From Lacinutrix sp. C3R15 (lineage in GTDB: Bacteria > Bacteroidota > Bacteroidia > Flavobacteriales > Flavobacteriaceae): 64,000 nt of DNA. The stretch's first letter is position 1. Each line of letters begins with the position of its first letter. Shown here in pieces: positions 1 through 64,000 of this stretch. Both the position numbers and the translations under genes were made by a program. Where the stretch lies: the NCBI RefSeq assembly GCF_018860825.1, contig NZ_JAHKPZ010000030.1, positions 287,695-351,694 of the forward strand, given 5' to 3'. The notes beneath the pieces are model-generated. The model saw only the letters and a list, made by a program, of their open reading frames with translations. It was not told where the DNA came from and made no database searches.

Positions 1-879
1 ATCATTTTTATTCCATCCGTAAGAACCTGTTAAACCTAAGGTTGGTAAATACGAAGATTTTCCTATTTTAATATCTAATTCACTTATTTGTATCGATTTA
101 TCTGCTTGCATTAAAGCAACATTTCTAGACTTTGCTTTTTCAAACAAATCTTCTTTATTAATGTCTAATAGAAAATTAATTTCAGTATTTACTTTAAAAT
201 CTTCATTTAAAACATTTCCCATAACAAAGTTTAAATCTCTTTTTGTATTTTTTAACTGTTGCTTAGTATTGATTAAATTAATGCTATCGTTATTAATATC
301 TACTTCTGCATTTAACACTTCTAGTTTTGTATTCTGGCCATATTCAAATTGATATTCTGAACGCACCAAACGCTCTTTAGATATAGCTAATGTCTGTTGA
401 AAAGTTTCTGCATTTTCAGAAAGCTGTGCTACATTATAATATATAGTAAACAGCTCAATGATAGTGTTTTCAATAGTTTCACGCGCTTGTAATTCGGTAA
501 GTTGATATTCTTCTTTTAAACTTTGATAATTATACTTTCTTCCTAAACCATCAAATAAAGTATAACTCAAATCTAATGAAGCGTTATAATTAGAACTTTC
601 TGCACCATTTAAATTTGTAACATCTCCAGAAGAAAATTCAGATTCATTATTATCTAAATTATAGGTTGCTCCTGCACTACCAGTTACTGTTGGTAAATAT
701 CCAGAATTATAGATACTAGTATTGTTTTCTGAAACTTCTAAATTCTTGTTTGCTACTTTAACACCATAGTTATTATCTAAAGTATAGTTAACAGCTTCTT
801 CTGGACTTAATTCTTGTTGTGCATAACAAGCGCTCCACCCAATAATAAAGCAACATAATGTGATTATTTTAATGTTCAT
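1..879 (-). CDS. TolC-like outer membrane efflux protein (3' part missing at left edge)
   Basis: Outer membrane channel of a tripartite efflux pump. The frame opens at the ATG complementary to 877-879 and runs off the left edge, so only about 293 N-terminal residues are seen. It begins MNIKIITLCCFIIGWSACYA, a signal peptide, followed by a TolC-style start (LSPEEAVNYTLDNNYGVKVA) and long helical stretches typical of the outer membrane efflux protein family. Its start overlaps the end of the upstream RND gene by 11 bases, so the two are translationally coupled. Substrate cannot be told from sequence. Identification rests on family resemblance plus operon position after the adaptor and pump genes. 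Confidence 0.85.
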   Translation of the reverse strand, partial: MNIKIITLCCFIIGWSACYAQQELSPEEAVNYTLDNNYGVKVANKNLEVSENNTSIYNSGYLPTVTGSAGATYNLDNNESEFSSGDVTNLNGAESSNYNASLDLSYTLFDGLGRKYNYQSLKEEYQLTELQARETIENTIIELFTIYYNVAQLSENAETFQQTLAISKERLVRSEYQFEYGQNTKLEVLNAEVDINNDSINLINTKQQLKNTKRDLNFVMGNVLNEDFKVNTEINFLLDINKEDLFEKAKSRNVALMQADKSIQISELDIKIGKSSYLPTLGLTGSYGWNKND

Positions 880-3800
880 TTTCTTCATTTTGTTCTTTAA
901 TAGCACGTTCTACTTCTTCTTTTGATACTTTATTTCCTGTGGCTAACCATTTTCCTTTTTGTTTAAGAGTATTACTAAACGATAAAAATAGAGGCAAAAC
1001 CAAAAGCGTTAAAATGGTAGCATAGGCAATACCAAAAGAAATAGAAATTGCCATTGGTTTTAAAAATTGTGCTTGTCTACTTTTTTCTAAAAGTAAAGGA
1101 GCTAAACCTGCTATTGTTGTTAATGAGGTTAAGAAAATAGCTCTAAAACGCGACTTACCAGCATCTAAAAGGGCATCATCAAAGTTTAAGCCTTCTCTTA
1201 AATTAGTATTAAATTTACCTATTAGCACCAAGCCATCATTTACCATAATACCTATTAAGGCAATGATACCTAGAAGAGATAGAATATTAACAGAAAAACC
1301 AAGTATCCAGTGTCCCCAAGCAACAGCTGTTAAACTAAATGGCACCAAAAGCATTAATAATAATGGCTGACTATAACTTCTAAACGTAAAGGCAATGACA
1401 ATATAAATTAAAAATAAAATTGGAATTCCTGCTTTTGCCAAAGAACTATTTAATTTTTCTTTTTCTCTGTTTTGTCCTTCAAAAGAAGCAGATATGGTAG
1501 GGTATTTAGATTTTAACTCCACCATGGTTATATTTTTTAAATCGGCCAAAATATCTGTAGTACTTGTACTTGGATCTTTTAAGTCTGCAGACACTTGTAT
1601 TTCTCGTTGTCCTTCTAAATGGTTAATAGCAACGTCACCTCTTTCAATAGTATAAGACGCTATATCTTTTAAGGTTACTCGCTCACCTGTTGGTGTTACA
1701 ATTCGCATATCATCCAGGTCATTAATAGAGGCTCTGTTGGTTCTATCATAACGAACCCAAACACGAATTTCGTCTTGTCCTCTTTGAAAACGTTGCGCTT
1801 GTGCACCAAAGAAACCAGAACGCACCTGACTCATAACGGTACTTAAATTTAAACCTAATAAGTAAGCACTTTCTTTAAGTTCAATACGTATTTCTTTTAT
1901 ACCAGCAGGATCATTATCTTCAATATCTTTTAATAAAGGGTTCGTTTCTAAAACTTGTTTCAGCTCTATTTTGGCTGCTTTAAGTTCATCAATATTATTT
2001 CCTAAAAGGGAAACAGAAACCGGACTACCACCAAAATTACCTCCAGAACCAAAGATTAAACGCTCTGTACCAATTACAGGTCCAACAAGTTCTCTTAATC
2101 TATTAGCTACTAATGAAGATTTTATTTCGTCTGGTCTTTCTTCTCCTGGTAATAAATTAATACTCAAACTTGCGCTAGAACTACTACTTATAGTTAGAAT
2201 AGTGTTTTCAAAAAGTTGTTTATTTGTTCCTTTTAAGTATTTCTCGGTTAACTCTTGATTAACAATAAAAGATTTTTCTTCTATCATAGAAATAATAGAA
2301 TCTGTTATTTTTTCATTAGTACCATTTGGCATATCTAATTCTATAGACACTCTATCACTAGCAACCGATGGAAACATAGTAACACCAATGATTCCGCCAC
2401 CAATAGCACCAAAAGTTAAAATCAACAAGGAAACAAAAATCCCTAAAGAAAGTAATTTAAAGTTTAATACAAATGTAATTGTTGGTGCATAAATTCTATC
2501 TCTTAAAAAGTTCATAAAGTTATCTCCAGCTTTATTTATCACTCGCATTTTAGAGAAAAACTGTTTTAGTTTAGATGGATTCTCTACTTCAACTTGTGGT
2601 TTTAAAGCTTTAGAATGTGCTAAATGCGCAGGCAGAATAATTAAGGCTTCGACTAAAGAAACAACTAAAGTAAGTATTACAATTACAGCTACTTCAGCAA
2701 AAAACTCACCAATTCTACTATCTAAAAACAAGAATAATGAAAATGCTAAAAGTGTTGTTATAATGGCAGAAACCACAGGAGGAATTACTTCCATAGTACC
2801 ATCTAAAGCAGCTTGAACAGGCGACTTACCTTTTTCATAATGTTGGTAAATATTTTCGGCAATTACAATACCATCATCTACTAATATTCCAATTACTATA
2901 ATCATTCCGAAGAGTGACAAAACATTAATAGTTACATCAAATTGTCCTGCAAAAATAAACATTCCTAAAAATGAAATTGGCAACCCAAAAGCAACCCAAA
3001 ATGCTAAACGTGTATTTAAGAAAACTGATAAAAACAAAAGTACCAACAACATACCAACAATGGCATTTTCTGTTAATAAATCGGTACGCTGATTTAGCGT
3101 TTTAGACAAATCACGAACCACATCTAATTGAACATTATTGTGTTTTTGATTATACGATTCTATATATTCTTTTACTTTATCTGCTGAAGAAATTAAGTCT
3201 TCAGAATTGGTACTTGTTATAGATATATTTACAGATAATTTCTGATTAAAATAAGTGGCATTTGGTGTTTCTGAAAAACGATCTCTAATAATAGCCACAT
3301 CTTTTAAACGCACCACTTTACCATCATTAGAAGCACGAACCACTACATTAGAAAGTTCATCCCCATAATACGAACGATTATTAGCACGAATAAGGTATTC
3401 TTCTGCATCTGTTTTTATGGTTCCTCCGGTAGTTAAAATATTAGAAGTACTAACTGCTTGCGAAACTTCATTGAAGGTTAAATCATAGGCTAGCAAACTC
3501 GTTTCGTTTACTGCTATCTCTATTTCTTCATCAGGATAACCAGAAATTTCTATTTGCGAAATGCCATCAATAGCTCTTAAGTCGTTTTCTACTTGTCTAC
3601 CTATTTGTTTTAAGGTTACTAACGGAATATTTTCACCACTTAAAGCAAAGGAAATTGTTTCTCTAACAGCTTCTTGTTTTGCTACTATTAAAGGCTCCAT
3701 TCCTGAAGGAAAAGAAGGTACGCGATCTACTGCGTTTTTAACCTCTAAAAGCATGAAATCTATATTCTCCCCTTTTTCAATTTCTACAGTAATGGTTCCG

Positions 3801-4066
3801 CTATTTTCTTTAGAAACAGAGGTTACTCTATCAATACCTTTTAAACCTTTTAAATTGTCTTCTATTTGAAGTACAATACCTTCTTCTATCTCTTGTGGTG
3901 AAGCTCCAGGATAGGTAACACTAATATTAATAATTTTAGAGTCGGTTAAAGGGAAAAACGAAGATTTTAAAGAGCTTAATCCTAAATAACCAAAAATTAT
4001 AAAAGCAATAATAAAAATATTAACTGCTACGTGATACTTTATAAAATATTCTATAAGTTTTCTCAT
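869..4066 (-). CDS. RND efflux transporter, inner membrane pump subunit
   Basis: Proton-driven inner membrane pump of the AcrB/MexB-like RND superfamily, 1065 aa, the usual length. Both halves have the expected layout: N-terminal TM helix (about 14-32), periplasmic porter domain, then a TM cluster with the helix-4 motif GILVDDGIVIAEN; the paired Asp needed for proton relay are at about 397-398. The second half has the matching GIMVNDGLVLIG helix. The gene lies 2 bases downstream of the adaptor stop and overlaps the TolC-like gene, forming an MFP-RND-TolC operon. The acidic pair favours an HAE-type (drug/organic) pump over a metal pump, but the substrate is not determinable here. Confidence 0.93.
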   Translation of the reverse strand: MRKLIEYFIKYHVAVNIFIIAFIIFGYLGLSSLKSSFFPLTDSKIINISVTYPGASPQEIEEGIVLQIEDNLKGLKGIDRVTSVSKENSGTITVEIEKGENIDFMLLEVKNAVDRVPSFPSGMEPLIVAKQEAVRETISFALSGENIPLVTLKQIGRQVENDLRAIDGISQIEISGYPDEEIEIAVNETSLLAYDLTFNEVSQAVSTSNILTTGGTIKTDAEEYLIRANNRSYYGDELSNVVVRASNDGKVVRLKDVAIIRDRFSETPNATYFNQKLSVNISITSTNSEDLISSADKVKEYIESYNQKHNNVQLDVVRDLSKTLNQRTDLLTENAIVGMLLVLLFLSVFLNTRLAFWVAFGLPISFLGMFIFAGQFDVTINVLSLFGMIIVIGILVDDGIVIAENIYQHYEKGKSPVQAALDGTMEVIPPVVSAIITTLLAFSLFLFLDSRIGEFFAEVAVIVILTLVVSLVEALIILPAHLAHSKALKPQVEVENPSKLKQFFSKMRVINKAGDNFMNFLRDRIYAPTITFVLNFKLLSLGIFVSLLILTFGAIGGGIIGVTMFPSVASDRVSIELDMPNGTNEKITDSIISMIEEKSFIVNQELTEKYLKGTNKQLFENTILTISSSSSASLSINLLPGEERPDEIKSSLVANRLRELVGPVIGTERLIFGSGGNFGGSPVSVSLLGNNIDELKAAKIELKQVLETNPLLKDIEDNDPAGIKEIRIELKESAYLLGLNLSTVMSQVRSGFFGAQAQRFQRGQDEIRVWVRYDRTNRASINDLDDMRIVTPTGERVTLKDIASYTIERGDVAINHLEGQREIQVSADLKDPSTSTTDILADLKNITMVELKSKYPTISASFEGQNREKEKLNSSLAKAGIPILFLIYIVIAFTFRSYSQPLLLMLLVPFSLTAVAWGHWILGFSVNILSLLGIIALIGIMVNDGLVLIGKFNTNLREGLNFDDALLDAGKSRFRAIFLTSLTTIAGLAPLLLEKSRQAQFLKPMAISISFGIAYATILTLLVLPLFLSFSNTLKQKGKWLATGNKVSKEEVERAIKEQNEENEH

Positions 4067-4068
4067 GC

Positions 4069-5202
4069 TTATTGCTTGTCTTTAGTATTACTTTTTTCTT
4101 CAAAAGGCTTGACTAACATTCCTGCATAAGCACCTGGAACTGCTTTTTTAAGTATAACAGTACCATTGGGTACATTTTTTAAAACCACTTTAGTATCTGA
4201 AAAATATACTGGTTTTACATCTATAACATCTAACAAAGTATCTTTAACTACAAATATTTGTTGGCTTTCTAATAAAAGATTTCTATCCACCTCTATGGCA
4301 TCACTTTCTTCTTTAGCATTTAAATTTGCTTCTAGATATATACCTTCTTTTAAGTTTTCATGTTTTACTTCAATAAAAGCTGTAATGGTTTGTGTTGTAG
4401 CATCAATGCTTCCGTTTACACGAGAAACTTTACCTGTATACGTTTCGGTTTTATCTAAATTATTTAAAGCAACACTTTCTCCTACTTTTAGCAAGTTAGC
4501 ATAAGCTTTGCTAACAGCTACTTCCATTTCATAAACAGAAGTATCTATAAATTCTCCTAATTTTTGTCCGCTTCTAATTAAAGTACCTTCGGTTACCAAT
4601 GCTTCGGTTAAAATCCCTGAAAAAGGTGCAGATATAGTATACTTAGCCAAACGTTGTTCTAGGTTTTTTACATTGTAGTAGTTAGACACAATACTTCTTC
4701 CTGTAATGAAATAGTTTTCCTTATCGGAAGTCATCTCTGGTAACTTTGGAGTTGGTTTATTTAAATCGAAATGGTTTAAATAGTTTTGCCATTTGTCAAA
4801 AACATCTGGAAAATCTAGACGTAAATCAGGCATAACTGCAGCAATAGAATTATACAAGTTACTTTTTGAAGCTTGTACACTTGCATAATACTCGGAAGCA
4901 TCCATTTGTATTAAGGTCTGCCCTGCCCTATATTCTTGTCCAGGTTTAAATAACTTACTTCCTGGTTTAAAGATACCTTGTACTTCTGCATAAATCTCTA
5001 ATCTACGTTTGGCTTCTAGGCTTCCATTAGCAGCAATAACAATTGGTATTGTGCTGTTTTGTACCGTATCTGTAAAGACTGTTTTAACAATTTTTGCTTG
5101 TACTGGTTTTGGTTTATTTTTATCTGCTATTAGTTTTTTAGCAAAGAAAAAAGAGCCAACTATTAGCAAAATGCCAATAATAGATAAAATAATATTACGC
5201 AT
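4069..5202 (-). CDS. RND efflux periplasmic adaptor (HlyD/MFP family)
   Basis: Membrane fusion protein that bridges the RND pump and TolC channel, 377 aa. Residues 4-22 form an N-terminal membrane anchor without a lipobox cysteine. Two lipoyl-like half motifs flank a helical hairpin: one at about 60-105 and one at about 190-220 (YTISAPFSGILTEALVTEG). Beta-barrel and membrane-proximal domains follow. First gene of the operon; ATG at 5200-5202 sits just behind the palindromic operator/promoter at 5209-5255. The hairpin region (about 110-185) holds extra, proline-rich sequence compared with compact adaptors. Confidence 0.92.
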   Translation of the reverse strand: MRNIILSIIGILLIVGSFFFAKKLIADKNKPKPVQAKIVKTVFTDTVQNSTIPIVIAANGSLEAKRRLEIYAEVQGIFKPGSKLFKPGQEYRAGQTLIQMDASEYYASVQASKSNLYNSIAAVMPDLRLDFPDVFDKWQNYLNHFDLNKPTPKLPEMTSDKENYFITGRSIVSNYYNVKNLEQRLAKYTISAPFSGILTEALVTEGTLIRSGQKLGEFIDTSVYEMEVAVSKAYANLLKVGESVALNNLDKTETYTGKVSRVNGSIDATTQTITAFIEVKHENLKEGIYLEANLNAKEESDAIEVDRNLLLESQQIFVVKDTLLDVIDVKPVYFSDTKVVLKNVPNGTVILKKAVPGAYAGMLVKPFEEKSNTKDKQ

Positions 5203-5208
5203 TGGTTT

Positions 5209-5255
5209 AGTTTTGTAGTTAGACTACAAAACTATGCTTTAGTTTAACCTCTAAA
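5209..5255 (-). promoter_or_regulatory. Promoter and palindromic operator of the RND efflux operon
   Basis: A perfect inverted repeat AGTTTTGTAGT-TAG-ACTACAAAACT spans 5209-5233, immediately upstream of the adaptor ATG. On the minus strand its distal arm contains TAGTTTTG (5227-5234), a match to the flavobacterial -7 consensus TAnnTTTG, with a TTT 18 bases further upstream (5253-5255) as a weak -33 element. The start of transcription would fall inside the dyad, which is where a TetR-type repressor would act. No regulator gene is visible in the window; it may lie beyond the left edge. Confidence 0.6.
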
Positions 5256-5278
5256 CGTTAAAAAAAACCCAAAAAAAA

Positions 5279-7186
5279 TTAAACGTAATCTTCTAACTGT
5301 AAAGTAATTTCTTCCCAGTTTTCCATAAGTTGTGCTAATTTGTCTTTTTTTGCTTGATAAGCATCAAAAAAGCCTGGTTTTGCAGCAACTTCGTCATAAT
5401 TTACAGCTAGTTCTACATCTATTTCTTTAATTTCTTTTTCTAACTGACTAATTTTAGACTCTGTATTACTAAGTTTATTGTTTAAAGACTTTACTTTTTT
5501 TTGGTCTTCGTAAGATTGAGTTTTCTTTTCTTTAGGAGCCGCTTTAATTACGGTACGCTTTTCTACTTCACGTAAATTCTCCACATTACGCTGTTCTAAA
5601 TAGTAATCTACGTCACCTAAATATTTTTTTAATTTTTCATCTTTAAATTCATAAACAGTAGATGTTAAGCCTTGTAGAAAATCACGATCGTGCGAAACTA
5701 GAATTAAAGTTCCTTCAAAACGTTGTAATGCATCTTTTAAAACGTTTTTAGATTTAATGTCTAAGTGGTTTGTTGGCTCATCCATAATAAGCACATTAAA
5801 AGGCTGTAGCATTAATTTAGCAAGTGCTAAACGGTTACGTTCTCCTCCAGAGAGTACTCTTACGTATTTTTCTGCTTCGTCACCACGAAAAAGAAAAGAA
5901 CCTAAAATGTCTCTTACTTTACTTCTATTGGTTTCATTGGCAGCATCAATCATGGTATCTAAAACGGTTTTATTACCATCTAAATATTCTGCTTGGTTTT
6001 GCGCGAAATACCCTATTTGTACGTTGTGTCCTAGCTTTAGGTTTCCGTCGTGTTTTAAATCTCCAACTAATATTTTAGCCAAAGTAGATTTTCCTTGTCC
6101 GTTTTGACCAACAAATGCTGTTTTCTCGTCTCGTTCAATCATTAAACTCACCTCTGAAAGCACTTGATTATCGCCGTAATTTTTAGAAATTTTATCAGCT
6201 TCAACCACCACTTTACCAGGAGTAATAGAAACTGGAAAATTTAAAGTCATGACACTATTATCATCTTCATCTACTTCAATTCTATCAATTTTATCCAGCT
6301 TTTTAATAAGCGATTGTGCCATGGTAGCTTTACTAGCTTTGGCTCTAAATTTTTCAATAAGCTTTTCGGTTTGCTCAATTTGTTTTTGCTGATTTTTTTG
6401 AGAAGCTAATTGTTGTGCTTTAATTTCGTTTCTAAGTACTAAGTATTTAGTGTATGGTTTTGGGTAATCATAAATTCTTCCTAAAGAAATTTCAATGGTT
6501 CTGTTGGTAACATTATCTAAAAACATTTTATCATGCGATACTATTACTACAGCTCCTGTATAATTTTTTAAAAAACCTTCTAACCAAATAATAGACTCAA
6601 TATCTAAGTGGTTGGTTGGCTCATCTAATAGTAATAAATCGTTATTTTGAAGAAGTAGTTTTGCTAGCTCAATACGCATTCTCCAACCTCCAGAAAAAGT
6701 ATCTGTAAGTTTATTAAAATCTTCACGTTTAAAACCAAGACCTTGTAATATTTTTTCGGTTTCTCCTTGATAGTTATATCCTCCAATTATTTCATATTGG
6801 TGTTGCAAATCATTAAGATCTACCATTATTTGGTGGTATGCTTCACTTTCGTAATCTGTACGCTCAACAAGTTGGGTATTTATGTCTTCTAATTGTGCTT
6901 CTATTTTTTTTATTTCTGTAAAAGCTTGGTAAGATTCTTCTAGAACGGTTCTACCTAAAACAAAATCTATATCTTGCTTTAAAAACCCAATTTTTAAATC
7001 TTTATCTGTTGCTATTTGACCTGAATCTGGTTCAAATTCTTTAGATAATATTTTAAGCATGGTAGATTTACCTGCTCCGTTTTTTCCTATTAAACCAACA
7101 CGATCCCCCGAATTTAATTTAAAAGTAATTTCCTCGAACAAATATTCGCCTTGAAAAGAAATAGAAAGATTGTGTATGTTTAGCAT
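5279..7186 (-). CDS. ABC-F family ATPase (Uup/EttA-like)
   Basis: Cytosolic protein with two ABC ATPase domains and no membrane segments, 635 aa. Domain 1 has Walker A GKNGAGKST at 34-42, signature FSGGWRMRIELAK and LLLDEPTNHLD; domain 2 repeats the set (GQNGQGKST, LSGGERNRLALAK, LIMDEPTNHLD). A P-site tRNA interaction-type linker lies between them and a charged C-terminal coiled coil (about 560-630) follows, as in Uup. Such proteins act on the ribosome as translation factors or, in some subfamilies, antibiotic protection factors. The housekeeping context and Uup-like tail favour the former. Divergent from the DUF983 gene. Confidence 0.9.
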   Translation of the reverse strand: MLNIHNLSISFQGEYLFEEITFKLNSGDRVGLIGKNGAGKSTMLKILSKEFEPDSGQIATDKDLKIGFLKQDIDFVLGRTVLEESYQAFTEIKKIEAQLEDINTQLVERTDYESEAYHQIMVDLNDLQHQYEIIGGYNYQGETEKILQGLGFKREDFNKLTDTFSGGWRMRIELAKLLLQNNDLLLLDEPTNHLDIESIIWLEGFLKNYTGAVVIVSHDKMFLDNVTNRTIEISLGRIYDYPKPYTKYLVLRNEIKAQQLASQKNQQKQIEQTEKLIEKFRAKASKATMAQSLIKKLDKIDRIEVDEDDNSVMTLNFPVSITPGKVVVEADKISKNYGDNQVLSEVSLMIERDEKTAFVGQNGQGKSTLAKILVGDLKHDGNLKLGHNVQIGYFAQNQAEYLDGNKTVLDTMIDAANETNRSKVRDILGSFLFRGDEAEKYVRVLSGGERNRLALAKLMLQPFNVLIMDEPTNHLDIKSKNVLKDALQRFEGTLILVSHDRDFLQGLTSTVYEFKDEKLKKYLGDVDYYLEQRNVENLREVEKRTVIKAAPKEKKTQSYEDQKKVKSLNNKLSNTESKISQLEKEIKEIDVELAVNYDEVAAKPGFFDAYQAKKDKLAQLMENWEEITLQLEDYV

Positions 7187-7192
7187 AGTTTG

Positions 7193-7206
7193 GTAACAAT
7201 TGTTAC
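7193..7206. promoter_or_regulatory. 14-bp perfect palindrome in front of the ABC-F gene
   Basis: GTAACAATTGTTAC is self-complementary and ends 6 bases before the ABC-F start codon. It could be an operator or a small hairpin in the ABC-F leader. No cognate regulator is recognisable. Confidence 0.35.
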
Positions 7207-7227
7207 TTTTATTTAATAATAAAAAGT

Positions 7228-7284
7228 TAATTTTGCATTATAAAATTAATGCACAAAAGTACATAAAATATTATGTTTTATAAA
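7228..7284. promoter_or_regulatory. Overlapping divergent promoters for the DUF983 and ABC-F genes
   Basis: Plus strand: TAATTTTG at 7228-7235 fits TAnnTTTG and lies 38 bases before the DUF983 ATG. Minus strand: TACTTTTG (7254-7261) fits the same box, with a TTT 20 bases upstream (7282-7284) that lies inside the DUF983 coding start. The two promoters therefore face apart and overlap. Only the consensus match supports this. Confidence 0.45.
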
Positions 7285-7659
7285 GACTCTAAGCTATATA
7301 GTATTCTTACGGGATCTTGCCCTAAGTGTCACCAAGAATCTATGTACACAGATAAAAACCCGTATCATTTATCTAAAACTTTAGAAATGAATGAGCAGTG
7401 CTCACATTGTCATACTAAATATGAAATAGAACCGTCTTTTTTTTATGGAGCAATGTATGTTAGTTATGCTGTAGGTGTTGCTTTTGCTGTTGCTGCTTTT
7501 GTTATAAGTGCTGTGTTTTTTGATGCATCTAGACATTACGTCTTTATTTCTATTATTGGAACTTTAATTGTTTTTGCTCCTGTAATCATGCGATTATCTA
7601 GAAATATATGGATCAATTTTTTCATGCATTATGACAAAAACTTAGTGAAGAAAAAATAA
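7273..7659 (+). CDS. DUF983 family membrane protein with zinc-ribbon-like CxxC pairs
   Basis: Small protein (128 aa) of the DUF983 family, function unknown. Two CxxC pairs near the N-terminus (CPKC at about 15-18 and CSHC at about 43-46) look like a zinc ribbon or redox site. Two hydrophobic segments follow (about 58-85 and 92-112), so it is an inner membrane protein with a cytosolic metal-binding head. Monocistronic between a divergent ABC-F gene and a convergent oxidoreductase gene. Confidence 0.8.
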   Translation: MFYKDSKLYSILTGSCPKCHQESMYTDKNPYHLSKTLEMNEQCSHCHTKYEIEPSFFYGAMYVSYAVGVAFAVAAFVISAVFFDASRHYVFISIIGTLIVFAPVIMRLSRNIWINFFMHYDKNLVKKK

Positions 7660-7696
7660 TTATTAGCCCTTTTACTATTTAACAAAACAAAGATTA

Positions 7697-8737
7697 CTAA
7701 TTAAATCTTGCTATATCAATATCTCTTTCTAAGGGAGTATTATTTTCTATATTATTAAAAAGTTGTTTAGCAACATAAGGAGCTATCATGACTCCTCTAG
7801 TACCTAGCCCATTTAGTACATACATATTTTTATACGTTTTATGTCTACCTACAAGCGGTCTTCTGTCTGTAACGGTTGGTCTAATACCAGCAACTTGATG
7901 TACTACTTTAAAATCGCATTTTAAAAAGGTTTTAAGCTTTTTTAAAAGCAATTCTTTAGCCTCTAAGGTAATTTTGTTTGTTTTATCTTTCCAATCATAG
8001 GTTGCACCTACAGTATACAAATCATTACCTATAGGAATTAAAAACACACTAGATTTTAAAACATAGTCAATTTTTAAATCTGGAGCATATATGGTTAATA
8101 ATTCCCCTTTTACTTCTTTTAACGGAAGGTTTTCAAAGTACTTATTTTTTTTCACACCAAAACCTTCTGCAAAAACAATATGCTTTGCTGCAATAGCATT
8201 ATATTGAAATGTATCCTTTATAACTAATGCATCATAGTTAAAACTTTCTTCAAGCAATTGCTTGTTTTTGGTTAAGTGTTTTTTATAGGTTTCAATTAAC
8301 AACTTGGTATCAATTCTACCTGTTTCTAAAACTTTACCGAAACTAAAATTTGCATCAATAGCTTTATTTGTATTTTTAATTAAGGTTGTAGAAAGGTATT
8401 TAGATAGTTCTGGTTTATCGGAAGCTGTAAACCAATCATTTTGTTCTTCCACAGAGGTAAAACGTCTGTATACTGGTGTTTTAAAATCTAAAACAATATT
8501 TAATTCTTGTTCAAGTTTATGATATATTGGTAATGCAAGTTCTAATTGTTCCTGGCTTTTCCATACCGAAGTAAAACGTTTTAAAACAACAGGATTATAT
8601 AATCCTCCTGCTACTACAGAAGATTGTTGTGATGTATTATCTAATACTACAAACGATTTATTGTGTGCTTTTAATTGTTCACAGAAATGCACTCCTGCTA
8701 AACCACAACCTACTACAATATAGTCTACATTTTTCAT
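7697..8737 (-). CDS. FAD-dependent oxidoreductase (DAO superfamily)
   Basis: 346-aa flavoprotein. The N-terminus DYIVVGCGLAGVHFCEQL is the Rossmann GxGxxG that binds the FAD ADP moiety, with an acidic residue (VVLDN) at the end of the second strand. Towards the C-terminus, GIRPTVTDRRPLVGRH and LNGLGTRGVMIAPYVA are characteristic of the D-amino-acid/glycine oxidase family. Likely oxidises an amine or amino acid; the substrate is not evident. No signal peptide, so cytosolic. Separated by a terminator from the gldN gene upstream on the same strand, so probably transcribed alone. Confidence 0.82.
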   Translation of the reverse strand: MKNVDYIVVGCGLAGVHFCEQLKAHNKSFVVLDNTSQQSSVVAGGLYNPVVLKRFTSVWKSQEQLELALPIYHKLEQELNIVLDFKTPVYRRFTSVEEQNDWFTASDKPELSKYLSTTLIKNTNKAIDANFSFGKVLETGRIDTKLLIETYKKHLTKNKQLLEESFNYDALVIKDTFQYNAIAAKHIVFAEGFGVKKNKYFENLPLKEVKGELLTIYAPDLKIDYVLKSSVFLIPIGNDLYTVGATYDWKDKTNKITLEAKELLLKKLKTFLKCDFKVVHQVAGIRPTVTDRRPLVGRHKTYKNMYVLNGLGTRGVMIAPYVAKQLFNNIENNTPLERDIDIARFN

Positions 8738-8780
8738 AAGTACAAAAGTAATATAAAAAAGGAGTTACCCATTAGTAGAA

Positions 8781-8810
8781 ATAAAAAACGCTCACTAAAA
8801 GTGAGCGTTT
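8781..8810 (-). terminator. Rho-independent terminator after gldN
   Basis: Ten-base stem AAACGCTCAC / GTGAGCGTTT with a 5-base loop (8786-8810), followed on the minus strand by a T run (complement of 8783-8788). It closes the gldKLMN operon 20 bases after the gldN stop. Confidence 0.8.
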
Positions 8811-8829
8811 AAATTATATAAAAATGTGA

Positions 8830-9729
8830 TTAATAAGACCACATGTCCATTTCAAAGTTTCTGATTTTATCTTTAATTCTATCAGATTCTAATAATTGCA
8901 TTAAAGCATTTTCTGTAATATACTCATCAACTGTTCTATCACCATAAACGTTTTCTTCTTTATACACATAGCCGTTAAAACGTCTTGAGTTTAAGATATG
9001 ATCAAATGAAAATGGTACAGCACTGTTTTTATTATTAAATGCTTTAGCTTCATGTAAAACCTCTCTTGCATCTGGAAAAAATATCCAATATAAAGGGTTT
9101 GGTTCTTTATTTTCTTCGTCATCACTATCAATAAAGTTTACATCTGGTGCTGCTGGAGCAAGACCTAATAATCTAAATTTTAGTTCACCTTGACGTTTAT
9201 CAAAATACCAAAGACCTTTAATTAAATATGCACTTACATCATAAGAAGCGATTTCTCTTTTTGTAATATATTCTGCATCTACGTAACCATCCGCATTTAA
9301 TTGATCATAACCAATATCTAAAGTATCTACTTTACTCGTTATATCTTTTAAATCTTTTAAACTACGTTTTGCAGTAAAATAAGAATCGTCATAAACATTT
9401 TCAATTTTACCTTCTTTGATTGCTTTAGTTAAAACATCATATAAAGAACGTCTGTTGCTTCCAATGTTATTTGTATCTACAGGGTAGTATAACGGAAAGT
9501 TTACACGTTCATCTAAAACCACTTTTTCCCAAGTCATTTTAGAGTACATAATGTCTCTATCATCTACATAACCATATTCTAATGGTTTGTCGTTATCTAC
9601 TGCTTTTTGTGCTTCAGTTCTAACTCCTATCTCTTGAGGTGTTTTCGCATTTAAAATATTTGCCTGCGAAAAACCTGTAGTTGTTAGTGCTACACTAAAA
9701 ATGGTTAATAAAAAAGATTTATAATTCAT
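8830..9729 (-). CDS. gldN: Gliding motility / T9SS protein GldN
   Basis: Periplasmic component of the type IX secretion system, which together with GldK forms a ring under the outer membrane. 299 aa with a signal peptide (MNYKSFLLTIFSVALTTTGF, cleavage near SQA). Recognised from the conserved body (for example LYYPVDTNN and WIFFPDAREVLHEA) and from its place as the last of gldK-gldL-gldM-gldN. It ends with a short acidic, tryptophan-containing tail. Needed in known flavobacteria for gliding and secretion of cargo such as the T9SS protein at 57.5 kb. Confidence 0.93.
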   Translation of the reverse strand: MNYKSFLLTIFSVALTTTGFSQANILNAKTPQEIGVRTEAQKAVDNDKPLEYGYVDDRDIMYSKMTWEKVVLDERVNFPLYYPVDTNNIGSNRRSLYDVLTKAIKEGKIENVYDDSYFTAKRSLKDLKDITSKVDTLDIGYDQLNADGYVDAEYITKREIASYDVSAYLIKGLWYFDKRQGELKFRLLGLAPAAPDVNFIDSDDEENKEPNPLYWIFFPDAREVLHEAKAFNNKNSAVPFSFDHILNSRRFNGYVYKEENVYGDRTVDEYITENALMQLLESDRIKDKIRNFEMDMWSY

Positions 9730-9771
9730 CTTACAATAATTATTTTTAATTAATACTACTATAAAGTTGGT

Positions 9772-11337
9772 TTAGTTAGATAACTCTATAATAATTGGTG
9801 CTGCTGGCTTAATTCTTGGTCCATTACTTTTTGATTTAATATCAAATATTTGAACATCTGATCCACGCTTAGCTTTACGTAAAGCAGCTTTTGCTTGAGA
9901 ATTAAGTTTGTTTCCTGAACAAGTAACACTTGGTGAACCAGGAACTTTAAATTTAAATGATGTTACAGTTAAAGGTAAATCGAAATCAAAGTCTTCTAAA
10001 ACAGCCTCTACTCTACCAATTTCTACATTGTTTCTTGGTAATGAGAATTGTCCAGTTTTACCAACCATTTGACCTGAAGGCTTAGGAATATCTTTAATTC
10101 TAAATGTTTTACTATCTCCAACAGATTTACCGTCGTCTAATTTAGCAGTTACTTTAATTGTAACCTCTTTACCTGTAGTAGGCACCATGTTGTATTTTCC
10201 TGTTCCAGAACCTCTAGTTAAACCAGTTCCTGTTGCAGATACTTTATTATCAGGTACTCCAGCAAAAGAGATTGTCATTGGGTTTACAACACCACGATAA
10301 ACAACATTCATTTTGTCTGCTGAAATAGTTGCAGAATTAGGTCTTGGTACTACCACGTAGTTAGCCTCGATAGGAATTGGTAATTCTTTACCATTTTCAA
10401 TAAAGGTAAACTGACCATCAATAGTATGTTCTCCAACATTTCCTACATTGAAATCTAATTTTGCAGCTCCTGTTGAATCAATAGCTGTAGCTAAATCAAT
10501 CTCTTCTCCTTGTACAACTAATTTTGTTGGTGGTACGTTAGCGTATTTACCAATTACAACTCTACCTTGAAATTTTTCTCCTGCAAAGAATGCAGATTTA
10601 TCAGCTAATACAATTGCTTTATAGTTGTTTAAAGTAGTAGCTTCTGTTAATGTTTTACCTAAAAACAGGTTATACATGTTAGCTTCTGTTACTTTAACAT
10701 CATTTTGCATTGCAGTTAACTTAGTATATGATGCAATTGCTGGAAATCCTTGGAAATTATAGTTTAACCAATCAATTTTTTTACCGTCTTTATTTGTTAC
10801 TTTTTCAGTACTAAACGTTTTTTCAAAAGCCTCAGCTGCTCCTCTATAAGATTCATCTGTAGCTAACACTTTTTTAACTTCAGATTTATAAAGGTTAATT
10901 TGATCCATTACCTCCTGACCTTTTTTAGTCAAACGATCACCAGTAAACCAAGCTTCATCTAGGATATCAGTTTTATCCATAGATTCAAAAGGTAGTTTTC
11001 CTGTTTTAGGATCTATTTTATATTGCCCAGCTTTAATAAGGTCTGCTTTAACACTTTCTAGATATTTAAAAAATTTATCTGAAGCGATTTGTATTTGTTG
11101 CGCTCTTGCTGCTGGAACTTTAAATTCTTCAGGTTTTTCTTCTCCTTTAGTTATTAAATCTCCTAATAAAGCCTCATTTCTATTAGTTGTAGCTTCGTTA
11201 GAATCTGCAAATTTTGCTTCCATCAATCCGAACGCTGAAAGTACTTCTTTTGACATATTCATAGCCATCATTGCGATGAATACTAAATACATCAAGTTAA
11301 TCATTTTCTGCCTTGCAGATGCTTTTCCTCCTGCCAT
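9772..11337 (-). CDS. gldM: Gliding motility / T9SS motor protein GldM
   Basis: Inner membrane motor component that spans the periplasm and couples the GldL proton channel to the outer membrane complex. 521 aa, the usual size. One TM helix near the N-terminus (about 13-35, MINLMYLVFIAMMAMNMSKE) is followed by a long periplasmic part with the family's alpha-helical first domain and three beta-rich domains. It lies between gldL (51 bases upstream) and gldN (42 bases downstream) on the same strand and presumably in one transcript. Confidence 0.95.
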   Translation of the reverse strand: MAGGKASARQKMINLMYLVFIAMMAMNMSKEVLSAFGLMEAKFADSNEATTNRNEALLGDLITKGEEKPEEFKVPAARAQQIQIASDKFFKYLESVKADLIKAGQYKIDPKTGKLPFESMDKTDILDEAWFTGDRLTKKGQEVMDQINLYKSEVKKVLATDESYRGAAEAFEKTFSTEKVTNKDGKKIDWLNYNFQGFPAIASYTKLTAMQNDVKVTEANMYNLFLGKTLTEATTLNNYKAIVLADKSAFFAGEKFQGRVVIGKYANVPPTKLVVQGEEIDLATAIDSTGAAKLDFNVGNVGEHTIDGQFTFIENGKELPIPIEANYVVVPRPNSATISADKMNVVYRGVVNPMTISFAGVPDNKVSATGTGLTRGSGTGKYNMVPTTGKEVTIKVTAKLDDGKSVGDSKTFRIKDIPKPSGQMVGKTGQFSLPRNNVEIGRVEAVLEDFDFDLPLTVTSFKFKVPGSPSVTCSGNKLNSQAKAALRKAKRGSDVQIFDIKSKSNGPRIKPAAPIIIELSN

Positions 11338-11388
11338 TTTTAATTAGTTTTTTATTGGTTAATAATATAAGTTAATAACAAATACTAA

Positions 11389-12030
11389 TTAGTTTTTGTT
11401 CATTGCAGAAAGCATTCCACCATATACTCCATTTAAAGAAGATAAGTTTGAAGCTAAAGATTGCATTTGCTCTTTTAATTTAGCAGCATTTTCAACAGCT
11501 TCTTCATTAATTGAAGCTTGTCTAGTAGCGCTTTCCATTTGTACTTTGTACAGGCTGTTTAAAGATTCCATTTGTGCAGCAGCTAAAGACATTTCTTCGC
11601 TATATTTCTTTTGTGCAGCAATACCGTCTACGGTTGGAGAAATACCTTTTGCAGCTCCTTCAAAATTTTTGATGCTTGCTCCTAAGCTAGCCATTAATTC
11701 TCCATCAATTTTAGCATCCTTTAATAAGTTGTCTAATTTTTTAGATAATAATCCTTCTGCTTCACTTTCTTGAGGCGCTGCTTTTACTTTCTTAGCACCT
11801 ACTGAAGCCCCTCCAGCTAATTCTGGATATACTAGAGACCAATCTAAATCACCTGCTTGTCTTTCAAAAGCAGAGTATGTAAATACTAATGCTTCTACAA
11901 TCATACCTAATGTAAGGATTTCAGAAGCGTAAGGCCAGTGCTGAATTTTAAATAAAGCTCCAACAATTACAATTGCTGCTCCTAATCCGTAGATCATATT
12001 AGTTACTGTGATTTTACCTTTTTGTGCCAT
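11389..12030 (-). CDS. gldL: Gliding motility / T9SS motor protein GldL
   Basis: Inner membrane proton-channel subunit of the gliding/T9SS motor; family members form a GldL5-GldM2 complex. 213 aa with two TM helices near the N-terminus (about 10-30 and 36-54), separated by a tight IQHWPYASE turn. E46 in helix 2 (GMIVEALVF) corresponds, by position, to the membrane glutamate known to be important in Flavobacterium johnsoniae GldL. The C-terminal cytosolic part is rich in Ala, Ser and Lys and predicted helical. Second gene of gldKLMN. Confidence 0.94.
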   Translation of the reverse strand: MAQKGKITVTNMIYGLGAAIVIVGALFKIQHWPYASEILTLGMIVEALVFTYSAFERQAGDLDWSLVYPELAGGASVGAKKVKAAPQESEAEGLLSKKLDNLLKDAKIDGELMASLGASIKNFEGAAKGISPTVDGIAAQKKYSEEMSLAAAQMESLNSLYKVQMESATRQASINEEAVENAAKLKEQMQSLASNLSSLNGVYGGMLSAMNKN

Positions 12031-12112
12031 AATTTTAATTTGTTTTTAAGTACTTAAATACTTTAAGTTGATTATTATTTATAATTAATTTGGTTAGTTT
12101 TTTTTAGTTATA

Positions 12113-13477
12113 TTATCTAGCGTTAGCTGTAACATCTGTTCCCATATAATCTTGAACAGTTCTAAATCCTATATAACTTCTTGCAGAATCTGCATATTCA
12201 TAATCTCTAGAACTTACTTGTAAATAATAAGCAACATCTTTCCAAGACCCTCCTCTTACCACTTTACGTTGGTTATTTACATCGTTAACACTAGGGTTTA
12301 TTGTAGATACGTATTCATAAGAACTAGGATCATAAGAAGCACTTACCCATTCTGACACGTTTCCTGCCATGTTGTATAAGTTAAAATCATTTGGCTCATA
12401 AGATTTAGCTTCTACAGTGTATAAAGCTTGATCTGCAGCATAATCACCTCTTAATGGTTTAAAGTTTGCCATAAAACAACCTCTATCATTTTTAGCATAA
12501 GGTCCTCCCCAAGGAAAAGTTGCTCCTTGTAAACCTCCTCTTGCAGCATATTCCCATTCTGCTTCAGATGGTAATCTGTATTCATTAACGTATTGTAGGT
12601 TTTTCTCTTTTCTGTATGCGTTGTGATATAAAGTTCTCCACTCACAGAAAGCTTTTGCTTGTTTCCAAGAAACTCCTACTACAGGATATTCTCCATAAGC
12701 ATCATGCCAAAAGTAGTCGTTATGCATTGGCTCATTGTAAGAGTATGCAAAATCTCTAATCCAAGCTGTAGTATCTGGATAAATCTCAACAGCTTCTGTA
12801 ATTAAAAACTCTGATCTCTTCTTTCCTTTATTACTAACTCTTGCTGCTTTTTCAATATCCATATAAGTATATTGAAATTTAAATTTTGACACATCCCAAG
12901 TACGTTGCCCATTGTAAGATTCTTCAATAGGTAAATACATAGTATCCATTACCTCTACATAATATTCATCTGGATATTCTGAAGTATCTAAAATTAAATC
13001 TACATCGTGATTTAATTTTCTACCTTCATAACCAGTTTCACCCATTCCACTGTAGTTATCATACATATATTGTTCATATGCATTCATATTTTCTGGATCT
13101 GCATCTTTAAAAGCAAATTCACCAATACCACCATCTCCAGGAGTTGCTCCTACTTCATCTGCTAATATTGCAAGTTTAGTTCTAATAGTAGAATCTCTTA
13201 CCCATTGAACGAATTGGCGATATTCACTATTTGTAATTTCAGTTGCATCCATATAGAACGATCTTACTGTTACCGTTTTAGTTGGTGCATCTTGTATTCC
13301 AGCTAAATCATCATCAGATTTACCCATAATAAATGCTCCTCCAGGTATTAATTCCATACCATATGGCTTTTCAGGATGCCACTTCTTTCCTTTAACACCA
13401 ACTAGCTGTCCTCTGTCACCAGAACCACAACTTGAAAGGAATGCTAAAACTACTGTTAATAAGAGAAAATTCTTCAT
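12113..13477 (-). CDS. gldK: Gliding motility / T9SS lipoprotein GldK
   Basis: Outer membrane lipoprotein of the T9SS ring with a formylglycine-generating-enzyme-like (sulfatase-modifying factor) fold. I chose the ATG at 13475-13477 because it begins the lipoprotein signal MKNFLLLTVVLAFLSSC with Cys17; the frame stays open for 42 more codons upstream, but that stretch is aromatic-rich and disrupts the signal. An ATG two codons upstream is an equally possible start. Fold markers: GVSWKQAKAFCEW, RLPSEAEWEYAARGG, NMAGNVSEWV and VVRGGSW near the C-terminus. About 454 aa, as in relatives. First gene of gldKLMN. Confidence 0.94.
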   Translation of the reverse strand: MKNFLLLTVVLAFLSSCGSGDRGQLVGVKGKKWHPEKPYGMELIPGGAFIMGKSDDDLAGIQDAPTKTVTVRSFYMDATEITNSEYRQFVQWVRDSTIRTKLAILADEVGATPGDGGIGEFAFKDADPENMNAYEQYMYDNYSGMGETGYEGRKLNHDVDLILDTSEYPDEYYVEVMDTMYLPIEESYNGQRTWDVSKFKFQYTYMDIEKAARVSNKGKKRSEFLITEAVEIYPDTTAWIRDFAYSYNEPMHNDYFWHDAYGEYPVVGVSWKQAKAFCEWRTLYHNAYRKEKNLQYVNEYRLPSEAEWEYAARGGLQGATFPWGGPYAKNDRGCFMANFKPLRGDYAADQALYTVEAKSYEPNDFNLYNMAGNVSEWVSASYDPSSYEYVSTINPSVNDVNNQRKVVRGGSWKDVAYYLQVSSRDYEYADSARSYIGFRTVQDYMGTDVTANAR

Positions 13478-13641
13478 ATTCATTGAAAACTCGAGGTTAA
13501 TTATTCTGTGCTCAAAATTTAAGAGCGTAAACATATTTATATATTTTTTAAAAAACAACTTTTTTGTGAAAAAAAAATACGGTTCGTCGTAAAAATAAAA
13601 CATTTAAACGACAAAACTATAATTTTAACACGTAAAAACCG

Positions 13642-14811
13642 CTATACGCAATTCTTCTGAAATGCTTTGTACCAACGTTCTGGTAAAATATTGTTACAAG
13701 CGTCTATATAATCTTGGTGCATGCAAGGTAATAACGTATGTCTTTTTAATTTATTATTCATTTCATTTAAAAAAGGTATTTCTATCCACCATCTACCTGT
13801 TTTTATGCTTTTATAAAAGATTAAATCTTGATCATCAATTAGGGTAATAAACTTCTGATAATTATTTTCATTTTTAAAATCACCATCATCACTAACTCTA
13901 CAATTTACACCTTCTACAAAGTACCATATAATTTGTGAAATAAGCATTGCTGTTATTTCATCATCTTTAGATGGCTTATATTCCCAAATACCTAAAGAGG
14001 TAACTTTATTACTTATTCCTGCATAACGAGAAATAGCACAGACTTCTTTACCATCTAAACCATTTGGTGAATCTTTTTGATTTAAACTTACTTCTGATGA
14101 TTTCACAGCTCTTAAATCTATACTTACAATATTTGCATCACGCATTACAGGTTCTACAATGGTAATATCATTGGATACTTGACCTAAACGATAGGCGTCA
14201 AAGTACAACTTTTCCATCAAATCTATCTCTTCTTGCGAATTAAAATATGTTTGATAGCCAATTGCTGAATAATTGAAAAGGTTAAATGGCTGATCTAGTA
14301 TAATTTTACCAACAAAACTATTGTTTTTAATAGGTTTTGCAGAATCACCTAAATCAAATTTAGAATCTACATTAACAACATTAACCATAGGTATAATATT
14401 ATCATAAGCACGATAATTGGCATATGTTAAATCCTGGCTTCCTCCTATAATTATAGGAATCACTCCTTTTTGCACTAAAATAGCGATTGTAGTTTTTAAA
14501 GCAAAGTAAGTATCTTCAACAGATTCTCCTTTATTAATATCTCCTAAATCGGCAATTGTTGTATTCCAACTACCAGGAAAGAGAGTATAGAAAGATTTAC
14601 GTATTTCGTTTAAATTAAAATCTTCTCCTATATAGTTGATATCATTTCTAGTTTCAAGCACACCCAAAATAGCAAGTTGCACTCCTTCTAGATCTGGAAC
14701 TCCTTGTTGTTTAGAATGTATTTTTAATTTTCGACCTAAAGCTTGTTCTGGCAATAATTCATTATGCGCTAAAACGATATCTGAAACTGGTGAAAGAAAA
14801 TTAAAATTCAT
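13642..14811 (-). CDS. Ureohydrolase (arginase/formimidoylglutamase)-like protein, probable pseudoenzyme
   Basis: Arginase/deacetylase-fold protein, 389 aa, usually annotated formimidoylglutamase or arginase. The three manganese-binding motifs of active enzymes are degraded: GGDH reads GGSQD (123-127), DAHxD reads DSKFD (149-153), and SxDxD reads SIDLR (230-234), so about half of the metal ligands are gone. Catalysis by the usual binuclear manganese site is therefore doubtful. It sits 8 bases after topA and about 165 bases upstream of the gldK start. This neighbourhood is common in gliding flavobacteria, which suggests a structural or regulatory role; that is inference. Confidence 0.8.
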   Translation of the reverse strand: MNFNFLSPVSDIVLAHNELLPEQALGRKLKIHSKQQGVPDLEGVQLAILGVLETRNDINYIGEDFNLNEIRKSFYTLFPGSWNTTIADLGDINKGESVEDTYFALKTTIAILVQKGVIPIIIGGSQDLTYANYRAYDNIIPMVNVVNVDSKFDLGDSAKPIKNNSFVGKIILDQPFNLFNYSAIGYQTYFNSQEEIDLMEKLYFDAYRLGQVSNDITIVEPVMRDANIVSIDLRAVKSSEVSLNQKDSPNGLDGKEVCAISRYAGISNKVTSLGIWEYKPSKDDEITAMLISQIIWYFVEGVNCRVSDDGDFKNENNYQKFITLIDDQDLIFYKSIKTGRWWIEIPFLNEMNNKLKRHTLLPCMHQDYIDACNNILPERWYKAFQKNCV

Positions 14812-14818
14812 GAACTAC

Positions 14819-17326
14819 TTATTTCTTTTTTGCGGTTGTTTTTTTCTTTGCTGGCGCTTTTTTCTTAGCTACTTTCTTTTTAGGTGCATTTTTTTCGATG
14901 ATACCCTTGACTTCTTCTAAAGTTAAAGCTGCAGCATCTGTTGTTTTAGGTAATTCAATTTTTACTTTACCTTGTAATATATTGAATCTTCCCCAACGTG
15001 CTTTTTCAACTCGAATGCCGTCATCTTCCCAGTTATGAATAACCTTATCTATTTCTTTTTGAATCTTAGCTTCTATTAATTCTACAATATCTGCATCTGA
15101 TAAATTATCCCAATCGTATTTTTTGTTTACATTAATAAACATATTGTTCCATTTTATAAATGGACCAAAACGACCTTTTCCTTTTTGCACTGGTAAATCT
15201 TGATAATGATAAATTGGCGCGTCTGCTTTTTGCTTTTCTTTAATTAAAACAATAGCATCATCTAACTCTACTGTTAATGGATCGGTTCCTTTTGGTAGCG
15301 AAACATAAGCAGCTCCAAATTTAACATAAGGCCCAAAACGACCATTATTAACCTGTACTTCTTCGCCTTCAAAGGTTCCTAAATCTTTAGGAAGCTGAAA
15401 CAAATCCATTGCCTCTTCAAAAGTAATAGTCCCTAATTGTTGATCTGGACTTAAACTAGCATAGGTTGGTGTTTCTTCATCATCTGGCTCTCCCATTTGC
15501 ACCATAGGTCCAAATTTACCTAAACGTACACTAATACGTTTTCCTGTTTTTGGATCTTTTCCTAAAATACGTTCTCCAGATTCTCTTTCGGCATTTTCTT
15601 GTACATCGGTCACTTTAGGATGAAAAGATTTATAGAAAGACTTCATCATTTTTTTCCAATCCTTCTTTCCTTCAGCTATATCATCAAACTGATTTTCTAC
15701 TTTTGCAGTAAAATTATAGTCTAAAATACTTTCAAAATGATTTACTAAAAAGTCGGTAACGATCATACCAATATCTGTTGGCACCAATTTTCCTTTATCA
15801 GATCCTACTTTTTCTGTTAACACGACATCTTTAACATTGCCGCTTTTTAATGTAAGTTGGGTATAATCACGTGCAACACCATCAACAGTTCCTTTTTCTA
15901 TGTAGTTTCTATTTTGAATTGTAGAAATAGTTGGCGCATATGTAGATGGACGACCAATACCAAGTTCTTCTAATTTCTTTACTAAAGAAGCTTCTGTAAA
16001 TCTTGCTGGTGGTCTTGTGTAACGCTCTGTTGCTGTAATGTAATTATTTAAAAGTGTTTCATTTACTTTCATTGCAGGCAACATACCATCTTGCTCTACA
16101 TCTTCATCATCTGTTCCTTCTAAATATACTTTTAAAAACCCATCAAATTTAATAACCTCTCCGTTTGCAGTAAAGATTTCACTGTTTTTTGAAGATTCTA
16201 TCTTCACATTGGTACGCTCTAATTGTGCTTCACTCATTTGTGATGCAATAGCACGTTTCCAAATTAAATCGTACAATCTTGCTTGATCTCTATCAATATT
16301 TACAGAGTGCGTTGCAAAATTTGTTGGACGAATAGCTTCGTGTGCTTCTTGAGCACCTTTAGCTTTTCCTTTATAATTTCTTGGCTTACTGTATTTTTCA
16401 CCATAAGCACTTTCAATTTCTGCCTGTGCTCCTTTTCTTGCTTCATCAGATAAATTTACACTATCTGTTCTCATATAGGTAATTAATCCCGCTTCATATA
16501 GACGTTGTGCCATATTCATGGTTTTACTTACCGAAAAATATAATTTTCTTGCTGCTTCTTGTTGTAATGTAGATGTGGTAAAAGGTGCTGCAGGTGATTT
16601 TTTTGCTGGTTTTTTCTGCAAATCTGCCACCTTAAAATCTGCCGCTGCATTACTTTCTAGAAACGCATAGGCTTCTTTTTTTGTAGCAAAATTCTTTGGT
16701 AGTTTTGCTTTAAAAGACTGGCCTTCTTCATTAGAAAACTCTGCGTCTATTCTATATGATGCTTCTGCTTTAAATTCTTGAATTTCTCTTTCTTTTTCAA
16801 CAATTAGTCGTACAGAAACCGATTGTACACGTCCAGCCGAAAGACCTCCTTTTACTTTACGCCATAAAACAGGAGAAAGCTCATAACCTACAATTCTATC
16901 TAACACTCTACGTGCTTGTTGCGCATCTACTAAATGATAGTCAATACTTCTAGGGTTTTCTATTGCTTTCTGTATTGCTGTTTTAGTAATTTCGTGAAAA
17001 ACAATACGCTTTGTTTTTTCTTTATCTAGTTTTAAGGTTTCTGCTAAATGCCATGCAATCGCTTCTCCTTCTCGATCCTCATCACTAGCTAGCCAAATAA
17101 CATCTGCTTTTTTTGCTAAGTCTTTTAGTTTTTTTACTACTGCTTTTTTGTCTTTAGATACTTCATATTTAGGGTTAAAATCACCATCTACATCTACTCC
17201 TAATTCTTTAGACGGTAAGTCTGCAATATGCCCAAAACTAGACTCTACTTTATAATCTTTTCCAAGAAATTTTTCAATAGTTTTTGCTTTTGCAGGTGAC
17301 TCTACGATAACTAAATTCTTCGCCAT
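14819..17326 (-). CDS. topA: DNA topoisomerase I
   Basis: Type IA topoisomerase that relaxes negative supercoils, 835 aa. TOPRIM domain at the N-terminus (KNLVIVESPAKAKTIEKFLG) with acidic triad SDEDREGEA at 81-89; catalytic tyrosine Y284 in LITYMRTDS. The C-terminal part carries repeated topo-I modules without classical four-cysteine zinc fingers (for example GRFGPYVKFG and GRFGPFIKW), then a Lys/Ala-rich tail of about 25 residues that could bind DNA non-specifically. Followed after 7 bases by the ureohydrolase-like gene. Confidence 0.97.
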   Translation of the reverse strand: MAKNLVIVESPAKAKTIEKFLGKDYKVESSFGHIADLPSKELGVDVDGDFNPKYEVSKDKKAVVKKLKDLAKKADVIWLASDEDREGEAIAWHLAETLKLDKEKTKRIVFHEITKTAIQKAIENPRSIDYHLVDAQQARRVLDRIVGYELSPVLWRKVKGGLSAGRVQSVSVRLIVEKEREIQEFKAEASYRIDAEFSNEEGQSFKAKLPKNFATKKEAYAFLESNAAADFKVADLQKKPAKKSPAAPFTTSTLQQEAARKLYFSVSKTMNMAQRLYEAGLITYMRTDSVNLSDEARKGAQAEIESAYGEKYSKPRNYKGKAKGAQEAHEAIRPTNFATHSVNIDRDQARLYDLIWKRAIASQMSEAQLERTNVKIESSKNSEIFTANGEVIKFDGFLKVYLEGTDDEDVEQDGMLPAMKVNETLLNNYITATERYTRPPARFTEASLVKKLEELGIGRPSTYAPTISTIQNRNYIEKGTVDGVARDYTQLTLKSGNVKDVVLTEKVGSDKGKLVPTDIGMIVTDFLVNHFESILDYNFTAKVENQFDDIAEGKKDWKKMMKSFYKSFHPKVTDVQENAERESGERILGKDPKTGKRISVRLGKFGPMVQMGEPDDEETPTYASLSPDQQLGTITFEEAMDLFQLPKDLGTFEGEEVQVNNGRFGPYVKFGAAYVSLPKGTDPLTVELDDAIVLIKEKQKADAPIYHYQDLPVQKGKGRFGPFIKWNNMFINVNKKYDWDNLSDADIVELIEAKIQKEIDKVIHNWEDDGIRVEKARWGRFNILQGKVKIELPKTTDAAALTLEEVKGIIEKNAPKKKVAKKKAPAKKKTTAKKK

Positions 17327-17420
17327 ATTTCTATTTTTTCAGAGTGCAAAGGTATGCGAAAAAAAATTCACGTTCCTAATTTATTCTATTTTGAGCTATA
17401 AATTCTCAATAAAACTAATA

Positions 17421-17446
17421 AAAAAAGCCTGATTTAACAGGCTTTT
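17421..17446 (-). terminator. Terminator of the membrane-protein gene
   Basis: Stem AAAAGCCTG / CAGGCTTTT with a 6-base loop; on the minus strand the second arm runs into six T. It follows the stop of the 17465-18238 gene by about 20 bases and separates it from topA. Confidence 0.8.
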
Positions 17447-17464
17447 AAAGATTTTACAAGTATT

Positions 17465-18238
17465 TTAAAAATTTTCTATTTGCTTATTTTCATCTTCTGC
17501 ATTAAAACCAACAGACTCCTTATATATATAATATGCAGGAATGTATGCAAAGGATGCTGTTATAAAAACACCTACAAAACACATAATCATACCAACTATA
17601 GAAGCCAAAATAGAACTGATAATAATTAAACCAAAAGTAATTAGCCATTTTTTATTACCTAAAACAAAACCAGATTTAATTATTTCTGAAACCGATTGCT
17701 CAGGATTAAATGCAAAAATGACATTCATTAAAGTTATTGGCACTATTACATAAAAAATAGGGAGGTAACATAAAAGTATTGCTGCTAATGATATACCAAA
17801 AGTAGCAAGAGATAATTTTATTAACTTACTTAGGTATGGTTTTCTTAAATAAAAGAAATAATCCTCTTTACCTGCTTCATCTAAATCTTTCATTTTACAA
17901 ATTCTGTAAAAACCTGCTCGCATACCAAACGAAATTACTGAAGCAATTAAACCAAACACTAACATAAACAAAAAGAATGGAAACATTAATATCGGGTTAA
18001 ACGCACTACTTTGACCATAGGTATTAGATTCAAACATATATGGATCTATTATTCCTGCTCCAATTAAAGGCAAATACATTAATAAATAAAAAGGTAAAAT
18101 AATCAATATGCTTAGCAAGATCATAACCATACCTTGTATCCATACTTTTTTAAAAAGCTCAATACTTTTATTAAATATATCTCCAAAATCTAATGTTTTG
18201 GCATTTTGCACTCTACTTTCAAATTCCTGAAACTTCAT
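17465..18238 (-). CDS. Integral membrane protein of unknown function
   Basis: 257 aa with about six hydrophobic helices (near 35-60, 83-105, 137-155, 158-175, 198-217 and 219-240). The N-terminal FGDIFNKSIELFKKVWIQG resembles the entry of the poorly characterised bacterial membrane family sometimes annotated DUF4013 or beta-carotene monooxygenase-like; that enzymatic label is not supported here because there are no catalytic histidines. Transcribed alone: a candidate -7 box lies upstream and a terminator downstream. Function not recognised. Confidence 0.75.
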   Translation of the reverse strand: MKFQEFESRVQNAKTLDFGDIFNKSIELFKKVWIQGMVMILLSILIILPFYLLMYLPLIGAGIIDPYMFESNTYGQSSAFNPILMFPFFLFMLVFGLIASVISFGMRAGFYRICKMKDLDEAGKEDYFFYLRKPYLSKLIKLSLATFGISLAAILLCYLPIFYVIVPITLMNVIFAFNPEQSVSEIIKSGFVLGNKKWLITFGLIIISSILASIVGMIMCFVGVFITASFAYIPAYYIYKESVGFNAEDENKQIENF

Positions 18239-18262
18239 TATTCCTGTTATTGGTTAGTGTTT

Positions 18263-18270
18263 CAAAATTA
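18263..18270 (-). promoter_or_regulatory. Candidate -7 box for the membrane-protein gene
   Basis: Minus-strand TAATTTTG fits TAnnTTTG, 24 bases upstream of the start codon. A TTT about 21 bases further upstream is the only -33 candidate. Confidence 0.4.
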
Positions 18271-18312
18271 AACAAATTAATAACATTAGATAAAAAAATA
18301 CACACTGTCACT

Positions 18313-18344
18313 TTGTCACTTTACTTAAAATAATCATATCTTTG
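18313..18344 (+). promoter_or_regulatory. Promoter of miaB
   Basis: TTG at 18313-18315, a 21-base spacer, then TATCTTTG at 18337-18344. This matches the published flavobacterial layout TTG-N17-23-TAnnTTTG. It leaves a leader of about 100 bases before the miaB ATG. Confidence 0.65.
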
Positions 18345-18427
18345 CATACTTATTGACATGGATTAAAATAAAACATTTTTTGCCTAAGCTAAATTAAAGC
18401 AAAGCTTAAAAGCAAAAAAACAAGACA

Positions 18428-18441
18428 CCTGTATGTACAGG
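18428..18441. promoter_or_regulatory. Perfect palindrome just upstream of the miaB start
   Basis: CCTGTATGTACAGG has 6-base arms and a 2-base centre and ends 7 bases before the ATG. It could be an operator or a hairpin over the ribosome binding region. Weak evidence. Confidence 0.3.
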
Positions 18442-18448
18442 CTTGAAT

Positions 18449-19897
18449 ATGGAAAAGACTATAGACGAAAGCAAACAAGGTGAAAACCTTGTTCTAGAGA
18501 ATAAAGAAGGAAATACGCGCAAACTTTTTATTGAAAGTTATGGCTGTGCTATGAATTTTAGCGACAGTGAAATTGTTGCTTCTATTCTATCTAATCAAGG
18601 ATTTAACACTACACAAAACCTTGAAGATGCAGATTTGGTTCTGGTAAATACCTGCTCTATTCGTGATAAAGCAGAACAAACGGTAAGAAAACGTTTAGAA
18701 AAATATAACAAGGTTAAGAAAAAAGTAAACCCAAACATGAAAGTTGGGGTTTTAGGCTGTATGGCAGAACGCTTAAAAAGCAAGTTTTTAGAAGAAGAAA
18801 AAATTGTAGATCTTGTTGTTGGCCCAGATGCTTATAAAGACTTACCAAACTTACTAGCAGAAGTTGATGATGGTAGAGACGCTATAAATGTTATCTTATC
18901 TAAAGAAGAAACCTATGGCGATATATCACCTGTACGTTTAAATACTAATGGCGTTACAGCATTTGTTTCTATTACACGTGGTTGTGATAATATGTGTACC
19001 TTTTGTGTAGTTCCTTTTACAAGAGGAAGAGAACGTAGTCGTGACCCTCAAAGCATTATAGAAGAAATAAACGACCTTCATAACAGAGGCTACAAAGAAA
19101 TAACCTTACTTGGCCAAAACGTTGATAGCTATTTATGGTATGGTGGAGGTTTAAAAAAGGATTTTGCAAAAGCTACAGACTTTCAAAAAGCAACGGCTAC
19201 TAATTTTGCAAAGCTTTTAGAACTATGTGCAGAAGCACAACCTAAAATGCGTATTCGTTTTTCTACTTCTAATCCGCAAGACATGACTTTAGACGTGGTA
19301 GAAACTATGGCGAAATATGAAAACATCTGTAACTATATTCATTTACCTGTACAAAGCGGAAGCGACAGGATTTTAAAAGAAATGAACAGACAACATACGC
19401 GTCAAGAGTACATGGAGCTTATAGACAATATTAAACGTATTCTTCCTGAATGTACTATTAGCCAAGATATGATTACAGGTTTTCCAACAGAAACCGAAAA
19501 AGATCATCAAGATACCTTGAGTTTAATGCAGTATGTAAAATATGCATTTGGTTATATGTTTGCGTATTCTGAAAGACCAGGAACCATGGCAGAACGTAAG
19601 CTAGAAGATGACGTTCCTTTAGAAGTAAAGAAAAGACGCCTACAAGAAGTCATTGATTTACAGCTAGCGCATAGTTTAGAAAAAACCCAATCGTTTATTG
19701 GTAAAACCGTAGAAGTTTTAATTGAAAAAGAAGCCAGAAAAGGCGATCAGGATTGGTCTGGAAGAAACAGCCAAAACCTACTTTGTGTTTTTCCTAAAGA
19801 AAACTATAAAGTTGGAGACTTTGTAAACGTAAAAATAACACGAGTTACAAAAACTACTTTAATTGGTGAAGCAATAGGTTTAAGCACTAATAATTAA
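18449..19897 (+). CDS. miaB: tRNA-2-methylthio-N6-isopentenyladenosine methylthiotransferase
   Basis: Radical SAM enzyme that adds a methylthio group to i6A37 of tRNAs. From the ATG at 18449 the protein is 482 aa; an in-frame TTG two codons upstream is not preferred. N-terminal UPF0004 domain with the auxiliary cluster cysteines C33 (ESYGCAMN), C69 (NTCSIRD) and C104 (LGCMAER); radical SAM cysteines C179, C183 and C186 in [11 protein letters not shown]-terminal TRAM domain. An insertion of about 15 residues rich in Lys, Ala, Thr and Phe ([20 protein letters not shown]) follows the LGQNVDSY motif. First gene of a plus-strand run reaching groEL. Confidence 0.97.
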
Positions 19898-19958
19898 ATA
19901 AAACATGACAAAAAACTAAAGCTTTTTTGTTTATTTAAAATATTTTAAAAAATAGAAA

Positions 19959-19979
19959 TCTAGGCCTTATAAGTCTAGA
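19959..19979. promoter_or_regulatory. Imperfect dyad upstream of the sigma-54 activator gene
   Basis: TCTAG and CTAGA arms flank the self-complementary core CTTATAAG. It lies 17 bases before the start codon. Possible operator or weak hairpin; unproven. Confidence 0.25.
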
Positions 19980-19996
19980 CTCTAGCATCTAAATAT

Positions 19997-21259
19997 ATGG
20001 AATCTATACAATCTATAAAACAACGTTTTGGTATCATTGGTAATGATGCAACACTTAACCGTGCCATAGAAAAAGCCATACAAGTTGCACCAACAGATAT
20101 TTCGGTATTAGTCACTGGTGAATCTGGAGTTGGTAAAGAGAGTATTCCTAAAATTATACATTCGCTCTCTCACAGAAAACACGGTAAATATATTGCAGTA
20201 AACTGTGGAGCAATACCTGAAGGAACCATAGACTCTGAGCTTTTTGGTCATGAAAAAGGAGCTTTTACAGGAGCAACAGCAACTAGAAATGGGTATTTTG
20301 AAGTAGCAGACGGAGGAACCATTTTTTTAGATGAAGTTGGTGAACTACCATTAACTACTCAAGTACGCTTACTGCGTGTTCTTGAAAACGGCGAGTTTAT
20401 TAAAGTTGGTTCTAGTAAAGTACAAAAAACAAACGTACGTATTGTTGCTGCAACAAACGTAAACATGTTTGAAGCCATTAAAAAAGAAAAGTTTAGAGAA
20501 GATTTATACTACAGATTAAGCACTGTAGAAATAAACCTTCCTCCGCTTCGTGAACGCAAAGAAGACATTCACTTATTATTTAGAAAATTTGCTAGTGACT
20601 TTGCATTAAAATACAAAATGCCAACCATTAAACTGTCTGAAGATGCAGTACAAATACTACTTAAATTTAGATGGTCTGGTAACATAAGACAATTACGAAA
20701 TGTAGCGGAACAAATTTCTGTTTTAGAACAAAATCGCACTATAGACGCTATCACTTTACAAAGCTACTTACCAACAGGAAGCACTAATTTACCTGCTATT
20801 ATTAAAAACACCAAAGCAGAAAGCGATTTTAGTAATGAGCGTGAAATCTTGTACAAGGTTTTATTTGATATGAAATCAGATTTAAACGATCTTAAAAAGC
20901 TTACTATGGAACTCATGAAAAATGGTAATGCTACCGAAGTACAAGAAAAAAACGAAAGCTTAATTCAAAAAATATATGGCAATGAAGAAGATGCAGATTA
21001 TGAAGATGCAAAAGAAGAAAATGTAGAATTGCTATCTATTCCAGAAAACACAAATTCAGAAAGCATACAAGATACTGCAGATAAATATCATTTTGCAGAA
21101 GAAATTGAAGAAGAAGAAACCCTTTCTTTGCACGATAAAGAATTAGAATTAATAAAAAAATCTTTAGAACGTCACCAAGGAAAACGTAAATTAGCAGCTG
21201 CCGAACTGGGTATAAGTGAGCGTACACTTTACAGAAAAATTAAACAATTTGATTTATAA
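19997..21259 (+). CDS. Sigma-54 interacting transcriptional activator without a receiver domain
   Basis: Bacterial enhancer-binding protein, 420 aa. The AAA+ domain starts almost at the N-terminus (residues about 12-245): Walker A GESGVGKE (41-48), the sigma-54-contacting GAFTGA loop (88-93), Walker B GGTIFLDE (106-113) and LPPLRERKEDI. There is no receiver, PAS or GAF input domain. A variable acidic linker (about 255-375) contains a likely coiled coil, and the C-terminus is a Fis-type helix-turn-helix (KLAAAELGISERTLYRKIKQ). Activity must be set by expression level, partners or the linker. Lies between miaB and lptE; the sigma-54 type promoter before groES, 2.2 kb downstream, is a possible target. 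Confidence 0.92.
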   Translation: MESIQSIKQRFGIIGNDATLNRAIEKAIQVAPTDISVLVTGESGVGKESIPKIIHSLSHRKHGKYIAVNCGAIPEGTIDSELFGHEKGAFTGATATRNGYFEVADGGTIFLDEVGELPLTTQVRLLRVLENGEFIKVGSSKVQKTNVRIVAATNVNMFEAIKKEKFREDLYYRLSTVEINLPPLRERKEDIHLLFRKFASDFALKYKMPTIKLSEDAVQILLKFRWSGNIRQLRNVAEQISVLEQNRTIDAITLQSYLPTGSTNLPAIIKNTKAESDFSNEREILYKVLFDMKSDLNDLKKLTMELMKNGNATEVQEKNESLIQKIYGNEEDADYEDAKEENVELLSIPENTNSESIQDTADKYHFAEEIEEEETLSLHDKELELIKKSLERHQGKRKLAAAELGISERTLYRKIKQFDL

Positions 21260-21437
21260 CTAAGTTTTTGGTAACTGTTTTAAACACATAACTTATATAT
21301 TAACACAACTTTATAGACAGCAATTAAGAAGTTTAAATATATTCGTATTACAAAAAGCTTTTAAAAACAGGTAGCTGTAAGCAGAAAAAATAAAAACCAA
21401 AAGTACTCTACTTAACTTATCGAAGCGTCTTTAACAT

Positions 21438-21944
21438 ATGAAAAACATAAAACGAATATTCCTTTTACTAATTACAACTACCTTTTTAGGTTGTGGTTAC
21501 TATTCATTTACAGGAGCATCTATTGCCTCAAACATAAAAACTTTTCAGGTCAATTATTTTCAAAATAATGCCATTTTAGTAGAGCCTGGTTTAAACAGAG
21601 ATTTCACCATTGCATTACAAGATTTAATTACCAATCAAACCAATTTAAGTTTGCTAAACTCCAATGCCGATTTGGTTTACGAAGGAGAAATTGTAGAATA
21701 CAGAATTTCACCAACAACAGCAACTTCAGAAAATACAGCTGCTCAAAACCGTTTAACTATAGGTGTTAATGTTAGATTTTTTAATAAGAAAAATGAAGAA
21801 GACGATTTTGAAAGACGTTTTTCTTTTTATTATGATTATGGTGCAAGCGAACAACTTACAGGTTCTATAAAAACTACAGCTTTTGAAGAAATTTTTGAAC
21901 GCCTAACACAAGACATCTTTAATGCATCACTAGCTAATTGGTAG
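21438..21944 (+). CDS. lptE: LPS assembly lipoprotein LptE
   Basis: Outer membrane lipoprotein that partners LptD in lipopolysaccharide insertion, 168 aa. Signal peptide with lipobox ending at Cys19 (TTFLGCGYYSFTGAS). The opening GYYSFTGASI with later SNIKTFQVNYFQNNA is typical of the Bacteroidota LptE (LptE/DUF-like) family. Located after the sigma-54 activator with a 178-base gap in which no gene is seen. Confidence 0.88.
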   Translation: MKNIKRIFLLLITTTFLGCGYYSFTGASIASNIKTFQVNYFQNNAILVEPGLNRDFTIALQDLITNQTNLSLLNSNADLVYEGEIVEYRISPTTATSENTAAQNRLTIGVNVRFFNKKNEEDDFERRFSFYYDYGASEQLTGSIKTTAFEEIFERLTQDIFNASLANW

Positions 21945-22025
21945 CTTAATTATTAAAATATTATTTTTTTGTTTGTTTTAAAAATTCCAAAACAAAAAAA
22001 TAAAACACTAAATTTAACCAAGCTA

Positions 22026-22949
22026 ATGAACAACACGGACTTTACATACTTAGTACAACATCCTCAAAAAGTTACCGCTTCGCAAACAGAAGCTTTAAAG
22101 ACACTTCTTGAAGATTTTCCGTATTGTCAATCTGCAAGAGCTATTTACCTAAAAGGTCTAAAAAACAAAGAAAGCTTTAACTACAACCAAGAACTAAAAA
22201 AAACAGCAAGCTATACTACAGACAGAAGTATCTTGTTTGATTATATCACATCGCAAGAATTTATTCAAAACGAAATCTCGCAACACATAAAACAAAATGC
22301 AGAACACGTAAAAGATATATTAGTAGATGTTGAAGACCTTTCGGTAAACAAAAAAGTTACTTTAGATGATGGATTAAAACAACAAATAAAAGATACAACC
22401 GGAGTTTTAGACCCAGATTTATTTCAACCAAAAGTAGAACGAACAAAAATTGCAAGCTTTAACCCAGACACTTCTACACAAAACAAAGAAGAAAAAGCAA
22501 TAGAAACACCCGAAACCATTGCTGCAAATAAAATTTTAAATATTGGCAAGCCTTTAGAGTTTGACCATAATGAAACACATTCGTTTAACGAATGGTTAAA
22601 ATTAGCACGCTACACACCTATTCAAAGAGAAGAAAACATAGAAATAACAGAAGAAATAAAAACCAATAGGAAGAAAAAATTTGAACTTATTGAAAAATTT
22701 ATAACTAAAAACCCCAAACTAAAACCAGCAAAAACAACTAAGGCTAATATTAATATTGCCGAAGAACAAATGATACAACCAGAAGCACTAATGACAGAAA
22801 CATTAGCGCGAATTTATGTAGAACAAAAAAACTATAAAAAGGCAATACAATCTTATAAAATATTAAGTTTGAAATATCCAGAAAAAAGTGGTTTCTTTGC
22901 AGACCAAATTAAAGCAGTAAAACAATTACAAGAACAAAACAATAAATAA
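22026..22949 (+). CDS. Hypothetical protein with TPR-like C-terminus
   Basis: 307 aa from the ATG at 22026; a TTG start 19 codons upstream would add a basic stretch of no evident function and is not preferred. No signal peptide or membrane segment. The N-terminal 85 residues (DFTYLVQHPQ, LEDFPYCQSARAIYLKGLKN) look helical, the middle is acidic and low in complexity, and the last 50 residues (LARIYVEQKNYKKAIQSYKI) resemble a tetratricopeptide repeat. Conserved next to lptE and secG in flavobacteria as far as I recall. Function unknown. It ends 4 bases before secG. Confidence 0.75.
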   Translation: MNNTDFTYLVQHPQKVTASQTEALKTLLEDFPYCQSARAIYLKGLKNKESFNYNQELKKTASYTTDRSILFDYITSQEFIQNEISQHIKQNAEHVKDILVDVEDLSVNKKVTLDDGLKQQIKDTTGVLDPDLFQPKVERTKIASFNPDTSTQNKEEKAIETPETIAANKILNIGKPLEFDHNETHSFNEWLKLARYTPIQREENIEITEEIKTNRKKKFELIEKFITKNPKLKPAKTTKANINIAEEQMIQPEALMTETLARIYVEQKNYKKAIQSYKILSLKYPEKSGFFADQIKAVKQLQEQNNK

Positions 22950-22953
22950 TAAC

Positions 22954-23283
22954 ATGTTTACAGTATTTTTAATATTAATAGTAGTGGTAGCATTTTTACT
23001 AGTTGTAGTGATTATGGTACAAAACCCAAAAGGAGGCGGATTATCATCATCATTTGGTGGTGGAGGAACACAACAATTAGGTGGTGTTCAAAAAACTACC
23101 GACTTTTTAGACAAAAGCACATGGACGCTTGCAACTATTTTAATTGTATTAATTTTAGTTTCTAACGTTGCTATCAACGGTGGTTCTGCCACTACAGAAT
23201 CTAAAGCTTTAGATACTGAAAATGTTACACAACCTATAGAAGTACCAACAGCTCCTGCGCAAACAGAAGAAACACCAGAATAA
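22954..23283 (+). CDS. secG: Preprotein translocase subunit SecG
   Basis: Small accessory subunit of the SecYEG channel, 109 aa. Two TM helices (about 1-20 and 52-70) flank the conserved loop NPKGGGLSSSFGGGGTQQLG, diagnostic for SecG. The C-terminal tail is Thr/Pro/Glu-rich, as in many Bacteroidota. Starts 4 bases after the preceding gene and is followed by a strong terminator, so it ends the miaB-side transcription unit. Confidence 0.95.
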   Translation: MFTVFLILIVVVAFLLVVVIMVQNPKGGGLSSSFGGGGTQQLGGVQKTTDFLDKSTWTLATILIVLILVSNVAINGGSATTESKALDTENVTQPIEVPTAPAQTEETPE

Positions 23284-23309
23284 ACTATTTTTTTTATAAA
23301 ATAGCACTA

Positions 23310-23341
23310 AATGCCAACCTATAAAGTTGGCATTTTTTTTT
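23310..23341 (+). terminator. Rho-independent terminator after secG
   Basis: Stem AATGCCAAC / GTTGGCATT with a 7-base loop, then a long T run. It isolates groESL from the upstream genes. Confidence 0.88.
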
Positions 23342-23405
23342 ACCCTAAATTTATTTTAAACATAAAACATTTTAGGTTTCTGAAACTTTGTCAGTCCTAC
23401 CCTGT

Positions 23406-23421
23406 TGGCACATTTTTAGCT
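23406..23421 (+). promoter_or_regulatory. Sigma-54 type (-24/-12) promoter of groESL
   Basis: TGGCACATTTTTAGCT matches the sigma-54 consensus TGGCACG-N4-TTGCW with the invariant GG (23407-23408) and GC (23419-23420) separated by exactly 10 bases; the deviations are A for G at the end of TGGCACG and TAGCT for TTGCW. A start site about 12 bases on (near 23432) would give a 37-base leader to groES. No CIRCE element (TTAGCACTC-N9-GAGTGCTAA) is present here. Confidence 0.6.
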
Positions 23422-23468
23422 TGCTATTAAAGCAATAAAATTATTATAACTAAATAAAATATATACAA

Positions 23469-23747
23469 ATGAGTAAAGTAAACATCAAGCCACTTGCAGA
23501 TCGCGTTTTAGTAGAACCACTTCCTGCAGAAACACAAACAGCATCTGGTTTATTTATTCCAGATTCTGCACAAGAAAAACAACACAAAGGTACTGTTGTA
23601 GCAATAGGAACAGGTAAAAAAGATGATCCTCTTACTGTAAAAGTAGGAGATACTGTTCTTTACGGAAAATATTCAGGTAGCGAATTAAAATTAGATGGTA
23701 TAAACTATTTAATGATGCGCGAAGAAGATATAATGGCTATTATATAA
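23469..23747 (+). CDS. groES: Co-chaperonin GroES
   Basis: 10-kDa co-chaperonin capping GroEL, 92 aa. Recognised from [20 protein letters not shown], the mobile loop ([15 protein letters not shown]) and the C-terminal [10 protein letters not shown]. First gene of the groES-groEL pair; its own promoter region carries a sigma-54 like element. Confidence 0.98.
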
Positions 23748-23760
23748 ACAAATTCAATTG

Positions 23761-23794
23761 TCACACTGAGCACTACTAAAGTGACTCTGTGTGA
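23761..23794 (+). repeat. Intercistronic hairpin between groES and groEL
   Basis: TCACACTGAG (23761-23770) pairs with CTCTGTGTGA (23785-23794) with one mismatch, and CACT/AGTG extends the stem inwards. It lies 14 bases after the groES stop. It may affect mRNA processing or the ratio of the two proteins. There is no T run, so it is not a classical terminator. Confidence 0.5.
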
Positions 23795-23819
23795 TTTTAT
23801 ATTATTAATTTCAATTAAA

Positions 23820-25497
<1,678 letters not shown>

Positions 25498-25554
25498 TAT
25501 AGCAAACACTATTATTACCTTAAATAAACGAATTTATTAGAGGTAATTAAATAT

Positions 25555-25594
25555 AAAAAACGCTTCTAGATTAATTTCTAGAAGCGTTTTTTTA
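25555..25594 (+). terminator. Strong terminator after groEL
   Basis: A 16-bp perfect stem (AAAAAACGCTTCTAGA and complement) with a 6-base loop and a T run, beginning about 58 bases after the groEL stop. Confidence 0.9.
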
Positions 25595-25681
25595 TTAAAA
25601 ATTCTCGTCATTTTTTTTAAACTACTACTTTCAAAAGTATTTAAACAATTCTATAACTTGTATTTGCAAAGCATGTTACAT

Positions 25682-25713
25682 AAAAAAGCCTGAATTTAAT
25701 TCAGGCTTTTTTT
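25682..25713 (-). terminator. Bidirectional terminator after the HMA protein gene
   Basis: AAAAAAGCCTGAATT pairs with AATTCAGGCTTTTTT around a very short loop, giving T runs in both directions. On the minus strand it lies about 30 bases beyond the stop of the gene at 25745-26101. Confidence 0.82.
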
Positions 25714-25744
25714 ATTACTTTTTCTCTTTTACTCTTTTACTCTT

Positions 25745-26101
25745 TTATTCTTTATGATCGTCTTTTACTTTTTCATCACGATATCTACAACAAGGATGCA
25801 CACTATTATAAGCTTCCTCTGTAGCTTTTAAATCTTTAGTATCATGACCTGCTGCAGCAATACCTGTATGAATTTCGTTTAAATTGGTTTTTGTTTCATT
25901 ATAAATAAGTTGTAATTCATGCGTATCTACACTCCAAATTGCAGATTTTACACCTTTAATTTTAAAGCATGCTTTTTCAATTCTGTCTTTACACATACCA
26001 CAAACACCATCTACCTCAATAGTTGCTTTTGCGTTTTTGTTTTGAGCAAATGATGTTACTCCTACAAATAATAAAACTAGTAATGCTATTGTTTTTTTCA
26101 T
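25745..26101 (-). CDS. Secreted heavy-metal-associated (HMA) domain protein
   Basis: 118 aa with a signal peptide (MKKTIALLVLLFVGVTSFAQ). The HMA fold follows, with the metal-binding CGMC (about 34-37) at the usual first loop, and a C-terminal Cys/His-rich tail (VHPCCRYRDEKVKDDHKE) that may add metal ligands. Probably a periplasmic metallochaperone for copper or a similar soft metal. Last gene of a minus-strand metal cluster (TonB receptor, HMA-MauE-like protein, HYC_CC_PP protein). A small hairpin (26107-26122) sits just before its ATG. Confidence 0.85.
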   Translation of the reverse strand: MKKTIALLVLLFVGVTSFAQNKNAKATIEVDGVCGMCKDRIEKACFKIKGVKSAIWSVDTHELQLIYNETKTNLNEIHTGIAAAGHDTKDLKATEEAYNSVHPCCRYRDEKVKDDHKE

Positions 26102-26106
26102 AATAT

Positions 26107-26122
26107 TGCTCGCCTAAGCGAG
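26107..26122 (-). repeat. Intercistronic hairpin before the HMA gene
   Basis: CTCGC-CTAA-GCGAG (26109-26122) forms a compact hairpin a few bases upstream of the ATG at 26101. One of three such hairpins in the spacers of this cluster. Confidence 0.4.
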
Positions 26123-26200
26123 TATTTTTTTAATTAAACTTTATTTTTTATTTACTTCTTTTTTAACGTTTTTGCCTTCCTAAAGAAAGAAAAGGAATTG

Positions 26201-28441
26201 TTACTGTATTTTAAATCGTAATCCTGCATAATAATTAGACCCATAAATTGGGCCATACACAAAAGTAGTATCAAAATTTGAACCAAAAGGATCCTCTGCT
26301 CCTAAAATAGGATTACTTTGTCTTACATTAGTAACATTTTCTCCTCCTAAATATACTTCAAATTTTGGAGAAAACACTTTGGTAACCTGCACGTTTAAAG
26401 TACCTATTGTTGGTGTATAGTCTCCCAATTGGTATTGTAATGGGCTTGATGCTGTAGAAGAAAAACGCTGTTTACCTAACCAGTTAAATGTTGCATCCAT
26501 TTTCCAATGCCCTGTTTTTCCTTCTTTAATTGCTGTTTCATATGAAGCATTTGCAAAAAATCTGTTTTTAGGCACCAATGGTTTTTCTAATTTTTCTGAA
26601 CCATATTGTGTTTGCACATCATAATACTTGTATGCTAAACGCATATCAAAACCCTCAAAAGCATTGTAATTAAATTCTGCTTGAAAACTATTCGCATAGC
26701 TATCTCCTTCTAAGTTATAAAAATTTATTTCTTGTGCATTTTCATAATCTACAACGACCTGGTTTTTAAAATCGGTTTTATAATAATCTACAGTTATATC
26801 TGCTTTTCTGTTAAACAAATTAAATCCTTGTAAAAAAGAAACCCCATAATTCCATGCAATTTCTGGATCTAAACCATATATTTCTCCATCTGTATTTAAA
26901 ATATTAATACTTCTTGATGTGGAGAATATATTTTGGTTTTCGGCAAAAATACTGGCACTACGTTTTCCTCTTCCAAAAGAAGCTCGCAATGCAGATTTAC
27001 CCCAAGGTGTATATCTAGCATGTACTCTTGGCGTAATAAATGTTCCTAATAGATTATGAGAATCTACACGAATTCCTGCAGTTACGTTAAGGTTTTTTAA
27101 ATTATCATAAGCATATTCAAAAAAGGCTCCAAAGTCTGCTTCATTTCTTCCGTAATCTATAGTATTAACTACTTCATCATAATGATCATAAGTGTAACTC
27201 AATCCTGTTTTAAACTTACTTCTAGAATCACTAATAATAGAACTATAAATTATAGTAGTATATAAACTGTTTTGTTTAATATCATAGTCATTTAACCCAA
27301 AATAAGAATCTTGTTCATGACTACTATAAGCCGTTTGCACACCAATACTTTGCCAAGGAATTTCTGGATTTACGTACCCAAATTTTGCAGAAACCTCATA
27401 GCGTTGTGTATCTATTTCTCCTCCCCAAGCATTGGTTGTACCTCGATCTGTTTTTGGGTCAAAACCTACTTCACCTGTTTGCTTTTCGTCGTTTAAAAAT
27501 TTAAAATTAACAAAGCTTACTAATCCTTTTTCTTGATTGGTATACTGCCAACGATTCATTAGGTTAATTTGATTATATAGTGGCATATCTAAAAAACCAT
27601 CATCATTTACATCGTGTTTTTCATTATGCATATTACCATGCAGGTAAATACCTGTGTCCCATTTTTCGCTCACTTTAGTATTAAAATGTGTATTTAATTC
27701 TAAACGCGTATTACTTGCTCCGTAAAGGTTTACATAAAATTTATCATCTGTAGACGGTTTTACAAGCTCTGCATTTATTTGTCCTGCAATACTTTCAAAA
27801 CCAGTTACTACGCTTCCTGCTCCTTTGGTTATTTGTATACTTTCTACCCAAGTACCTGGAATAAAACTTAAACCAAATGCTTGTGATGCGCCACGAATTG
27901 AGGGTATATTTTCGGTTGCAATTAACAGATAAGGACTGGTTAAACCTAACATTTTAATTTGTCTAGTTCCTGTTACTGCATCTGCAAAATTAACATCAAT
28001 TGAAGGATTGGTTTCAAAACTTTCAGAAAGATTACAACATGCTGCTTTTAGCAACTCTTTGCTACTTACTGTAAATGTATTTGCTGCATTTAAATAAGAT
28101 TTTGCAGTTGCTTGCTTTCTTGAAGTTATTGTTACTTCGCTCAATTCGCTTTTAGACTCTAATACCACATGAACTTTTTGAGGTTTAGTAATCGTTAAAG
28201 TATCGGTTTTAAAACCAACGTAACTAACCACTAATCTTTTATAAGAGGCATTGTACGGAATGGTAAAATTACCATCAAAATCTGAAGTAGTACCAACCGT
28301 TGTATCCAGCCAATATACATTTGCGCCAAACAAAGGCAAGTGTTCATTTGCTTGATTGGCTTCCATAACCATTCCGCTAATTTTATCTTGCGAAAAAGTT
28401 ATAAGAGGAAGCATCAATAATATATATAATATTTTTTTCAT
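26201..28441 (-). CDS. TonB-dependent outer membrane receptor
   Basis: 746-aa outer membrane transporter with signal peptide (MKKILYILLMLPLITFSQ), an N-terminal carboxypeptidase-regulatory-like beta domain (about 20-105, ending near HVVLESKSELSEV), a plug domain (about 110-235) and a beta-barrel ending in the aromatic-rich strand YGSNYYAGLRFKIQ. A Cys-Cys pair in the plug (KAACCNLSESFETNPS) is unusual for sugar receptors. The flanking HMA-domain genes suggest that it imports a metal or metal complex rather than glycans; no SusD partner is present. That assignment is inference from context. Confidence 0.88.
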   Translation of the reverse strand: MKKILYILLMLPLITFSQDKISGMVMEANQANEHLPLFGANVYWLDTTVGTTSDFDGNFTIPYNASYKRLVVSYVGFKTDTLTITKPQKVHVVLESKSELSEVTITSRKQATAKSYLNAANTFTVSSKELLKAACCNLSESFETNPSIDVNFADAVTGTRQIKMLGLTSPYLLIATENIPSIRGASQAFGLSFIPGTWVESIQITKGAGSVVTGFESIAGQINAELVKPSTDDKFYVNLYGASNTRLELNTHFNTKVSEKWDTGIYLHGNMHNEKHDVNDDGFLDMPLYNQINLMNRWQYTNQEKGLVSFVNFKFLNDEKQTGEVGFDPKTDRGTTNAWGGEIDTQRYEVSAKFGYVNPEIPWQSIGVQTAYSSHEQDSYFGLNDYDIKQNSLYTTIIYSSIISDSRSKFKTGLSYTYDHYDEVVNTIDYGRNEADFGAFFEYAYDNLKNLNVTAGIRVDSHNLLGTFITPRVHARYTPWGKSALRASFGRGKRSASIFAENQNIFSTSRSINILNTDGEIYGLDPEIAWNYGVSFLQGFNLFNRKADITVDYYKTDFKNQVVVDYENAQEINFYNLEGDSYANSFQAEFNYNAFEGFDMRLAYKYYDVQTQYGSEKLEKPLVPKNRFFANASYETAIKEGKTGHWKMDATFNWLGKQRFSSTASSPLQYQLGDYTPTIGTLNVQVTKVFSPKFEVYLGGENVTNVRQSNPILGAEDPFGSNFDTTFVYGPIYGSNYYAGLRFKIQ

Positions 28442-28454
28442 TGTATGTTTTTTA

Positions 28455-28472
28455 TTTCCTTGAAAAAGGAAA
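28455..28472 (-). repeat. Intercistronic hairpin between the HMA-MauE-like and receptor genes
   Basis: TTTCCTT-GAAA-AAGGAAA lies 13 bases upstream of the receptor start. Same TTCC/GGAA arm style as hairpins at 29241-29256 and 62044-62071. Confidence 0.4.
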
Positions 28473-28478
28473 TTTATT

Positions 28479-29204
28479 TTAATTGTAAATTTTTAGTATC
28501 ATGATTATAGCCATAACCAGCATGATGCTATTTTCTATAAAGGTAGCTTTAGTCATTGGCAACTTTAATGCGGTACCAAGGCATGCACATTGTATTGCTT
28601 TTTTATCTAATAAGCTTTTGGTTACACCAACGGTTGTGATTCCTAAAACAATTATTGTAATTAATAATGCTAACGGAATTTGTATGCGCATTAAGAATAA
28701 AACACCCAATGCTAATTCTATAAAAGGATAGACCCAACCATAGGCAGGAATTAATTTTGCTAACGGATCATACATTTTAAAAGATTCTGGAAATCCTTTT
28801 AAATCTAAAAACTTAAAAAAGCTAAAAACCAGATAAAAAAGCCCCATGAAATCTAACATGAATGCAGAAGAATTCCATGGCTTATAGTTTAGTAAAACCG
28901 AAGCGCCAATAATAAAAATAAAGATTAAAAACAACGGAAAAAGTTGTTGCAAATCTGTTTTTTCTTCCTCTTTTTTAGCAGAAGAGAACACATTAACTTC
29001 TTCTTTTTTAGAAATAGTATATTTATTAGAAAGCGCTTTTTGTAAGGTTTCTAAAGATATATGTGTAGACATTGTAATAGTAACTTCCTGAGCTTGTAAA
29101 TGCGCAGTTGCATTGGTTACCTGTTTTAAAGCTTTTAATTCTTTTTCTACAGATGCTTTACAACCATTACATGTCATTCCTGTAACTGTATAGGTATGTT
29201 GCAT
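28479..29204 (-). CDS. HMA domain fused to a MauE/DoxX-like membrane domain
   Basis: 241 aa. An N-terminal HMA domain (1-70) has the metal site MTCNGCKASVEKEL. After a linker, four TM helices (about 88-108, 113-133, 150-175 and 180-200, with a last one near the C-terminus) resemble the MauE/DoxX-like fold, including LIPAYGWVYPFIELALG and a cytosolic CACLG cysteine pair. This fusion is a plausible inner membrane metal transporter, similar in logic to a MerP-MerT fusion. It lies between the HYC_CC_PP gene and the TonB receptor gene on the same strand. Confidence 0.8.
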   Translation of the reverse strand: MQHTYTVTGMTCNGCKASVEKELKALKQVTNATAHLQAQEVTITMSTHISLETLQKALSNKYTISKKEEVNVFSSAKKEEEKTDLQQLFPLFLIFIFIIGASVLLNYKPWNSSAFMLDFMGLFYLVFSFFKFLDLKGFPESFKMYDPLAKLIPAYGWVYPFIELALGVLFLMRIQIPLALLITIIVLGITTVGVTKSLLDKKAIQCACLGTALKLPMTKATFIENSIMLVMAIIMILKIYN

Positions 29205-29240
29205 GAATTTATGTTTGATGTATTAAAATAAGTAATTGTT

Positions 29241-29256
29241 TTCCGTTAAAACGGAA
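29241..29256 (-). repeat. Intercistronic hairpin upstream of the HMA-MauE-like gene
   Basis: TTCCGTT-AA-AACGGAA, a perfect 7-bp stem about 37 bases before the ATG. No T run follows, so termination is unlikely. Confidence 0.4.
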
Positions 29257-29273
29257 GTAAAAACATTAAAAAA

Positions 29274-29687
29274 TCAAATCAAAAAAGTATCATGAAGTAA
29301 TTGTATGTCTACAATTATGTTGGGAGGAGAATAATCTTTATGCGGAACGATTTGTTTAGACAAATCTTCAAAAAGATAAATATAAGAATAAGTAAAAGAT
29401 GCTAAAAATTGTTGCTGCGCAAACTCTAAATCATCAAAAGTTTTAATAGTTAAATCTTTTTGACCTTGAATAACATCTATTTGATCTTTACAACAAGACA
29501 TTTTGCTAATTGCCTGCTGGTCTATTTCAAAAGGTTCTATACCGCATTTTTCACCTTCAGAAAAAATAGAAACATCTACTAAAACATCACCACAAAAGTG
29601 CTTTTCAATAGTAAGAGATACTGTTGAAAATAACACTAAAAAGGCTAATGTTATAGAAAAGCTTGTATGTAATATTTTTTTTATCAT
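29274..29687 (-). CDS. HYC_CC_PP family protein
   Basis: 137 aa, signal peptide or N-terminal anchor (IKKILHTSFSITLAFLVLFS). It carries the three signature elements of the small Bacteroidota family of this name: an HFC (here KHFCGDVL), a Cys-Cys pair (MSCCKDQ) and a Pro-Pro near the C-terminus (SPPNIIVDI). Function is not established; the Cys/His content and co-location with HMA proteins and a TonB receptor suggest metal binding. First gene of the metal cluster. Confidence 0.78.
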   Translation of the reverse strand: MIKKILHTSFSITLAFLVLFSTVSLTIEKHFCGDVLVDVSIFSEGEKCGIEPFEIDQQAISKMSCCKDQIDVIQGQKDLTIKTFDDLEFAQQQFLASFTYSYIYLFEDLSKQIVPHKDYSPPNIIVDIQLLHDTFLI

Positions 29688-29754
29688 CCTTAAATTCTGT
29701 ACAAATTTACAAAAACTAAGTTTAAAATACTTGTTTTACAAAATGATTAACAAA

Positions 29755-30183
29755 TTACTCATGTTGTTTAAAGTAGTAAAAGGCAGGAATTAAGAGCAGT
29801 AAAATTAAGGGTTGAATTAAAAACCTTCTTATATTAAAAAACAAATAATAATCTTCTTGCCTTGGGTTTATTACAAAGTATAAAAATAACAATAATAGTA
29901 CCACTAAGGAAATTGCATATATAATAGCCGAAAATTTAACAATGTTCTTATCTTTAAATAGTACAAACAGAATAGTTAACGATATTATAGTGTTTAAAAG
30001 GTATCGTAATACTGTAAACAGAGTTAACTTAAATGTTTCTTGTCTAGGCGAATCTAAATACAAATAATCATTTTTAAAAAAAGACAAATAAGGATCGTAA
30101 AAGATTTGCTCTTCAAAAACACGAATCAATATAAGCAAAACACCTAAAACAGCAAGCAGACCATATGTAACAAGTTTGTTCAT
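29755..30183 (-). CDS. Exosortase F-associated membrane protein
   Basis: 142 aa with four hydrophobic helices (about 7-22, 48-72, 77-101 and 118-136). Its start overlaps the XrtF stop by 4 bases, so the pair is translationally coupled. The sequence (for example DPYLSFFKNDYLYLDSP after the first helix) fits the small membrane protein consistently found beside XrtF in flavobacteria. Its role is unknown: partner, chaperone or substrate adaptor of the exosortase. The TM count is from reading hydrophobicity only. Confidence 0.78.
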   Translation of the reverse strand: MNKLVTYGLLAVLGVLLILIRVFEEQIFYDPYLSFFKNDYLYLDSPRQETFKLTLFTVLRYLLNTIISLTILFVLFKDKNIVKFSAIIYAISLVVLLLLFLYFVINPRQEDYYLFFNIRRFLIQPLILLLLIPAFYYFKQHE

Positions 30184-30728
30184 TCTACTTTTTTTGAATT
30201 AGAAAAACGATTTACCCAAACTACCCAAAGCAAACAAACCATACCATATATTATAGCTGGAAATATTACAGTATGCAAAATATCTTTTCGCCAAGGATAA
30301 TGATACAAACCAACAGATAATATTACTATTCTTATCAAATTAGCTATATATATTAATACGCTACCTGCTAAAATATAAAGTACTGTAGTTTTAAATTTAC
30401 TTGAAAAAGCAATTATAAAAGAAATAAACAGAATAATAATACTTATAGAATTACAACCTTCAATAACTCTAGCAACATACTTTTCATTTATAATTAATTT
30501 TAAAGAAGCTTCCTTAGGATGCGGTAAAAGTTGCACTCTATAATCTAAAGCATTTAAAATTTCTTTACTTTGTTTAGCTACCAAATTAGTCATATAATCA
30601 GGATAATAGGTGTTACCTGAAGAATATTGCAAAAACATTTTATAGCTAAAAGTTAAGACCGCATAAACTATTAAAAAAGTGGCTATAAATTTTAATACAG
30701 ACCTATATTTTATAAAAAGTTGTTTCAA
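30180..30728 (-). CDS. xrtF: Exosortase family protein XrtF
   Basis: Membrane-bound transpeptidase-like enzyme of the exosortase/archaeosortase superfamily, 182 aa. The predicted catalytic triad is visible: Cys92 in VIEGCNSIS, Arg133 in NLIRIVIL, and His152 in DILHTVIF, all near membrane faces. Several TM helices (about 12-32, 95-112, 115-140 and 153-173). Exosortases cleave C-terminal sorting signals (PEP-CTERM-like). Coupled to the associated gene at 29755. I see no obvious substrate with such a tail in this window; the cargo protein at 57.5 kb has a T9SS domain instead. Confidence 0.88.
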   Translation of the reverse strand: MKQLFIKYRSVLKFIATFLIVYAVLTFSYKMFLQYSSGNTYYPDYMTNLVAKQSKEILNALDYRVQLLPHPKEASLKLIINEKYVARVIEGCNSISIIILFISFIIAFSSKFKTTVLYILAGSVLIYIANLIRIVILSVGLYHYPWRKDILHTVIFPAIIYGMVCLLWVVWVNRFSNSKKVE

Positions 30729-30794
30729 AGATTTGCTTTTAATTTACTTGGTTAAATTTATGCAAAATGTGATAAATATATATTGGTTTTTAAA

Positions 30795-30802
30795 TACTTT
30801 TG
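30795..30802 (+). promoter_or_regulatory. Candidate -7 box for the GAF protein gene
   Basis: TACTTTTG fits TAnnTTTG and lies 20 bases before the ATG at 30822. No convincing -33 element. Confidence 0.35.
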
Positions 30803-30821
30803 TAAAAAGTTTTTAAACCTT

Positions 30822-31277
30822 ATGAATTTCGAGCAATTAAAACCAGAAATAACCACAATAATAAACCAAAAAGAGGCTAGTAAAGACGATAAACTATTAT
30901 CTATTTGTACGCTTCTTGAAGAACAGATTACCTATTACAATTGGGTAGGTTTCTATTTTAAAAACGGAGATAAAAACGAATTAAAATTAGGCCCTTATGT
31001 TGGTGAACCAACAGATCATGTTATCATCCCGTTTGGTAAAGGTATTTGCGGACAAGTTGCTGTTAGCAATGAAAACTTTGTAGTAGCAGATGTTGCTGCA
31101 CAAGATAATTATATTGCATGTAGTATTACGGTTAAGGCTGAAATTGTAATTCCTATTTTTGTAAATGGTGAAAACATTGGTCAAATAGACATAGACTCTA
31201 ATACTCCTGATCCTTTTACAGAAGCAGATGAACGTTTTTTAGAGTTTGTTTGTGCACAAGTTGCAAGCTTGCTATAA
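30822..31277 (+). CDS. GAF domain protein, free methionine-(R)-sulfoxide reductase-like
   Basis: 151 aa from the ATG at 30822; a TTG 13 codons upstream is less likely. One GAF domain covers the whole protein. Sequence markers of fRMsr are present: NWVGFYF, IPFGKGICGQVA, NYIACSITVKAEIVIPI and GQIDIDS. Two of the three family cysteines are found (GKGICG and IAC); the position ten residues before GICG, cysteine in many homologues, is His here. Likely reduces free Met-R-sulfoxide in the cytosol, with the caveat about the cysteine set. Divergent from xrtF. Confidence 0.82.
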   Translation: MNFEQLKPEITTIINQKEASKDDKLLSICTLLEEQITYYNWVGFYFKNGDKNELKLGPYVGEPTDHVIIPFGKGICGQVAVSNENFVVADVAAQDNYIACSITVKAEIVIPIFVNGENIGQIDIDSNTPDPFTEADERFLEFVCAQVASLL

Positions 31278-31300
31278 TAGGCTACTAAAAGATATAAAGT

Positions 31301-31358
31301 ACAAAATTCCAAAAAAATACACGATTACTAAAATAGTGTGTTTTTTTTTGGAATTTGT
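31301..31358. terminator. Bidirectional terminator between the GAF and ABC permease genes
   Basis: Long imperfect hairpin: ACAAAATTCC + A run + TACAC pairs with GTGTG + T run + GGAATTTGT. It lies between convergent genes and offers a T run in each direction. Confidence 0.65.
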
Positions 31359-31387
31359 TTTTTCTAGTTACTTGTATTTATTTAATT

Positions 31388-32641
31388 CTACATTCCTGTT
31401 CTAATGGCTTCTACAGGATCTAGTTTAGATGCAGAAAGTGCAGGAATAACACCAGAAACTAAACCTATAATAGTAGAAAGTACAAAACCAAGAAACATAT
31501 TATTATAAGAGAGTACAAACTCAAAACTATCTGTAAGTTGTGTCATTAATAAGGAAACTATCCAAACAAAAAACAAACCAACTAAGCCACCAATAACAGC
31601 TAAAATTACGGCTTCAAACAAAAACTGAAACAGAATAAACCTGTTTTTTGCTCCTAATGATTTTTGAATTCCAATTAAATTAGTTCTTTCTTTTACGCTA
31701 ACAAACATAATATTAGCAATACCAAAACCACCTACAAGAAGAGAGAAACCACTAATAATCCAACCCATAAAATTTAGTTGTCCTGTAATATTATCTATTA
31801 AATCTGTAAAACCTTGTAGCTCATTAACAAAAAAGTTATTGTCTTCTCCAGCTTTTAAGCCTCTAAAATTTCTTAATCCTTGGGCTATTACAGCGTTAAA
31901 CTCAGACAAGTCGATTCCTGATTCTGGTTTTACAACTATTGCAGGAAATGTTCTTTTATTATTATCACCTAAAAGTCTTCGCACAAAATTTACAGGCAAA
32001 ATTGCTGCGGTATCTTTTGAGCCACCAAACAAACCAGAGCCTTCCTTTTCAAGTACACCAATAACTGTAAATTTTCTTCCGTAAAGCCTAACAACTTTAC
32101 CTATAGGATTTAAATCACCAAATAAACTACTAGCTATTTCATCTCCTAAAACTACTACTGGTGAACCAGAATTAGATTCTGATTCATTAAAAAATCTACC
32201 CTCTCCTATTTGTAAACTTTCAATATTGTAATACCCACTTGTTACTGCAGCAATCTGTACATTTTCAACAGAAGCAGCATCATATTTAATGGTTTCAGGA
32301 TTTACATTTAACGAAAAAGAAGCCGCTTCAACATTAGGGATTTTATTTTCTATAAATTGAAACTCTTCATAAGTAACATCTGGAAATTGCTCTCTTTTCC
32401 ATTGCGGAATTGTACTAGGCCCAAAAGAAAAACGCATGATATAAAGCGTACTATTATCTAAAGAACTAATACTTCCTTTAATATCATTTTTTAAAGAATC
32501 TACTGCTGCCAAAACTGCTATTATAGAAAATATACCAATAGTAACACCCAACAGAGACAAAAACGTTCGTAGTTTATTGTTTGTTAAAGCACTAATAGCA
32601 AAAGAAAAACTCTCTTTAAAGAGACGTAAATACAGTAACAT
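31388..32641 (-). CDS. MacB-like ABC transporter permease
   Basis: 417 aa. N-terminal TM helix (about 22-45) followed by a periplasmic MacB-PCD domain (about 50-270) and three TM helices of the FtsX domain (about 290-310, 335-360 and 380-400), ending ALSASKLDPVEAIRTGM, the typical MacB tail. It probably works in lipoprotein, peptide or antibiotic export with an ATPase encoded elsewhere; no ABC ATPase gene adjoins it here. Monocistronic between convergent GAF and divergent purH genes. Confidence 0.9.
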   Translation of the reverse strand: MLLYLRLFKESFSFAISALTNNKLRTFLSLLGVTIGIFSIIAVLAAVDSLKNDIKGSISSLDNSTLYIMRFSFGPSTIPQWKREQFPDVTYEEFQFIENKIPNVEAASFSLNVNPETIKYDAASVENVQIAAVTSGYYNIESLQIGEGRFFNESESNSGSPVVVLGDEIASSLFGDLNPIGKVVRLYGRKFTVIGVLEKEGSGLFGGSKDTAAILPVNFVRRLLGDNNKRTFPAIVVKPESGIDLSEFNAVIAQGLRNFRGLKAGEDNNFFVNELQGFTDLIDNITGQLNFMGWIISGFSLLVGGFGIANIMFVSVKERTNLIGIQKSLGAKNRFILFQFLFEAVILAVIGGLVGLFFVWIVSLLMTQLTDSFEFVLSYNNMFLGFVLSTIIGLVSGVIPALSASKLDPVEAIRTGM

Positions 32642-32809
32642 ATGCAGTAAAAATTATACTTTTTTAAAGAATTATAAAGGTAAGACGTTTTTATATAATA
32701 TTTGTTACAAATAAATGAAAACAAATAAGAGCACTTATCTTGTTAATAACTCGTTATTTTAGTTAAAAAAACAAATGCATTTTCTCTTATAAAAAGCACT
32801 AAATATTCC

Positions 32810-32817
32810 TATTTTTG
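32810..32817 (+). promoter_or_regulatory. Candidate -7 box for purH
   Basis: TATTTTTG fits TAnnTTTG, 21 bases before the purH ATG. No clear -33 TTG is present, so this is tentative. Confidence 0.4.
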
Positions 32818-32838
32818 CAGGCAAATAACACAACTATA

Positions 32839-34371
32839 ATGAGCAACAGTAAAACAATTAAATCTGCATTAATTTCAGTATTTAGTAAAGACGGTTTAGA
32901 ACCAATTGTAAAACAATTAAACAAACAAGGTGTAACCATTTATTCCACTGGTGGAACACAAAAATTTATTAATGATTTAGGAATAGATGTCGTTCCTGTA
33001 GAAGATGTAACTTCATACCCTTCTATTCTTGGAGGACGTGTAAAAACATTACACCCAAAAGTTTTTGGTGGAATCTTAAACAGACAAAACCATGATGGTG
33101 ATGTTGCCGAAATGGAAGAATACAACATTCCGCAGATAGATGTGGTAATTGTTGACTTATATCCTTTTGAAAAAACAGTAGCTTCTGGTGCAAGTGAACA
33201 AGATATTATTGAAAAAATTGATATAGGAGGAATTTCATTAATTCGTGCAGCTGCTAAAAATTATGCAGATGTCATTTGCGTTTCTTCTGTAAATGATTAT
33301 GCTGCCTTTTTAGAATTAATTACAGAAAAAAATGGAACATTAACCGAAGCAGACAGAAAACTATTTGCTGCAAAAGCATTTAATGTTTCTTCACATTATG
33401 ATTCTGCAATTTTTAATTACTTCAACCAAAACCATGAAATCGCTTCTTTTAAACTTAGCGAAACACAAGGTAAAGTATTACGTTATGGAGAAAACCCTCA
33501 CCAAAAAGGATTTTTCTTTGGTGATTTTGACGAAATATTTACAAAACTTCATGGTAAAGAATTAAGCTACAACAACCTTTTAGACGTTGATGCCGCTGTA
33601 AATTTAATTAATGAATTTAAAGGCGAATTACCAACATTTGCAGTATTAAAACACAACAATGCTTGTGGTTTTGCACAACGTGAAACTGTTTTAGAATCTT
33701 ATATAGACGCTTTAGCTGGAGACCCTGTTTCTGCTTTTGGTGGTGTATTAATTAGCAATACAGAAATAGACAAAGCAACAGCTGAAGAAATTCACAAATT
33801 ATTCTGCGAAGTAGTAATTGCACCTTCGTTTTCTAATGAAGCTTTAGAAATTTTAAAAGGAAAGAAAAATAGAATCTTACTTGTTTTAAAAGATTTTGAT
33901 TTCCCAAAAACAACTGTAAGAACTTGTTTAAATGGTGTTTTAGTTCAAGACAGAAACTCTAAAACAGATGCTTTAGAAGATTTAAAAGACGCTACAAACA
34001 ATAAACCAACTCAAAAAGAGTTAGATGATTTAATCTTTGCTTCTAAAATTTGTAAGCATACAAAATCTAACACTATTGTTTTAGTAAAAAACAAACAACT
34101 ATGCGCTAGCGGAACAGGACAAACCAGCCGTGTAGACGCATTAAACCAAGCCATACACAAAGCGCAATCTTTTAATTTTGAATTACAAGGAGCAGTAATG
34201 GCTAGTGATGCCTTTTTTCCGTTTCCAGATTGTGTAGAGATTGCTAAAAACGCAGGAGTTACAGCTGTAATACAACCAGGAGGATCTATAAAAGACCAAT
34301 TGAGTATTGATTATTGTAATGATAATAATGTAGCTATGGTTTTTACAGGTACAAGACATTTTAAACACTAA
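32839..34371 (+). CDS. purH: Bifunctional AICAR formyltransferase / IMP cyclohydrolase
   Basis: Catalyses the last two steps of de novo purine synthesis. 510 aa from the ATG at 32839 (the in-frame TTG eight codons upstream lies in the promoter box). N-terminal MGS-like cyclohydrolase domain (about 1-190, with STGGTQKFINDLG and LGGRVKTLHPK); C-terminal AICAR transformylase with LKHNNACGFA and ASDAFFPFPD. Full length for the family. Upstream of the cell-shape operon, separated by a long palindrome. Confidence 0.98.
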   Translation: MSNSKTIKSALISVFSKDGLEPIVKQLNKQGVTIYSTGGTQKFINDLGIDVVPVEDVTSYPSILGGRVKTLHPKVFGGILNRQNHDGDVAEMEEYNIPQIDVVIVDLYPFEKTVASGASEQDIIEKIDIGGISLIRAAAKNYADVICVSSVNDYAAFLELITEKNGTLTEADRKLFAAKAFNVSSHYDSAIFNYFNQNHEIASFKLSETQGKVLRYGENPHQKGFFFGDFDEIFTKLHGKELSYNNLLDVDAAVNLINEFKGELPTFAVLKHNNACGFAQRETVLESYIDALAGDPVSAFGGVLISNTEIDKATAEEIHKLFCEVVIAPSFSNEALEILKGKKNRILLVLKDFDFPKTTVRTCLNGVLVQDRNSKTDALEDLKDATNNKPTQKELDDLIFASKICKHTKSNTIVLVKNKQLCASGTGQTSRVDALNQAIHKAQSFNFELQGAVMASDAFFPFPDCVEIAKNAGVTAVIQPGGSIKDQLSIDYCNDNNVAMVFTGTRHFKH

Positions 34372-34409
34372 GCTGCTATTGCCTTAGTAAGAATTAAAAT
34401 AGGGTATCT

Positions 34410-34453
34410 AATAGTTGAAAATCTATAGTTAATTTTATAGATTTTCAACTATT
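34410..34453 (+). terminator. 18-bp perfect AT-rich palindrome between purH and mreB
   Basis: AATAGTTGAAAATCTATA and its exact complement flank an 8-base loop. It begins about 38 bases after the purH stop. It is followed by an A-rich rather than T-rich stretch, so termination on the plus strand is uncertain; it could also be a regulatory hairpin or operator for mreB. Confidence 0.5.
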
Positions 34454-34541
34454 AAAACATTAACTTTAAAAATCATATTTAGAAAGAGTTTTACTACCTT
34501 TACGAGATTTGATTTTTTAACGCATATAATTAAAATAAAGA

Positions 34542-35570
34542 ATGGGATTTTTTGACTTCTTAACCGAAGAGATTGCAATAGATTTAGGAACTGCAAATAC
34601 TTTAATTATTCACAATGACAAAGTAGTTGTAGACAGTCCGTCCATAGTTGCTAGAGATAGAATAACAGGAAAAATTATTGCTGTTGGTAAAGAAGCAAGT
34701 ATGATGCAAGGGAAAACGCATGAAAACATCAAAACCATTAGACCGTTAAAAGATGGTGTAATTGCAGATTTTGATGCTTCAGAGCAAATGATAAGCATGT
34801 TTATTAAAAACATTCCAGCCTTAAAAAAGAAGCTTTTTACTCCTGCATTACGTATGGTAATATGTATTCCTTCAGGAATTACAGAAGTAGAAATGCGCGC
34901 AGTAAAAGAAAGTGCAGAACGTGTAAATGGTAAAGAAGTATACTTAATTCACGAGCCTATGGCTGCAGCAATTGGTATTGGTGTAGATATTATGCAACCA
35001 AAAGGAAACATGATTGTTGATATTGGAGGTGGTACTACAGAAATTGCAGTTATTGCTCTTGGTGGTATTGTTTGTGACAAGTCTGTAAAAATTGCAGGTG
35101 ATGTATTTACAAATGATATTATTTATTACATGCGTACACAACACAATTTATATGTTGGTGAACGTACTGCCGAAAAAATTAAAATTCAAATTGGTGCTGC
35201 TACCGAAGATTTAGATCTTCCGCCAGAAGATATGAGCGTACAAGGTCGTGACTTACTTACAGGAAAACCTAAGCAAGTACAAATATCTTATCGTGAAATT
35301 GCTAAAGCTTTAGATAAATCTATTTTACGTATTGAAGATGCTGTTATGGAAACCCTATCACAAACGCCTCCAGAATTAGCAGCAGATATTTATAATACAG
35401 GAATCTACCTTGCAGGTGGAGGATCTATGCTACGCGGTTTAGACAAGCGTTTATCGCAAAAAACAGACTTACCTGTTTATATCGCAGAAGACCCATTACG
35501 TGCTGTTGTTCGTGGTACAGGAATTACACTTAAAAATTTAGCTAAATTCAAAAGCGTATTGATTAAATAA
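34542..35570 (+). CDS. mreB: Rod shape-determining protein MreB
   Basis: Actin-like filament protein that directs lateral wall synthesis, 342 aa, full length. Phosphate-binding loop EEIAIDLGTANTLI at the N-terminus, second phosphate loop NMIVDIGGGTTEIAVI, and adenosine motif GIYLAGGGSMLRGLDK. Begins with a short amphipathic MGFFDFLTEE that can bind the membrane. First gene of mreB-mreC-mreD-mrdA-rodA. Confidence 0.98.
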   Translation: MGFFDFLTEEIAIDLGTANTLIIHNDKVVVDSPSIVARDRITGKIIAVGKEASMMQGKTHENIKTIRPLKDGVIADFDASEQMISMFIKNIPALKKKLFTPALRMVICIPSGITEVEMRAVKESAERVNGKEVYLIHEPMAAAIGIGVDIMQPKGNMIVDIGGGTTEIAVIALGGIVCDKSVKIAGDVFTNDIIYYMRTQHNLYVGERTAEKIKIQIGAATEDLDLPPEDMSVQGRDLLTGKPKQVQISYREIAKALDKSILRIEDAVMETLSQTPPELAADIYNTGIYLAGGGSMLRGLDKRLSQKTDLPVYIAEDPLRAVVRGTGITLKNLAKFKSVLIK

Positions 35571-35589
35571 GAGTAATACCCATTAAATC

Positions 35590-36411
35590 ATGCAGCAAAT
35601 AATTAATTTTATACTACGTAACAAATCGTTTTTGTTATACATATTGCTGTTTATTATATCTATTTTTTTTACTATTCAAAACCATTCTTATCAAAGAAGT
35701 AAGTTTGTAAACTCTGCAAACTTTGTATCAGGAGGTGTTTATAATAAAGTAAACAATATTAATCAGTATTTTAGTTTAAAAGAACAAAACCTTTTACTTC
35801 AAGAAGAAAATAACAAATTAAAATCTGCTCTTTATAATACCGTTACAGAATCTAAACCTAGTTATATAGACAGTCTTACGTATACTTCAATTTACAACTT
35901 TACACCTGCGTTAGTTATAAAAAACAACTATACTTTTAGTACTAACATTTTACTAATAGACAAAGGAAAACGCGACAGCATAAAACAAGATTATGGTGTA
36001 ATTACCTCTAAAGGAATTTTAGGTATTGTAGACCATACAAGTAAAAAATACGCAACAGTACTTTCTATTTTAAACACCAAAAGTAAAATTAGTGCTCAAT
36101 TAAAAAGAACCAATCACTTTGGTACCTTAAAATGGAATGGCAAATCACCAGAATTTGTGCAACTGGTAGACATACCATCAAAAGCAAAACTAATTCAAGG
36201 AGACACTATTATTACTTCTGGTCGTTCAGCTATTTTCCCTAAAGGAGTTCCTATTGGCACGATTAAAGATTTTAAACTAGATGCTGCAGAAGATTTTTAT
36301 GAAATAAACATTGCTTTATTTAATGATATGACTAATATTGAACATGTGTATATTATTAAAAACAAAGATGCAAAAGAAATTAACAACCTAATAAACCCTG
36401 TTAATGAATAG
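35590..36411 (+). CDS. mreC: Rod shape-determining protein MreC
   Basis: Periplasmic scaffold anchored in the inner membrane, 273 aa. One TM helix (about 11-28), a coiled coil (about 55-85, LKEQNLLLQEENNKLKSAL), then the two beta-barrel domains (GVITSKGILGIV, IITSGRSAIFPKGVPIG). Overlaps mreD by 8 bases. Confidence 0.95.
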   Translation: MQQIINFILRNKSFLLYILLFIISIFFTIQNHSYQRSKFVNSANFVSGGVYNKVNNINQYFSLKEQNLLLQEENNKLKSALYNTVTESKPSYIDSLTYTSIYNFTPALVIKNNYTFSTNILLIDKGKRDSIKQDYGVITSKGILGIVDHTSKKYATVLSILNTKSKISAQLKRTNHFGTLKWNGKSPEFVQLVDIPSKAKLIQGDTIITSGRSAIFPKGVPIGTIKDFKLDAAEDFYEINIALFNDMTNIEHVYIIKNKDAKEINNLINPVNE

Positions 36412-36910
36412 CATCATCACCACTAATATTATTCGGTTTATAACACTAGTATTTGTTCAAGTATTAGTACTATCACATATTAATTATTTGGGTTACATAA
36501 ATCCGTACATTTATATTCTTTTTGTTCTTTTATTTCCGGTAAAAAATAACAGAATGCTATTTATACTTTTAAGTTTTTTACTAGGTTTAACCGTAGATAT
36601 GTTTTTAGATTCAGGTGGTATGCATGCAGCGGCTTGTGTTACTATAGCCTTTATAAGACCAGCTGTTTTAAAATTTTGTTTTGGTGCAGTTTATGAGCAC
36701 CAAACCATAAAATTTAATCAAGTAGATTTTGGTGCTAAACTAACGTATATAAGTATACTTACACTTATACACCACTTGATTTTATTTCTTTTAGAGGTTT
36801 TTAACTTTTCAAAAATACTTTTAGTGCTTCAAAAAACGTTATTCTCAAGTATATTTACTATAATACTATGTGTTTTAGTAACCATAATATTCAGTAGAAA
36901 AACGAAATGA
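36404..36910 (+). CDS. mreD: Rod shape-determining protein MreD
   Basis: Small polytopic membrane protein of the elongasome, 168 aa, with about five hydrophobic helices and the motif GLTVDMFLDSGGMHAAACV typical of Bacteroidota MreD. Its ATG overlaps the mreC end and its stop overlaps the mrdA start (ATGA), showing tight coupling. Confidence 0.9.
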   Translation: MNSIITTNIIRFITLVFVQVLVLSHINYLGYINPYIYILFVLLFPVKNNRMLFILLSFLLGLTVDMFLDSGGMHAAACVTIAFIRPAVLKFCFGAVYEHQTIKFNQVDFGAKLTYISILTLIHHLILFLLEVFNFSKILLVLQKTLFSSIFTIILCVLVTIIFSRKTK

Positions 36911-38835
36911 GACAAATATTACTTTTCATCTCTATAATCTTTGTTGGTATTCTTTTTAGTGCAAGACTTTTTTATCTGCAAGTATATCAAGACAACACCA
37001 ATAATTTATATGAAGATAACGCCATACGTAAGGTATATGATTACCCAAAACGTGGCTTTGTTTATGATAGAAACGGAAAACTTCTGGTATCAAACCAACC
37101 ATCTTATGATGTGATGGTAATTCCGCGTGAAGTAAAACCACTAGACACTTTAGAGTTTTGTTCGCTTTTAAAAATAGATAAAGAGCAATTTATTAAAACC
37201 TATGAAAAAGCGTATAGGTATTCACCTAGATTACCTTATGTTTTTCTTCCGCAATTATCTAAAGAAGACTATGCTGTACTTCAAGAAAAGATGCGAAAAT
37301 TTGAAGGGTTCTACATTCAAAAACGTTCGTTAAGAAATTATGAAACCACTATTGGTGCTAATGTACTTGGTGATATTGGTGAAGTTAACCAAAGAATCAT
37401 GAGCAAAAATCCCTATTATAAAATGGGAGATTTAATTGGTATGCAAGGTATTGAAGCTTCTTATGAAAAAACACTACGTGGCGTAAAAGGAATTAAGTTT
37501 ATACAAAAAGATAGATTTAACAGAAATATTGGTCCTTATAAAGATGGTAAATTTGATACTTTACCAGAGTCTGGAAAAGATATTAAAACAACCATTGATG
37601 CTACATTACAAGCTTATGGCGAAATTTTAATGACAAACAAACGTGGTGGTATTATAGCTATTGAACCTAGTTCTGGAGAAATTTTATCTATGGTAGCAGC
37701 ACCAACCTACAACCCTAATTTACTAGTAGGTAGAGAGCGTTCTAAAAACTTCACCAAACTATATAATGACTCTATAGCAAAACCATTATTTAATAGAAGT
37801 TTACAAGGTGTTTATGAGCCAGGATCTCCTTTTAAATTAATGAATGCCTTAGTAGCCTTACAAGAAGGTGTTATTTCAACCGATGAAAAAATAACTTGCT
37901 ACGCTGGTTATAAATACGGAAACAGATTTATGAAATGCCATTGCAGAGTTGGCACAAGAAACGATATGGTTCATGGTATTCAAGAATCGTGTAATGCCTA
38001 TTTTGCAACCGTTTACAGAAGAATTTTAGACAAGCCTGAAAACGCCTCCATAGGTATTAATGTATGGAGTAATCATGTAAAAAGTTTTGGATTGGGTAAC
38101 TTTTTAAATAACGATTTATACGTTGGCCAAAAAGGAAGAATTCCAGATAGAGACTATTACAAAGGTATTTATCCTAATACGTTTTACTCTACCTATACTA
38201 TTTCTAATGCCATTGGTCAAGGAGAAGTAGCAACAACACCTATTCAATTAGCAAATATGGTGGCAGCAATTGCTAATAGAGGGTATTATTTTACTCCGCA
38301 TATTATTAAAGAAATTAAAGATGAAACTATAGATTCAAACTTTACCACACCTAAATATACAACCATAGATAAACAACATTTTGAACCTGTAATTGAAGGT
38401 ATGCAACATGTGTACACTCATGGTACAGCAAAACATTTACAAATTCCAGGTATTGAAATTTGTGGAAAAACAGGTACTGTTGAAAATTTCGCAAAAATTG
38501 ATAGCACAAGAGTACAATTAACAGACCATTCTATATTTGTAGCTTTTGCACCAAAAAACAACCCTAAAATTGCTATTGCTGTATTTGTAGAAAATGGATA
38601 TTGGGGAGGACGCTTTGCTGGACGAATTGCTAGTTTAATGATTGAAAAATACATTAAAGGTGAAGTTACAAGAACAGACCTAGAAAACTGGATATTAAAT
38701 CATAGTTTAGAAGAGGAGTATGCCAAACCTTATTCTGGAGAACCTTTTGATATTAATGGAAAAACAAAACTTCAAGTTATTCCTACAGATGAAGCAAATA
38801 AATTAAAAGAACAAATAAAAAAATTAGACTCCTAA
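36907..38835 (+). CDS. mrdA: Penicillin-binding protein 2 (elongation transpeptidase)
   Basis: Class B PBP working with RodA, 642 aa. N-terminal TM anchor (1-22), pedestal domain with RGFVYDRNGKLL, then transpeptidase domain with active serine S307 in YEPGSPFKL (SxxK), the ESCNAYF (SxN) motif and CGKTGTVEN (KTG). The residue after the nucleophile is Pro where most homologues have Thr. Between mreD (4-base overlap) and rodA (3-base gap). Confidence 0.97.
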   Translation: MRQILLFISIIFVGILFSARLFYLQVYQDNTNNLYEDNAIRKVYDYPKRGFVYDRNGKLLVSNQPSYDVMVIPREVKPLDTLEFCSLLKIDKEQFIKTYEKAYRYSPRLPYVFLPQLSKEDYAVLQEKMRKFEGFYIQKRSLRNYETTIGANVLGDIGEVNQRIMSKNPYYKMGDLIGMQGIEASYEKTLRGVKGIKFIQKDRFNRNIGPYKDGKFDTLPESGKDIKTTIDATLQAYGEILMTNKRGGIIAIEPSSGEILSMVAAPTYNPNLLVGRERSKNFTKLYNDSIAKPLFNRSLQGVYEPGSPFKLMNALVALQEGVISTDEKITCYAGYKYGNRFMKCHCRVGTRNDMVHGIQESCNAYFATVYRRILDKPENASIGINVWSNHVKSFGLGNFLNNDLYVGQKGRIPDRDYYKGIYPNTFYSTYTISNAIGQGEVATTPIQLANMVAAIANRGYYFTPHIIKEIKDETIDSNFTTPKYTTIDKQHFEPVIEGMQHVYTHGTAKHLQIPGIEICGKTGTVENFAKIDSTRVQLTDHSIFVAFAPKNNPKIAIAVFVENGYWGGRFAGRIASLMIEKYIKGEVTRTDLENWILNHSLEEEYAKPYSGEPFDINGKTKLQVIPTDEANKLKEQIKKLDS

Positions 38836-38838
38836 TAT

Positions 38839-40116
38839 ATGTTTAGACAAACAGATAGACATTTTAAATTTGATTGGGTTACTATTATTTTATTTTTAAT
38901 CTTAGTTGTATTTGGCTGGATGAATATTTTATCGGCATCACATACAGGAACAACTATAAACTATTTAGACATTTCACAACCTTACGGAAAACAACTAATG
39001 TTTATAGGTTTAACCGTTTTACTTATCATATTTATTTTATCTATTGATGCTAAGTTTTATGAGCGGTTTTCAAGTTTAATCTTTATTTTTTCTATGCTAT
39101 CTTTAGCAGGACTTTTTCTCTTTGGTAAAAACGTAAATGGAGCAACTTCTTGGTATGGCATTGGTGGCATGACCTTACAACCTAGTGAGTTTGCAAAAGC
39201 TGCTACAGCATTAGCTGTTGCAAAATATATAAGTGACTTAAACACAGACATAAGAAACTTTAAAGACCAAATAAGAATTTTTATCATCATCATCATTCCT
39301 GCGCTATTAATATTATTACAAAATGATGCAGGAAGCACACTAGTTTACGGTTCTTTCTTTTTTGTTTTGTACCGAGAAGGACTTCCAAAAATATATTTAA
39401 TATTAGCTTTAGCTTTAGTTTCTATTTCTGTTTTAGCACTAAAATTTGGCCCAATACTTACTTCTGTTTTAGTAGTAATTTTTATTGTTGCCAACTATTT
39501 TATTAAGAAAAAGAAACCTGTAATTCTACAACCTATTCTTACAGCTATAGCTTGTATTGTAATAGCTTTTGGAATAAAATTTTTCTATCAAAACGTATTA
39601 CAAGCCCACCAACAAGACAGAATAAGCCTTTGGTTACGACTTGAAAAAGATCCGCAAAAAATTGCTCAAATGCGTAGAGATATTCTTTATAATTTATACG
39701 AATCTGAAAAAGCAATTAGCTCTGGTGGTTTTTCTGGTAAAGGTTTTTTAGAAGGCACAAGAACCACAGGTAAATTTGTGCCAGAACAACATACAGACTA
39801 TATATTTAGTACTGTTGGTGAAGAATGGGGCTTTTTAGGAAGCATCTTTGTCATTATTGTTTTTGTACTCTTGCTACTGCGTATTCTTCGATTGGCAGAA
39901 CTACAAAAATCACAGTTTAGTAGAGTATATGGCTATTCGGTAGCGTCTATATTATTCTTTCATTTCATGATTAATATTGGTATGGTTATGGGTTTAATAC
40001 CAACTATTGGTATACCTCTTCCCTTTTTTAGTTATGGTGGTTCTGGACTTTGGGGATTTACCATTTTGTTATTCATTTTTATTAAGTTAGACTCTAACAG
40101 AATCAATGAATGGTAA
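38839..40116 (+). CDS. rodA: Rod shape-determining protein RodA (SEDS glycosyltransferase)
   Basis: Peptidoglycan polymerase of the SEDS family, 425 aa, with about ten TM helices. Family motifs: ATSWYGIGGMTLQPSEFAK, LQNDAGSTLVY, PEQHTDYIFSTVGEEWGFLG and PLPFFSYGGSGLWG. A longer cytosolic/periplasmic loop (about 245-320) than E. coli RodA, as usual for the phylum. Last gene of the mre operon, followed by a strong terminator. Confidence 0.97.
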   Translation: MFRQTDRHFKFDWVTIILFLILVVFGWMNILSASHTGTTINYLDISQPYGKQLMFIGLTVLLIIFILSIDAKFYERFSSLIFIFSMLSLAGLFLFGKNVNGATSWYGIGGMTLQPSEFAKAATALAVAKYISDLNTDIRNFKDQIRIFIIIIIPALLILLQNDAGSTLVYGSFFFVLYREGLPKIYLILALALVSISVLALKFGPILTSVLVVIFIVANYFIKKKKPVILQPILTAIACIVIAFGIKFFYQNVLQAHQQDRISLWLRLEKDPQKIAQMRRDILYNLYESEKAISSGGFSGKGFLEGTRTTGKFVPEQHTDYIFSTVGEEWGFLGSIFVIIVFVLLLLRILRLAELQKSQFSRVYGYSVASILFFHFMINIGMVMGLIPTIGIPLPFFSYGGSGLWGFTILLFIFIKLDSNRINEW

Positions 40117-40130
40117 GTAGCGTAATTTAT

Positions 40131-40175
40131 AAAAAAAGCGTCTTGAAATAAAATCTTCAAGACGCTTTTTTTTTT
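40131..40175. terminator. Bidirectional terminator between rodA and gldC
   Basis: A 17-bp stem (A7 + GCGTCTTGAA with its complement) and an 8-base loop, T-rich on both exits. It serves the convergent rodA and gldC genes. Confidence 0.88.
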
Positions 40176-40185
40176 AAAAGAAAAT

Positions 40186-40521
40186 CTATTCTTTCTTTAA
40201 CTCTAATTTTTCTGCAAAATAATCGCAAAAATCTTTCATAGTAGCTGTCATTTTCTCATCTTGAGTTGCTCTATTAAAAGTATTAGACATTGCTACAAGT
40301 GTTTGATGAAAAAACACTTTCATCTCATCTATAGGCATATCTTTTGTCCAAAGATCAATACGTAGCATTTCTTGTGTATTACTATCCCAAACAGAAAGCA
40401 TCATTGCTTTTGCTTCTTGCTCACTAATACCTCCATCTTCTGCTGTCCACATTAATTTTTCAGGTACTCTATTTTCGTCTAACTCAACGTTTAATTCTAT
40501 TTTTGATGTAATTTTAGCCAT
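40186..40521 (-). CDS. gldC: Gliding motility protein GldC
   Basis: Cytosolic 111-aa protein without signal peptide or TM helix. Recognised by the conserved ELNVELDENRVPEKLMWTAED start and by the gldB-gldC pairing. Mutants in known gliders are only partly impaired. Its ATG overlaps the gldB stop (TAATG), giving coupling by reinitiation. Distant from gldKLMN, as in other genomes. Confidence 0.92.
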   Translation of the reverse strand: MAKITSKIELNVELDENRVPEKLMWTAEDGGISEQEAKAMMLSVWDSNTQEMLRIDLWTKDMPIDEMKVFFHQTLVAMSNTFNRATQDEKMTATMKDFCDYFAEKLELKKE

Positions 40522-41483
40522 TATAATTCTGGTTTAAATCTTGATTTATTAAATATTTCTTCGGCAGTATTTGTAAGCATTTCTTTTAAAGAAACATCAT
40601 TATTTTGCATATAGGCACGTACAATTTGCCATCCTATATATTGTCCTATTCTTCCTGGTGATTCTTTATCAATTTCTACTAAATTAAATTTTGAAAAAGG
40701 CGCTTCGGTTATAAACCTATTTACCAATTTAGTATCTGTACTAAACAACAATTCACGCTCTACAAAATAACTCCATATCTGTGCTTCATTAGCCTTTGAC
40801 CAGTTGAATTGCTCTTGTGTATAGCCAATTTTTTCTGCATCTGTTTTAAACGGAATCATGATGTCTTTAAAGTACAATTGCTTACCAAAGTAAATCATTT
40901 CATCTAAAAAGGTCTTATTTTGTTTCGGAAAAATATAATTTTCAGCATATTTTGAAGCAAAATCTACAACAATTTGATTTTCGGTAAAATTAGCAGCTAA
41001 ATATTTTTGAATACCATTGTAAAAAAAATGATCACTTCCTAAATACGTATCAATAGAAATAAGCGAAATAGTATCTGTAACAATTACTTTATTTCTATAA
41101 TCTACAAAAGATGTTGCGCTTACCAATCGTGGTATTTTAAATTCAGGAAAATAATATTTTACATGCTGAAAAAAGCTTTTCATCTCTGCCTCTACCAAAT
41201 CAAGGTTAGGATACACTTTTTCTACCTCTTTATTTAACTCTATTTGTAAGGTATCCTGCATTTTAGCTATCCAAAAAGAATCTGCATATTTTTTTGAAAA
41301 CATAAAAGGAAATGCATCTTTTAGTTTTTGCAATTCGGTTGGTTTTGCATGAGCAAATGCCAAATCAAAGCGCTCAATAGCAACAGACATTTCCATATTC
41401 GAAATTTCTTTTTCTAAACCAGCATCCTTTTTACAGGAAACGCATAAAAAAGCAACAAAAAGAAATAAAAATATATTCTTCAT
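40521..41483 (-). CDS. gldB: Gliding motility lipoprotein GldB
   Basis: 320-aa lipoprotein; signal peptide MKNIFLFLFVAFLCVSC with Cys17 as the lipidation site. The body matches GldB, a predicted zinc-protease-like (gluzincin-type) fold: YLGSDHFFYNGIQKYLAANF and a late GRIGQYIGWQIVRAYMQNN. Essential for gliding in Flavobacterium johnsoniae. Upstream of and overlapping gldC by one base; divergent from nadE. Confidence 0.93.
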   Translation of the reverse strand: MKNIFLFLFVAFLCVSCKKDAGLEKEISNMEMSVAIERFDLAFAHAKPTELQKLKDAFPFMFSKKYADSFWIAKMQDTLQIELNKEVEKVYPNLDLVEAEMKSFFQHVKYYFPEFKIPRLVSATSFVDYRNKVIVTDTISLISIDTYLGSDHFFYNGIQKYLAANFTENQIVVDFASKYAENYIFPKQNKTFLDEMIYFGKQLYFKDIMIPFKTDAEKIGYTQEQFNWSKANEAQIWSYFVERELLFSTDTKLVNRFITEAPFSKFNLVEIDKESPGRIGQYIGWQIVRAYMQNNDVSLKEMLTNTAEEIFNKSRFKPEL

Positions 41484-41563
41484 TAACTTATTTTTATTTA
41501 AAGTGATATTGAATTATTTTTGTTAGGCAAAGGTACTATTCTTTGTTTTAAAATCTTTATAAA

Positions 41564-42352
41564 ATGCAAACAGAAAAAGTAGTAGATCATATTGTAAAAT
41601 GGTTAAAAGATTATGCAACAAAAGCTAATATTAAAGGATTTGTAATAGGTATTTCTGGCGGAATTGATTCTGCAGTAACCTCTACCTTATGTGCAAAAAC
41701 TGGATTAGATTTGTTATGCTTAGAAATGCCCATTCATCAAGCCGAATCACAAGTATCCAGAGCTTTAAACCATATTGATTGGCTTAAAACCAATTTTGAT
41801 AAAGTAAGCATGACACAAGTGCAGCTAACTCCTGTTTTTGATAGTTTAGTAACTGCTTTACCTCCTGTAGAAAACGAAGAAGACCGTTTTATGTCTTTAG
41901 CCAATACTAGAGCACGTTTACGTATGACAACCTTATATTATTTTGCAGCCCTAAATGGCTACTTAGTGGCTGGTACAGGAAATAAAGTAGAAGATTTTGG
42001 TGTCGGTTTTTACACCAAATATGGTGACGGAGGTGTTGATTTAAGTCCGATTGCAGATTTATTAAAAACCGAAGTTTATGAAATAGCAAAGTATTTAGGA
42101 ATTCATCAAGAAATCATAGAAGCAGCTCCTACAGATGGGCTTTGGGGTGATGACAGAACAGACGAAGACCAAATTGGTGCAACCTACCCAGAACTAGAAT
42201 GGGCAATGCAAATGCATGATGAAGGTAAAACCGAAGATGATTTTACTGGCAGAGAAAAAGAAGTTTATAAAATATATAAAGGATATAATTCTGCTAACAA
42301 ACACAAGATGGTTGCAATTCCTATTTGTACGATACCAAAAGATTTAAAATGA
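41564..42352 (+). CDS. nadE: NAD synthetase, ammonia-dependent type
   Basis: Final step of NAD synthesis, amidating deamido-NAD. 262 aa, with the ATP pyrophosphatase P-loop SGGIDSA (31-37), VAGTGNKVEDFGVGFYTKYGD and LWGDDRTDEDQIGATYPELE. No glutaminase domain is fused, so it uses free ammonia. Adjacent to gldB (divergent), a common flavobacterial arrangement. Confidence 0.97.
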   Translation: MQTEKVVDHIVKWLKDYATKANIKGFVIGISGGIDSAVTSTLCAKTGLDLLCLEMPIHQAESQVSRALNHIDWLKTNFDKVSMTQVQLTPVFDSLVTALPPVENEEDRFMSLANTRARLRMTTLYYFAALNGYLVAGTGNKVEDFGVGFYTKYGDGGVDLSPIADLLKTEVYEIAKYLGIHQEIIEAAPTDGLWGDDRTDEDQIGATYPELEWAMQMHDEGKTEDDFTGREKEVYKIYKGYNSANKHKMVAIPICTIPKDLK

Positions 42353-42457
42353 TTTATTTTCTTTTTACGTAAGAATTCACTACTTTTACTTAACGACTAA
42401 TAGCAAAACGTCTGTTGTTTTCTTCAACAGTTATAACAAATTTAAAAAATTAAAGTT

Positions 42458-43084
42458 ATGATTAAACTGTTGGTAGTAGACCATCATCCTATAATTAGGA
42501 AGGGTCTAGATCTACTATTTATTACGTCGTCTAACATTCAAGTTGTTGGTTCACTAGATGATGGTGAAGCTATTTTTGAATTCTTAAACAAGAATAAAGT
42601 AGATATTATTATTTCTGAAATTGACTTACCTAAGCTTAATGGCATTACTGCTTTAAGAAGGCTTAACAAAGAACATCCTGATGTTAAAGTTATTATATTT
42701 AGCGCACAGCCTGAAGAGGTGTATGCTATGAATACGATAAAAGCAGGTGCTTCTGGGTATTTATGTAAAACGGCTAATATTATAACCATTAAAGAGGCTA
42801 TTTTAAAAGTATATGGTGGTGATATTTACTTAAGCAATAACCTTGCGCAACGCTTGGCTATTGGTAAACGCGTTAGCAGATCTGGTAATTTTTACAAAAA
42901 ACTTTCTACAAGAGAAATCGAAGTTTTAAAGCTCATCTCATCTGGTAGAAAAAACAAAGAAATTGCTATAGAGCTTAATATTAACGAAAAAACGGTTAGT
43001 ACTTACAAAGCGCGATTAATGAAAAAGCTTAACGTTACTAATATTGTAGACCTAATAAATAGAGCTAAGTTATTAGAGTTATAA
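42458..43084 (+). CDS. NarL/LuxR-type regulator with Glu in place of the phosphoacceptor Asp
   Basis: 208 aa: N-terminal receiver domain (about 1-120) and C-terminal LuxR-type helix-turn-helix (about 143-203; LSTREIEVLKLISSGRKNKEIA). In the receiver the acidic pocket keeps D8 but has H9, the usual phosphoacceptor reads E54 in IISEIDLPKLNG, and K104 is kept. Asp-to-Glu can mimic phosphorylation, so this may be constitutively active or controlled by level or ligand. No histidine kinase is adjacent. Its stop overlaps the convergent dnaG end by 6 bases. Confidence 0.9.
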   Translation: MIKLLVVDHHPIIRKGLDLLFITSSNIQVVGSLDDGEAIFEFLNKNKVDIIISEIDLPKLNGITALRRLNKEHPDVKVIIFSAQPEEVYAMNTIKAGASGYLCKTANIITIKEAILKVYGGDIYLSNNLAQRLAIGKRVSRSGNFYKKLSTREIEVLKLISSGRKNKEIAIELNINEKTVSTYKARLMKKLNVTNIVDLINRAKLLEL

Positions 43085-45037
43085 TACTCTATTTAATTTT
43101 CTAGATAGAAGCATCTTTAAACTAGAGTAATCTTTTACTTCTTCTAAAATGCTTCTGTTTACTTCCGATTTGTTAGCAAGTGTTTGTTGCATAAATTCAG
43201 TAACCTTTTTGTCTATTAAAAAGCAACGTAAACTTAAAATAGTTTCACTAACCAATTGTGAAATAGTTTGATTTTTCTCTTTTGGAAATATATTTTTACT
43301 ATGCCAATCTGATAAACTGTAACGTTCATCTTCCATTAAAATAGAAGAAATCTCATTAGCTACATCTTGACTTACGGTATTTACAAATTGCTTTAATGCA
43401 AAATCTGGATTTTGATTTAAAGTATCTATTATAGTGTAATACAAATTTTTAAACTGCTCATTGGTAAACTCCATTTCATCATCTTGCAGATCTAAATAAA
43501 TTTTTTCAAAAACTTTAGTTTCGTGTTTTACAGGCTCAAGAATTAATTCGTTTTTGTCATTTTCTTGTAAAACTAAATCTTCAAACAATTCGGTTTTGTT
43601 TCCGTAAAGCAAAAGTATTTCAATAATTTTTCTTTCCAATATATATTGTACATCAACCTTTTTTTCGGGTTGTTTATGCTTAATAACTTCAAATGCTTGC
43701 TGTGCTTGTGCCTGTTCTTTGTGTGTTTCTTGAACGTCTTTATTGGTTATTTGCGCCAAGGTAGTAAACAAAACTTGCTCACTAATATCCATGATTCTAG
43801 AACACTCTTGAATATAGATTTCCTTTTTAATTCTATCCGGAATTTTAGCAATACTATTTACAATATCACGTATAGTATCAGCCTTTTTTATAGGATCATT
43901 TTTAGATTCTTCATACAAAACCGAAGCTTTAAATTGAATAAAATCTTGTGCATGATTTTTTAAATAGTCACTTAATTCGTCTAAAGAATTTTGTTTCGCA
44001 AAACTATCTGGATCTTCCCCTTCTGGAAATGTACAAATTTTTACATTCATACCTTGTTCTAAAATTAAATCAATTCCGCGAAGCGAAGCACGTAAACCTG
44101 CTGCATCTCCATCAAAAAGAACCGTTATGTTTTTAGTAAGTCTATTAATTAATCGAATTTGGTCTGGTGTTAAAGCAGTACCAGAAGACGAAACTACATT
44201 ATGAATTCCTGTTTGATGAAACTGTATTACATCTGTATACCCTTCAACCAAATAACAATTATCTTCTTTTGCTATACTCTGTTTTGCCTGATAAATACCA
44301 TACAACACTTTACTTTTATGGTAAATATCACTTTCTGGTGAATTTAGGTACTTGGCTGCTTTTTTATCATTGGTTAAAATTCTTCCGCCAAAACCAAGTA
44401 CACGACCACTCATACTTTGTATAGGAAACATGACACGTCCTTTAAACCTATCAAAACGCTTATCTCCTTTAACAATAGTTAAGCCTGTCTTTTCTAGAAA
44501 TTCTAGCTTATAGGCTTTTTTTAAAGCTTCGTCTGTAAAGGCTTGCCACTCATCTAATGAATATCCTAAAGCAAACTTTTTTATGGTTTCATCAGTAAAG
44601 CCACGTTCTTTAAAATAGCTTAAACCAATAGCTTTACCTTTGTCTGTTTTAAGTAAAACATTCTGAAAATAGGTACTTGCAAATTCACTTACTAAATATA
44701 AACTTTCGCGTTCGTTAGCTTGTTCTTTTTGCTCATTGCTTTGCTCTGTTTCTTCTATTTCAATATTGTACTTTTTAGCCAAATATTTTATAGCTTCTGG
44801 ATAGGTAAAATGCTCATGTTCCATTAAAAAAGCAACGGCATTTCCTCCTTTTCCGGTACTAAAATCTTTCCAGATTTGTTTTACTGGAGACACCATAAAA
44901 CTTGGTGTGCGCTCTTCACTAAAAGGACTTAAGCCCTTAAAGCTACTTCCCGATTTTTTTAAATGTACAAAATCACCTATTACCTCTTCTACTCGTGAGG
45001 TTTCAAATACTTGGTCTATGGTGGATTTTGATATCAA
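43079..45037 (-). CDS. dnaG: DNA primase with a zinc-less CHC2 domain
   Basis: Primase, 652 aa. CHC2 domain (1-100), TOPRIM catalytic core with VEGYTDVIQFHQTG and VLFDGDAAGLRA, and a C-terminal helicase-binding region. The four zinc ligands of the CHC2 domain are absent: GLSPFSEERTPSFMVSP has Ser at 37 and 40, and IWKDFSTGKGG has Asp58 and Thr61 where Cys-His-Cys-Cys are expected. The surrounding residues (TPSF, GKGGNAVAFLM) are fully conserved, so the fold seems kept without metal. I recall the same feature in other Flavobacteriaceae DnaG. Confidence 0.95.
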   Translation of the reverse strand: MISKSTIDQVFETSRVEEVIGDFVHLKKSGSSFKGLSPFSEERTPSFMVSPVKQIWKDFSTGKGGNAVAFLMEHEHFTYPEAIKYLAKKYNIEIEETEQSNEQKEQANERESLYLVSEFASTYFQNVLLKTDKGKAIGLSYFKERGFTDETIKKFALGYSLDEWQAFTDEALKKAYKLEFLEKTGLTIVKGDKRFDRFKGRVMFPIQSMSGRVLGFGGRILTNDKKAAKYLNSPESDIYHKSKVLYGIYQAKQSIAKEDNCYLVEGYTDVIQFHQTGIHNVVSSSGTALTPDQIRLINRLTKNITVLFDGDAAGLRASLRGIDLILEQGMNVKICTFPEGEDPDSFAKQNSLDELSDYLKNHAQDFIQFKASVLYEESKNDPIKKADTIRDIVNSIAKIPDRIKKEIYIQECSRIMDISEQVLFTTLAQITNKDVQETHKEQAQAQQAFEVIKHKQPEKKVDVQYILERKIIEILLLYGNKTELFEDLVLQENDKNELILEPVKHETKVFEKIYLDLQDDEMEFTNEQFKNLYYTIIDTLNQNPDFALKQFVNTVSQDVANEISSILMEDERYSLSDWHSKNIFPKEKNQTISQLVSETILSLRCFLIDKKVTEFMQQTLANKSEVNRSILEEVKDYSSLKMLLSRKLNRVL

Positions 45038-45205
45038 TAGTTGAAGATTTTAGCTTGCGCTGAATTAGTTTGTAAATGTACTATAAAAGATAATGTTTTA
45101 AAAATTATTGTAAGTAGGATACATTGATTTTTAGAAAACTTTTAGCTTTAAACGGAAGCTATAAAGTATGCTAAAATTAACTACAAAATAAAATATTTCT
45201 CTAAT

Positions 45206-45253
45206 GTAACATAAGTAACATTTCAACCTAAAAACCAATCGTATTTTTACGAT
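45206..45253 (+). promoter_or_regulatory. arsR promoter region with direct repeat and palindromic operator
   Basis: Tandem GTAACAT-AA-GTAACAT (45206-45221) is followed by TTT (45221-45223), an 18-base spacer and TATTTTTA (45242-45249), a near match to TAnnTTTG. The perfect dyad ATCGTA-N4-TACGAT (45238-45253) overlaps that box and ends 7 bases before the arsR ATG, fitting autorepression. Confidence 0.5.
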
Positions 45254-45260
45254 AAGAAAT

Positions 45261-45566
45261 ATGAAAAGAAATTTAGAACATATTAAATACAAAGAAGACA
45301 CCAAAACTTTAGCCAAATTTGCTAAAGCATTAGGTCATCCTACTAGAATTGCCATTTTAAAACATCTTGAAAAACAATCTTGTTGTTTTACTGGTGATTT
45401 AGTAGATGTTTTTCCTTTGGCACAGTCTACTATTTCACAACATTTAAAAGAGCTAAAAAATGTAGGTTTAATTCAGGGTGAACTAAAACCTCCAAAAATA
45501 AAATACTGTATTAATCAAACAAACTGGAAGATTGCAAAATCCTTATTTCAGCAATTTTTTGATTGA
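45261..45566 (+). CDS. ArsR-family metal(loid)-responsive repressor
   Basis: 101-aa winged helix protein. The HTH has AQSTISQHLKELKNVGLIQG; a Cys-Cys pair at 41-42 (KQSCCFTGDL) lies in the helix preceding the recognition helix, the region that binds As(III) or similar in some ArsR proteins. Probably represses itself and the downstream thioredoxin/permease/arsF/arsG-like genes, releasing DNA on thiol binding. Candidate operators flank the gene on both sides. The inducer is inferred from context. Confidence 0.85.
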   Translation: MKRNLEHIKYKEDTKTLAKFAKALGHPTRIAILKHLEKQSCCFTGDLVDVFPLAQSTISQHLKELKNVGLIQGELKPPKIKYCINQTNWKIAKSLFQQFFD

Positions 45567-45582
45567 TATTTTTCTATTAACC

Positions 45583-45602
45583 TTATCGTTTATTTGCGAT
45601 AA
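45583..45602 (+). promoter_or_regulatory. Second candidate ArsR operator
   Basis: TTATCG-N8-CGATAA lies 15 bases upstream of the thioredoxin-like start. It shares the half-site CTTATCG with the complement of the dyad before arsR. Confidence 0.4.
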
Positions 45603-45617
45603 ACAAATTAAAATAAT

Positions 45618-45854
45618 ATGAGTAAAGTAATTAAAATATTAGGTACTGGTTGCCCTAAATGTAAGTCTATGACAAAGGTTGTTACTGATGTAGTTTTAGA
45701 AAATAATATTGATGCAACTGTTGAAAAAGTAGAAGATATTATGGAAATCATGAAATTTAATATCATGACTACACCTGCATTAGCAATAGACGATGTAATT
45801 ACCATAAAAGGGAGAGTTCCATCAAAAGAGGAAGTTTTAGATCTTTTACAATAG
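45618..45854 (+). CDS. Small thioredoxin-fold protein (redox-active disulfide type)
   Basis: 78 aa, cytosolic, with the active site GTGCPKCKSM near the N-terminus (C12 and C15) and cis-proline segment MTTPALAIDD. It matches the small MTH895-like thioredoxins found beside permease and arsR genes. It may hand electrons or a bound metalloid to the neighbouring transporters. In the arsR cluster, 51 bases after arsR. In the ArsEFG scheme it could fill the ArsE role; that is inference. Confidence 0.82.
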   Translation: MSKVIKILGTGCPKCKSMTKVVTDVVLENNIDATVEKVEDIMEIMKFNIMTTPALAIDDVITIKGRVPSKEEVLDLLQ

Positions 45855-46113
45855 AAGATTCTAGTTTAATATACCCAAGCCTCTGTCAAAACAATCAAAG
45901 TACAGAGATGCAAACAAAAACAATAATATAGATTTGGTTCTGCCATAAAAAAAGCAGAAAACAAGCCAAACTTTACTAAAATGTTCTTGTTGTATTAGAG
46001 GTTTACATACTATAACTTAAAAATTAGTCAAGAATAGATAATAGTATCTACTATTAAAATCTTTTTAAAAAAAGATAAAAAAACTCAATAACAACCTATT
46101 AAAATTTAAAAAA

Positions 46114-47088
46114 GTGTTTGATTGGTTACAAAATTTTGCAGATTGGTTAATATATTCTGTTTTTAATATAGGAGCAGAAACACACTTAGGAACAGCTTTA
46201 AATTTCTTTGTGTTTGATACCATTAAAATTCTTATTCTGCTATTCATTATTGTTTTTATCATGGGAATAGTGAATGCGTACTTTCCTGTTGAAAAACTAA
46301 AAGACTATTTAAACAGAAAAAAACTATATGGTTTAGAATACCTTTTTTCTTCTGTTTTTGGAGCAGTAACGCCTTTTTGTTCTTGTTCTTCGGTGCCTTT
46401 ATTTATTGGTTTTGTACAAGGAGGAATTCCGTTAGGAGTTATTTTTTCATTTTTAATTACTTCACCATTAGTAAATGAAGTAGCTGTTGCCATGTTTATA
46501 GGAATGTTTGGTTTAAAAGCTACCTTAATTTATGTGGTATCTGGTATTTTATTAGGAACATTTGGTGGTTGGCTAATGGGGAAATTAAATCTAGAACATT
46601 TACTATCTGATTGGGCAAAAAAGATTCTTGAAAACAAAATGCAACATCCAGAATACCAAGAGGAAAAATTAACCTTTTACCAACGATTACCTGAAATTAC
46701 ACATAGCGCATGGGATATTGTAAAAAACGTATTACTCTATGTTATTATAGGAATTGCTATTGGTGCAGCCATGCATGGCTATGTTCCCGAAAACTTTTTT
46801 AACACCTATTTAGGTGGTGGGCAATGGTGGACAGTTCCGTTAGCTGTAATACTAGCTGTGCCAATGTATGCAAATGCAGCAGGAATTGTTCCTGTAATTC
46901 AGGTTTTTGTAGCAAAAGGAGTGCCTTTAGGTACTGCAATTGCATTTATGATGGCAACAGTAGGTTTATCTATTCCTGAAGCTACTTTATTAAAAAAAGT
47001 GTTATCCATAAAGTTAATAGCTATATTTTTTGGAGTTGTAACACTCTGCATCATCCTTTCTGGATATGTATTTAATATATTACTATAA
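46114..47088 (+). CDS. Permease of the ArsP/DUF318 family
   Basis: 324 aa with about eight TM helices. GTG start (MFDWLQNFADW); no in-frame ATG nearby. The family motif TPFCSCSSVPLFIGFVQGG supplies three clustered thiols/serines at the membrane, as in ArsP, which exports trivalent organoarsenicals. A second half repeats the pattern (NAAGIVPVIQVFVAKGVPLG). It sits 259 bases after the thioredoxin gene in an AT-rich gap with no other gene, and 89 bases before the arsF-like gene. Confidence 0.82.
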   Translation: MFDWLQNFADWLIYSVFNIGAETHLGTALNFFVFDTIKILILLFIIVFIMGIVNAYFPVEKLKDYLNRKKLYGLEYLFSSVFGAVTPFCSCSSVPLFIGFVQGGIPLGVIFSFLITSPLVNEVAVAMFIGMFGLKATLIYVVSGILLGTFGGWLMGKLNLEHLLSDWAKKILENKMQHPEYQEEKLTFYQRLPEITHSAWDIVKNVLLYVIIGIAIGAAMHGYVPENFFNTYLGGGQWWTVPLAVILAVPMYANAAGIVPVIQVFVAKGVPLGTAIAFMMATVGLSIPEATLLKKVLSIKLIAIFFGVVTLCIILSGYVFNILL

Positions 47089-47177
47089 ATAACAGCAGCA
47101 TTAAAAACACATTTTAAATAGTATTATCACTTTCTAAAAAAACAGAAGATTAACACTAGCAATTAAAACAAATAACA

Positions 47178-47618
47178 ATGAGTAAAATAATCAAATTTAG
47201 CAGCATTTTAACTATAGTTTTTATGCTAACAGCATGTAGTGAAAAAAGTAAAAATGAAAATCAATCTTTAGATACTTCTATTTCAAAAATAGAGGTTATA
47301 GACTTTCACTCTACACACAGATGTATGACATGTAAAGCCATAGAAGCAAACACAAAATACACACTAGACACTTATTTTTCAAACGAATTGAAAACAGATA
47401 AAATCTCCTTTCAAGTGATTAACGTAGATGAACAAGCCAACGAAAAAATTGCTGAAAAGTTTGAAGCTTCGGGTACAGCATTATATATGAATGTGATAAA
47501 AAATGGAAAAGAAAATAAAATTGATTTAACCGAATTTGCCTTTATGGAAGGAAATGATCAAAAAGCATTTTCAGAAGCACTAAAAAATAAAATTGATACT
47601 CAATTAAAAACGCTCTAG
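47178..47618 (+). CDS. ArsF-like thiol lipoprotein (nitroreductase subunit family)
   Basis: 146 aa with lipoprotein signal (LTACSEKSK; lipidated Cys near 20) and a CxxC site in STHRCMTCKAIE, then a thioredoxin-like body. It matches the family annotated as nitrophenyl compound nitroreductase subunit ArsF, studied in the ArsEFG system of Shewanella putrefaciens. The predicted location is the periplasmic side of a membrane. Directly precedes the arsG-like permease. Confidence 0.78.
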   Translation: MSKIIKFSSILTIVFMLTACSEKSKNENQSLDTSISKIEVIDFHSTHRCMTCKAIEANTKYTLDTYFSNELKTDKISFQVINVDEQANEKIAEKFEASGTALYMNVIKNGKENKIDLTEFAFMEGNDQKAFSEALKNKIDTQLKTL

Positions 47619-47651
47619 TTCCAATACAACCTAACACATTAAATTTTTATA

Positions 47652-48362
47652 ATGGATTTTTTAAAATCTCTTTTAGAGAGTTATAACATTCCTATTGTAT
47701 CTGCTTTTATACTCGGATTAATGACAGCCATTAGCCCTTGTCCTTTAGCCACAAACATTACTGCAACGGCATATATTTCAAAAAATATTTCCAGCAAGAA
47801 AAAAGTGTTTTTAAGCGGATTGCTATATTCTTTAGGAAGAGGATTTAGCTACACAACCATTGGGTTACTATTGTATTTTGGGGCAAGCAAATTTCATATT
47901 GCACGCTTTTTTAATCAAAATGGCGAAAAATATTTAGGACCATTATTAATTATCATTGGTTTAATTATGCTAAACGTTATTAAACTCCATTTTTTAGGAA
48001 AAACAAATTTTCAAGAAAAGCTATCCGAAAGATTTAAAGATAAAGGTTTATTTGGTTCTTTTTTAATAGGTGTTGTGTTTGCTTTAGCGTTTTGCCCATA
48101 TAGTGCGGCATTATTTTTTGGCATGTTAATACCAATAACAATTGCTTCTGTAGACGGACTTTACTTACCAATAATATTTGCATTTGGCACAGGATTACCT
48201 GTCATTCTTTTTACTTATTTATTAGCCTTTACAGCTGGAAAAGTTGGCCAATTTTACAACAAAATAACAAAAATTGAAAAAGTGATGCGTAATATTGCAG
48301 GCGCTGTTTTTATAGTAACAGGCTTGTATTATGTTGCTATTTTTACTGGACTATTAAAATAA
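47652..48362 (+). CDS. ArsG-like permease (DsbD/CcdA transmembrane fold)
   Basis: 236 aa with six hydrophobic helices in the DsbD/CcdA pattern. The two halves carry the matching motifs ISPCPLATNI and LAFCPYSAALFFGML, each with a Cys-Pro, as expected of thiol-relay or metalloid transporters of this fold. It resembles the family annotated as ArsG, an efflux permease for aromatic aminobenzylarsenicals. Last gene of the arsR cluster. A thiol-relay role feeding the ArsF-like protein is an alternative reading. Confidence 0.78.
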   Translation: MDFLKSLLESYNIPIVSAFILGLMTAISPCPLATNITATAYISKNISSKKKVFLSGLLYSLGRGFSYTTIGLLLYFGASKFHIARFFNQNGEKYLGPLLIIIGLIMLNVIKLHFLGKTNFQEKLSERFKDKGLFGSFLIGVVFALAFCPYSAALFFGMLIPITIASVDGLYLPIIFAFGTGLPVILFTYLLAFTAGKVGQFYNKITKIEKVMRNIAGAVFIVTGLYYVAIFTGLLK

Positions 48363-48545
48363 GTAGCAGCACTTTGTTATACTCTTTTTTTTATTGTTCA
48401 ACTAACTGTAACTAATGTAGTAACAATTTAGTTGCTACTACCAACCTGTTTTCCAAAATTTTCTTCTAACTTGCTTACACATAACCTTAATGAGCTGTAA
48501 AACAACCACATACAATTTTGGTTTTTAGCTACATAAAAAGAAAGT

Positions 48546-50027
48546 ATGAAAACACGAGAAAATACCATCGCAATAAACAAAGCTGATTTTCAAAAAATTG
48601 GCTATGAACTTATTAATACTATTTCAGATTTTTTTGACGAAATCCCTAAAAAACCAATCACAACGAGTAAGACTCCTAAAGAATTACAACAATTATTAGA
48701 GCATTCTGCCTTACCTGAAAACGGATTAGAAGCAGAAAAACTAATAGCTAATGCCTCTAAACTATTAATTAACAACTCTTTATTTAATGGCCATCCTAAA
48801 TTTTTTGGCTATATAACATCTTCTGCTGCTCCTATTGGCGCTTTAGCAGATTTACTAGCTGCTGCTATAAACCCAAATGTTGGCGCACAAATATTAAGCC
48901 CAATAGCCACAGAAATAGAAAAACAAACGATTCAATGGTTAGCTGAATTTATTGGTGTATCACCCAATTACGGAGGAGTTTTAGTAAGTGGAGGTAATAT
49001 GGCTAATTTTACAGCCTTTCTGGCTGCAAGAACAGCAAAAGCACCAAAGGATATTAAAGAAAATGGACTTTTAAACACCTCTAAACAATTATTGATTTAC
49101 TGTTCAAAATCTACACATACTTGGATTGACAAAGCAGCTATTTTATTTGGACATGGCACTAAATCTGTTCGTTGGATACCAACAGATACCTCAAATAAAA
49201 TGAACATTAGCATTTTAGAACAAACCTTAAAAGAAGATTTAAAAAAGGGGCTTCAGCCATTTCTGGTTGTTGGTACAGCTGGCGATGTAAGTACAGGTGT
49301 TGTAGATAATCTAGAAGCTATTTCTGCTATTTGCAAAACCTATAATTTATGGTTTCATATCGATGGAGCTTATGGTGTTCCTGCTGCAATTATTCCAGAA
49401 TTAAAGAAAATGTTTCAAGGTATAAAAGAAGCAGACTCTATTGCATTAGATCCACATAAGTGGTTATATAGTCCTTTAGAAGCAGGTTGTACTTTGGTAA
49501 AAAACCCAAAACATCTTATTGACACTTATAGCTCCCATCCGGAGTACTACAACTTTAGTTTAACTGAAGAAGGAGGATCCTTAAATTATTTTGAATACGG
49601 ACTACAAAACTCTCGCGGATTTAGAGCTTTAAAAGTTTGGCTTGCATTACAACAATTAGGGAAAAATGGTTATATTAAATTGCTTAGAGAAGACATAGAA
49701 TTATCAAAATATTTTTATACGTTAGCAAAAGAACACCCTGAATTAGAAGCAATTACTCAAAATTTAAGTATTGCAACATTTAGATATGTTCCTAAAAATT
49801 TTAAAGAAAACAACACCTATTTAAATACGCTTAACGAAACCTTGTTAGATGCATTGCAAAAAGGAGGTGAAATGTTTTTATCTAATGCCATAATTGAAGG
49901 TAAATACAGTTTAAGAACCTGTATTGTAAATTTTAGAACTACACAAAAAGACATAAAAGAGTGTATTGAAATAATAGTAAAAGAAGGCAGAAAAACACAT
50001 TTAAAACTACAAACTAACAAACACTAA
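48546..50027 (+). CDS. PLP-dependent aromatic amino acid / glutamate decarboxylase family protein
   Basis: 493-aa group II decarboxylase. Residues: H191 (STHTW, stacks on PLP), D273 (HIDGAYG, pyridine nitrogen) and K305 (ALDPHKW, Schiff base). The upstream LVSGGNMANFTAFLAART and GGSLNYFEYGLQNSRG loops are typical. The substrate is not clear; the family includes aromatic-L-amino-acid, tyrosine and 2,4-diaminobutyrate decarboxylases. Followed 10 bases later by an OsmC-like gene, so probably co-transcribed. Confidence 0.87.
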   Translation: MKTRENTIAINKADFQKIGYELINTISDFFDEIPKKPITTSKTPKELQQLLEHSALPENGLEAEKLIANASKLLINNSLFNGHPKFFGYITSSAAPIGALADLLAAAINPNVGAQILSPIATEIEKQTIQWLAEFIGVSPNYGGVLVSGGNMANFTAFLAARTAKAPKDIKENGLLNTSKQLLIYCSKSTHTWIDKAAILFGHGTKSVRWIPTDTSNKMNISILEQTLKEDLKKGLQPFLVVGTAGDVSTGVVDNLEAISAICKTYNLWFHIDGAYGVPAAIIPELKKMFQGIKEADSIALDPHKWLYSPLEAGCTLVKNPKHLIDTYSSHPEYYNFSLTEEGGSLNYFEYGLQNSRGFRALKVWLALQQLGKNGYIKLLREDIELSKYFYTLAKEHPELEAITQNLSIATFRYVPKNFKENNTYLNTLNETLLDALQKGGEMFLSNAIIEGKYSLRTCIVNFRTTQKDIKECIEIIVKEGRKTHLKLQTNKH

Positions 50028-50037
50028 AGTAACTTTT

Positions 50038-50439
50038 ATGAAATATATAATTAAAGCAAGTGCAACTGCTAAAAAAGATGCAACAATACAGGTAAAACAG
50101 TCTGCTATTGATTTTGGTACTACTCCAGAGTCTGCAGATAGCTTACCAAATCCAGCCGAATTATTTTTAGGATCCTTTGCTGCCTGTGTTTTAAAAAATG
50201 TAGAACGTTTTTCTGATTTCATGCATTTTGAATACACAAATGCTGAAATAACAGTAAACGCAATACGCCTTGAAAAACCTCCAAGAATGGACCAAATACA
50301 TTATGGATTAACAATATATAGTAAAGACAACATAAACATGGATTTACTTAAAAAAAACATTGAAAAATTTGGCACTATTTTTAACACTGTAAAACGTTCT
50401 TGTGCCATCACTGGAGAAATAAAACAGGTAAATAATTAA
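50038..50439 (+). CDS. OsmC family peroxiredoxin-like protein
   Basis: 133 aa. The two redox cysteines of the family are present: C50 (GSFAACVLKNVE) and C122 (VKRSCAITGE). Likely reduces organic hydroperoxides using lipoylated or thiol partners. Starts 10 bases after the decarboxylase gene and is followed by a terminator. Confidence 0.85.
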   Translation: MKYIIKASATAKKDATIQVKQSAIDFGTTPESADSLPNPAELFLGSFAACVLKNVERFSDFMHFEYTNAEITVNAIRLEKPPRMDQIHYGLTIYSKDNINMDLLKKNIEKFGTIFNTVKRSCAITGEIKQVNN

Positions 50440-50534
50440 CAATAATAGCGCACTAATCTTTTTAATAAATAGCAAGAGGTAACTTGACTGTATATGGAAA
50501 CCATTTTTAATCAAGGATAACATTCTATAAAATT

Positions 50535-50562
50535 AAAAAAGCACCAAATTGGTGCTTTTTTT
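50535..50562. terminator. Bidirectional terminator
   Basis: AAAAAAGCACC-AAATT-GGTGCTTTTTT, T-rich on both exits, between the OsmC gene and the convergent beta-barrel gene. Confidence 0.87.
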
Positions 50563-50592
50563 CAAGAAACTAATTCTAAAGAGGATTACTAA

Positions 50593-51672
50593 TTAATCTA
50601 AATCAAATCGTAATCCTAGAGAAATATTGTTTTGGTCTATTGCCTGATCTTTAAATAAAGGAGATAAGTCATACTTAGCATAAAGTGCTACATTACCAAA
50701 AGACACATAACTACTAACACCATAAACAAAAGGATTAGCGTTTAAATCTGTTTCTTTATCCTTTTCTCTATTACCATCTAATTTGTATTTTATTTTATGC
50801 ATAGAGCTTAAGTTTACTCCTGCATAACCACCAACACCAATTTTAAATTTATTATACGTAGAGTATCTAAAGTACGTATCTCTTTCTATTTTTTTTGATG
50901 GTCCAAATTCAAAATGTATTGGCACAACTAAATTTGTAGATCTAAACTTAGATTTCTTTAAGTTAAAAGAACTTGTTTCTAAAGAAACAACACCATCATT
51001 TTCTGTTAAGAATTGATCCTCTTTTACATTTAGTTTATTCCATTGTACAGAGAGCCCATATTTTAAACGTACTGCATTGGTGTTTTTAAAAAGTCGCGTT
51101 TTCCATGCCCAACCTAATTCTATAAATCCAGAACCACCAAGTTTATATGGAGAGTCACTTAAAGATTGCCCTTCAATTATAGCATTATTAAATCCTATAG
51201 CAAAAACCATATCACTTGTGGTACGTTTATCATAAACCTTTGGTGTTGCTTTATCTTTTGGTCCAATATAAATGCCTCCTTTATCAAATTCATCAGAATC
51301 TTCTCCCTTTCCTATTTGAATTACCATACCATCTAGATTTGCTCCAACATCTGAGGTTACTTTTTCGTTTCGCTCTAAAAGCGCTATCTTATTATCTATA
51401 ATTGCTATTCTGTTTTCAATATTTAAAGCGTGTTTTTCTGCTTCCTTTTGCTTTAGTTCTTCGGCTTCTTCATTGGTTATTTCACCATTATCTAATTTGT
51501 TATTTATGGCAGCAACAGCTTCTTTTAAAAATTCTTTTTCTTGTAATTTTACCTCTTCTTTTTTAGTTTCTAAATATTCTATTTTTAAACCATTAGGGTT
51601 TTCTTGTGCCATAGCAAATGGTGTAGCACACACTAAAATAATACCGATTACGTATTGGGTTATTGTTTTCAT
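50593..51672 (-). CDS. Outer membrane beta-barrel protein with N-terminal coiled coil
   Basis: 359 aa. Signal peptide MKTITQYVIGIILVCATPFA, then a charged coiled coil (about 30-110) and a C-terminal part of amphipathic strands ending LRFDLD, typical of porin-like barrels. Aromatic-flanked strands (GFIELGWAWKTRLF, VPIHFEFGP) support this. Third gene of the sigma/anti-sigma operon, so probably its effector or sensor output. No more specific family recognised. Confidence 0.75.
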   Translation of the reverse strand: MKTITQYVIGIILVCATPFAMAQENPNGLKIEYLETKKEEVKLQEKEFLKEAVAAINNKLDNGEITNEEAEELKQKEAEKHALNIENRIAIIDNKIALLERNEKVTSDVGANLDGMVIQIGKGEDSDEFDKGGIYIGPKDKATPKVYDKRTTSDMVFAIGFNNAIIEGQSLSDSPYKLGGSGFIELGWAWKTRLFKNTNAVRLKYGLSVQWNKLNVKEDQFLTENDGVVSLETSSFNLKKSKFRSTNLVVPIHFEFGPSKKIERDTYFRYSTYNKFKIGVGGYAGVNLSSMHKIKYKLDGNREKDKETDLNANPFVYGVSSYVSFGNVALYAKYDLSPLFKDQAIDQNNISLGLRFDLD

Positions 51673-51700
51673 TTTGTTCGTTTTTTAATGATAATTTATA

Positions 51701-52480
51701 TTACTTATTTCTAGTTGTAACTGCTGTTGTTGCTGTTTTAAAATTCTTTTCAATTACTTTAAACAATTGCGTTCTTAATGAAGGAGGCATTTCTGTTTCA
51801 ACAGCTTCTAGTAATGTGTTTGCATTTACAGAAACAGACTTTACAGCATGTGTATCTGTTAACTGTATCTTTTTAGTTGCAGCCGCTAAGAGCGATTCTA
51901 TTTCAGATTCAGATGTTTTTAAGGTTGCAATCTGTGTTTCATCTTTAGTAGAAGCATCCATTATATTGGTTGTAACAGCCACAGTTTCCTCTATATCTGG
52001 TACAAGATTATTTAATGTTCGCGGTGTTTCCTCCTCCTGTTTTTTTGCTACAGCAACAACTGCTTGTTGTTTTTCTTTTCTATTCCTTTTTACTGTTGTA
52101 TTTGTTATTGTCTGGCTGTTTTTATTTACTTCTATTATATTTTCTTTTGCGCTTTCTTTTAAAGTTTCTTGTACTATTTCTTGCGATTTTTTTATTATTA
52201 AAGGAGTTTTAACAGAATTCGTTAACACCTCTTTTTCCATTTCTACAACTGTTGTCGAAACACCTGAATTGGCATTATTATAATTTACAAATTGCTGTGT
52301 AACAAACAAAATACCAACAATACTTGCAGCAATACCAAACCACCAAAACTTGGTTTTATTTTGTTTTTTAGCATCTGCATGTAATTGTCGCTCTAAACTT
52401 GCCCAAGCATTTGCAGAAGGTTCCAGCGTGCGCTTTTCTAGCTTTTCTTTTATATTTTCTTCAAATTTAATTGGTGCCAT
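51701..52480 (-). CDS. Probable membrane anti-sigma factor-like protein
   Basis: 259 aa. Cytosolic N-terminus with EKRTLEPSANAWASLERQL, a segment common in Bacteroidota proteins encoded after ECF sigma genes, one TM helix (about 44-64) and a long low-complexity periplasmic tail rich in Thr, Val, Glu and Lys. The start overlaps the sigma gene end by 14 bases. It may sequester the sigma factor; no zinc-binding (HxxxCxxC) anti-sigma motif is seen, so the role is inferred from position. Confidence 0.68.
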   Translation of the reverse strand: MAPIKFEENIKEKLEKRTLEPSANAWASLERQLHADAKKQNKTKFWWFGIAASIVGILFVTQQFVNYNNANSGVSTTVVEMEKEVLTNSVKTPLIIKKSQEIVQETLKESAKENIIEVNKNSQTITNTTVKRNRKEKQQAVVAVAKKQEEETPRTLNNLVPDIEETVAVTTNIMDASTKDETQIATLKTSESEIESLLAAATKKIQLTDTHAVKSVSVNANTLLEAVETEMPPSLRTQLFKVIEKNFKTATTAVTTRNK

Positions 52481-53030
52481 AACCTGTAGTGTTTAATGCT
52501 TTAATTTTTTGCTGAAGCGCTTTTCTAGCTTTAAATAATTGTGATTTAGAAGTATTTTCTGAAATACCCAAAATTGCTGCTATCTCCTGATGCTTATACC
52601 CTTCAATAGCATACATGATAAAAACTATTTTATACCCTTCAGGTAACTCATCTATGAGTTGCTGAATTTGGGCAACTTCCATATTGGTTTGCATATTATT
52701 AGTAGCATGTACAGCTTCTACTGCTGCGTCTTCAGAAAATACAATTTGCTTTTTCTTTCGTAAATAGGAAATAGATTCTCTAACCATGATGCGCCTAATC
52801 CAACCTTCAAAACTACCTTGTTTTTTAAAACTTTTTAAATTTTGAAATACTTTGAAAAACCCGTTTAACATGGCTTCTTCTGCAAACTGCGTATCTTTAA
52901 TATAATAACGACAAACGCTTAGCATTTTTGGTGCATGCAATTGAAACAATACGTGTTGGGCTTCACGATTGTTTTTAATTGCTTTTTTAATAAGCAAGGC
53001 TTCGTTTTTATGCAGTTGAATAACTTTCAA
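52467..53030 (-). CDS. ECF-type RNA polymerase sigma factor
   Basis: 187 aa. Region 2 (about 25-95: LHAPKMLSVCRYYIKDTQFAEEAM, GFFKVFQNLKSF, FEGWIRRIMVRESISYLR) and region 4 (about 125-180: LPEGYKIVFIMYAIEGYKHQEIA, GISENTSKSQLFKARKALQ). Group ECF sigma. First gene of a three-gene operon with the anti-sigma-like and barrel genes, the usual arrangement for envelope-stress regulation. Own promoter not identified. Confidence 0.95.
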   Translation of the reverse strand: MKVIQLHKNEALLIKKAIKNNREAQHVLFQLHAPKMLSVCRYYIKDTQFAEEAMLNGFFKVFQNLKSFKKQGSFEGWIRRIMVRESISYLRKKKQIVFSEDAAVEAVHATNNMQTNMEVAQIQQLIDELPEGYKIVFIMYAIEGYKHQEIAAILGISENTSKSQLFKARKALQQKIKALNTTGYGTN

Positions 53031-53096
53031 AATATTGCGTACGTTTTAGCTTCTATTTATAAAGACGCAAAAAGAATAAGAAAGGTTGCCTATAGA

Positions 53097-54074
53097 TTAT
53101 TTTTTTCTGTCAATAACGTAATTCACCATAAGTTCTAGTGAGTTTCTGTATTGATTATCAGGATATTTTTGAAGTATTTGTAGTGCTTCTTCTTGAAATG
53201 CTTTCATTTTAGAAACAGCATAATCTAAGCCTCCATTATCTTTAACAAAAGCGATAACTTGTTTCACTCGTTTTTGATCCTTATTATGGTTTTTAATAGA
53301 ATTGATTAACCATTTTTTATCCTTTTTGTTTGCTTGATTTAGCACATAAATTAAAGGCAAGGTCATTTTTTGTTCTTTAATATCAATTCCTGTTGGTTTC
53401 CCTATTTGTTCTTTACCATAATCAAACAAATCATCTTTTATTTGAAAAGCCATACCTATGAGTTCTCCAAACTTACGCATGGTTTCTACGTGTTCAGATT
53501 CTGGTTTTACAGATGCTGCACCAAGACTACAACAAGCCGCAATTAAGGTTGCTGTTTTTTGTCTTATAATTTCGTAATAAACAGTTTCTGTAATGTCTAG
53601 TTTTCTAGCCTTTTCAATTTGAAGTAGTTCTCCTTCACTCATTTCGCGAACTGCAATAGAGATAATTTTTAGTAAATCGAAATCATTATTATCTATAGAA
53701 AGCAGTAATCCTTTTGAAAGTAAATAATCACCAACCAGAACGGCAATTTTGTTTTTCCACAAGGCATTGATAGAAAAGAAACCACGACGCCTATTACTTT
53801 CATCTACCACATCATCATGTACCAAAGTAGCTGTATGAATAAGTTCTATAACAGAAGCACCTCTGTATGTTCGCTCACTAACTTCACCATTAGAAACCAT
53901 TTTAGAAACCAAAAACACAAACATTGGTCGCATTTGTTTTCCTTTTCGGTTTACAATATAATGTGTTATTCTGTTAAGTAATGCTACTTTAGAAGACATA
54001 GAGAGTTGAAACTTTTGTTCAAAAAGTTCCATCTCATAGGCAATAGGTTGTTTTATTTGTTCTACAATTTTCAA
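53097..54074 (-). CDS. Polyprenyl diphosphate synthase
   Basis: 325 aa trans-prenyltransferase. First Asp-rich motif LVHDDVVDESNRRRG (D87-D91), second FQIKDDLFDYG near 215. The long chain-length pocket suggests an octaprenyl-type product (menaquinone side chain) rather than farnesyl. In related flavobacteria this gene lies near rlmN; here the phosphatase fusion and a T9SS gene lie between. Confidence 0.93.
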   Translation of the reverse strand: MKIVEQIKQPIAYEMELFEQKFQLSMSSKVALLNRITHYIVNRKGKQMRPMFVFLVSKMVSNGEVSERTYRGASVIELIHTATLVHDDVVDESNRRRGFFSINALWKNKIAVLVGDYLLSKGLLLSIDNNDFDLLKIISIAVREMSEGELLQIEKARKLDITETVYYEIIRQKTATLIAACCSLGAASVKPESEHVETMRKFGELIGMAFQIKDDLFDYGKEQIGKPTGIDIKEQKMTLPLIYVLNQANKKDKKWLINSIKNHNKDQKRVKQVIAFVKDNGGLDYAVSKMKAFQEEALQILQKYPDNQYRNSLELMVNYVIDRKK

Positions 54075-54149
54075 TAGAAAAAAGATATAAAATATAGAAC
54101 AACAAACGTACTAAAAATGCTATTGATATGCTATTTTACACCTTAAAAA

Positions 54150-56753
54150 TCAGACTTTGTTTCTATATAACGAAGTATCAACGCATTTTACCATTTCTTT
54201 TTTATCTAAATCTACACCAACAAAAGAAGTTACTTTATCTAAAACCGCTTCGGTATTAAAAAGCACATCTTTATAATTTACATAAATAAGTTCTACACTT
54301 GGCTCTCTATCTTTCCAGGTTTCTACTTGGTTTAAGTGCTTATGGTATGCCTCAAATAAAGTAACAGGCAATACGTCTGGGTTTTTACCAATCATTTTTT
54401 GTTGTGATTTCACTACTTCTGTTAAATCTCGATTCATAAAAATAACCTTATAACGATACTTAGGATCTAGAAATTTAAGTAAAGGCGCAACTACTTTTAC
54501 GGTTTTATTTTGTGCTTTATTTAACCAAGAATTGTCTTTATGCAAGGCCATTACAGGGTCGTACTCAAAATAGCCTTTTGGGTTAGAATCATCCGATTTT
54601 CGCTTTCCGTCGGTTAGTACATCTACTCCACCATTATGTAGCATTTGCATCATGACAGAAGTACCAGAACGTGGCAAACCTGATACAATTACTATTTGGT
54701 CTTCTCTGTATTTATATGCTGCTTTATCTGTTAAATTAGTAGGTTCACTAAGTTTTTCTTCTATATTTTCAATGGCTTTTTCTGCTCTTACATGTTCTAC
54801 AGGTTTTAATTTTGCAGCAGTTTCATAAGCTATTTTTGCATTATCAAGATCGCCTAATTTTTCTAGAGCTTCTCCCAAAACATAATGCGCTGCTGGATAA
54901 TACTTAACCAATTCTATTGCTGTAAGAGCATGATCTGCAGCATTTTCAAAATCATTTAAACGAATTAAAACAGCAGCTAAAGCTTGATGATATTTTGCAC
55001 GATCTATTTCAAATTTTAATGCATTTTCAAAAGCAGTTTTTGCTTGTTCAAATTGATTTAATTTTGTGTGAATTTTACCTATTTGATACCAAACTTCAGA
55101 ATTAGGCCCTTTATCTTTAGCTATTTGAAGCACTTTTAATCCTTCTCTAATTTTTCCTTTTCCAACTAAAATTTTAGCTTCAGAAAAATAGGTGTTGATT
55201 TCAAATTTCTTATCTAATGTTCTTAATTTCAATAAATAATACTCGGCTTTTTCAAATTGATTTTGAATTAAAGCAATAGATAATAAATCCATATAATAGG
55301 GAATCACATCCACTATAGAATCGCCAACTTTTAAATCTTGTTGTTTTAATTCCTTTTCAGTTTTACCCTTTAAGTCACTTTCTTGATACGTAGGATAGGA
55401 ATCATTTATTAAATCAAGAAGCAATTCTTTTGCTTTTTCAAAGTCTTTTTTACCTAAAAACACTCTAGCTAAATTATGTTTTAAGTCACACTTTGTTTTT
55501 AAAATAGCCGTTTCAATTTTTTCATCTGGCTTATCTATATAGCCTAAATCTACCAATTGTTGCATGGTTTCTTGGTCACTTAACGAATTGGAATCATTAA
55601 CACCTTCGTGTTGTGCAAAATCACCTTTTACGTTTTCCCAGCTATCTAAATACTTTGGTTCGGTTGGTTTTTTAAAAATATCTAATGCTACTTTTCCATC
55701 CATATCTTTACCTATTGGCAAATCAAACATATGCAAAATGGTTGGAGCTATATCTATTAACCCTAGACCAAATACTTTTTCATTTTGTTTAATATTAGGT
55801 CCTGCAGCTACAAACATACCAAATTGGCGATGCTCTAAAGCAGGAGCTGCTGGATACTTTGGCATTTTTAAAATACGTTTGTTTCCAGATTCAAAACCAT
55901 GATCAGACATCACTATAATGGTAGTATCGTCATCTACCAACTCCATGGTTCGCTCTAACATCATATCTTGAATTTTATAAGCGCTTACTACTGCGTCTTT
56001 ATAAATATCATATGATTTTTGAGGTATACTGTTTAATTTTGGAGGATGATATTTCATAAAAGCATGACAAAAATGATCTATTAAATCATAATATACAGCT
56101 GTAAAATCCCATTCTGTAGTACGAATTAAATTAGTTGCAGCTGCATGAACAGAAGAATTTTCAGCTAAAATACTAGCAAAAGAAACCAAACCATTGTCTT
56201 TTTCTTGATCTATGTCTGCAGCTTTAGGAATACAAGGCTTAATATGCGCTTCTGTAATCTCATAAGGAAACACTCTTAAATCTTTTATTTTATCTGTAAG
56301 TGATTCTGGATGAATAGCACCTTTAATTATTGGATTTTTTTTACTTGGGTCTTTATTTACTTTTTGAAACTTATCAGATACGACAACTCCATTAATAGGT
56401 TCTGCAGGAAAACTTGGCCACCAACCTACTAAATTACTTTTATATCCTTTATGGTGCAGGATATTCCATATTGCTTTGGCTTTTCTAGAGTTAGTAGTAA
56501 CAGGACGAATACCTTTTAGGTTTGGCATAAGTTCTATAAAACCAAGAACACCATGTTTATCTGGTGTCTTTCCTGTAGCCACAGAAGACCATAACATTGG
56601 TGAATAAGGAGGGTTCATAGTACTCATATTCCCGTAAACACCCTTACTAATTAATTTTTTAAGTGCAGGCATTTCACCTTTAGCAATTAAAGGCCAAATT
56701 ATTTTCCAGTCTGCAGCATCCCAACCTATTAAAAGCACTTTATTTTTCTTCAT
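54150..56753 (-). CDS. Alkaline phosphatase superfamily - TPR - sulfotransferase fusion protein
   Basis: 867 aa, three parts. (1) Residues 4-390: type I phosphodiesterase/nucleotide pyrophosphatase-like metal hydrolase, with metal ligands D12 (GWDAAD), D226/H230 (LIDHFCH), D284/H285 (MSDHGFES) and H308, and a candidate nucleophile S51 (NPPYSPMLWSS). (2) About 420-665: tetratricopeptide-like helices (VWYQIGKIHTKLNQFEQAK). (3) 687-867: PAPS-type sulfotransferase with 5'-phosphosulfate loop SGLPRSGTS (691-699) and 3'-phosphate region VIFMNRDLTEVVKSQQ. No signal peptide, so probably cytosolic; a Trp-rich, charged N-terminus could touch membranes. It overlaps the 52-aa gene upstream by 14 bases. 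Roles in sulfation of glycans or small molecules are possible; substrate unknown. Confidence 0.85.
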   Translation of the reverse strand: MKKNKVLLIGWDAADWKIIWPLIAKGEMPALKKLISKGVYGNMSTMNPPYSPMLWSSVATGKTPDKHGVLGFIELMPNLKGIRPVTTNSRKAKAIWNILHHKGYKSNLVGWWPSFPAEPINGVVVSDKFQKVNKDPSKKNPIIKGAIHPESLTDKIKDLRVFPYEITEAHIKPCIPKAADIDQEKDNGLVSFASILAENSSVHAAATNLIRTTEWDFTAVYYDLIDHFCHAFMKYHPPKLNSIPQKSYDIYKDAVVSAYKIQDMMLERTMELVDDDTTIIVMSDHGFESGNKRILKMPKYPAAPALEHRQFGMFVAAGPNIKQNEKVFGLGLIDIAPTILHMFDLPIGKDMDGKVALDIFKKPTEPKYLDSWENVKGDFAQHEGVNDSNSLSDQETMQQLVDLGYIDKPDEKIETAILKTKCDLKHNLARVFLGKKDFEKAKELLLDLINDSYPTYQESDLKGKTEKELKQQDLKVGDSIVDVIPYYMDLLSIALIQNQFEKAEYYLLKLRTLDKKFEINTYFSEAKILVGKGKIREGLKVLQIAKDKGPNSEVWYQIGKIHTKLNQFEQAKTAFENALKFEIDRAKYHQALAAVLIRLNDFENAADHALTAIELVKYYPAAHYVLGEALEKLGDLDNAKIAYETAAKLKPVEHVRAEKAIENIEEKLSEPTNLTDKAAYKYREDQIVIVSGLPRSGTSVMMQMLHNGGVDVLTDGKRKSDDSNPKGYFEYDPVMALHKDNSWLNKAQNKTVKVVAPLLKFLDPKYRYKVIFMNRDLTEVVKSQQKMIGKNPDVLPVTLFEAYHKHLNQVETWKDREPSVELIYVNYKDVLFNTEAVLDKVTSFVGVDLDKKEMVKCVDTSLYRNKV

Positions 56754-56898
56754 CTACGTTTTTTTCTGCTTTATTTTTTTGTTTTACTTCTCTCCAAGCT
56801 CTTAAACCAATATCTCCATAAGCTAACAAACCTAAAGATCCTTCAATAGGGATGGTATAAGATTTATTATTTGATAAATTCTTATTTTTTTTTGTCAT
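56740..56898 (-). CDS. Small conserved-looking 52-aa protein overlapping the fusion gene
   Basis: ATG at 56896-56898, stop at 56740-56742; 52 aa beginning MTKKNKNLSN and containing EGSLGLLAYGDIGLRAWREV, then a Lys/Glu-rich tail. No signal peptide; too short for a TM helix with certainty, although the LGLLAYGDIGL core is hydrophobic. Its last 14 bases overlap the start of the phosphatase-TPR-sulfotransferase gene in another frame, a layout that implies translational coupling. I do not recognise a named family; it may be a partner or regulator of the fusion protein. Confidence 0.7.
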   Translation of the reverse strand: MTKKNKNLSNNKSYTIPIEGSLGLLAYGDIGLRAWREVKQKNKAEKNVDEEK

Positions 56899-57498
56899 CT
56901 TTTACGTAGAACTATTTTTAATAACACACTAAATATAAACATGCTACATATTATTATTTTTTTACCTGAATTGTAAAACAACAAAACATATTAGTTAAAA
57001 CCTAGAAGATGTATGAAAAAAACTACATGAAAAATCCTAAAAATTTCAGGAATCCATTAATAAAATATGCAACATGTACTGCTACTACAAATGCTAATCA
57101 TTAAACTGTTTTAATAAGCTATATACGTATAGAATACCTTATTTAAAAGCGTTGATATCTTTTATTAAATTAAAGTTGAAAAAATAGTATTACAAAAGGC
57201 TTTATTGTTTTTATACTACACACAAAGTAATTGATTTAACTTTACTTGAACTACTTTTTAAATTATATATTTCACTAATTTAAAAACTCGTATTCTAACA
57301 CTTCTATAAGCTTACACTTTTAAGGATTCTTTAATTGTAACAACAAAAGTTTATTTATTTAACAATTTTTAATTGTTTCTTACTGTTTTCAGAAATACAA
57401 TTTGTTTTACAAAATATTAATTATTAGATTGTTACATGTTTTTCTATTAAAATAGAATTATATACAACCAAAGATATTAATTAAAACCTAGCAGAAAT
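56899..57498. other. 600-bp AT-rich intergenic region
   Basis: No gene or RNA is visible between the divergent small-protein gene and the T9SS cargo gene. It is very A+T-rich with many short runs. It contains a 32-base near-copy (56995-57026) of the cargo gene's start region. Promoters for both divergent genes must lie here, but no box is convincing. Confidence 0.6.
56995..57026 (+). repeat. Near-duplicate of the T9SS gene start region, copy 1
   Basis: 29 of 32 bases match 57481-57512, including the ATG and the first codons (MKKTT). In copy 1 the frame ends at once (ATG AAA AAA ACT ACA TGA). It looks like the remnant of a duplicated or deleted paralogue, or a duplicated translation start. 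Confidence 0.6.
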
Positions 57499-57512
57499 AT
57501 GAAAAAAACTAC
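57481..57512 (+). repeat. Near-duplicate of the T9SS gene start region, copy 2
   Basis: Functional copy: contains the leader and the start codon (57499) of the cargo gene. Begins TTAAAACCTAGCAGAAATAT. Partner of copy 1 at 56995-57026. Confidence 0.6.
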
Positions 57513-58332
57513 TTTAAAAAAATCAAATAATTTAACAAAAAGACTTGCTCAATACGGAGCGCTAACAGCTGCTATTGCTGGTGTTGCTGACGCTAACGGC
57601 CAAATTATTTACACAGATATTACTCCTGATGAAGGAGGTGCAGGCGTACAGTATTTATTGGATATGGATAACGATGGAACTGATGATTTTTCTATAAGAC
57701 ATTTTTCTGCAAGTTCCTTTGGTGGCGCTGTGAATAATTTATTTGCTGCTCCTAACTCCTCTAATGGAGGTATTTTAGGAATTGATTCTTCTTTTGATTA
57801 CCCATTTGCTTTAGATGCAGGAGCAACTATAAGTAGCGGTCAAACTTCATGGCTTCCAGGAAATAATTATTACAAGACTATGAACTATAACAGTTGTAAT
57901 TATTTTAGTAGTCAATGGTGTGGAGTTACTGATAAATATTTAGGACTTCGTTTTCAAATTGCTGGCGCAACACATTATGGTTGGGCAAGATTAGATGTAA
58001 ATCAAGATTCTGGTTCTGGATGGCTAATTAAAGATTACGCATACAATTCTGTTGCTGGAGAATCTATTGAGGCTGGGCAAACACTAAGTATCGCTGAAAA
58101 TGCTATTAACGAGGTAAAGATTGTGAGTTTAAATAAATCTATAGCACTATACAATTTACCAGAAAACACAGATTATAAACTTTATGACATTACAGGTAAG
58201 TCTGTGTTAAATGGTTCTATTAACGATCATACTTATGTTATTGAAGCGAAATCTTTATCTAACGGTATTTATATTGTAGAACTTACAGACTCTTTTACTA
58301 AAACTGCAACTAGAAAGAAAATTGTTTTATAA
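57499..58332 (+). CDS. Secreted protein with T9SS type A sorting domain
   Basis: 277 aa. An N-terminal signal with an unusually long basic n-region (MKKTTLKKSNNLTKRLAQYG) and hydrophobic stretch up to ADANGQ. The middle (about 35-185) is beta-rich with ATHYGWARLDVNQDSGSGW and Asp/Asn-rich strands; no named domain recognised. The last about 75 residues are a T9SS type A C-terminal domain: NLPENTDYKLYDITGK, LSNGIYIVEL and the basic end TRKKIVL. Substrate of the Gld T9SS encoded at 8.8-13.5 kb. Cell-surface or released; function unknown. Confidence 0.88.
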   Translation: MKKTTLKKSNNLTKRLAQYGALTAAIAGVADANGQIIYTDITPDEGGAGVQYLLDMDNDGTDDFSIRHFSASSFGGAVNNLFAAPNSSNGGILGIDSSFDYPFALDAGATISSGQTSWLPGNNYYKTMNYNSCNYFSSQWCGVTDKYLGLRFQIAGATHYGWARLDVNQDSGSGWLIKDYAYNSVAGESIEAGQTLSIAENAINEVKIVSLNKSIALYNLPENTDYKLYDITGKSVLNGSINDHTYVIEAKSLSNGIYIVELTDSFTKTATRKKIVL

Positions 58333-58352
58333 AACGATTTTATTACTAGTAT

Positions 58353-58386
58353 AAAAAAAGCTTCCTAAATTTAGGAAGCTTTTTTT
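58353..58386. terminator. Bidirectional terminator after the T9SS gene and rlmN
   Basis: AAAAAAAGCTTCCTAAA pairs with TTTAGGAAGCTTTTTT. Its T run touches the stop codon of the convergent rlmN. Confidence 0.87.
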
Positions 58387-59425
58387 ATTTCTTGTTTGCT
58401 AGTTGCCCACAAGCCGCATCAATATCTTTACCTCGTGATCGTCTTACGGTTACTGTAATATTATTACGCTCTAGAATAGAAACGTACATATCAGTAGCAG
58501 CACTATCTGCTTGCTGAAACTCGCCATCGTCTATTGGGTTGTATTCTATTAAATTTACTTTACTTGGCGCAAACTTACAAAACTGCACCAATGCTTCTGC
58601 AGCTTCTTTAGTATCATTAATGCCTCGCCAAACTACATACTCATACGTAATTCGATTTTTTGTTTTTTCGTACCAATACACTAAAGCTTCACGTAAATCT
58701 TTTAAAGGAAAGGTAGCATTAAACGGCATGATAGAAGTACGTACCTCATCTATTGCAGAGTGTAAAGAAACGGCTAGTTTAAACTTTACTTCATCATCTG
58801 CCATTTTTTTAATCATTTTTGGCACTCCAGATGTAGAAACTACTATTCGTTTTGGCGACATGCCTAAACCTTCTGGTGATGTAATTTTATCTATGGCTTT
58901 TAGTACATTGTTATAGTTCATGAGCGGTTCTCCCATACCCATAAAAACAATATTACTTAATGGTTTGTTGTGGTATAATCTACTTTCATTATCTATAGCA
59001 ACTACCTGGTCATATATTTCATCTGGATTAAGGTTACGCATGCGTTTTAATCGTGCTGTTGCACAAAACCTACAGTCTAAACTACAACCTACTTGACTAG
59101 AAACACATGCTGTGGTTCTTGTTTTTGTTGGTATTAATACCGATTCTACAATTAAGCCATCATGTAAACGCACTGCATTTTTTATGGTACCATCATTACT
59201 CTTCTGCATGGTATCTACACGTATGTGATTGATAACAAAGTTATCTTCTAGCATTTGCCTGGTTTCTTTAGACAGGTTTGTCATGTCTTCAAAAGTATGT
59301 GCAGACTTGCTCCATAACCACTCATATACTTGATTACCACGAAAGGCTTTATCGCCTTGTTTTACAAAGAATTCTCTTAGTTGTTCTTTGTTTAATGCTC
59401 TAATGTCTTTTTTTGTTGTTGCCAT
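58385..59425 (-). CDS. rlmN: 23S rRNA (adenine-2503-C2)/tRNA methyltransferase
   Basis: Radical SAM methyltransferase, 346 aa from the ATG at 59423-59425 (MATTKKDIRALNKEQL). A longer open frame continues 52 codons upstream, but that part reads through the repeat-like DNA at 59478-59607 and is not protein-like. Motif CSLDCRFCATARLKRMRNL carries the SAM cluster cysteines; the resolving Cys lies near the C-terminus (DIDAACGQL). GMGEPLMNY and SLHSAIDEVR follow the family. Next gene upstream is queA. Confidence 0.96.
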   Translation of the reverse strand: MATTKKDIRALNKEQLREFFVKQGDKAFRGNQVYEWLWSKSAHTFEDMTNLSKETRQMLEDNFVINHIRVDTMQKSNDGTIKNAVRLHDGLIVESVLIPTKTRTTACVSSQVGCSLDCRFCATARLKRMRNLNPDEIYDQVVAIDNESRLYHNKPLSNIVFMGMGEPLMNYNNVLKAIDKITSPEGLGMSPKRIVVSTSGVPKMIKKMADDEVKFKLAVSLHSAIDEVRTSIMPFNATFPLKDLREALVYWYEKTKNRITYEYVVWRGINDTKEAAEALVQFCKFAPSKVNLIEYNPIDDGEFQQADSAATDMYVSILERNNITVTVRRSRGKDIDAACGQLANKK

Positions 59426-59477
59426 AGCTTTGCAAAAGTAGTGAAACGTTTTACTATTTACGAATTTAGATGAACCT

Positions 59478-59607
59478 ATTACTAGTTTTGAACTTGTGCA
59501 CTTGCCATGAGGAAGCGCATTAGCGATAGAACGGTTTGTTTGAGCTCCTCGCAGAGAGCGAGTAGTGAAAGCGCGACGCAACGTAGCTTAAGCGTAGTTG
59601 GGTAATG
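59478..59607. repeat. GC-richer, repeat-like insert between queA and rlmN
   Basis: A block of clearly higher G+C than its flanks. It contains the hairpin CTCGC-AGAGA-GCGAG and strings rich in GCG (GAAAGCGCGACGCAACG). It has no plausible gene. I recall similar elements dispersed in flavobacterial intergenic DNA, but cannot confirm it. Its ends are not defined by obvious inverted repeats. Confidence 0.45.
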
Positions 59608-59611
59608 CCAT

Positions 59612-59640
59612 AAAAAAAAGCCTCTAAAAAAGAGGCTTTA
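59612..59640 (-). terminator. Terminator of queA
   Basis: Stem AAAGCCTCT / AGAGGCTTT with a 5-base loop and, on the minus strand, eight T. It lies 20 bases after the queA stop and before the repeat-like block. Confidence 0.85.
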
Positions 59641-59659
59641 TATAGGTTACAATTTGTTA

Positions 59660-60709
59660 TTAAATGATTAACATGGCGTCACCATAACTATAAAAATTGT
59701 ATTTTTCTTTTATTGCTTCTTCGTATGCTTTTAGTATAAAATCATGTCCTGCAAAGGCTGAAGCCATCATTAACAGGGTTGATTTTGGTGTATGAAAGTT
59801 TGTAATCATGCAGTTTGCAATACTAAAATCATAAGGTGGAAAGATGAATTTATTGGTCCAACCGTCAAACTCATTAAGAGTACCACTAGAGGAAACCGAA
59901 CTTTCTATAGCACGCATGGCAGTTGTACCTACAGCACAAATACGTTTTTTATTCTTTTTAGCATTGTTAATAATTGCTGCTGCTTCTGAAGTAATTGTTA
60001 CTTCTTCACTATCCATTTTATGTTTAGATAGATCTTCTACCTCAACAGGGTTGAAGGTACCTAAACCAACGTGAAGTGTTACTTCTGCTAAGTCTACTCC
60101 TTTTATTTCTAAACGTTTTAAAAGGTGTTTAGAAAAGTGTAAACCAGCGGTTGGTGCTGCTACTGCTCCTTCGTTTTTTGCAAAAATTGTTTGGTAACGA
60201 TCTTCGTCTTCTGGAGTTACATCTCTTTTTATATATTTTGGCAATGGTGTTTCACCAAGCTCTGTAAGTTTTCTTCTAAATTCTTGGTAAGAACCATCAT
60301 AAAGAAAACGTAAGGTTCTTCCTCTAGAAGTGGTGTTATCAATTACTTCTGCGACTAAGGTTTCATCATCACCAAAGTATAATTTATTACCAATACGTAT
60401 TTTACGTGCTGGATCTACAAGTACATCCCAAAGACGTTGCTCTTCATTAAGTTCTCTTAACAAAAACACTTCAATACGCGCTCCTGTTTTTTCTTTATTA
60501 CCATATAAACGAGCAGGAAAAACTTTGGTATTATTTAGTATTAAAACATCATCTTCTTCAAAATAATCAATAAGATCTTTGAACATTTTATGTTCAATAG
60601 TTTGTTTTTCTCTGTTTAAAACCATTAAGCGAGATTCATCTCTGTTTTCTGCTGGATGCTCTGCCAATAACTCTTCTGGAAGCTCAAACTGAAAGTGAGA
60701 CAACTTCAT
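59660..60709 (-). CDS. queA: S-adenosylmethionine:tRNA ribosyltransferase-isomerase
   Basis: Builds the epoxycyclopentane ring of queuosine in tRNA. 349 aa from the ATG at 60707-60709 ([20 protein letters not shown]), the standard family start; an ATG five codons earlier is possible. Conserved [30 protein letters not shown] and [11 protein letters not shown]. Between aroA (upstream) and rlmN on the same strand. Confidence 0.97.
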
Positions 60710-60810
60710 TTTATAATTTTGCATGTAGTAGTATTAGGTTATGTAATGTATTTTACAAGATTACAAATATACAATCTCAAAGTAGGGGTTGTCAAGTAAA
60801 TAGCTAATTA

Positions 60811-62037
60811 TTATTCAGAAAATTTAAAACCAATAGCTTTTAAGTCTTGCCAAAATGTTGGATATGATTTTGAAACCACATCTGCTTCTTCAATAATAAT
60901 AGACGTTTTTAAGGCTAATGGTGCAAATGCCATTGCCATTCTATGATCTTGATAGGTTGCTATTTTTATATCTTTGTTAATGGTATTAGAAACCTCGAGT
61001 TGCAAGGTTTTATCTGTAATGTTTACTTTACCTCCTAATTTTTCAATTTCGGTTTTTAAAGCTACCAACCTGTCTGTTTCTTTAATTTTTAATGTATGAA
61101 GTCCTTTTAAATCACAAGCTATACCTAAACCAAAACAGGTTACAGCAATGGTTTGTGCAATATCTGGCGCATTTTTTAAGTCTAAAGAAATTAACGTTTC
61201 TGGACTAACGCTTGTTATTTTGTTAAGTGTTATTTTATTTTGATGGAATGTAGTTTCAACTCCAAACTGCTTATAAATATCTGCTAAGCAAGCGTCTCCT
61301 TGTAAGGAGTTTTCTTTATAAGAAGCTAGTGTTGTTTTTGTACCTACTGCACTCATTGCAATTATACTATAATAGTACGATGCAGAAGACCAATCTGACT
61401 CTATTAACCCTTGATGTTTTTGAATAGTAGCCTTTGGTTTTACAGTAATAATATTGTTTGTAAAACTGGTTTCTACGCCTATTTCATTTAGCAAAGACAA
61501 GGTCATGTTTATATAAGGAATAGAGGTTATTTCTCCATCTAAAGTAAGCTCTAAACCGTTTTCTAATTTTGGTGCTATTAGCAATAAGGCCGAAATATAT
61601 TGACTACTTACATTTGCCTTTAGAGTAACTTTATTTTTTGTTATTTGTTTTCCTTTTATTTTTATTGGAGGATAGCCATTGTTTTTTTGGTAACTAATTG
61701 CTACACCTAACTGGCTTAGTGCTTCGACCAAAATAGCTATAGGTCTTTCTTGCATTCTTGAAGAACCTGTTAGTGTTACTTCTCTATTATTTTGAATAGA
61801 AAAATAAGCTGTTAAAAAACGCATTGCTGTTCCTGCGTGATGAATATCTATTACATTTTCTAGAGACGTTAATGCTTTTTGCATCACTTTAGAATCGTCT
61901 GAATTAGACAGATTTTCTAAAGTAATATTTGGGTACAACGCCTGTAATAACAGTAATCTATTTGATTCGCTTTTAGAACCTGTTATTTGTATAGCAGACT
62001 GCTTAGCAATGGTTGATTGTTGAAGGTGTATATTCAT
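60811..62037 (-). CDS. aroA: 3-phosphoshikimate 1-carboxyvinyltransferase (EPSP synthase)
   Basis: Shikimate pathway enzyme, 408 aa, a little shorter than E. coli AroA. SKSESNRLLLLQAL near the N-terminus, HAGTAMRFLTAYFS (LxNAGTA-like), SSQYISALLLIAPKLENG, SDWSSASYYYSI and KETDRLVALKTEIEKLGG near the end. Similar to the short class typical of Bacteroidota. Upstream of queA and downstream of the mazG-like gene on the same strand. Confidence 0.95.
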   Translation of the reverse strand: MNIHLQQSTIAKQSAIQITGSKSESNRLLLLQALYPNITLENLSNSDDSKVMQKALTSLENVIDIHHAGTAMRFLTAYFSIQNNREVTLTGSSRMQERPIAILVEALSQLGVAISYQKNNGYPPIKIKGKQITKNKVTLKANVSSQYISALLLIAPKLENGLELTLDGEITSIPYINMTLSLLNEIGVETSFTNNIITVKPKATIQKHQGLIESDWSSASYYYSIIAMSAVGTKTTLASYKENSLQGDACLADIYKQFGVETTFHQNKITLNKITSVSPETLISLDLKNAPDIAQTIAVTCFGLGIACDLKGLHTLKIKETDRLVALKTEIEKLGGKVNITDKTLQLEVSNTINKDIKIATYQDHRMAMAFAPLALKTSIIIEEADVVSKSYPTFWQDLKAIGFKFSE

Positions 62038-62043
62038 AATAAT

Positions 62044-62071
62044 AAAGATTCCTGTTTTTAAAGGAATGACA
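62044..62071. repeat. Short hairpin repeat between mazG-like and aroA
   Basis: ATTCCTG-TTTTTAA-AGGAATGACAG; a relative of the element before groEL at 23820-23846. Confidence 0.4.
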
Positions 62072-62073
62072 GA

Positions 62074-62400
62074 TTACTTTAATTTCTCGTTATTTTGATG
62101 ACGATCGTGATCGCGTTTTGTTTTAATGTCTAGCTTTTTATCAAAAGCTTCTTGCAAATTAATTCCTGTTTGGTTTGCTAAACATAATACTACAAACATA
62201 ACATCTGCTAATTCTTCGCCAAGGTCTTTATTTTTATCGCTTTCTTTTTCGCTTTGTTCGCCATAACGTCTTGCAATTATTCGTGCTACTTCGCCAACCT
62301 CTTCTGTAAGTTGTGCCATATTAGTAAGTTCATTAAAATAACGAACGCCATGGTTTTTAATCCAGTTATCTACTTCTAATTGTGCATTTTTTATGTCCAT
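62074..62400 (-). CDS. MazG-like nucleotide pyrophosphohydrolase
   Basis: 108 aa from the ATG at 62398-62400; the open frame extends 16 codons upstream but that part encodes the end of the neighbouring gene in another frame. Acidic motif pair EEVGEVARIIARRYGEQ and LGEELADVMFVVLCLANQ forms the magnesium site of the all-alpha NTP-PPase fold. Probably removes non-canonical NTPs. Overlaps the membrane hydrolase gene by 10 bases. Confidence 0.9.
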   Translation of the reverse strand: MDIKNAQLEVDNWIKNHGVRYFNELTNMAQLTEEVGEVARIIARRYGEQSEKESDKNKDLGEELADVMFVVLCLANQTGINLQEAFDKKLDIKTKRDHDRHQNNEKLK

Positions 62401-62915
62401 TCTTTTTTCTTTTTTGCAATAGACAAAGTTATTAAAATTATACTGCAAGGAATAGCAATATAGATTAATTCGCTAATAATTACTTGCATTCCCCATTCTG
62501 AAAAAAATTGCTTAATACCAATTGGTGAAACTTTAATTACTTGCCAAGGAAAAAAATATCTTGAGTTTTGAAAAGGAATAAAAAAACCAACTCCTTTTCC
62601 TCCTGTTGTCATGCCATCTAATACGCCATGAGAAATTGTAGATAAAAACAAAACGATAAAGAAGATTTGTTTTCTGTTTTTGCCAAAGATAAAAGCCAAT
62701 AAGCCACTCCATAATATTGCAAATAGTATAGAATGCGTAAAGCCTCTGTGCCCTAAAGGATGCACATAAGGCACTCCTAATTTAAATGCCAAAACATCAA
62801 TATCTGGTAGTATTGCACAGCCTATTGCTAAAAGCAAAAGTAATGTACTGGTTTTAGAGTCTATTACTTTTGCTGTTGTATATGCCACTAAACCATGACC
62901 AAAAATTGATGCCAT
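62391..62915 (-). CDS. YdjM/DUF457-like membrane-bound metal-dependent hydrolase
   Basis: 174 aa with about four TM helices. Signature residues: GHGLVAYTTAKVID at the N-terminus, CAILPDIDVLAFKLG, and HPLGHRGFTHSILFA, giving the His/Asp-rich metal site of the family. Its ATG directly abuts the stop of the truncated DUF3857 remnant and its 3' end overlaps the mazG-like start. Possible phospholipase or LexA-type stress role in homologues; substrate unknown. Confidence 0.85.
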   Translation of the reverse strand: MASIFGHGLVAYTTAKVIDSKTSTLLLLLAIGCAILPDIDVLAFKLGVPYVHPLGHRGFTHSILFAILWSGLLAFIFGKNRKQIFFIVLFLSTISHGVLDGMTTGGKGVGFFIPFQNSRYFFPWQVIKVSPIGIKQFFSEWGMQVIISELIYIAIPCSIILITLSIAKKKKEWT

Positions 62916-63713
62916 TTACACTTTTTTAAGCACTATTTGTTCGGTTTGTTTTTTTATTACTAAATCGAAAAACTTCTTAAACTCCAAATAATCCTGAGGC
63001 ATAATAATTATTTTATTAATATCTAAATTGGTAGTTATCTGTAATAAATCACCTGTATGTTTTATTAAATAGGTAAAACTACCATCATTAACATTAAATT
63101 GAATTTTTTGATTTTCTGGTAAAGATTCTACCTGATAACCTTGAGGTATTTTAATATTTATTACATTTTTTTCGGAAACAGGGTAAGTAAAATCTATAGG
63201 ATATTCTCTAGTTTCTTGTTTAAACGGGTTTTCTTCTGGAGCTAAAAACAGTAATGAAGAAAAGTATAGTTTGTCTGCTATTTCTTCTATTCCGTTATCT
63301 AAACTATATTCGTAAGAAATAAGAATAGGTTTACTTGTTTCGTTTTTAGACTTTACATCTATATTGCTTACTTCTATATCTCCTTTTCCTTCTTCAATAG
63401 ATAATACATATTGTTCTTCACTAAAGGCATTAAAATCTTCTCTATGTGATAATGCAAAATGATTAGTTAATTGCTCTCTTACTTTACCTGTAACAGATAA
63501 GTCTTCATGAATAGTGGCATTTAAAAAGTTTATTTGTTTTGAGTTTTGGCTAGGCATTAAACTCACCCAAGTAGAACTTTTATCTTCTCTAATCATTCTT
63601 CCTTGCCAGTTCAATACATGGTTAGGCAAAATATTTGCGGTTGCGTATGTACTTGAAGCATCTAGTAAAACAATTCCTTCTGTAAGTTCTATAGCAGCAA
63701 TATTTGTTATACT
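62916..63713 (-). pseudogene. 5'-truncated DUF3857/transglutaminase-like protein remnant
   Basis: The open frame resembles the C-terminal third of DUF3857 plus transglutaminase-like proteins: IVLLDASSTYATANILPNHV, LNWQGRMIRED and later FKQETREYPIDFTYPVSEKN. It lacks the DUF3857 N-terminal part, the transglutaminase domain and any signal peptide. The frame is closed upstream by TAA at 63714-63716, a few bases before the dtd stop, and has no ATG; a TTG at 63627-63629 is the only candidate start. The simplest reading is a deletion that removed the 5' two thirds. Confidence 0.7.
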
Positions 63714-64000
63714 TTATTCTTTGTATCTATTATAATAGTAACTGGTCCGTCATTTAAAAGTGCTACTTGCATATCTGCACCAAACTCCCCTGTTTGTATT
63801 GCTTTACCAAGATTTTTTTCTAACTGGCTAATAAAATCTTGATACAAAGGAATAGCAATATCTGGTTTTGCCGCTTTAATATAACTTGGTCTGTTTCCTT
63901 TTTTGGTATTTGCGTGTAAAGTAAATTGGCTTACTACAATAACATCTCCTTTACTTTGTAATAATGAAGTATTCATTACACCTTCTGCATCATTAAAAAT
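63707..64000 (-). CDS. dtd: D-aminoacyl-tRNA deacylase, cut by the right edge
   Basis: The C-terminal 97 residues are visible; translation continues beyond the window (IFNDAEGVMNTSLLQ is the first visible part). Active-site motifs are present: VVSQFTLHANTKKGNRPSY and NDGPVTIIID (the cross-subunit GPVT loop). Removes D-amino acids from mischarged tRNA. In flavobacteria it commonly precedes DUF3857 and mazG-like genes, as here. Confidence 0.95.
   Translation of the reverse strand: MFNDAEGVMNTSLLQSKGDVIVVSQFTLHANTKKGNRPSYIKAAKPDIAIPLYQDFISQLEKNLGKAIQTGEFGADMQVALLNDGPVTIIIDTKNKV

Follow-up and report, generated by a model that had tools for sequence, protein, structure and literature searches.

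Surface proteins that a special signal commits to a path with its own modifying enzyme, much as is suggested here, have been described in Gram-positive bacteria, where GspB travels by the accessory Sec/Asp route. In the part of the published account drawn on here (PMC5578698), GspB is re-routed to general Sec when three glycines of the signal's hydrophobic core are changed, and a dedicated protein of the accessory route modifies the GspB cargo during export. The path proposed below for a gene set of the Bacteroidota would resemble this route, which, as far as that part of the account goes, would be its closest working analogue; the two differ, however, in phylum and in enzyme chemistry, and the present system has many cargos per genome, with a T9SS tail. 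Among the neighbouring genes read, no homologue of SecA2, SecY2 or the Asp proteins was noticed.

In exosortase/PEP-CTERM and sortase systems, a central enzyme serves dispersed proteins that share a common short sorting motif. The present system follows the same logic of one enzyme and many targets, but its motif is N-terminal, and the enzyme is predicted to be a cytosolic phosphodiesterase-TPR-sulfotransferase rather than a transpeptidase. Sulfation of exported proteins or peptides is carried out by RaxST and TPST, the latter with a GxPRSGT-type loop, and the enzyme described here may be likened to them, although it has AlkP and TPR domains in addition and its tyrosine acceptor is putative. 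O-GlcNAc transferase also has a TPR array beside a transferase, and our enzyme profile matches the TPRs of OGT; this match is confined to the TPRs, whereas the transferase here is of the PAPS type. Compared with the NPP/ENPP and PafA branch, the AlkP domain of the present enzyme has a serine at the presumed nucleophile position, and the protein has TPR and sulfotransferase domains fused to it and no apparent export signal. Among the open-access papers listed by literature searches, none was recognised as dealing with these genes; most subscription journals fall outside this scope.

A predicted phosphodiesterase-TPR-sulfotransferase enzyme

The window, which is the whole stretch of 64,000 nucleotides of Lacinutrix sp. 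C3R15 DNA that was analysed, contains the following features.

54150..56753, minus strand: 867-aa AlkP (NPP-like)-TPR-sulfotransferase enzyme (ORF list; Pfam models)
55644..56753, minus strand: AlkP-superfamily domain, about residues 1-370 of the 867-aa enzyme
54747..55517, minus strand: TPR array, about residues 413-669 of the enzyme (Pfam TPR models; helices in the structure model)
54150..54698, minus strand: PAPS-type sulfotransferase domain, enzyme residues 686-867 (Pfam Sulfotransfer_3/_1; GLPRSGTS at 692-699, R775, S783)
56740..56898, minus strand: 52-aa microprotein gene, in another frame than the enzyme ORF; conserved
56791..56841, minus strand: conserved microprotein core, residues 20-36 (GSLGLLAYGDIGLRAWR), with five invariant residues
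56740..56753, minus strand: 14-base overlap of microprotein end and enzyme start (ORF coordinates)
57499..58332, plus strand: 277-aa secreted cargo protein with special signal, all-beta body and T9SS type A tail (linkage; model)
57499..57603, plus strand: special N-terminal signal, cargo residues 1-35 (Tyr19 at 57553-57555)
58147..58326, plus strand: T9SS type A C-terminal sorting domain, cargo residues 217-276 (NCBIfam TIGR04183, E 1.1e-8)

An earlier note on this DNA had placed three domains with recognisable active-site loops on one chain, and both points have been borne out. The enzyme matches Pfam Phosphodiest (PF01663, residues 6-320, E 7e-28), several TPR models, with the best stretches at about 497 to 652, and, in its C-terminal part, Sulfotransfer_3 and Sulfotransfer_1 (E 3.8e-8 and 2.5e-6, up to residues 688-863); Phosphodiest, TPR and Sulfotransfer_3 (PF13469) models are all present in 26 of 26 enzyme relatives. 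D12, S51, D223, H227, D284, H285 and H308 are presumably the metal ligands and nucleophile of the AlkP domain, and in the sulfotransferase we take GLPRxGTS to be the 5'-PSB loop and R775 and S783 to be the 3'-PSB Arg/Ser. These predicted active-site residues are invariant in all 26 aligned rows, S696 of the loop alone varying, to T in some. The PF01663 fold with its seven presumed metal and nucleophile positions places the first domain in the AlkP/NPP branch, and the two PSB elements mark the last as a predicted PAPS-dependent sulfotransferase. In sequence searches of the PDB, the sulfotransferase domain has its top match in SULT 2zpt (E 2.3e-5), which is a tyrosine-ester sulfotransferase, and a profile built from the AlkP domain alone reached no chain at E 0.001. 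The fold comparison differs from this, as there the structural neighbours of the AlkP domain include ENPP, PafA and carbohydrate sulfatases. By eye, no export signal is apparent at the N-terminus of the enzyme, which should therefore encounter the preprotein in the cytosol.

Among PADLOC models of anti-phage defence, the enzyme matches a generic TPR model only (E 2.2e-5), and the microprotein and the secreted protein match nothing up to E 0.01, so that a reading as a defence system is unsupported by this search. A plasmid or viral origin was likewise rejected: the enzyme has no plasmid match at E 1e-20, and 13 pattern matches in viral contigs included no relative of it.

A microprotein that overlaps the enzyme gene

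The 52-aa frame at 56740-56898, its 14-base overlap with the enzyme and its different reading frame, all claimed by the earlier note, were confirmed from the ORF coordinates. The microprotein matched no Pfam or NCBIfam model up to E 1, and its best PDB match has an E-value of 0.29, which does not assign it to a known family. Conservation of the frame in relatives has also been upheld. When the 52-aa sequence was searched in 199 family-level genomes, it was present in 20 genomes at 21 places, and at all 21 it sits directly upstream of the enzyme ORF. From a scan of genome contigs across phyla, the best 80 of 259 enzyme relatives were taken, and in 78 of these 80 loci the enzyme gene has the core motif just ahead of it (75 by script and L144, L141 and L171 by eye; in L141 a stop between the core and the nearest ATG makes the start uncertain), with a reach from Flavobacteriaceae to Chitinophagaceae and Bacteroidales. 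L167 is one of the two loci without it. On a MAG contig, L129, the frame upstream of a close enzyme relative (73%) is unrelated to the microprotein, and the script found no intact ORF for that enzyme.

In an alignment of 53 rows, which includes Chitinophagaceae and Bacteroidales MAGs, L22, L25, A26, G28 and W35 of the microprotein are invariant. The called microprotein and enzyme frames overlap in 67 of 75 loci, where the longest enzyme ORF was used and starts are approximate, and in 50 of the 75 the GWD codon lies 14 nt from the microprotein stop. This near-constant overlap fits both the coupled translation and the partner role that had been proposed for the pair. For the core, pN/pS is about 0.21 (0.080/0.382) between the window and L093, and its median is 0.62 (quartiles 0.51-0.73) over 245 pairs with pS between 0.05 and 0.55; because these pairs are mostly distant and near-saturated (mean pS over all pairs is 0.73), the ratio is a weak witness for them, and the case rests on motif conservation instead. 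The 52-aa ORF is a real gene, for which the amino-acid motif kept across orders is the stronger evidence.

A microprotein-like core (ITKEGSLGLLALGSQGLLTWRQKR, E 4e-8) also occurs in an 82-aa ORF at about 9213-9460 of L178, from a genome of another family in the same phylum (G431); no enzyme gene lies near it, and the only match of that genome to the enzyme profile is to the TPR. Microprotein-like matches in G564, G443 and G124 look like chance. That the microprotein might mimic the signal described below was considered and rejected, as profile comparison with hhalign detected no kinship.

A secreted neighbour with a T9SS tail

A third partner, which the earlier note had overlooked and which gives the best clue to function, is the divergent neighbour at 57499-58332. 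A homologue of this gene is linked to the enzyme in 76 of the 78 loci, while rlmN is found in 43 and the polyprenyl synthase in 40 of the same loci, some of which are cut by contig ends; no other neighbour tested is linked as tightly. Of the two loci that lack a cargo homologue, L133 has a partial match at a contig end, apparently on the same contig (G122:C33). The placement of the cargo gene varies: it is divergent in some loci, convergent downstream in others, and in still others downstream, co-directional and in tandem. Beyond the polyprenyl synthase lie a gene that by eye is sigma-factor-like, the next gene and an envelope protein gene (window 50593-53030), with homologues in 31, 30 and 29 of the 78 loci.

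The TIGR04183 T9SS type A tail is present in 26 of 26 secreted-protein rows scanned, which identifies these proteins as T9SS cargo. Beyond this tail, the body matches no Pfam or NCBIfam model. The 277-aa protein was modelled with a mean pLDDT of 83 and a pTM of 0.62; Foldseek returned no match at E 0.001 or better, a VIA comparison aligns mostly the T9SS tail, and, as the model is of the whole protein, the fold of the body is not claimed as new. A body-plus-tail profile matches 126 of 199 genomes at E 1e-8, and among the matches listed most are to the T9SS tail only. Partial matches to this profile occur in G077 and G096, with no enzyme found in either genome, and in G033, in a frame whose signal is strong and looks ordinary and whose start differs, being metalloprotease-like.

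A special N-terminal signal with an invariant tyrosine

The secreted proteins begin with a signal of the consensus LSK[KR]LA[KQ]Y[GS]A[LM][SAT]xAIxGVADAxGQ, and in a 31-row alignment of about the first 35 residues the sole invariant column is the tyrosine. A set of 118 proteins was assembled from 107 proteins of the collected loci that BLAST matched to the window protein, ten pattern-picked proteins and the protein of the window itself. All 104 signals that could be anchored have the tyrosine; ten of them were preselected by pattern for it, and leaving those ten out gives 94 of 94. The spacing from the tyrosine to the conserved glutamine is identical in 78 of the 104. Among the 14 unanchored proteins, 12 share mainly the T9SS tail, and two (L106 and L168) are seemingly mis-started.

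The special signal is weakly hydrophobic. Over the best 12 residues its median hydropathy is 1.56 (range 1.04-2.37), as opposed to 2.10-3.24 in five homologues with ordinary signals (four from enzyme-less genomes and one remote paralogue in G024), so that the two ranges touch (2.37 vs 2.10). T9SS proteins of other types in the same loci have a median of 2.71 (13 proteins, including the mis-started cargo L168).

Co-occurrence of enzyme, microprotein and signal

At E 1e-80, and with four candidates scored per genome in the first scan, the enzyme was found in 21 of the 199 family-level genomes. The microprotein profile likewise matches 21 genomes, of which 20 are enzyme genomes and one, G124, is a chance match within a 528-aa frame (E 0.009). 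In G015, the one enzyme genome that lacks a microprotein match, the enzyme is a fragment cut by the contig end. A 45-residue signal profile, which covers the start of the mature protein and so favours one body family, matches 22 genomes. The full-length signal, in 26 copies, is present in all 20 genomes that have both enzyme and microprotein and in no others; in the remaining two, G098 and G116, the profile matches the mature part only. Both are enzyme-less (G098 has a single TPR match to the enzyme profile, G116 none), and their secreted homologues (G098 has three, all in the syntenic stretch, and G116 has one) start with ordinary strong Sec signals. The Fisher value for the family is 1.4e-26, which overstates the evidence because the genomes are related. 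The sole other genome of the window's genus in the draw, G168, has neither enzyme nor microprotein, so presence is patchy. In G196, two complete enzyme-microprotein pairs (L040 and L041) accompany four signal-bearing secreted genes. The enzyme-bearing G024 also has a remote homologue of the secreted family with a lipoprotein-like N-terminus (L233, 9003-9710), and with ordinary or lipoprotein-like homologues in that genome the enzyme does not define every member of the secreted family.

A second order, that of G259, was represented by 99 genomes, of which 23 have the enzyme, 20 the signal and 19 both (Fisher value 1.6e-15, again with independence overstated among related genomes). The four enzyme genomes without a signal match are G259, G599, G603 and G666, and the one signal-only genome, G619, has a likely chance match (E 0.01, in a 557-aa frame); in two of the 19 shared genomes the matches are weak (G580, E 1.7e-5; G645, E 0.001). 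In some other genomes of this order, a few matches span the mature part of the profile only. Most enzyme genomes have one enzyme copy, as opposed to up to 22 signal matches (22 in G617, 20 in G628 and 16 in G638), which lie on many contigs. Of 29 rows listed for the enzyme, two were set aside (in G599 a partial extra copy, in G587 the gene's second segment). Of the 27 copies left, 18 have the microprotein immediately upstream (16 by script and two by eye), and in the other nine it is missing from the upstream DNA covered, about 1.5 kb (711 nt for one copy, in G666). Whether enzyme and microprotein always co-occur, as the earlier note had asked, is answered in part: they do in 20 of the 21 enzyme genomes of the family, the exception being the contig-cut G015, but not in these nine second-order copies.

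The proposal that the pair is a lineage-specific insertion that recently interrupted the usual gene order is contradicted by these results, since the cassette is common to several Bacteroidota orders and its absence from G098 has the appearance of a loss. In that genome, the stretch from rlmN to the polyprenyl synthase (L230, 8276-10984) holds three tandem secreted homologues with ordinary signals and neither enzyme nor microprotein. In a wider draw of 395 genomes of the phylum, with two candidates scored per genome, only the window's genome and G259 reach E 1e-60, so the system seems uncommon overall. One contig labelled Candidatus Rokubacteria (L149) carries a flavobacteria-like enzyme locus (56% identity) and is probably mislabelled or mis-binned.

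A possible cytosolic handling step before secretion

The three-part association of enzyme, microprotein and special signal is strong. It suggests that the enzyme and microprotein, together with the tyrosine-marked signal proteins, form an undescribed handling system that acts before secretion in many Bacteroidota. The explanation that we prefer, to which we give about an even chance, is that enzyme and microprotein are a cytosolic unit dedicated to special-signal proteins, which they probably modify or escort before export; the chemistry and the binding of the microprotein are what we infer. The special-signal proteins, which are T9SS-sorted surface proteins in the cases tested, would be the cargo of this unit. 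The TPR array, probably with the microprotein, would recognise the weak signal and its tyrosine, and the sulfotransferase would place sulfate, in the cytosol, on the preprotein or on something carried by it. The AlkP domain may act on the preprotein, reversing the mark, or may hydrolyse the inhibitory nucleotide by-product PAP, after which the preprotein would be passed to Sec and the T9SS would place the cargo on the surface. Stated in full, this would be a Bacteroidota sorting and modification system with a new class of N-terminal signal marked by an invariant tyrosine, in which a microprotein-TPR complex reads the signal, the sulfotransferase marks the protein and the AlkP domain handles the by-product or the mark, all before Sec/T9SS export and for up to about twenty surface proteins per genome; a proposal this complete is possible but doubtful.

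In a more specific form of the preferred explanation, the sulfotransferase would sulfate the signal's invariant tyrosine, or else one in the mature protein, and the AlkP domain would remove PAP or undo the mark, which would make the enzyme a protein-tyrosine sulfotransferase with a recycling or eraser domain. The tyrosine found in every anchored signal (104, ten of them preselected), the tyrosine-ester sulfotransferase as top PDB match and the 5'-loop GLPRSGTS, invariant save one S/T swap, point this way; however, the matched protein is a SULT-type small-molecule enzyme with a modest E-value, and the context of the signal tyrosine is basic, which is atypical, as eukaryotic tyrosine sulfation takes place in an acidic context. 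We regard this form as unlikely. Small molecules and glycans are common substrates of PAPS-type sulfotransferases and NPP-like domains, and this, with ENPP, PafA and carbohydrate sulfatases as neighbours of the AlkP domain, favours an enzyme that sulfates or trims an envelope glycan or lipid whose product the cargo uses, with the microprotein as a subunit or membrane tether and the odd signal as incidental. Such a role is somewhat unlikely, as it cannot explain why the signal, and not the start of the mature protein, separates the secreted copies of enzyme-bearing and enzyme-less genomes.

There is a lesser but real chance that the microprotein serves the enzyme only, as its inhibitor, chaperone or translational leader, with no part in cargo handling. 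The near-constant overlap, which suggests coupled translation, and the nine second-order enzyme copies without an adjacent microprotein are consistent with this, while conservation at the protein level across orders exceeds what a leader needs, though it is still compatible with an enzyme-only role. A linkage due solely to a shared divergent promoter or to inheritance of the neighbourhood agrees with the fact that most flavobacterial loci listed are arranged divergently, but the linkage persists when orientation and side have changed, dispersed and unlinked signal copies still co-occur with the enzyme, and the other neighbours are kept less often (rlmN and polyprenyl synthase in about half of the loci, some contig-cut); it is disfavoured as highly improbable.

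Implications

If the preferred explanation of a unit dedicated to special-signal proteins is true, one class of signal peptide would predict a whole set of surface proteins and name the enzyme that handles them. Sulfation or phosphoryl chemistry would then be coupled to secretion in the Bacteroidota, and a function would be given to a microprotein family that lies outside all Pfam and NCBIfam models. Should the chemistry turn out otherwise, the association of the three parts still offers a way into a secreted family for which Pfam and NCBIfam have a model of the T9SS tail but none of the body.
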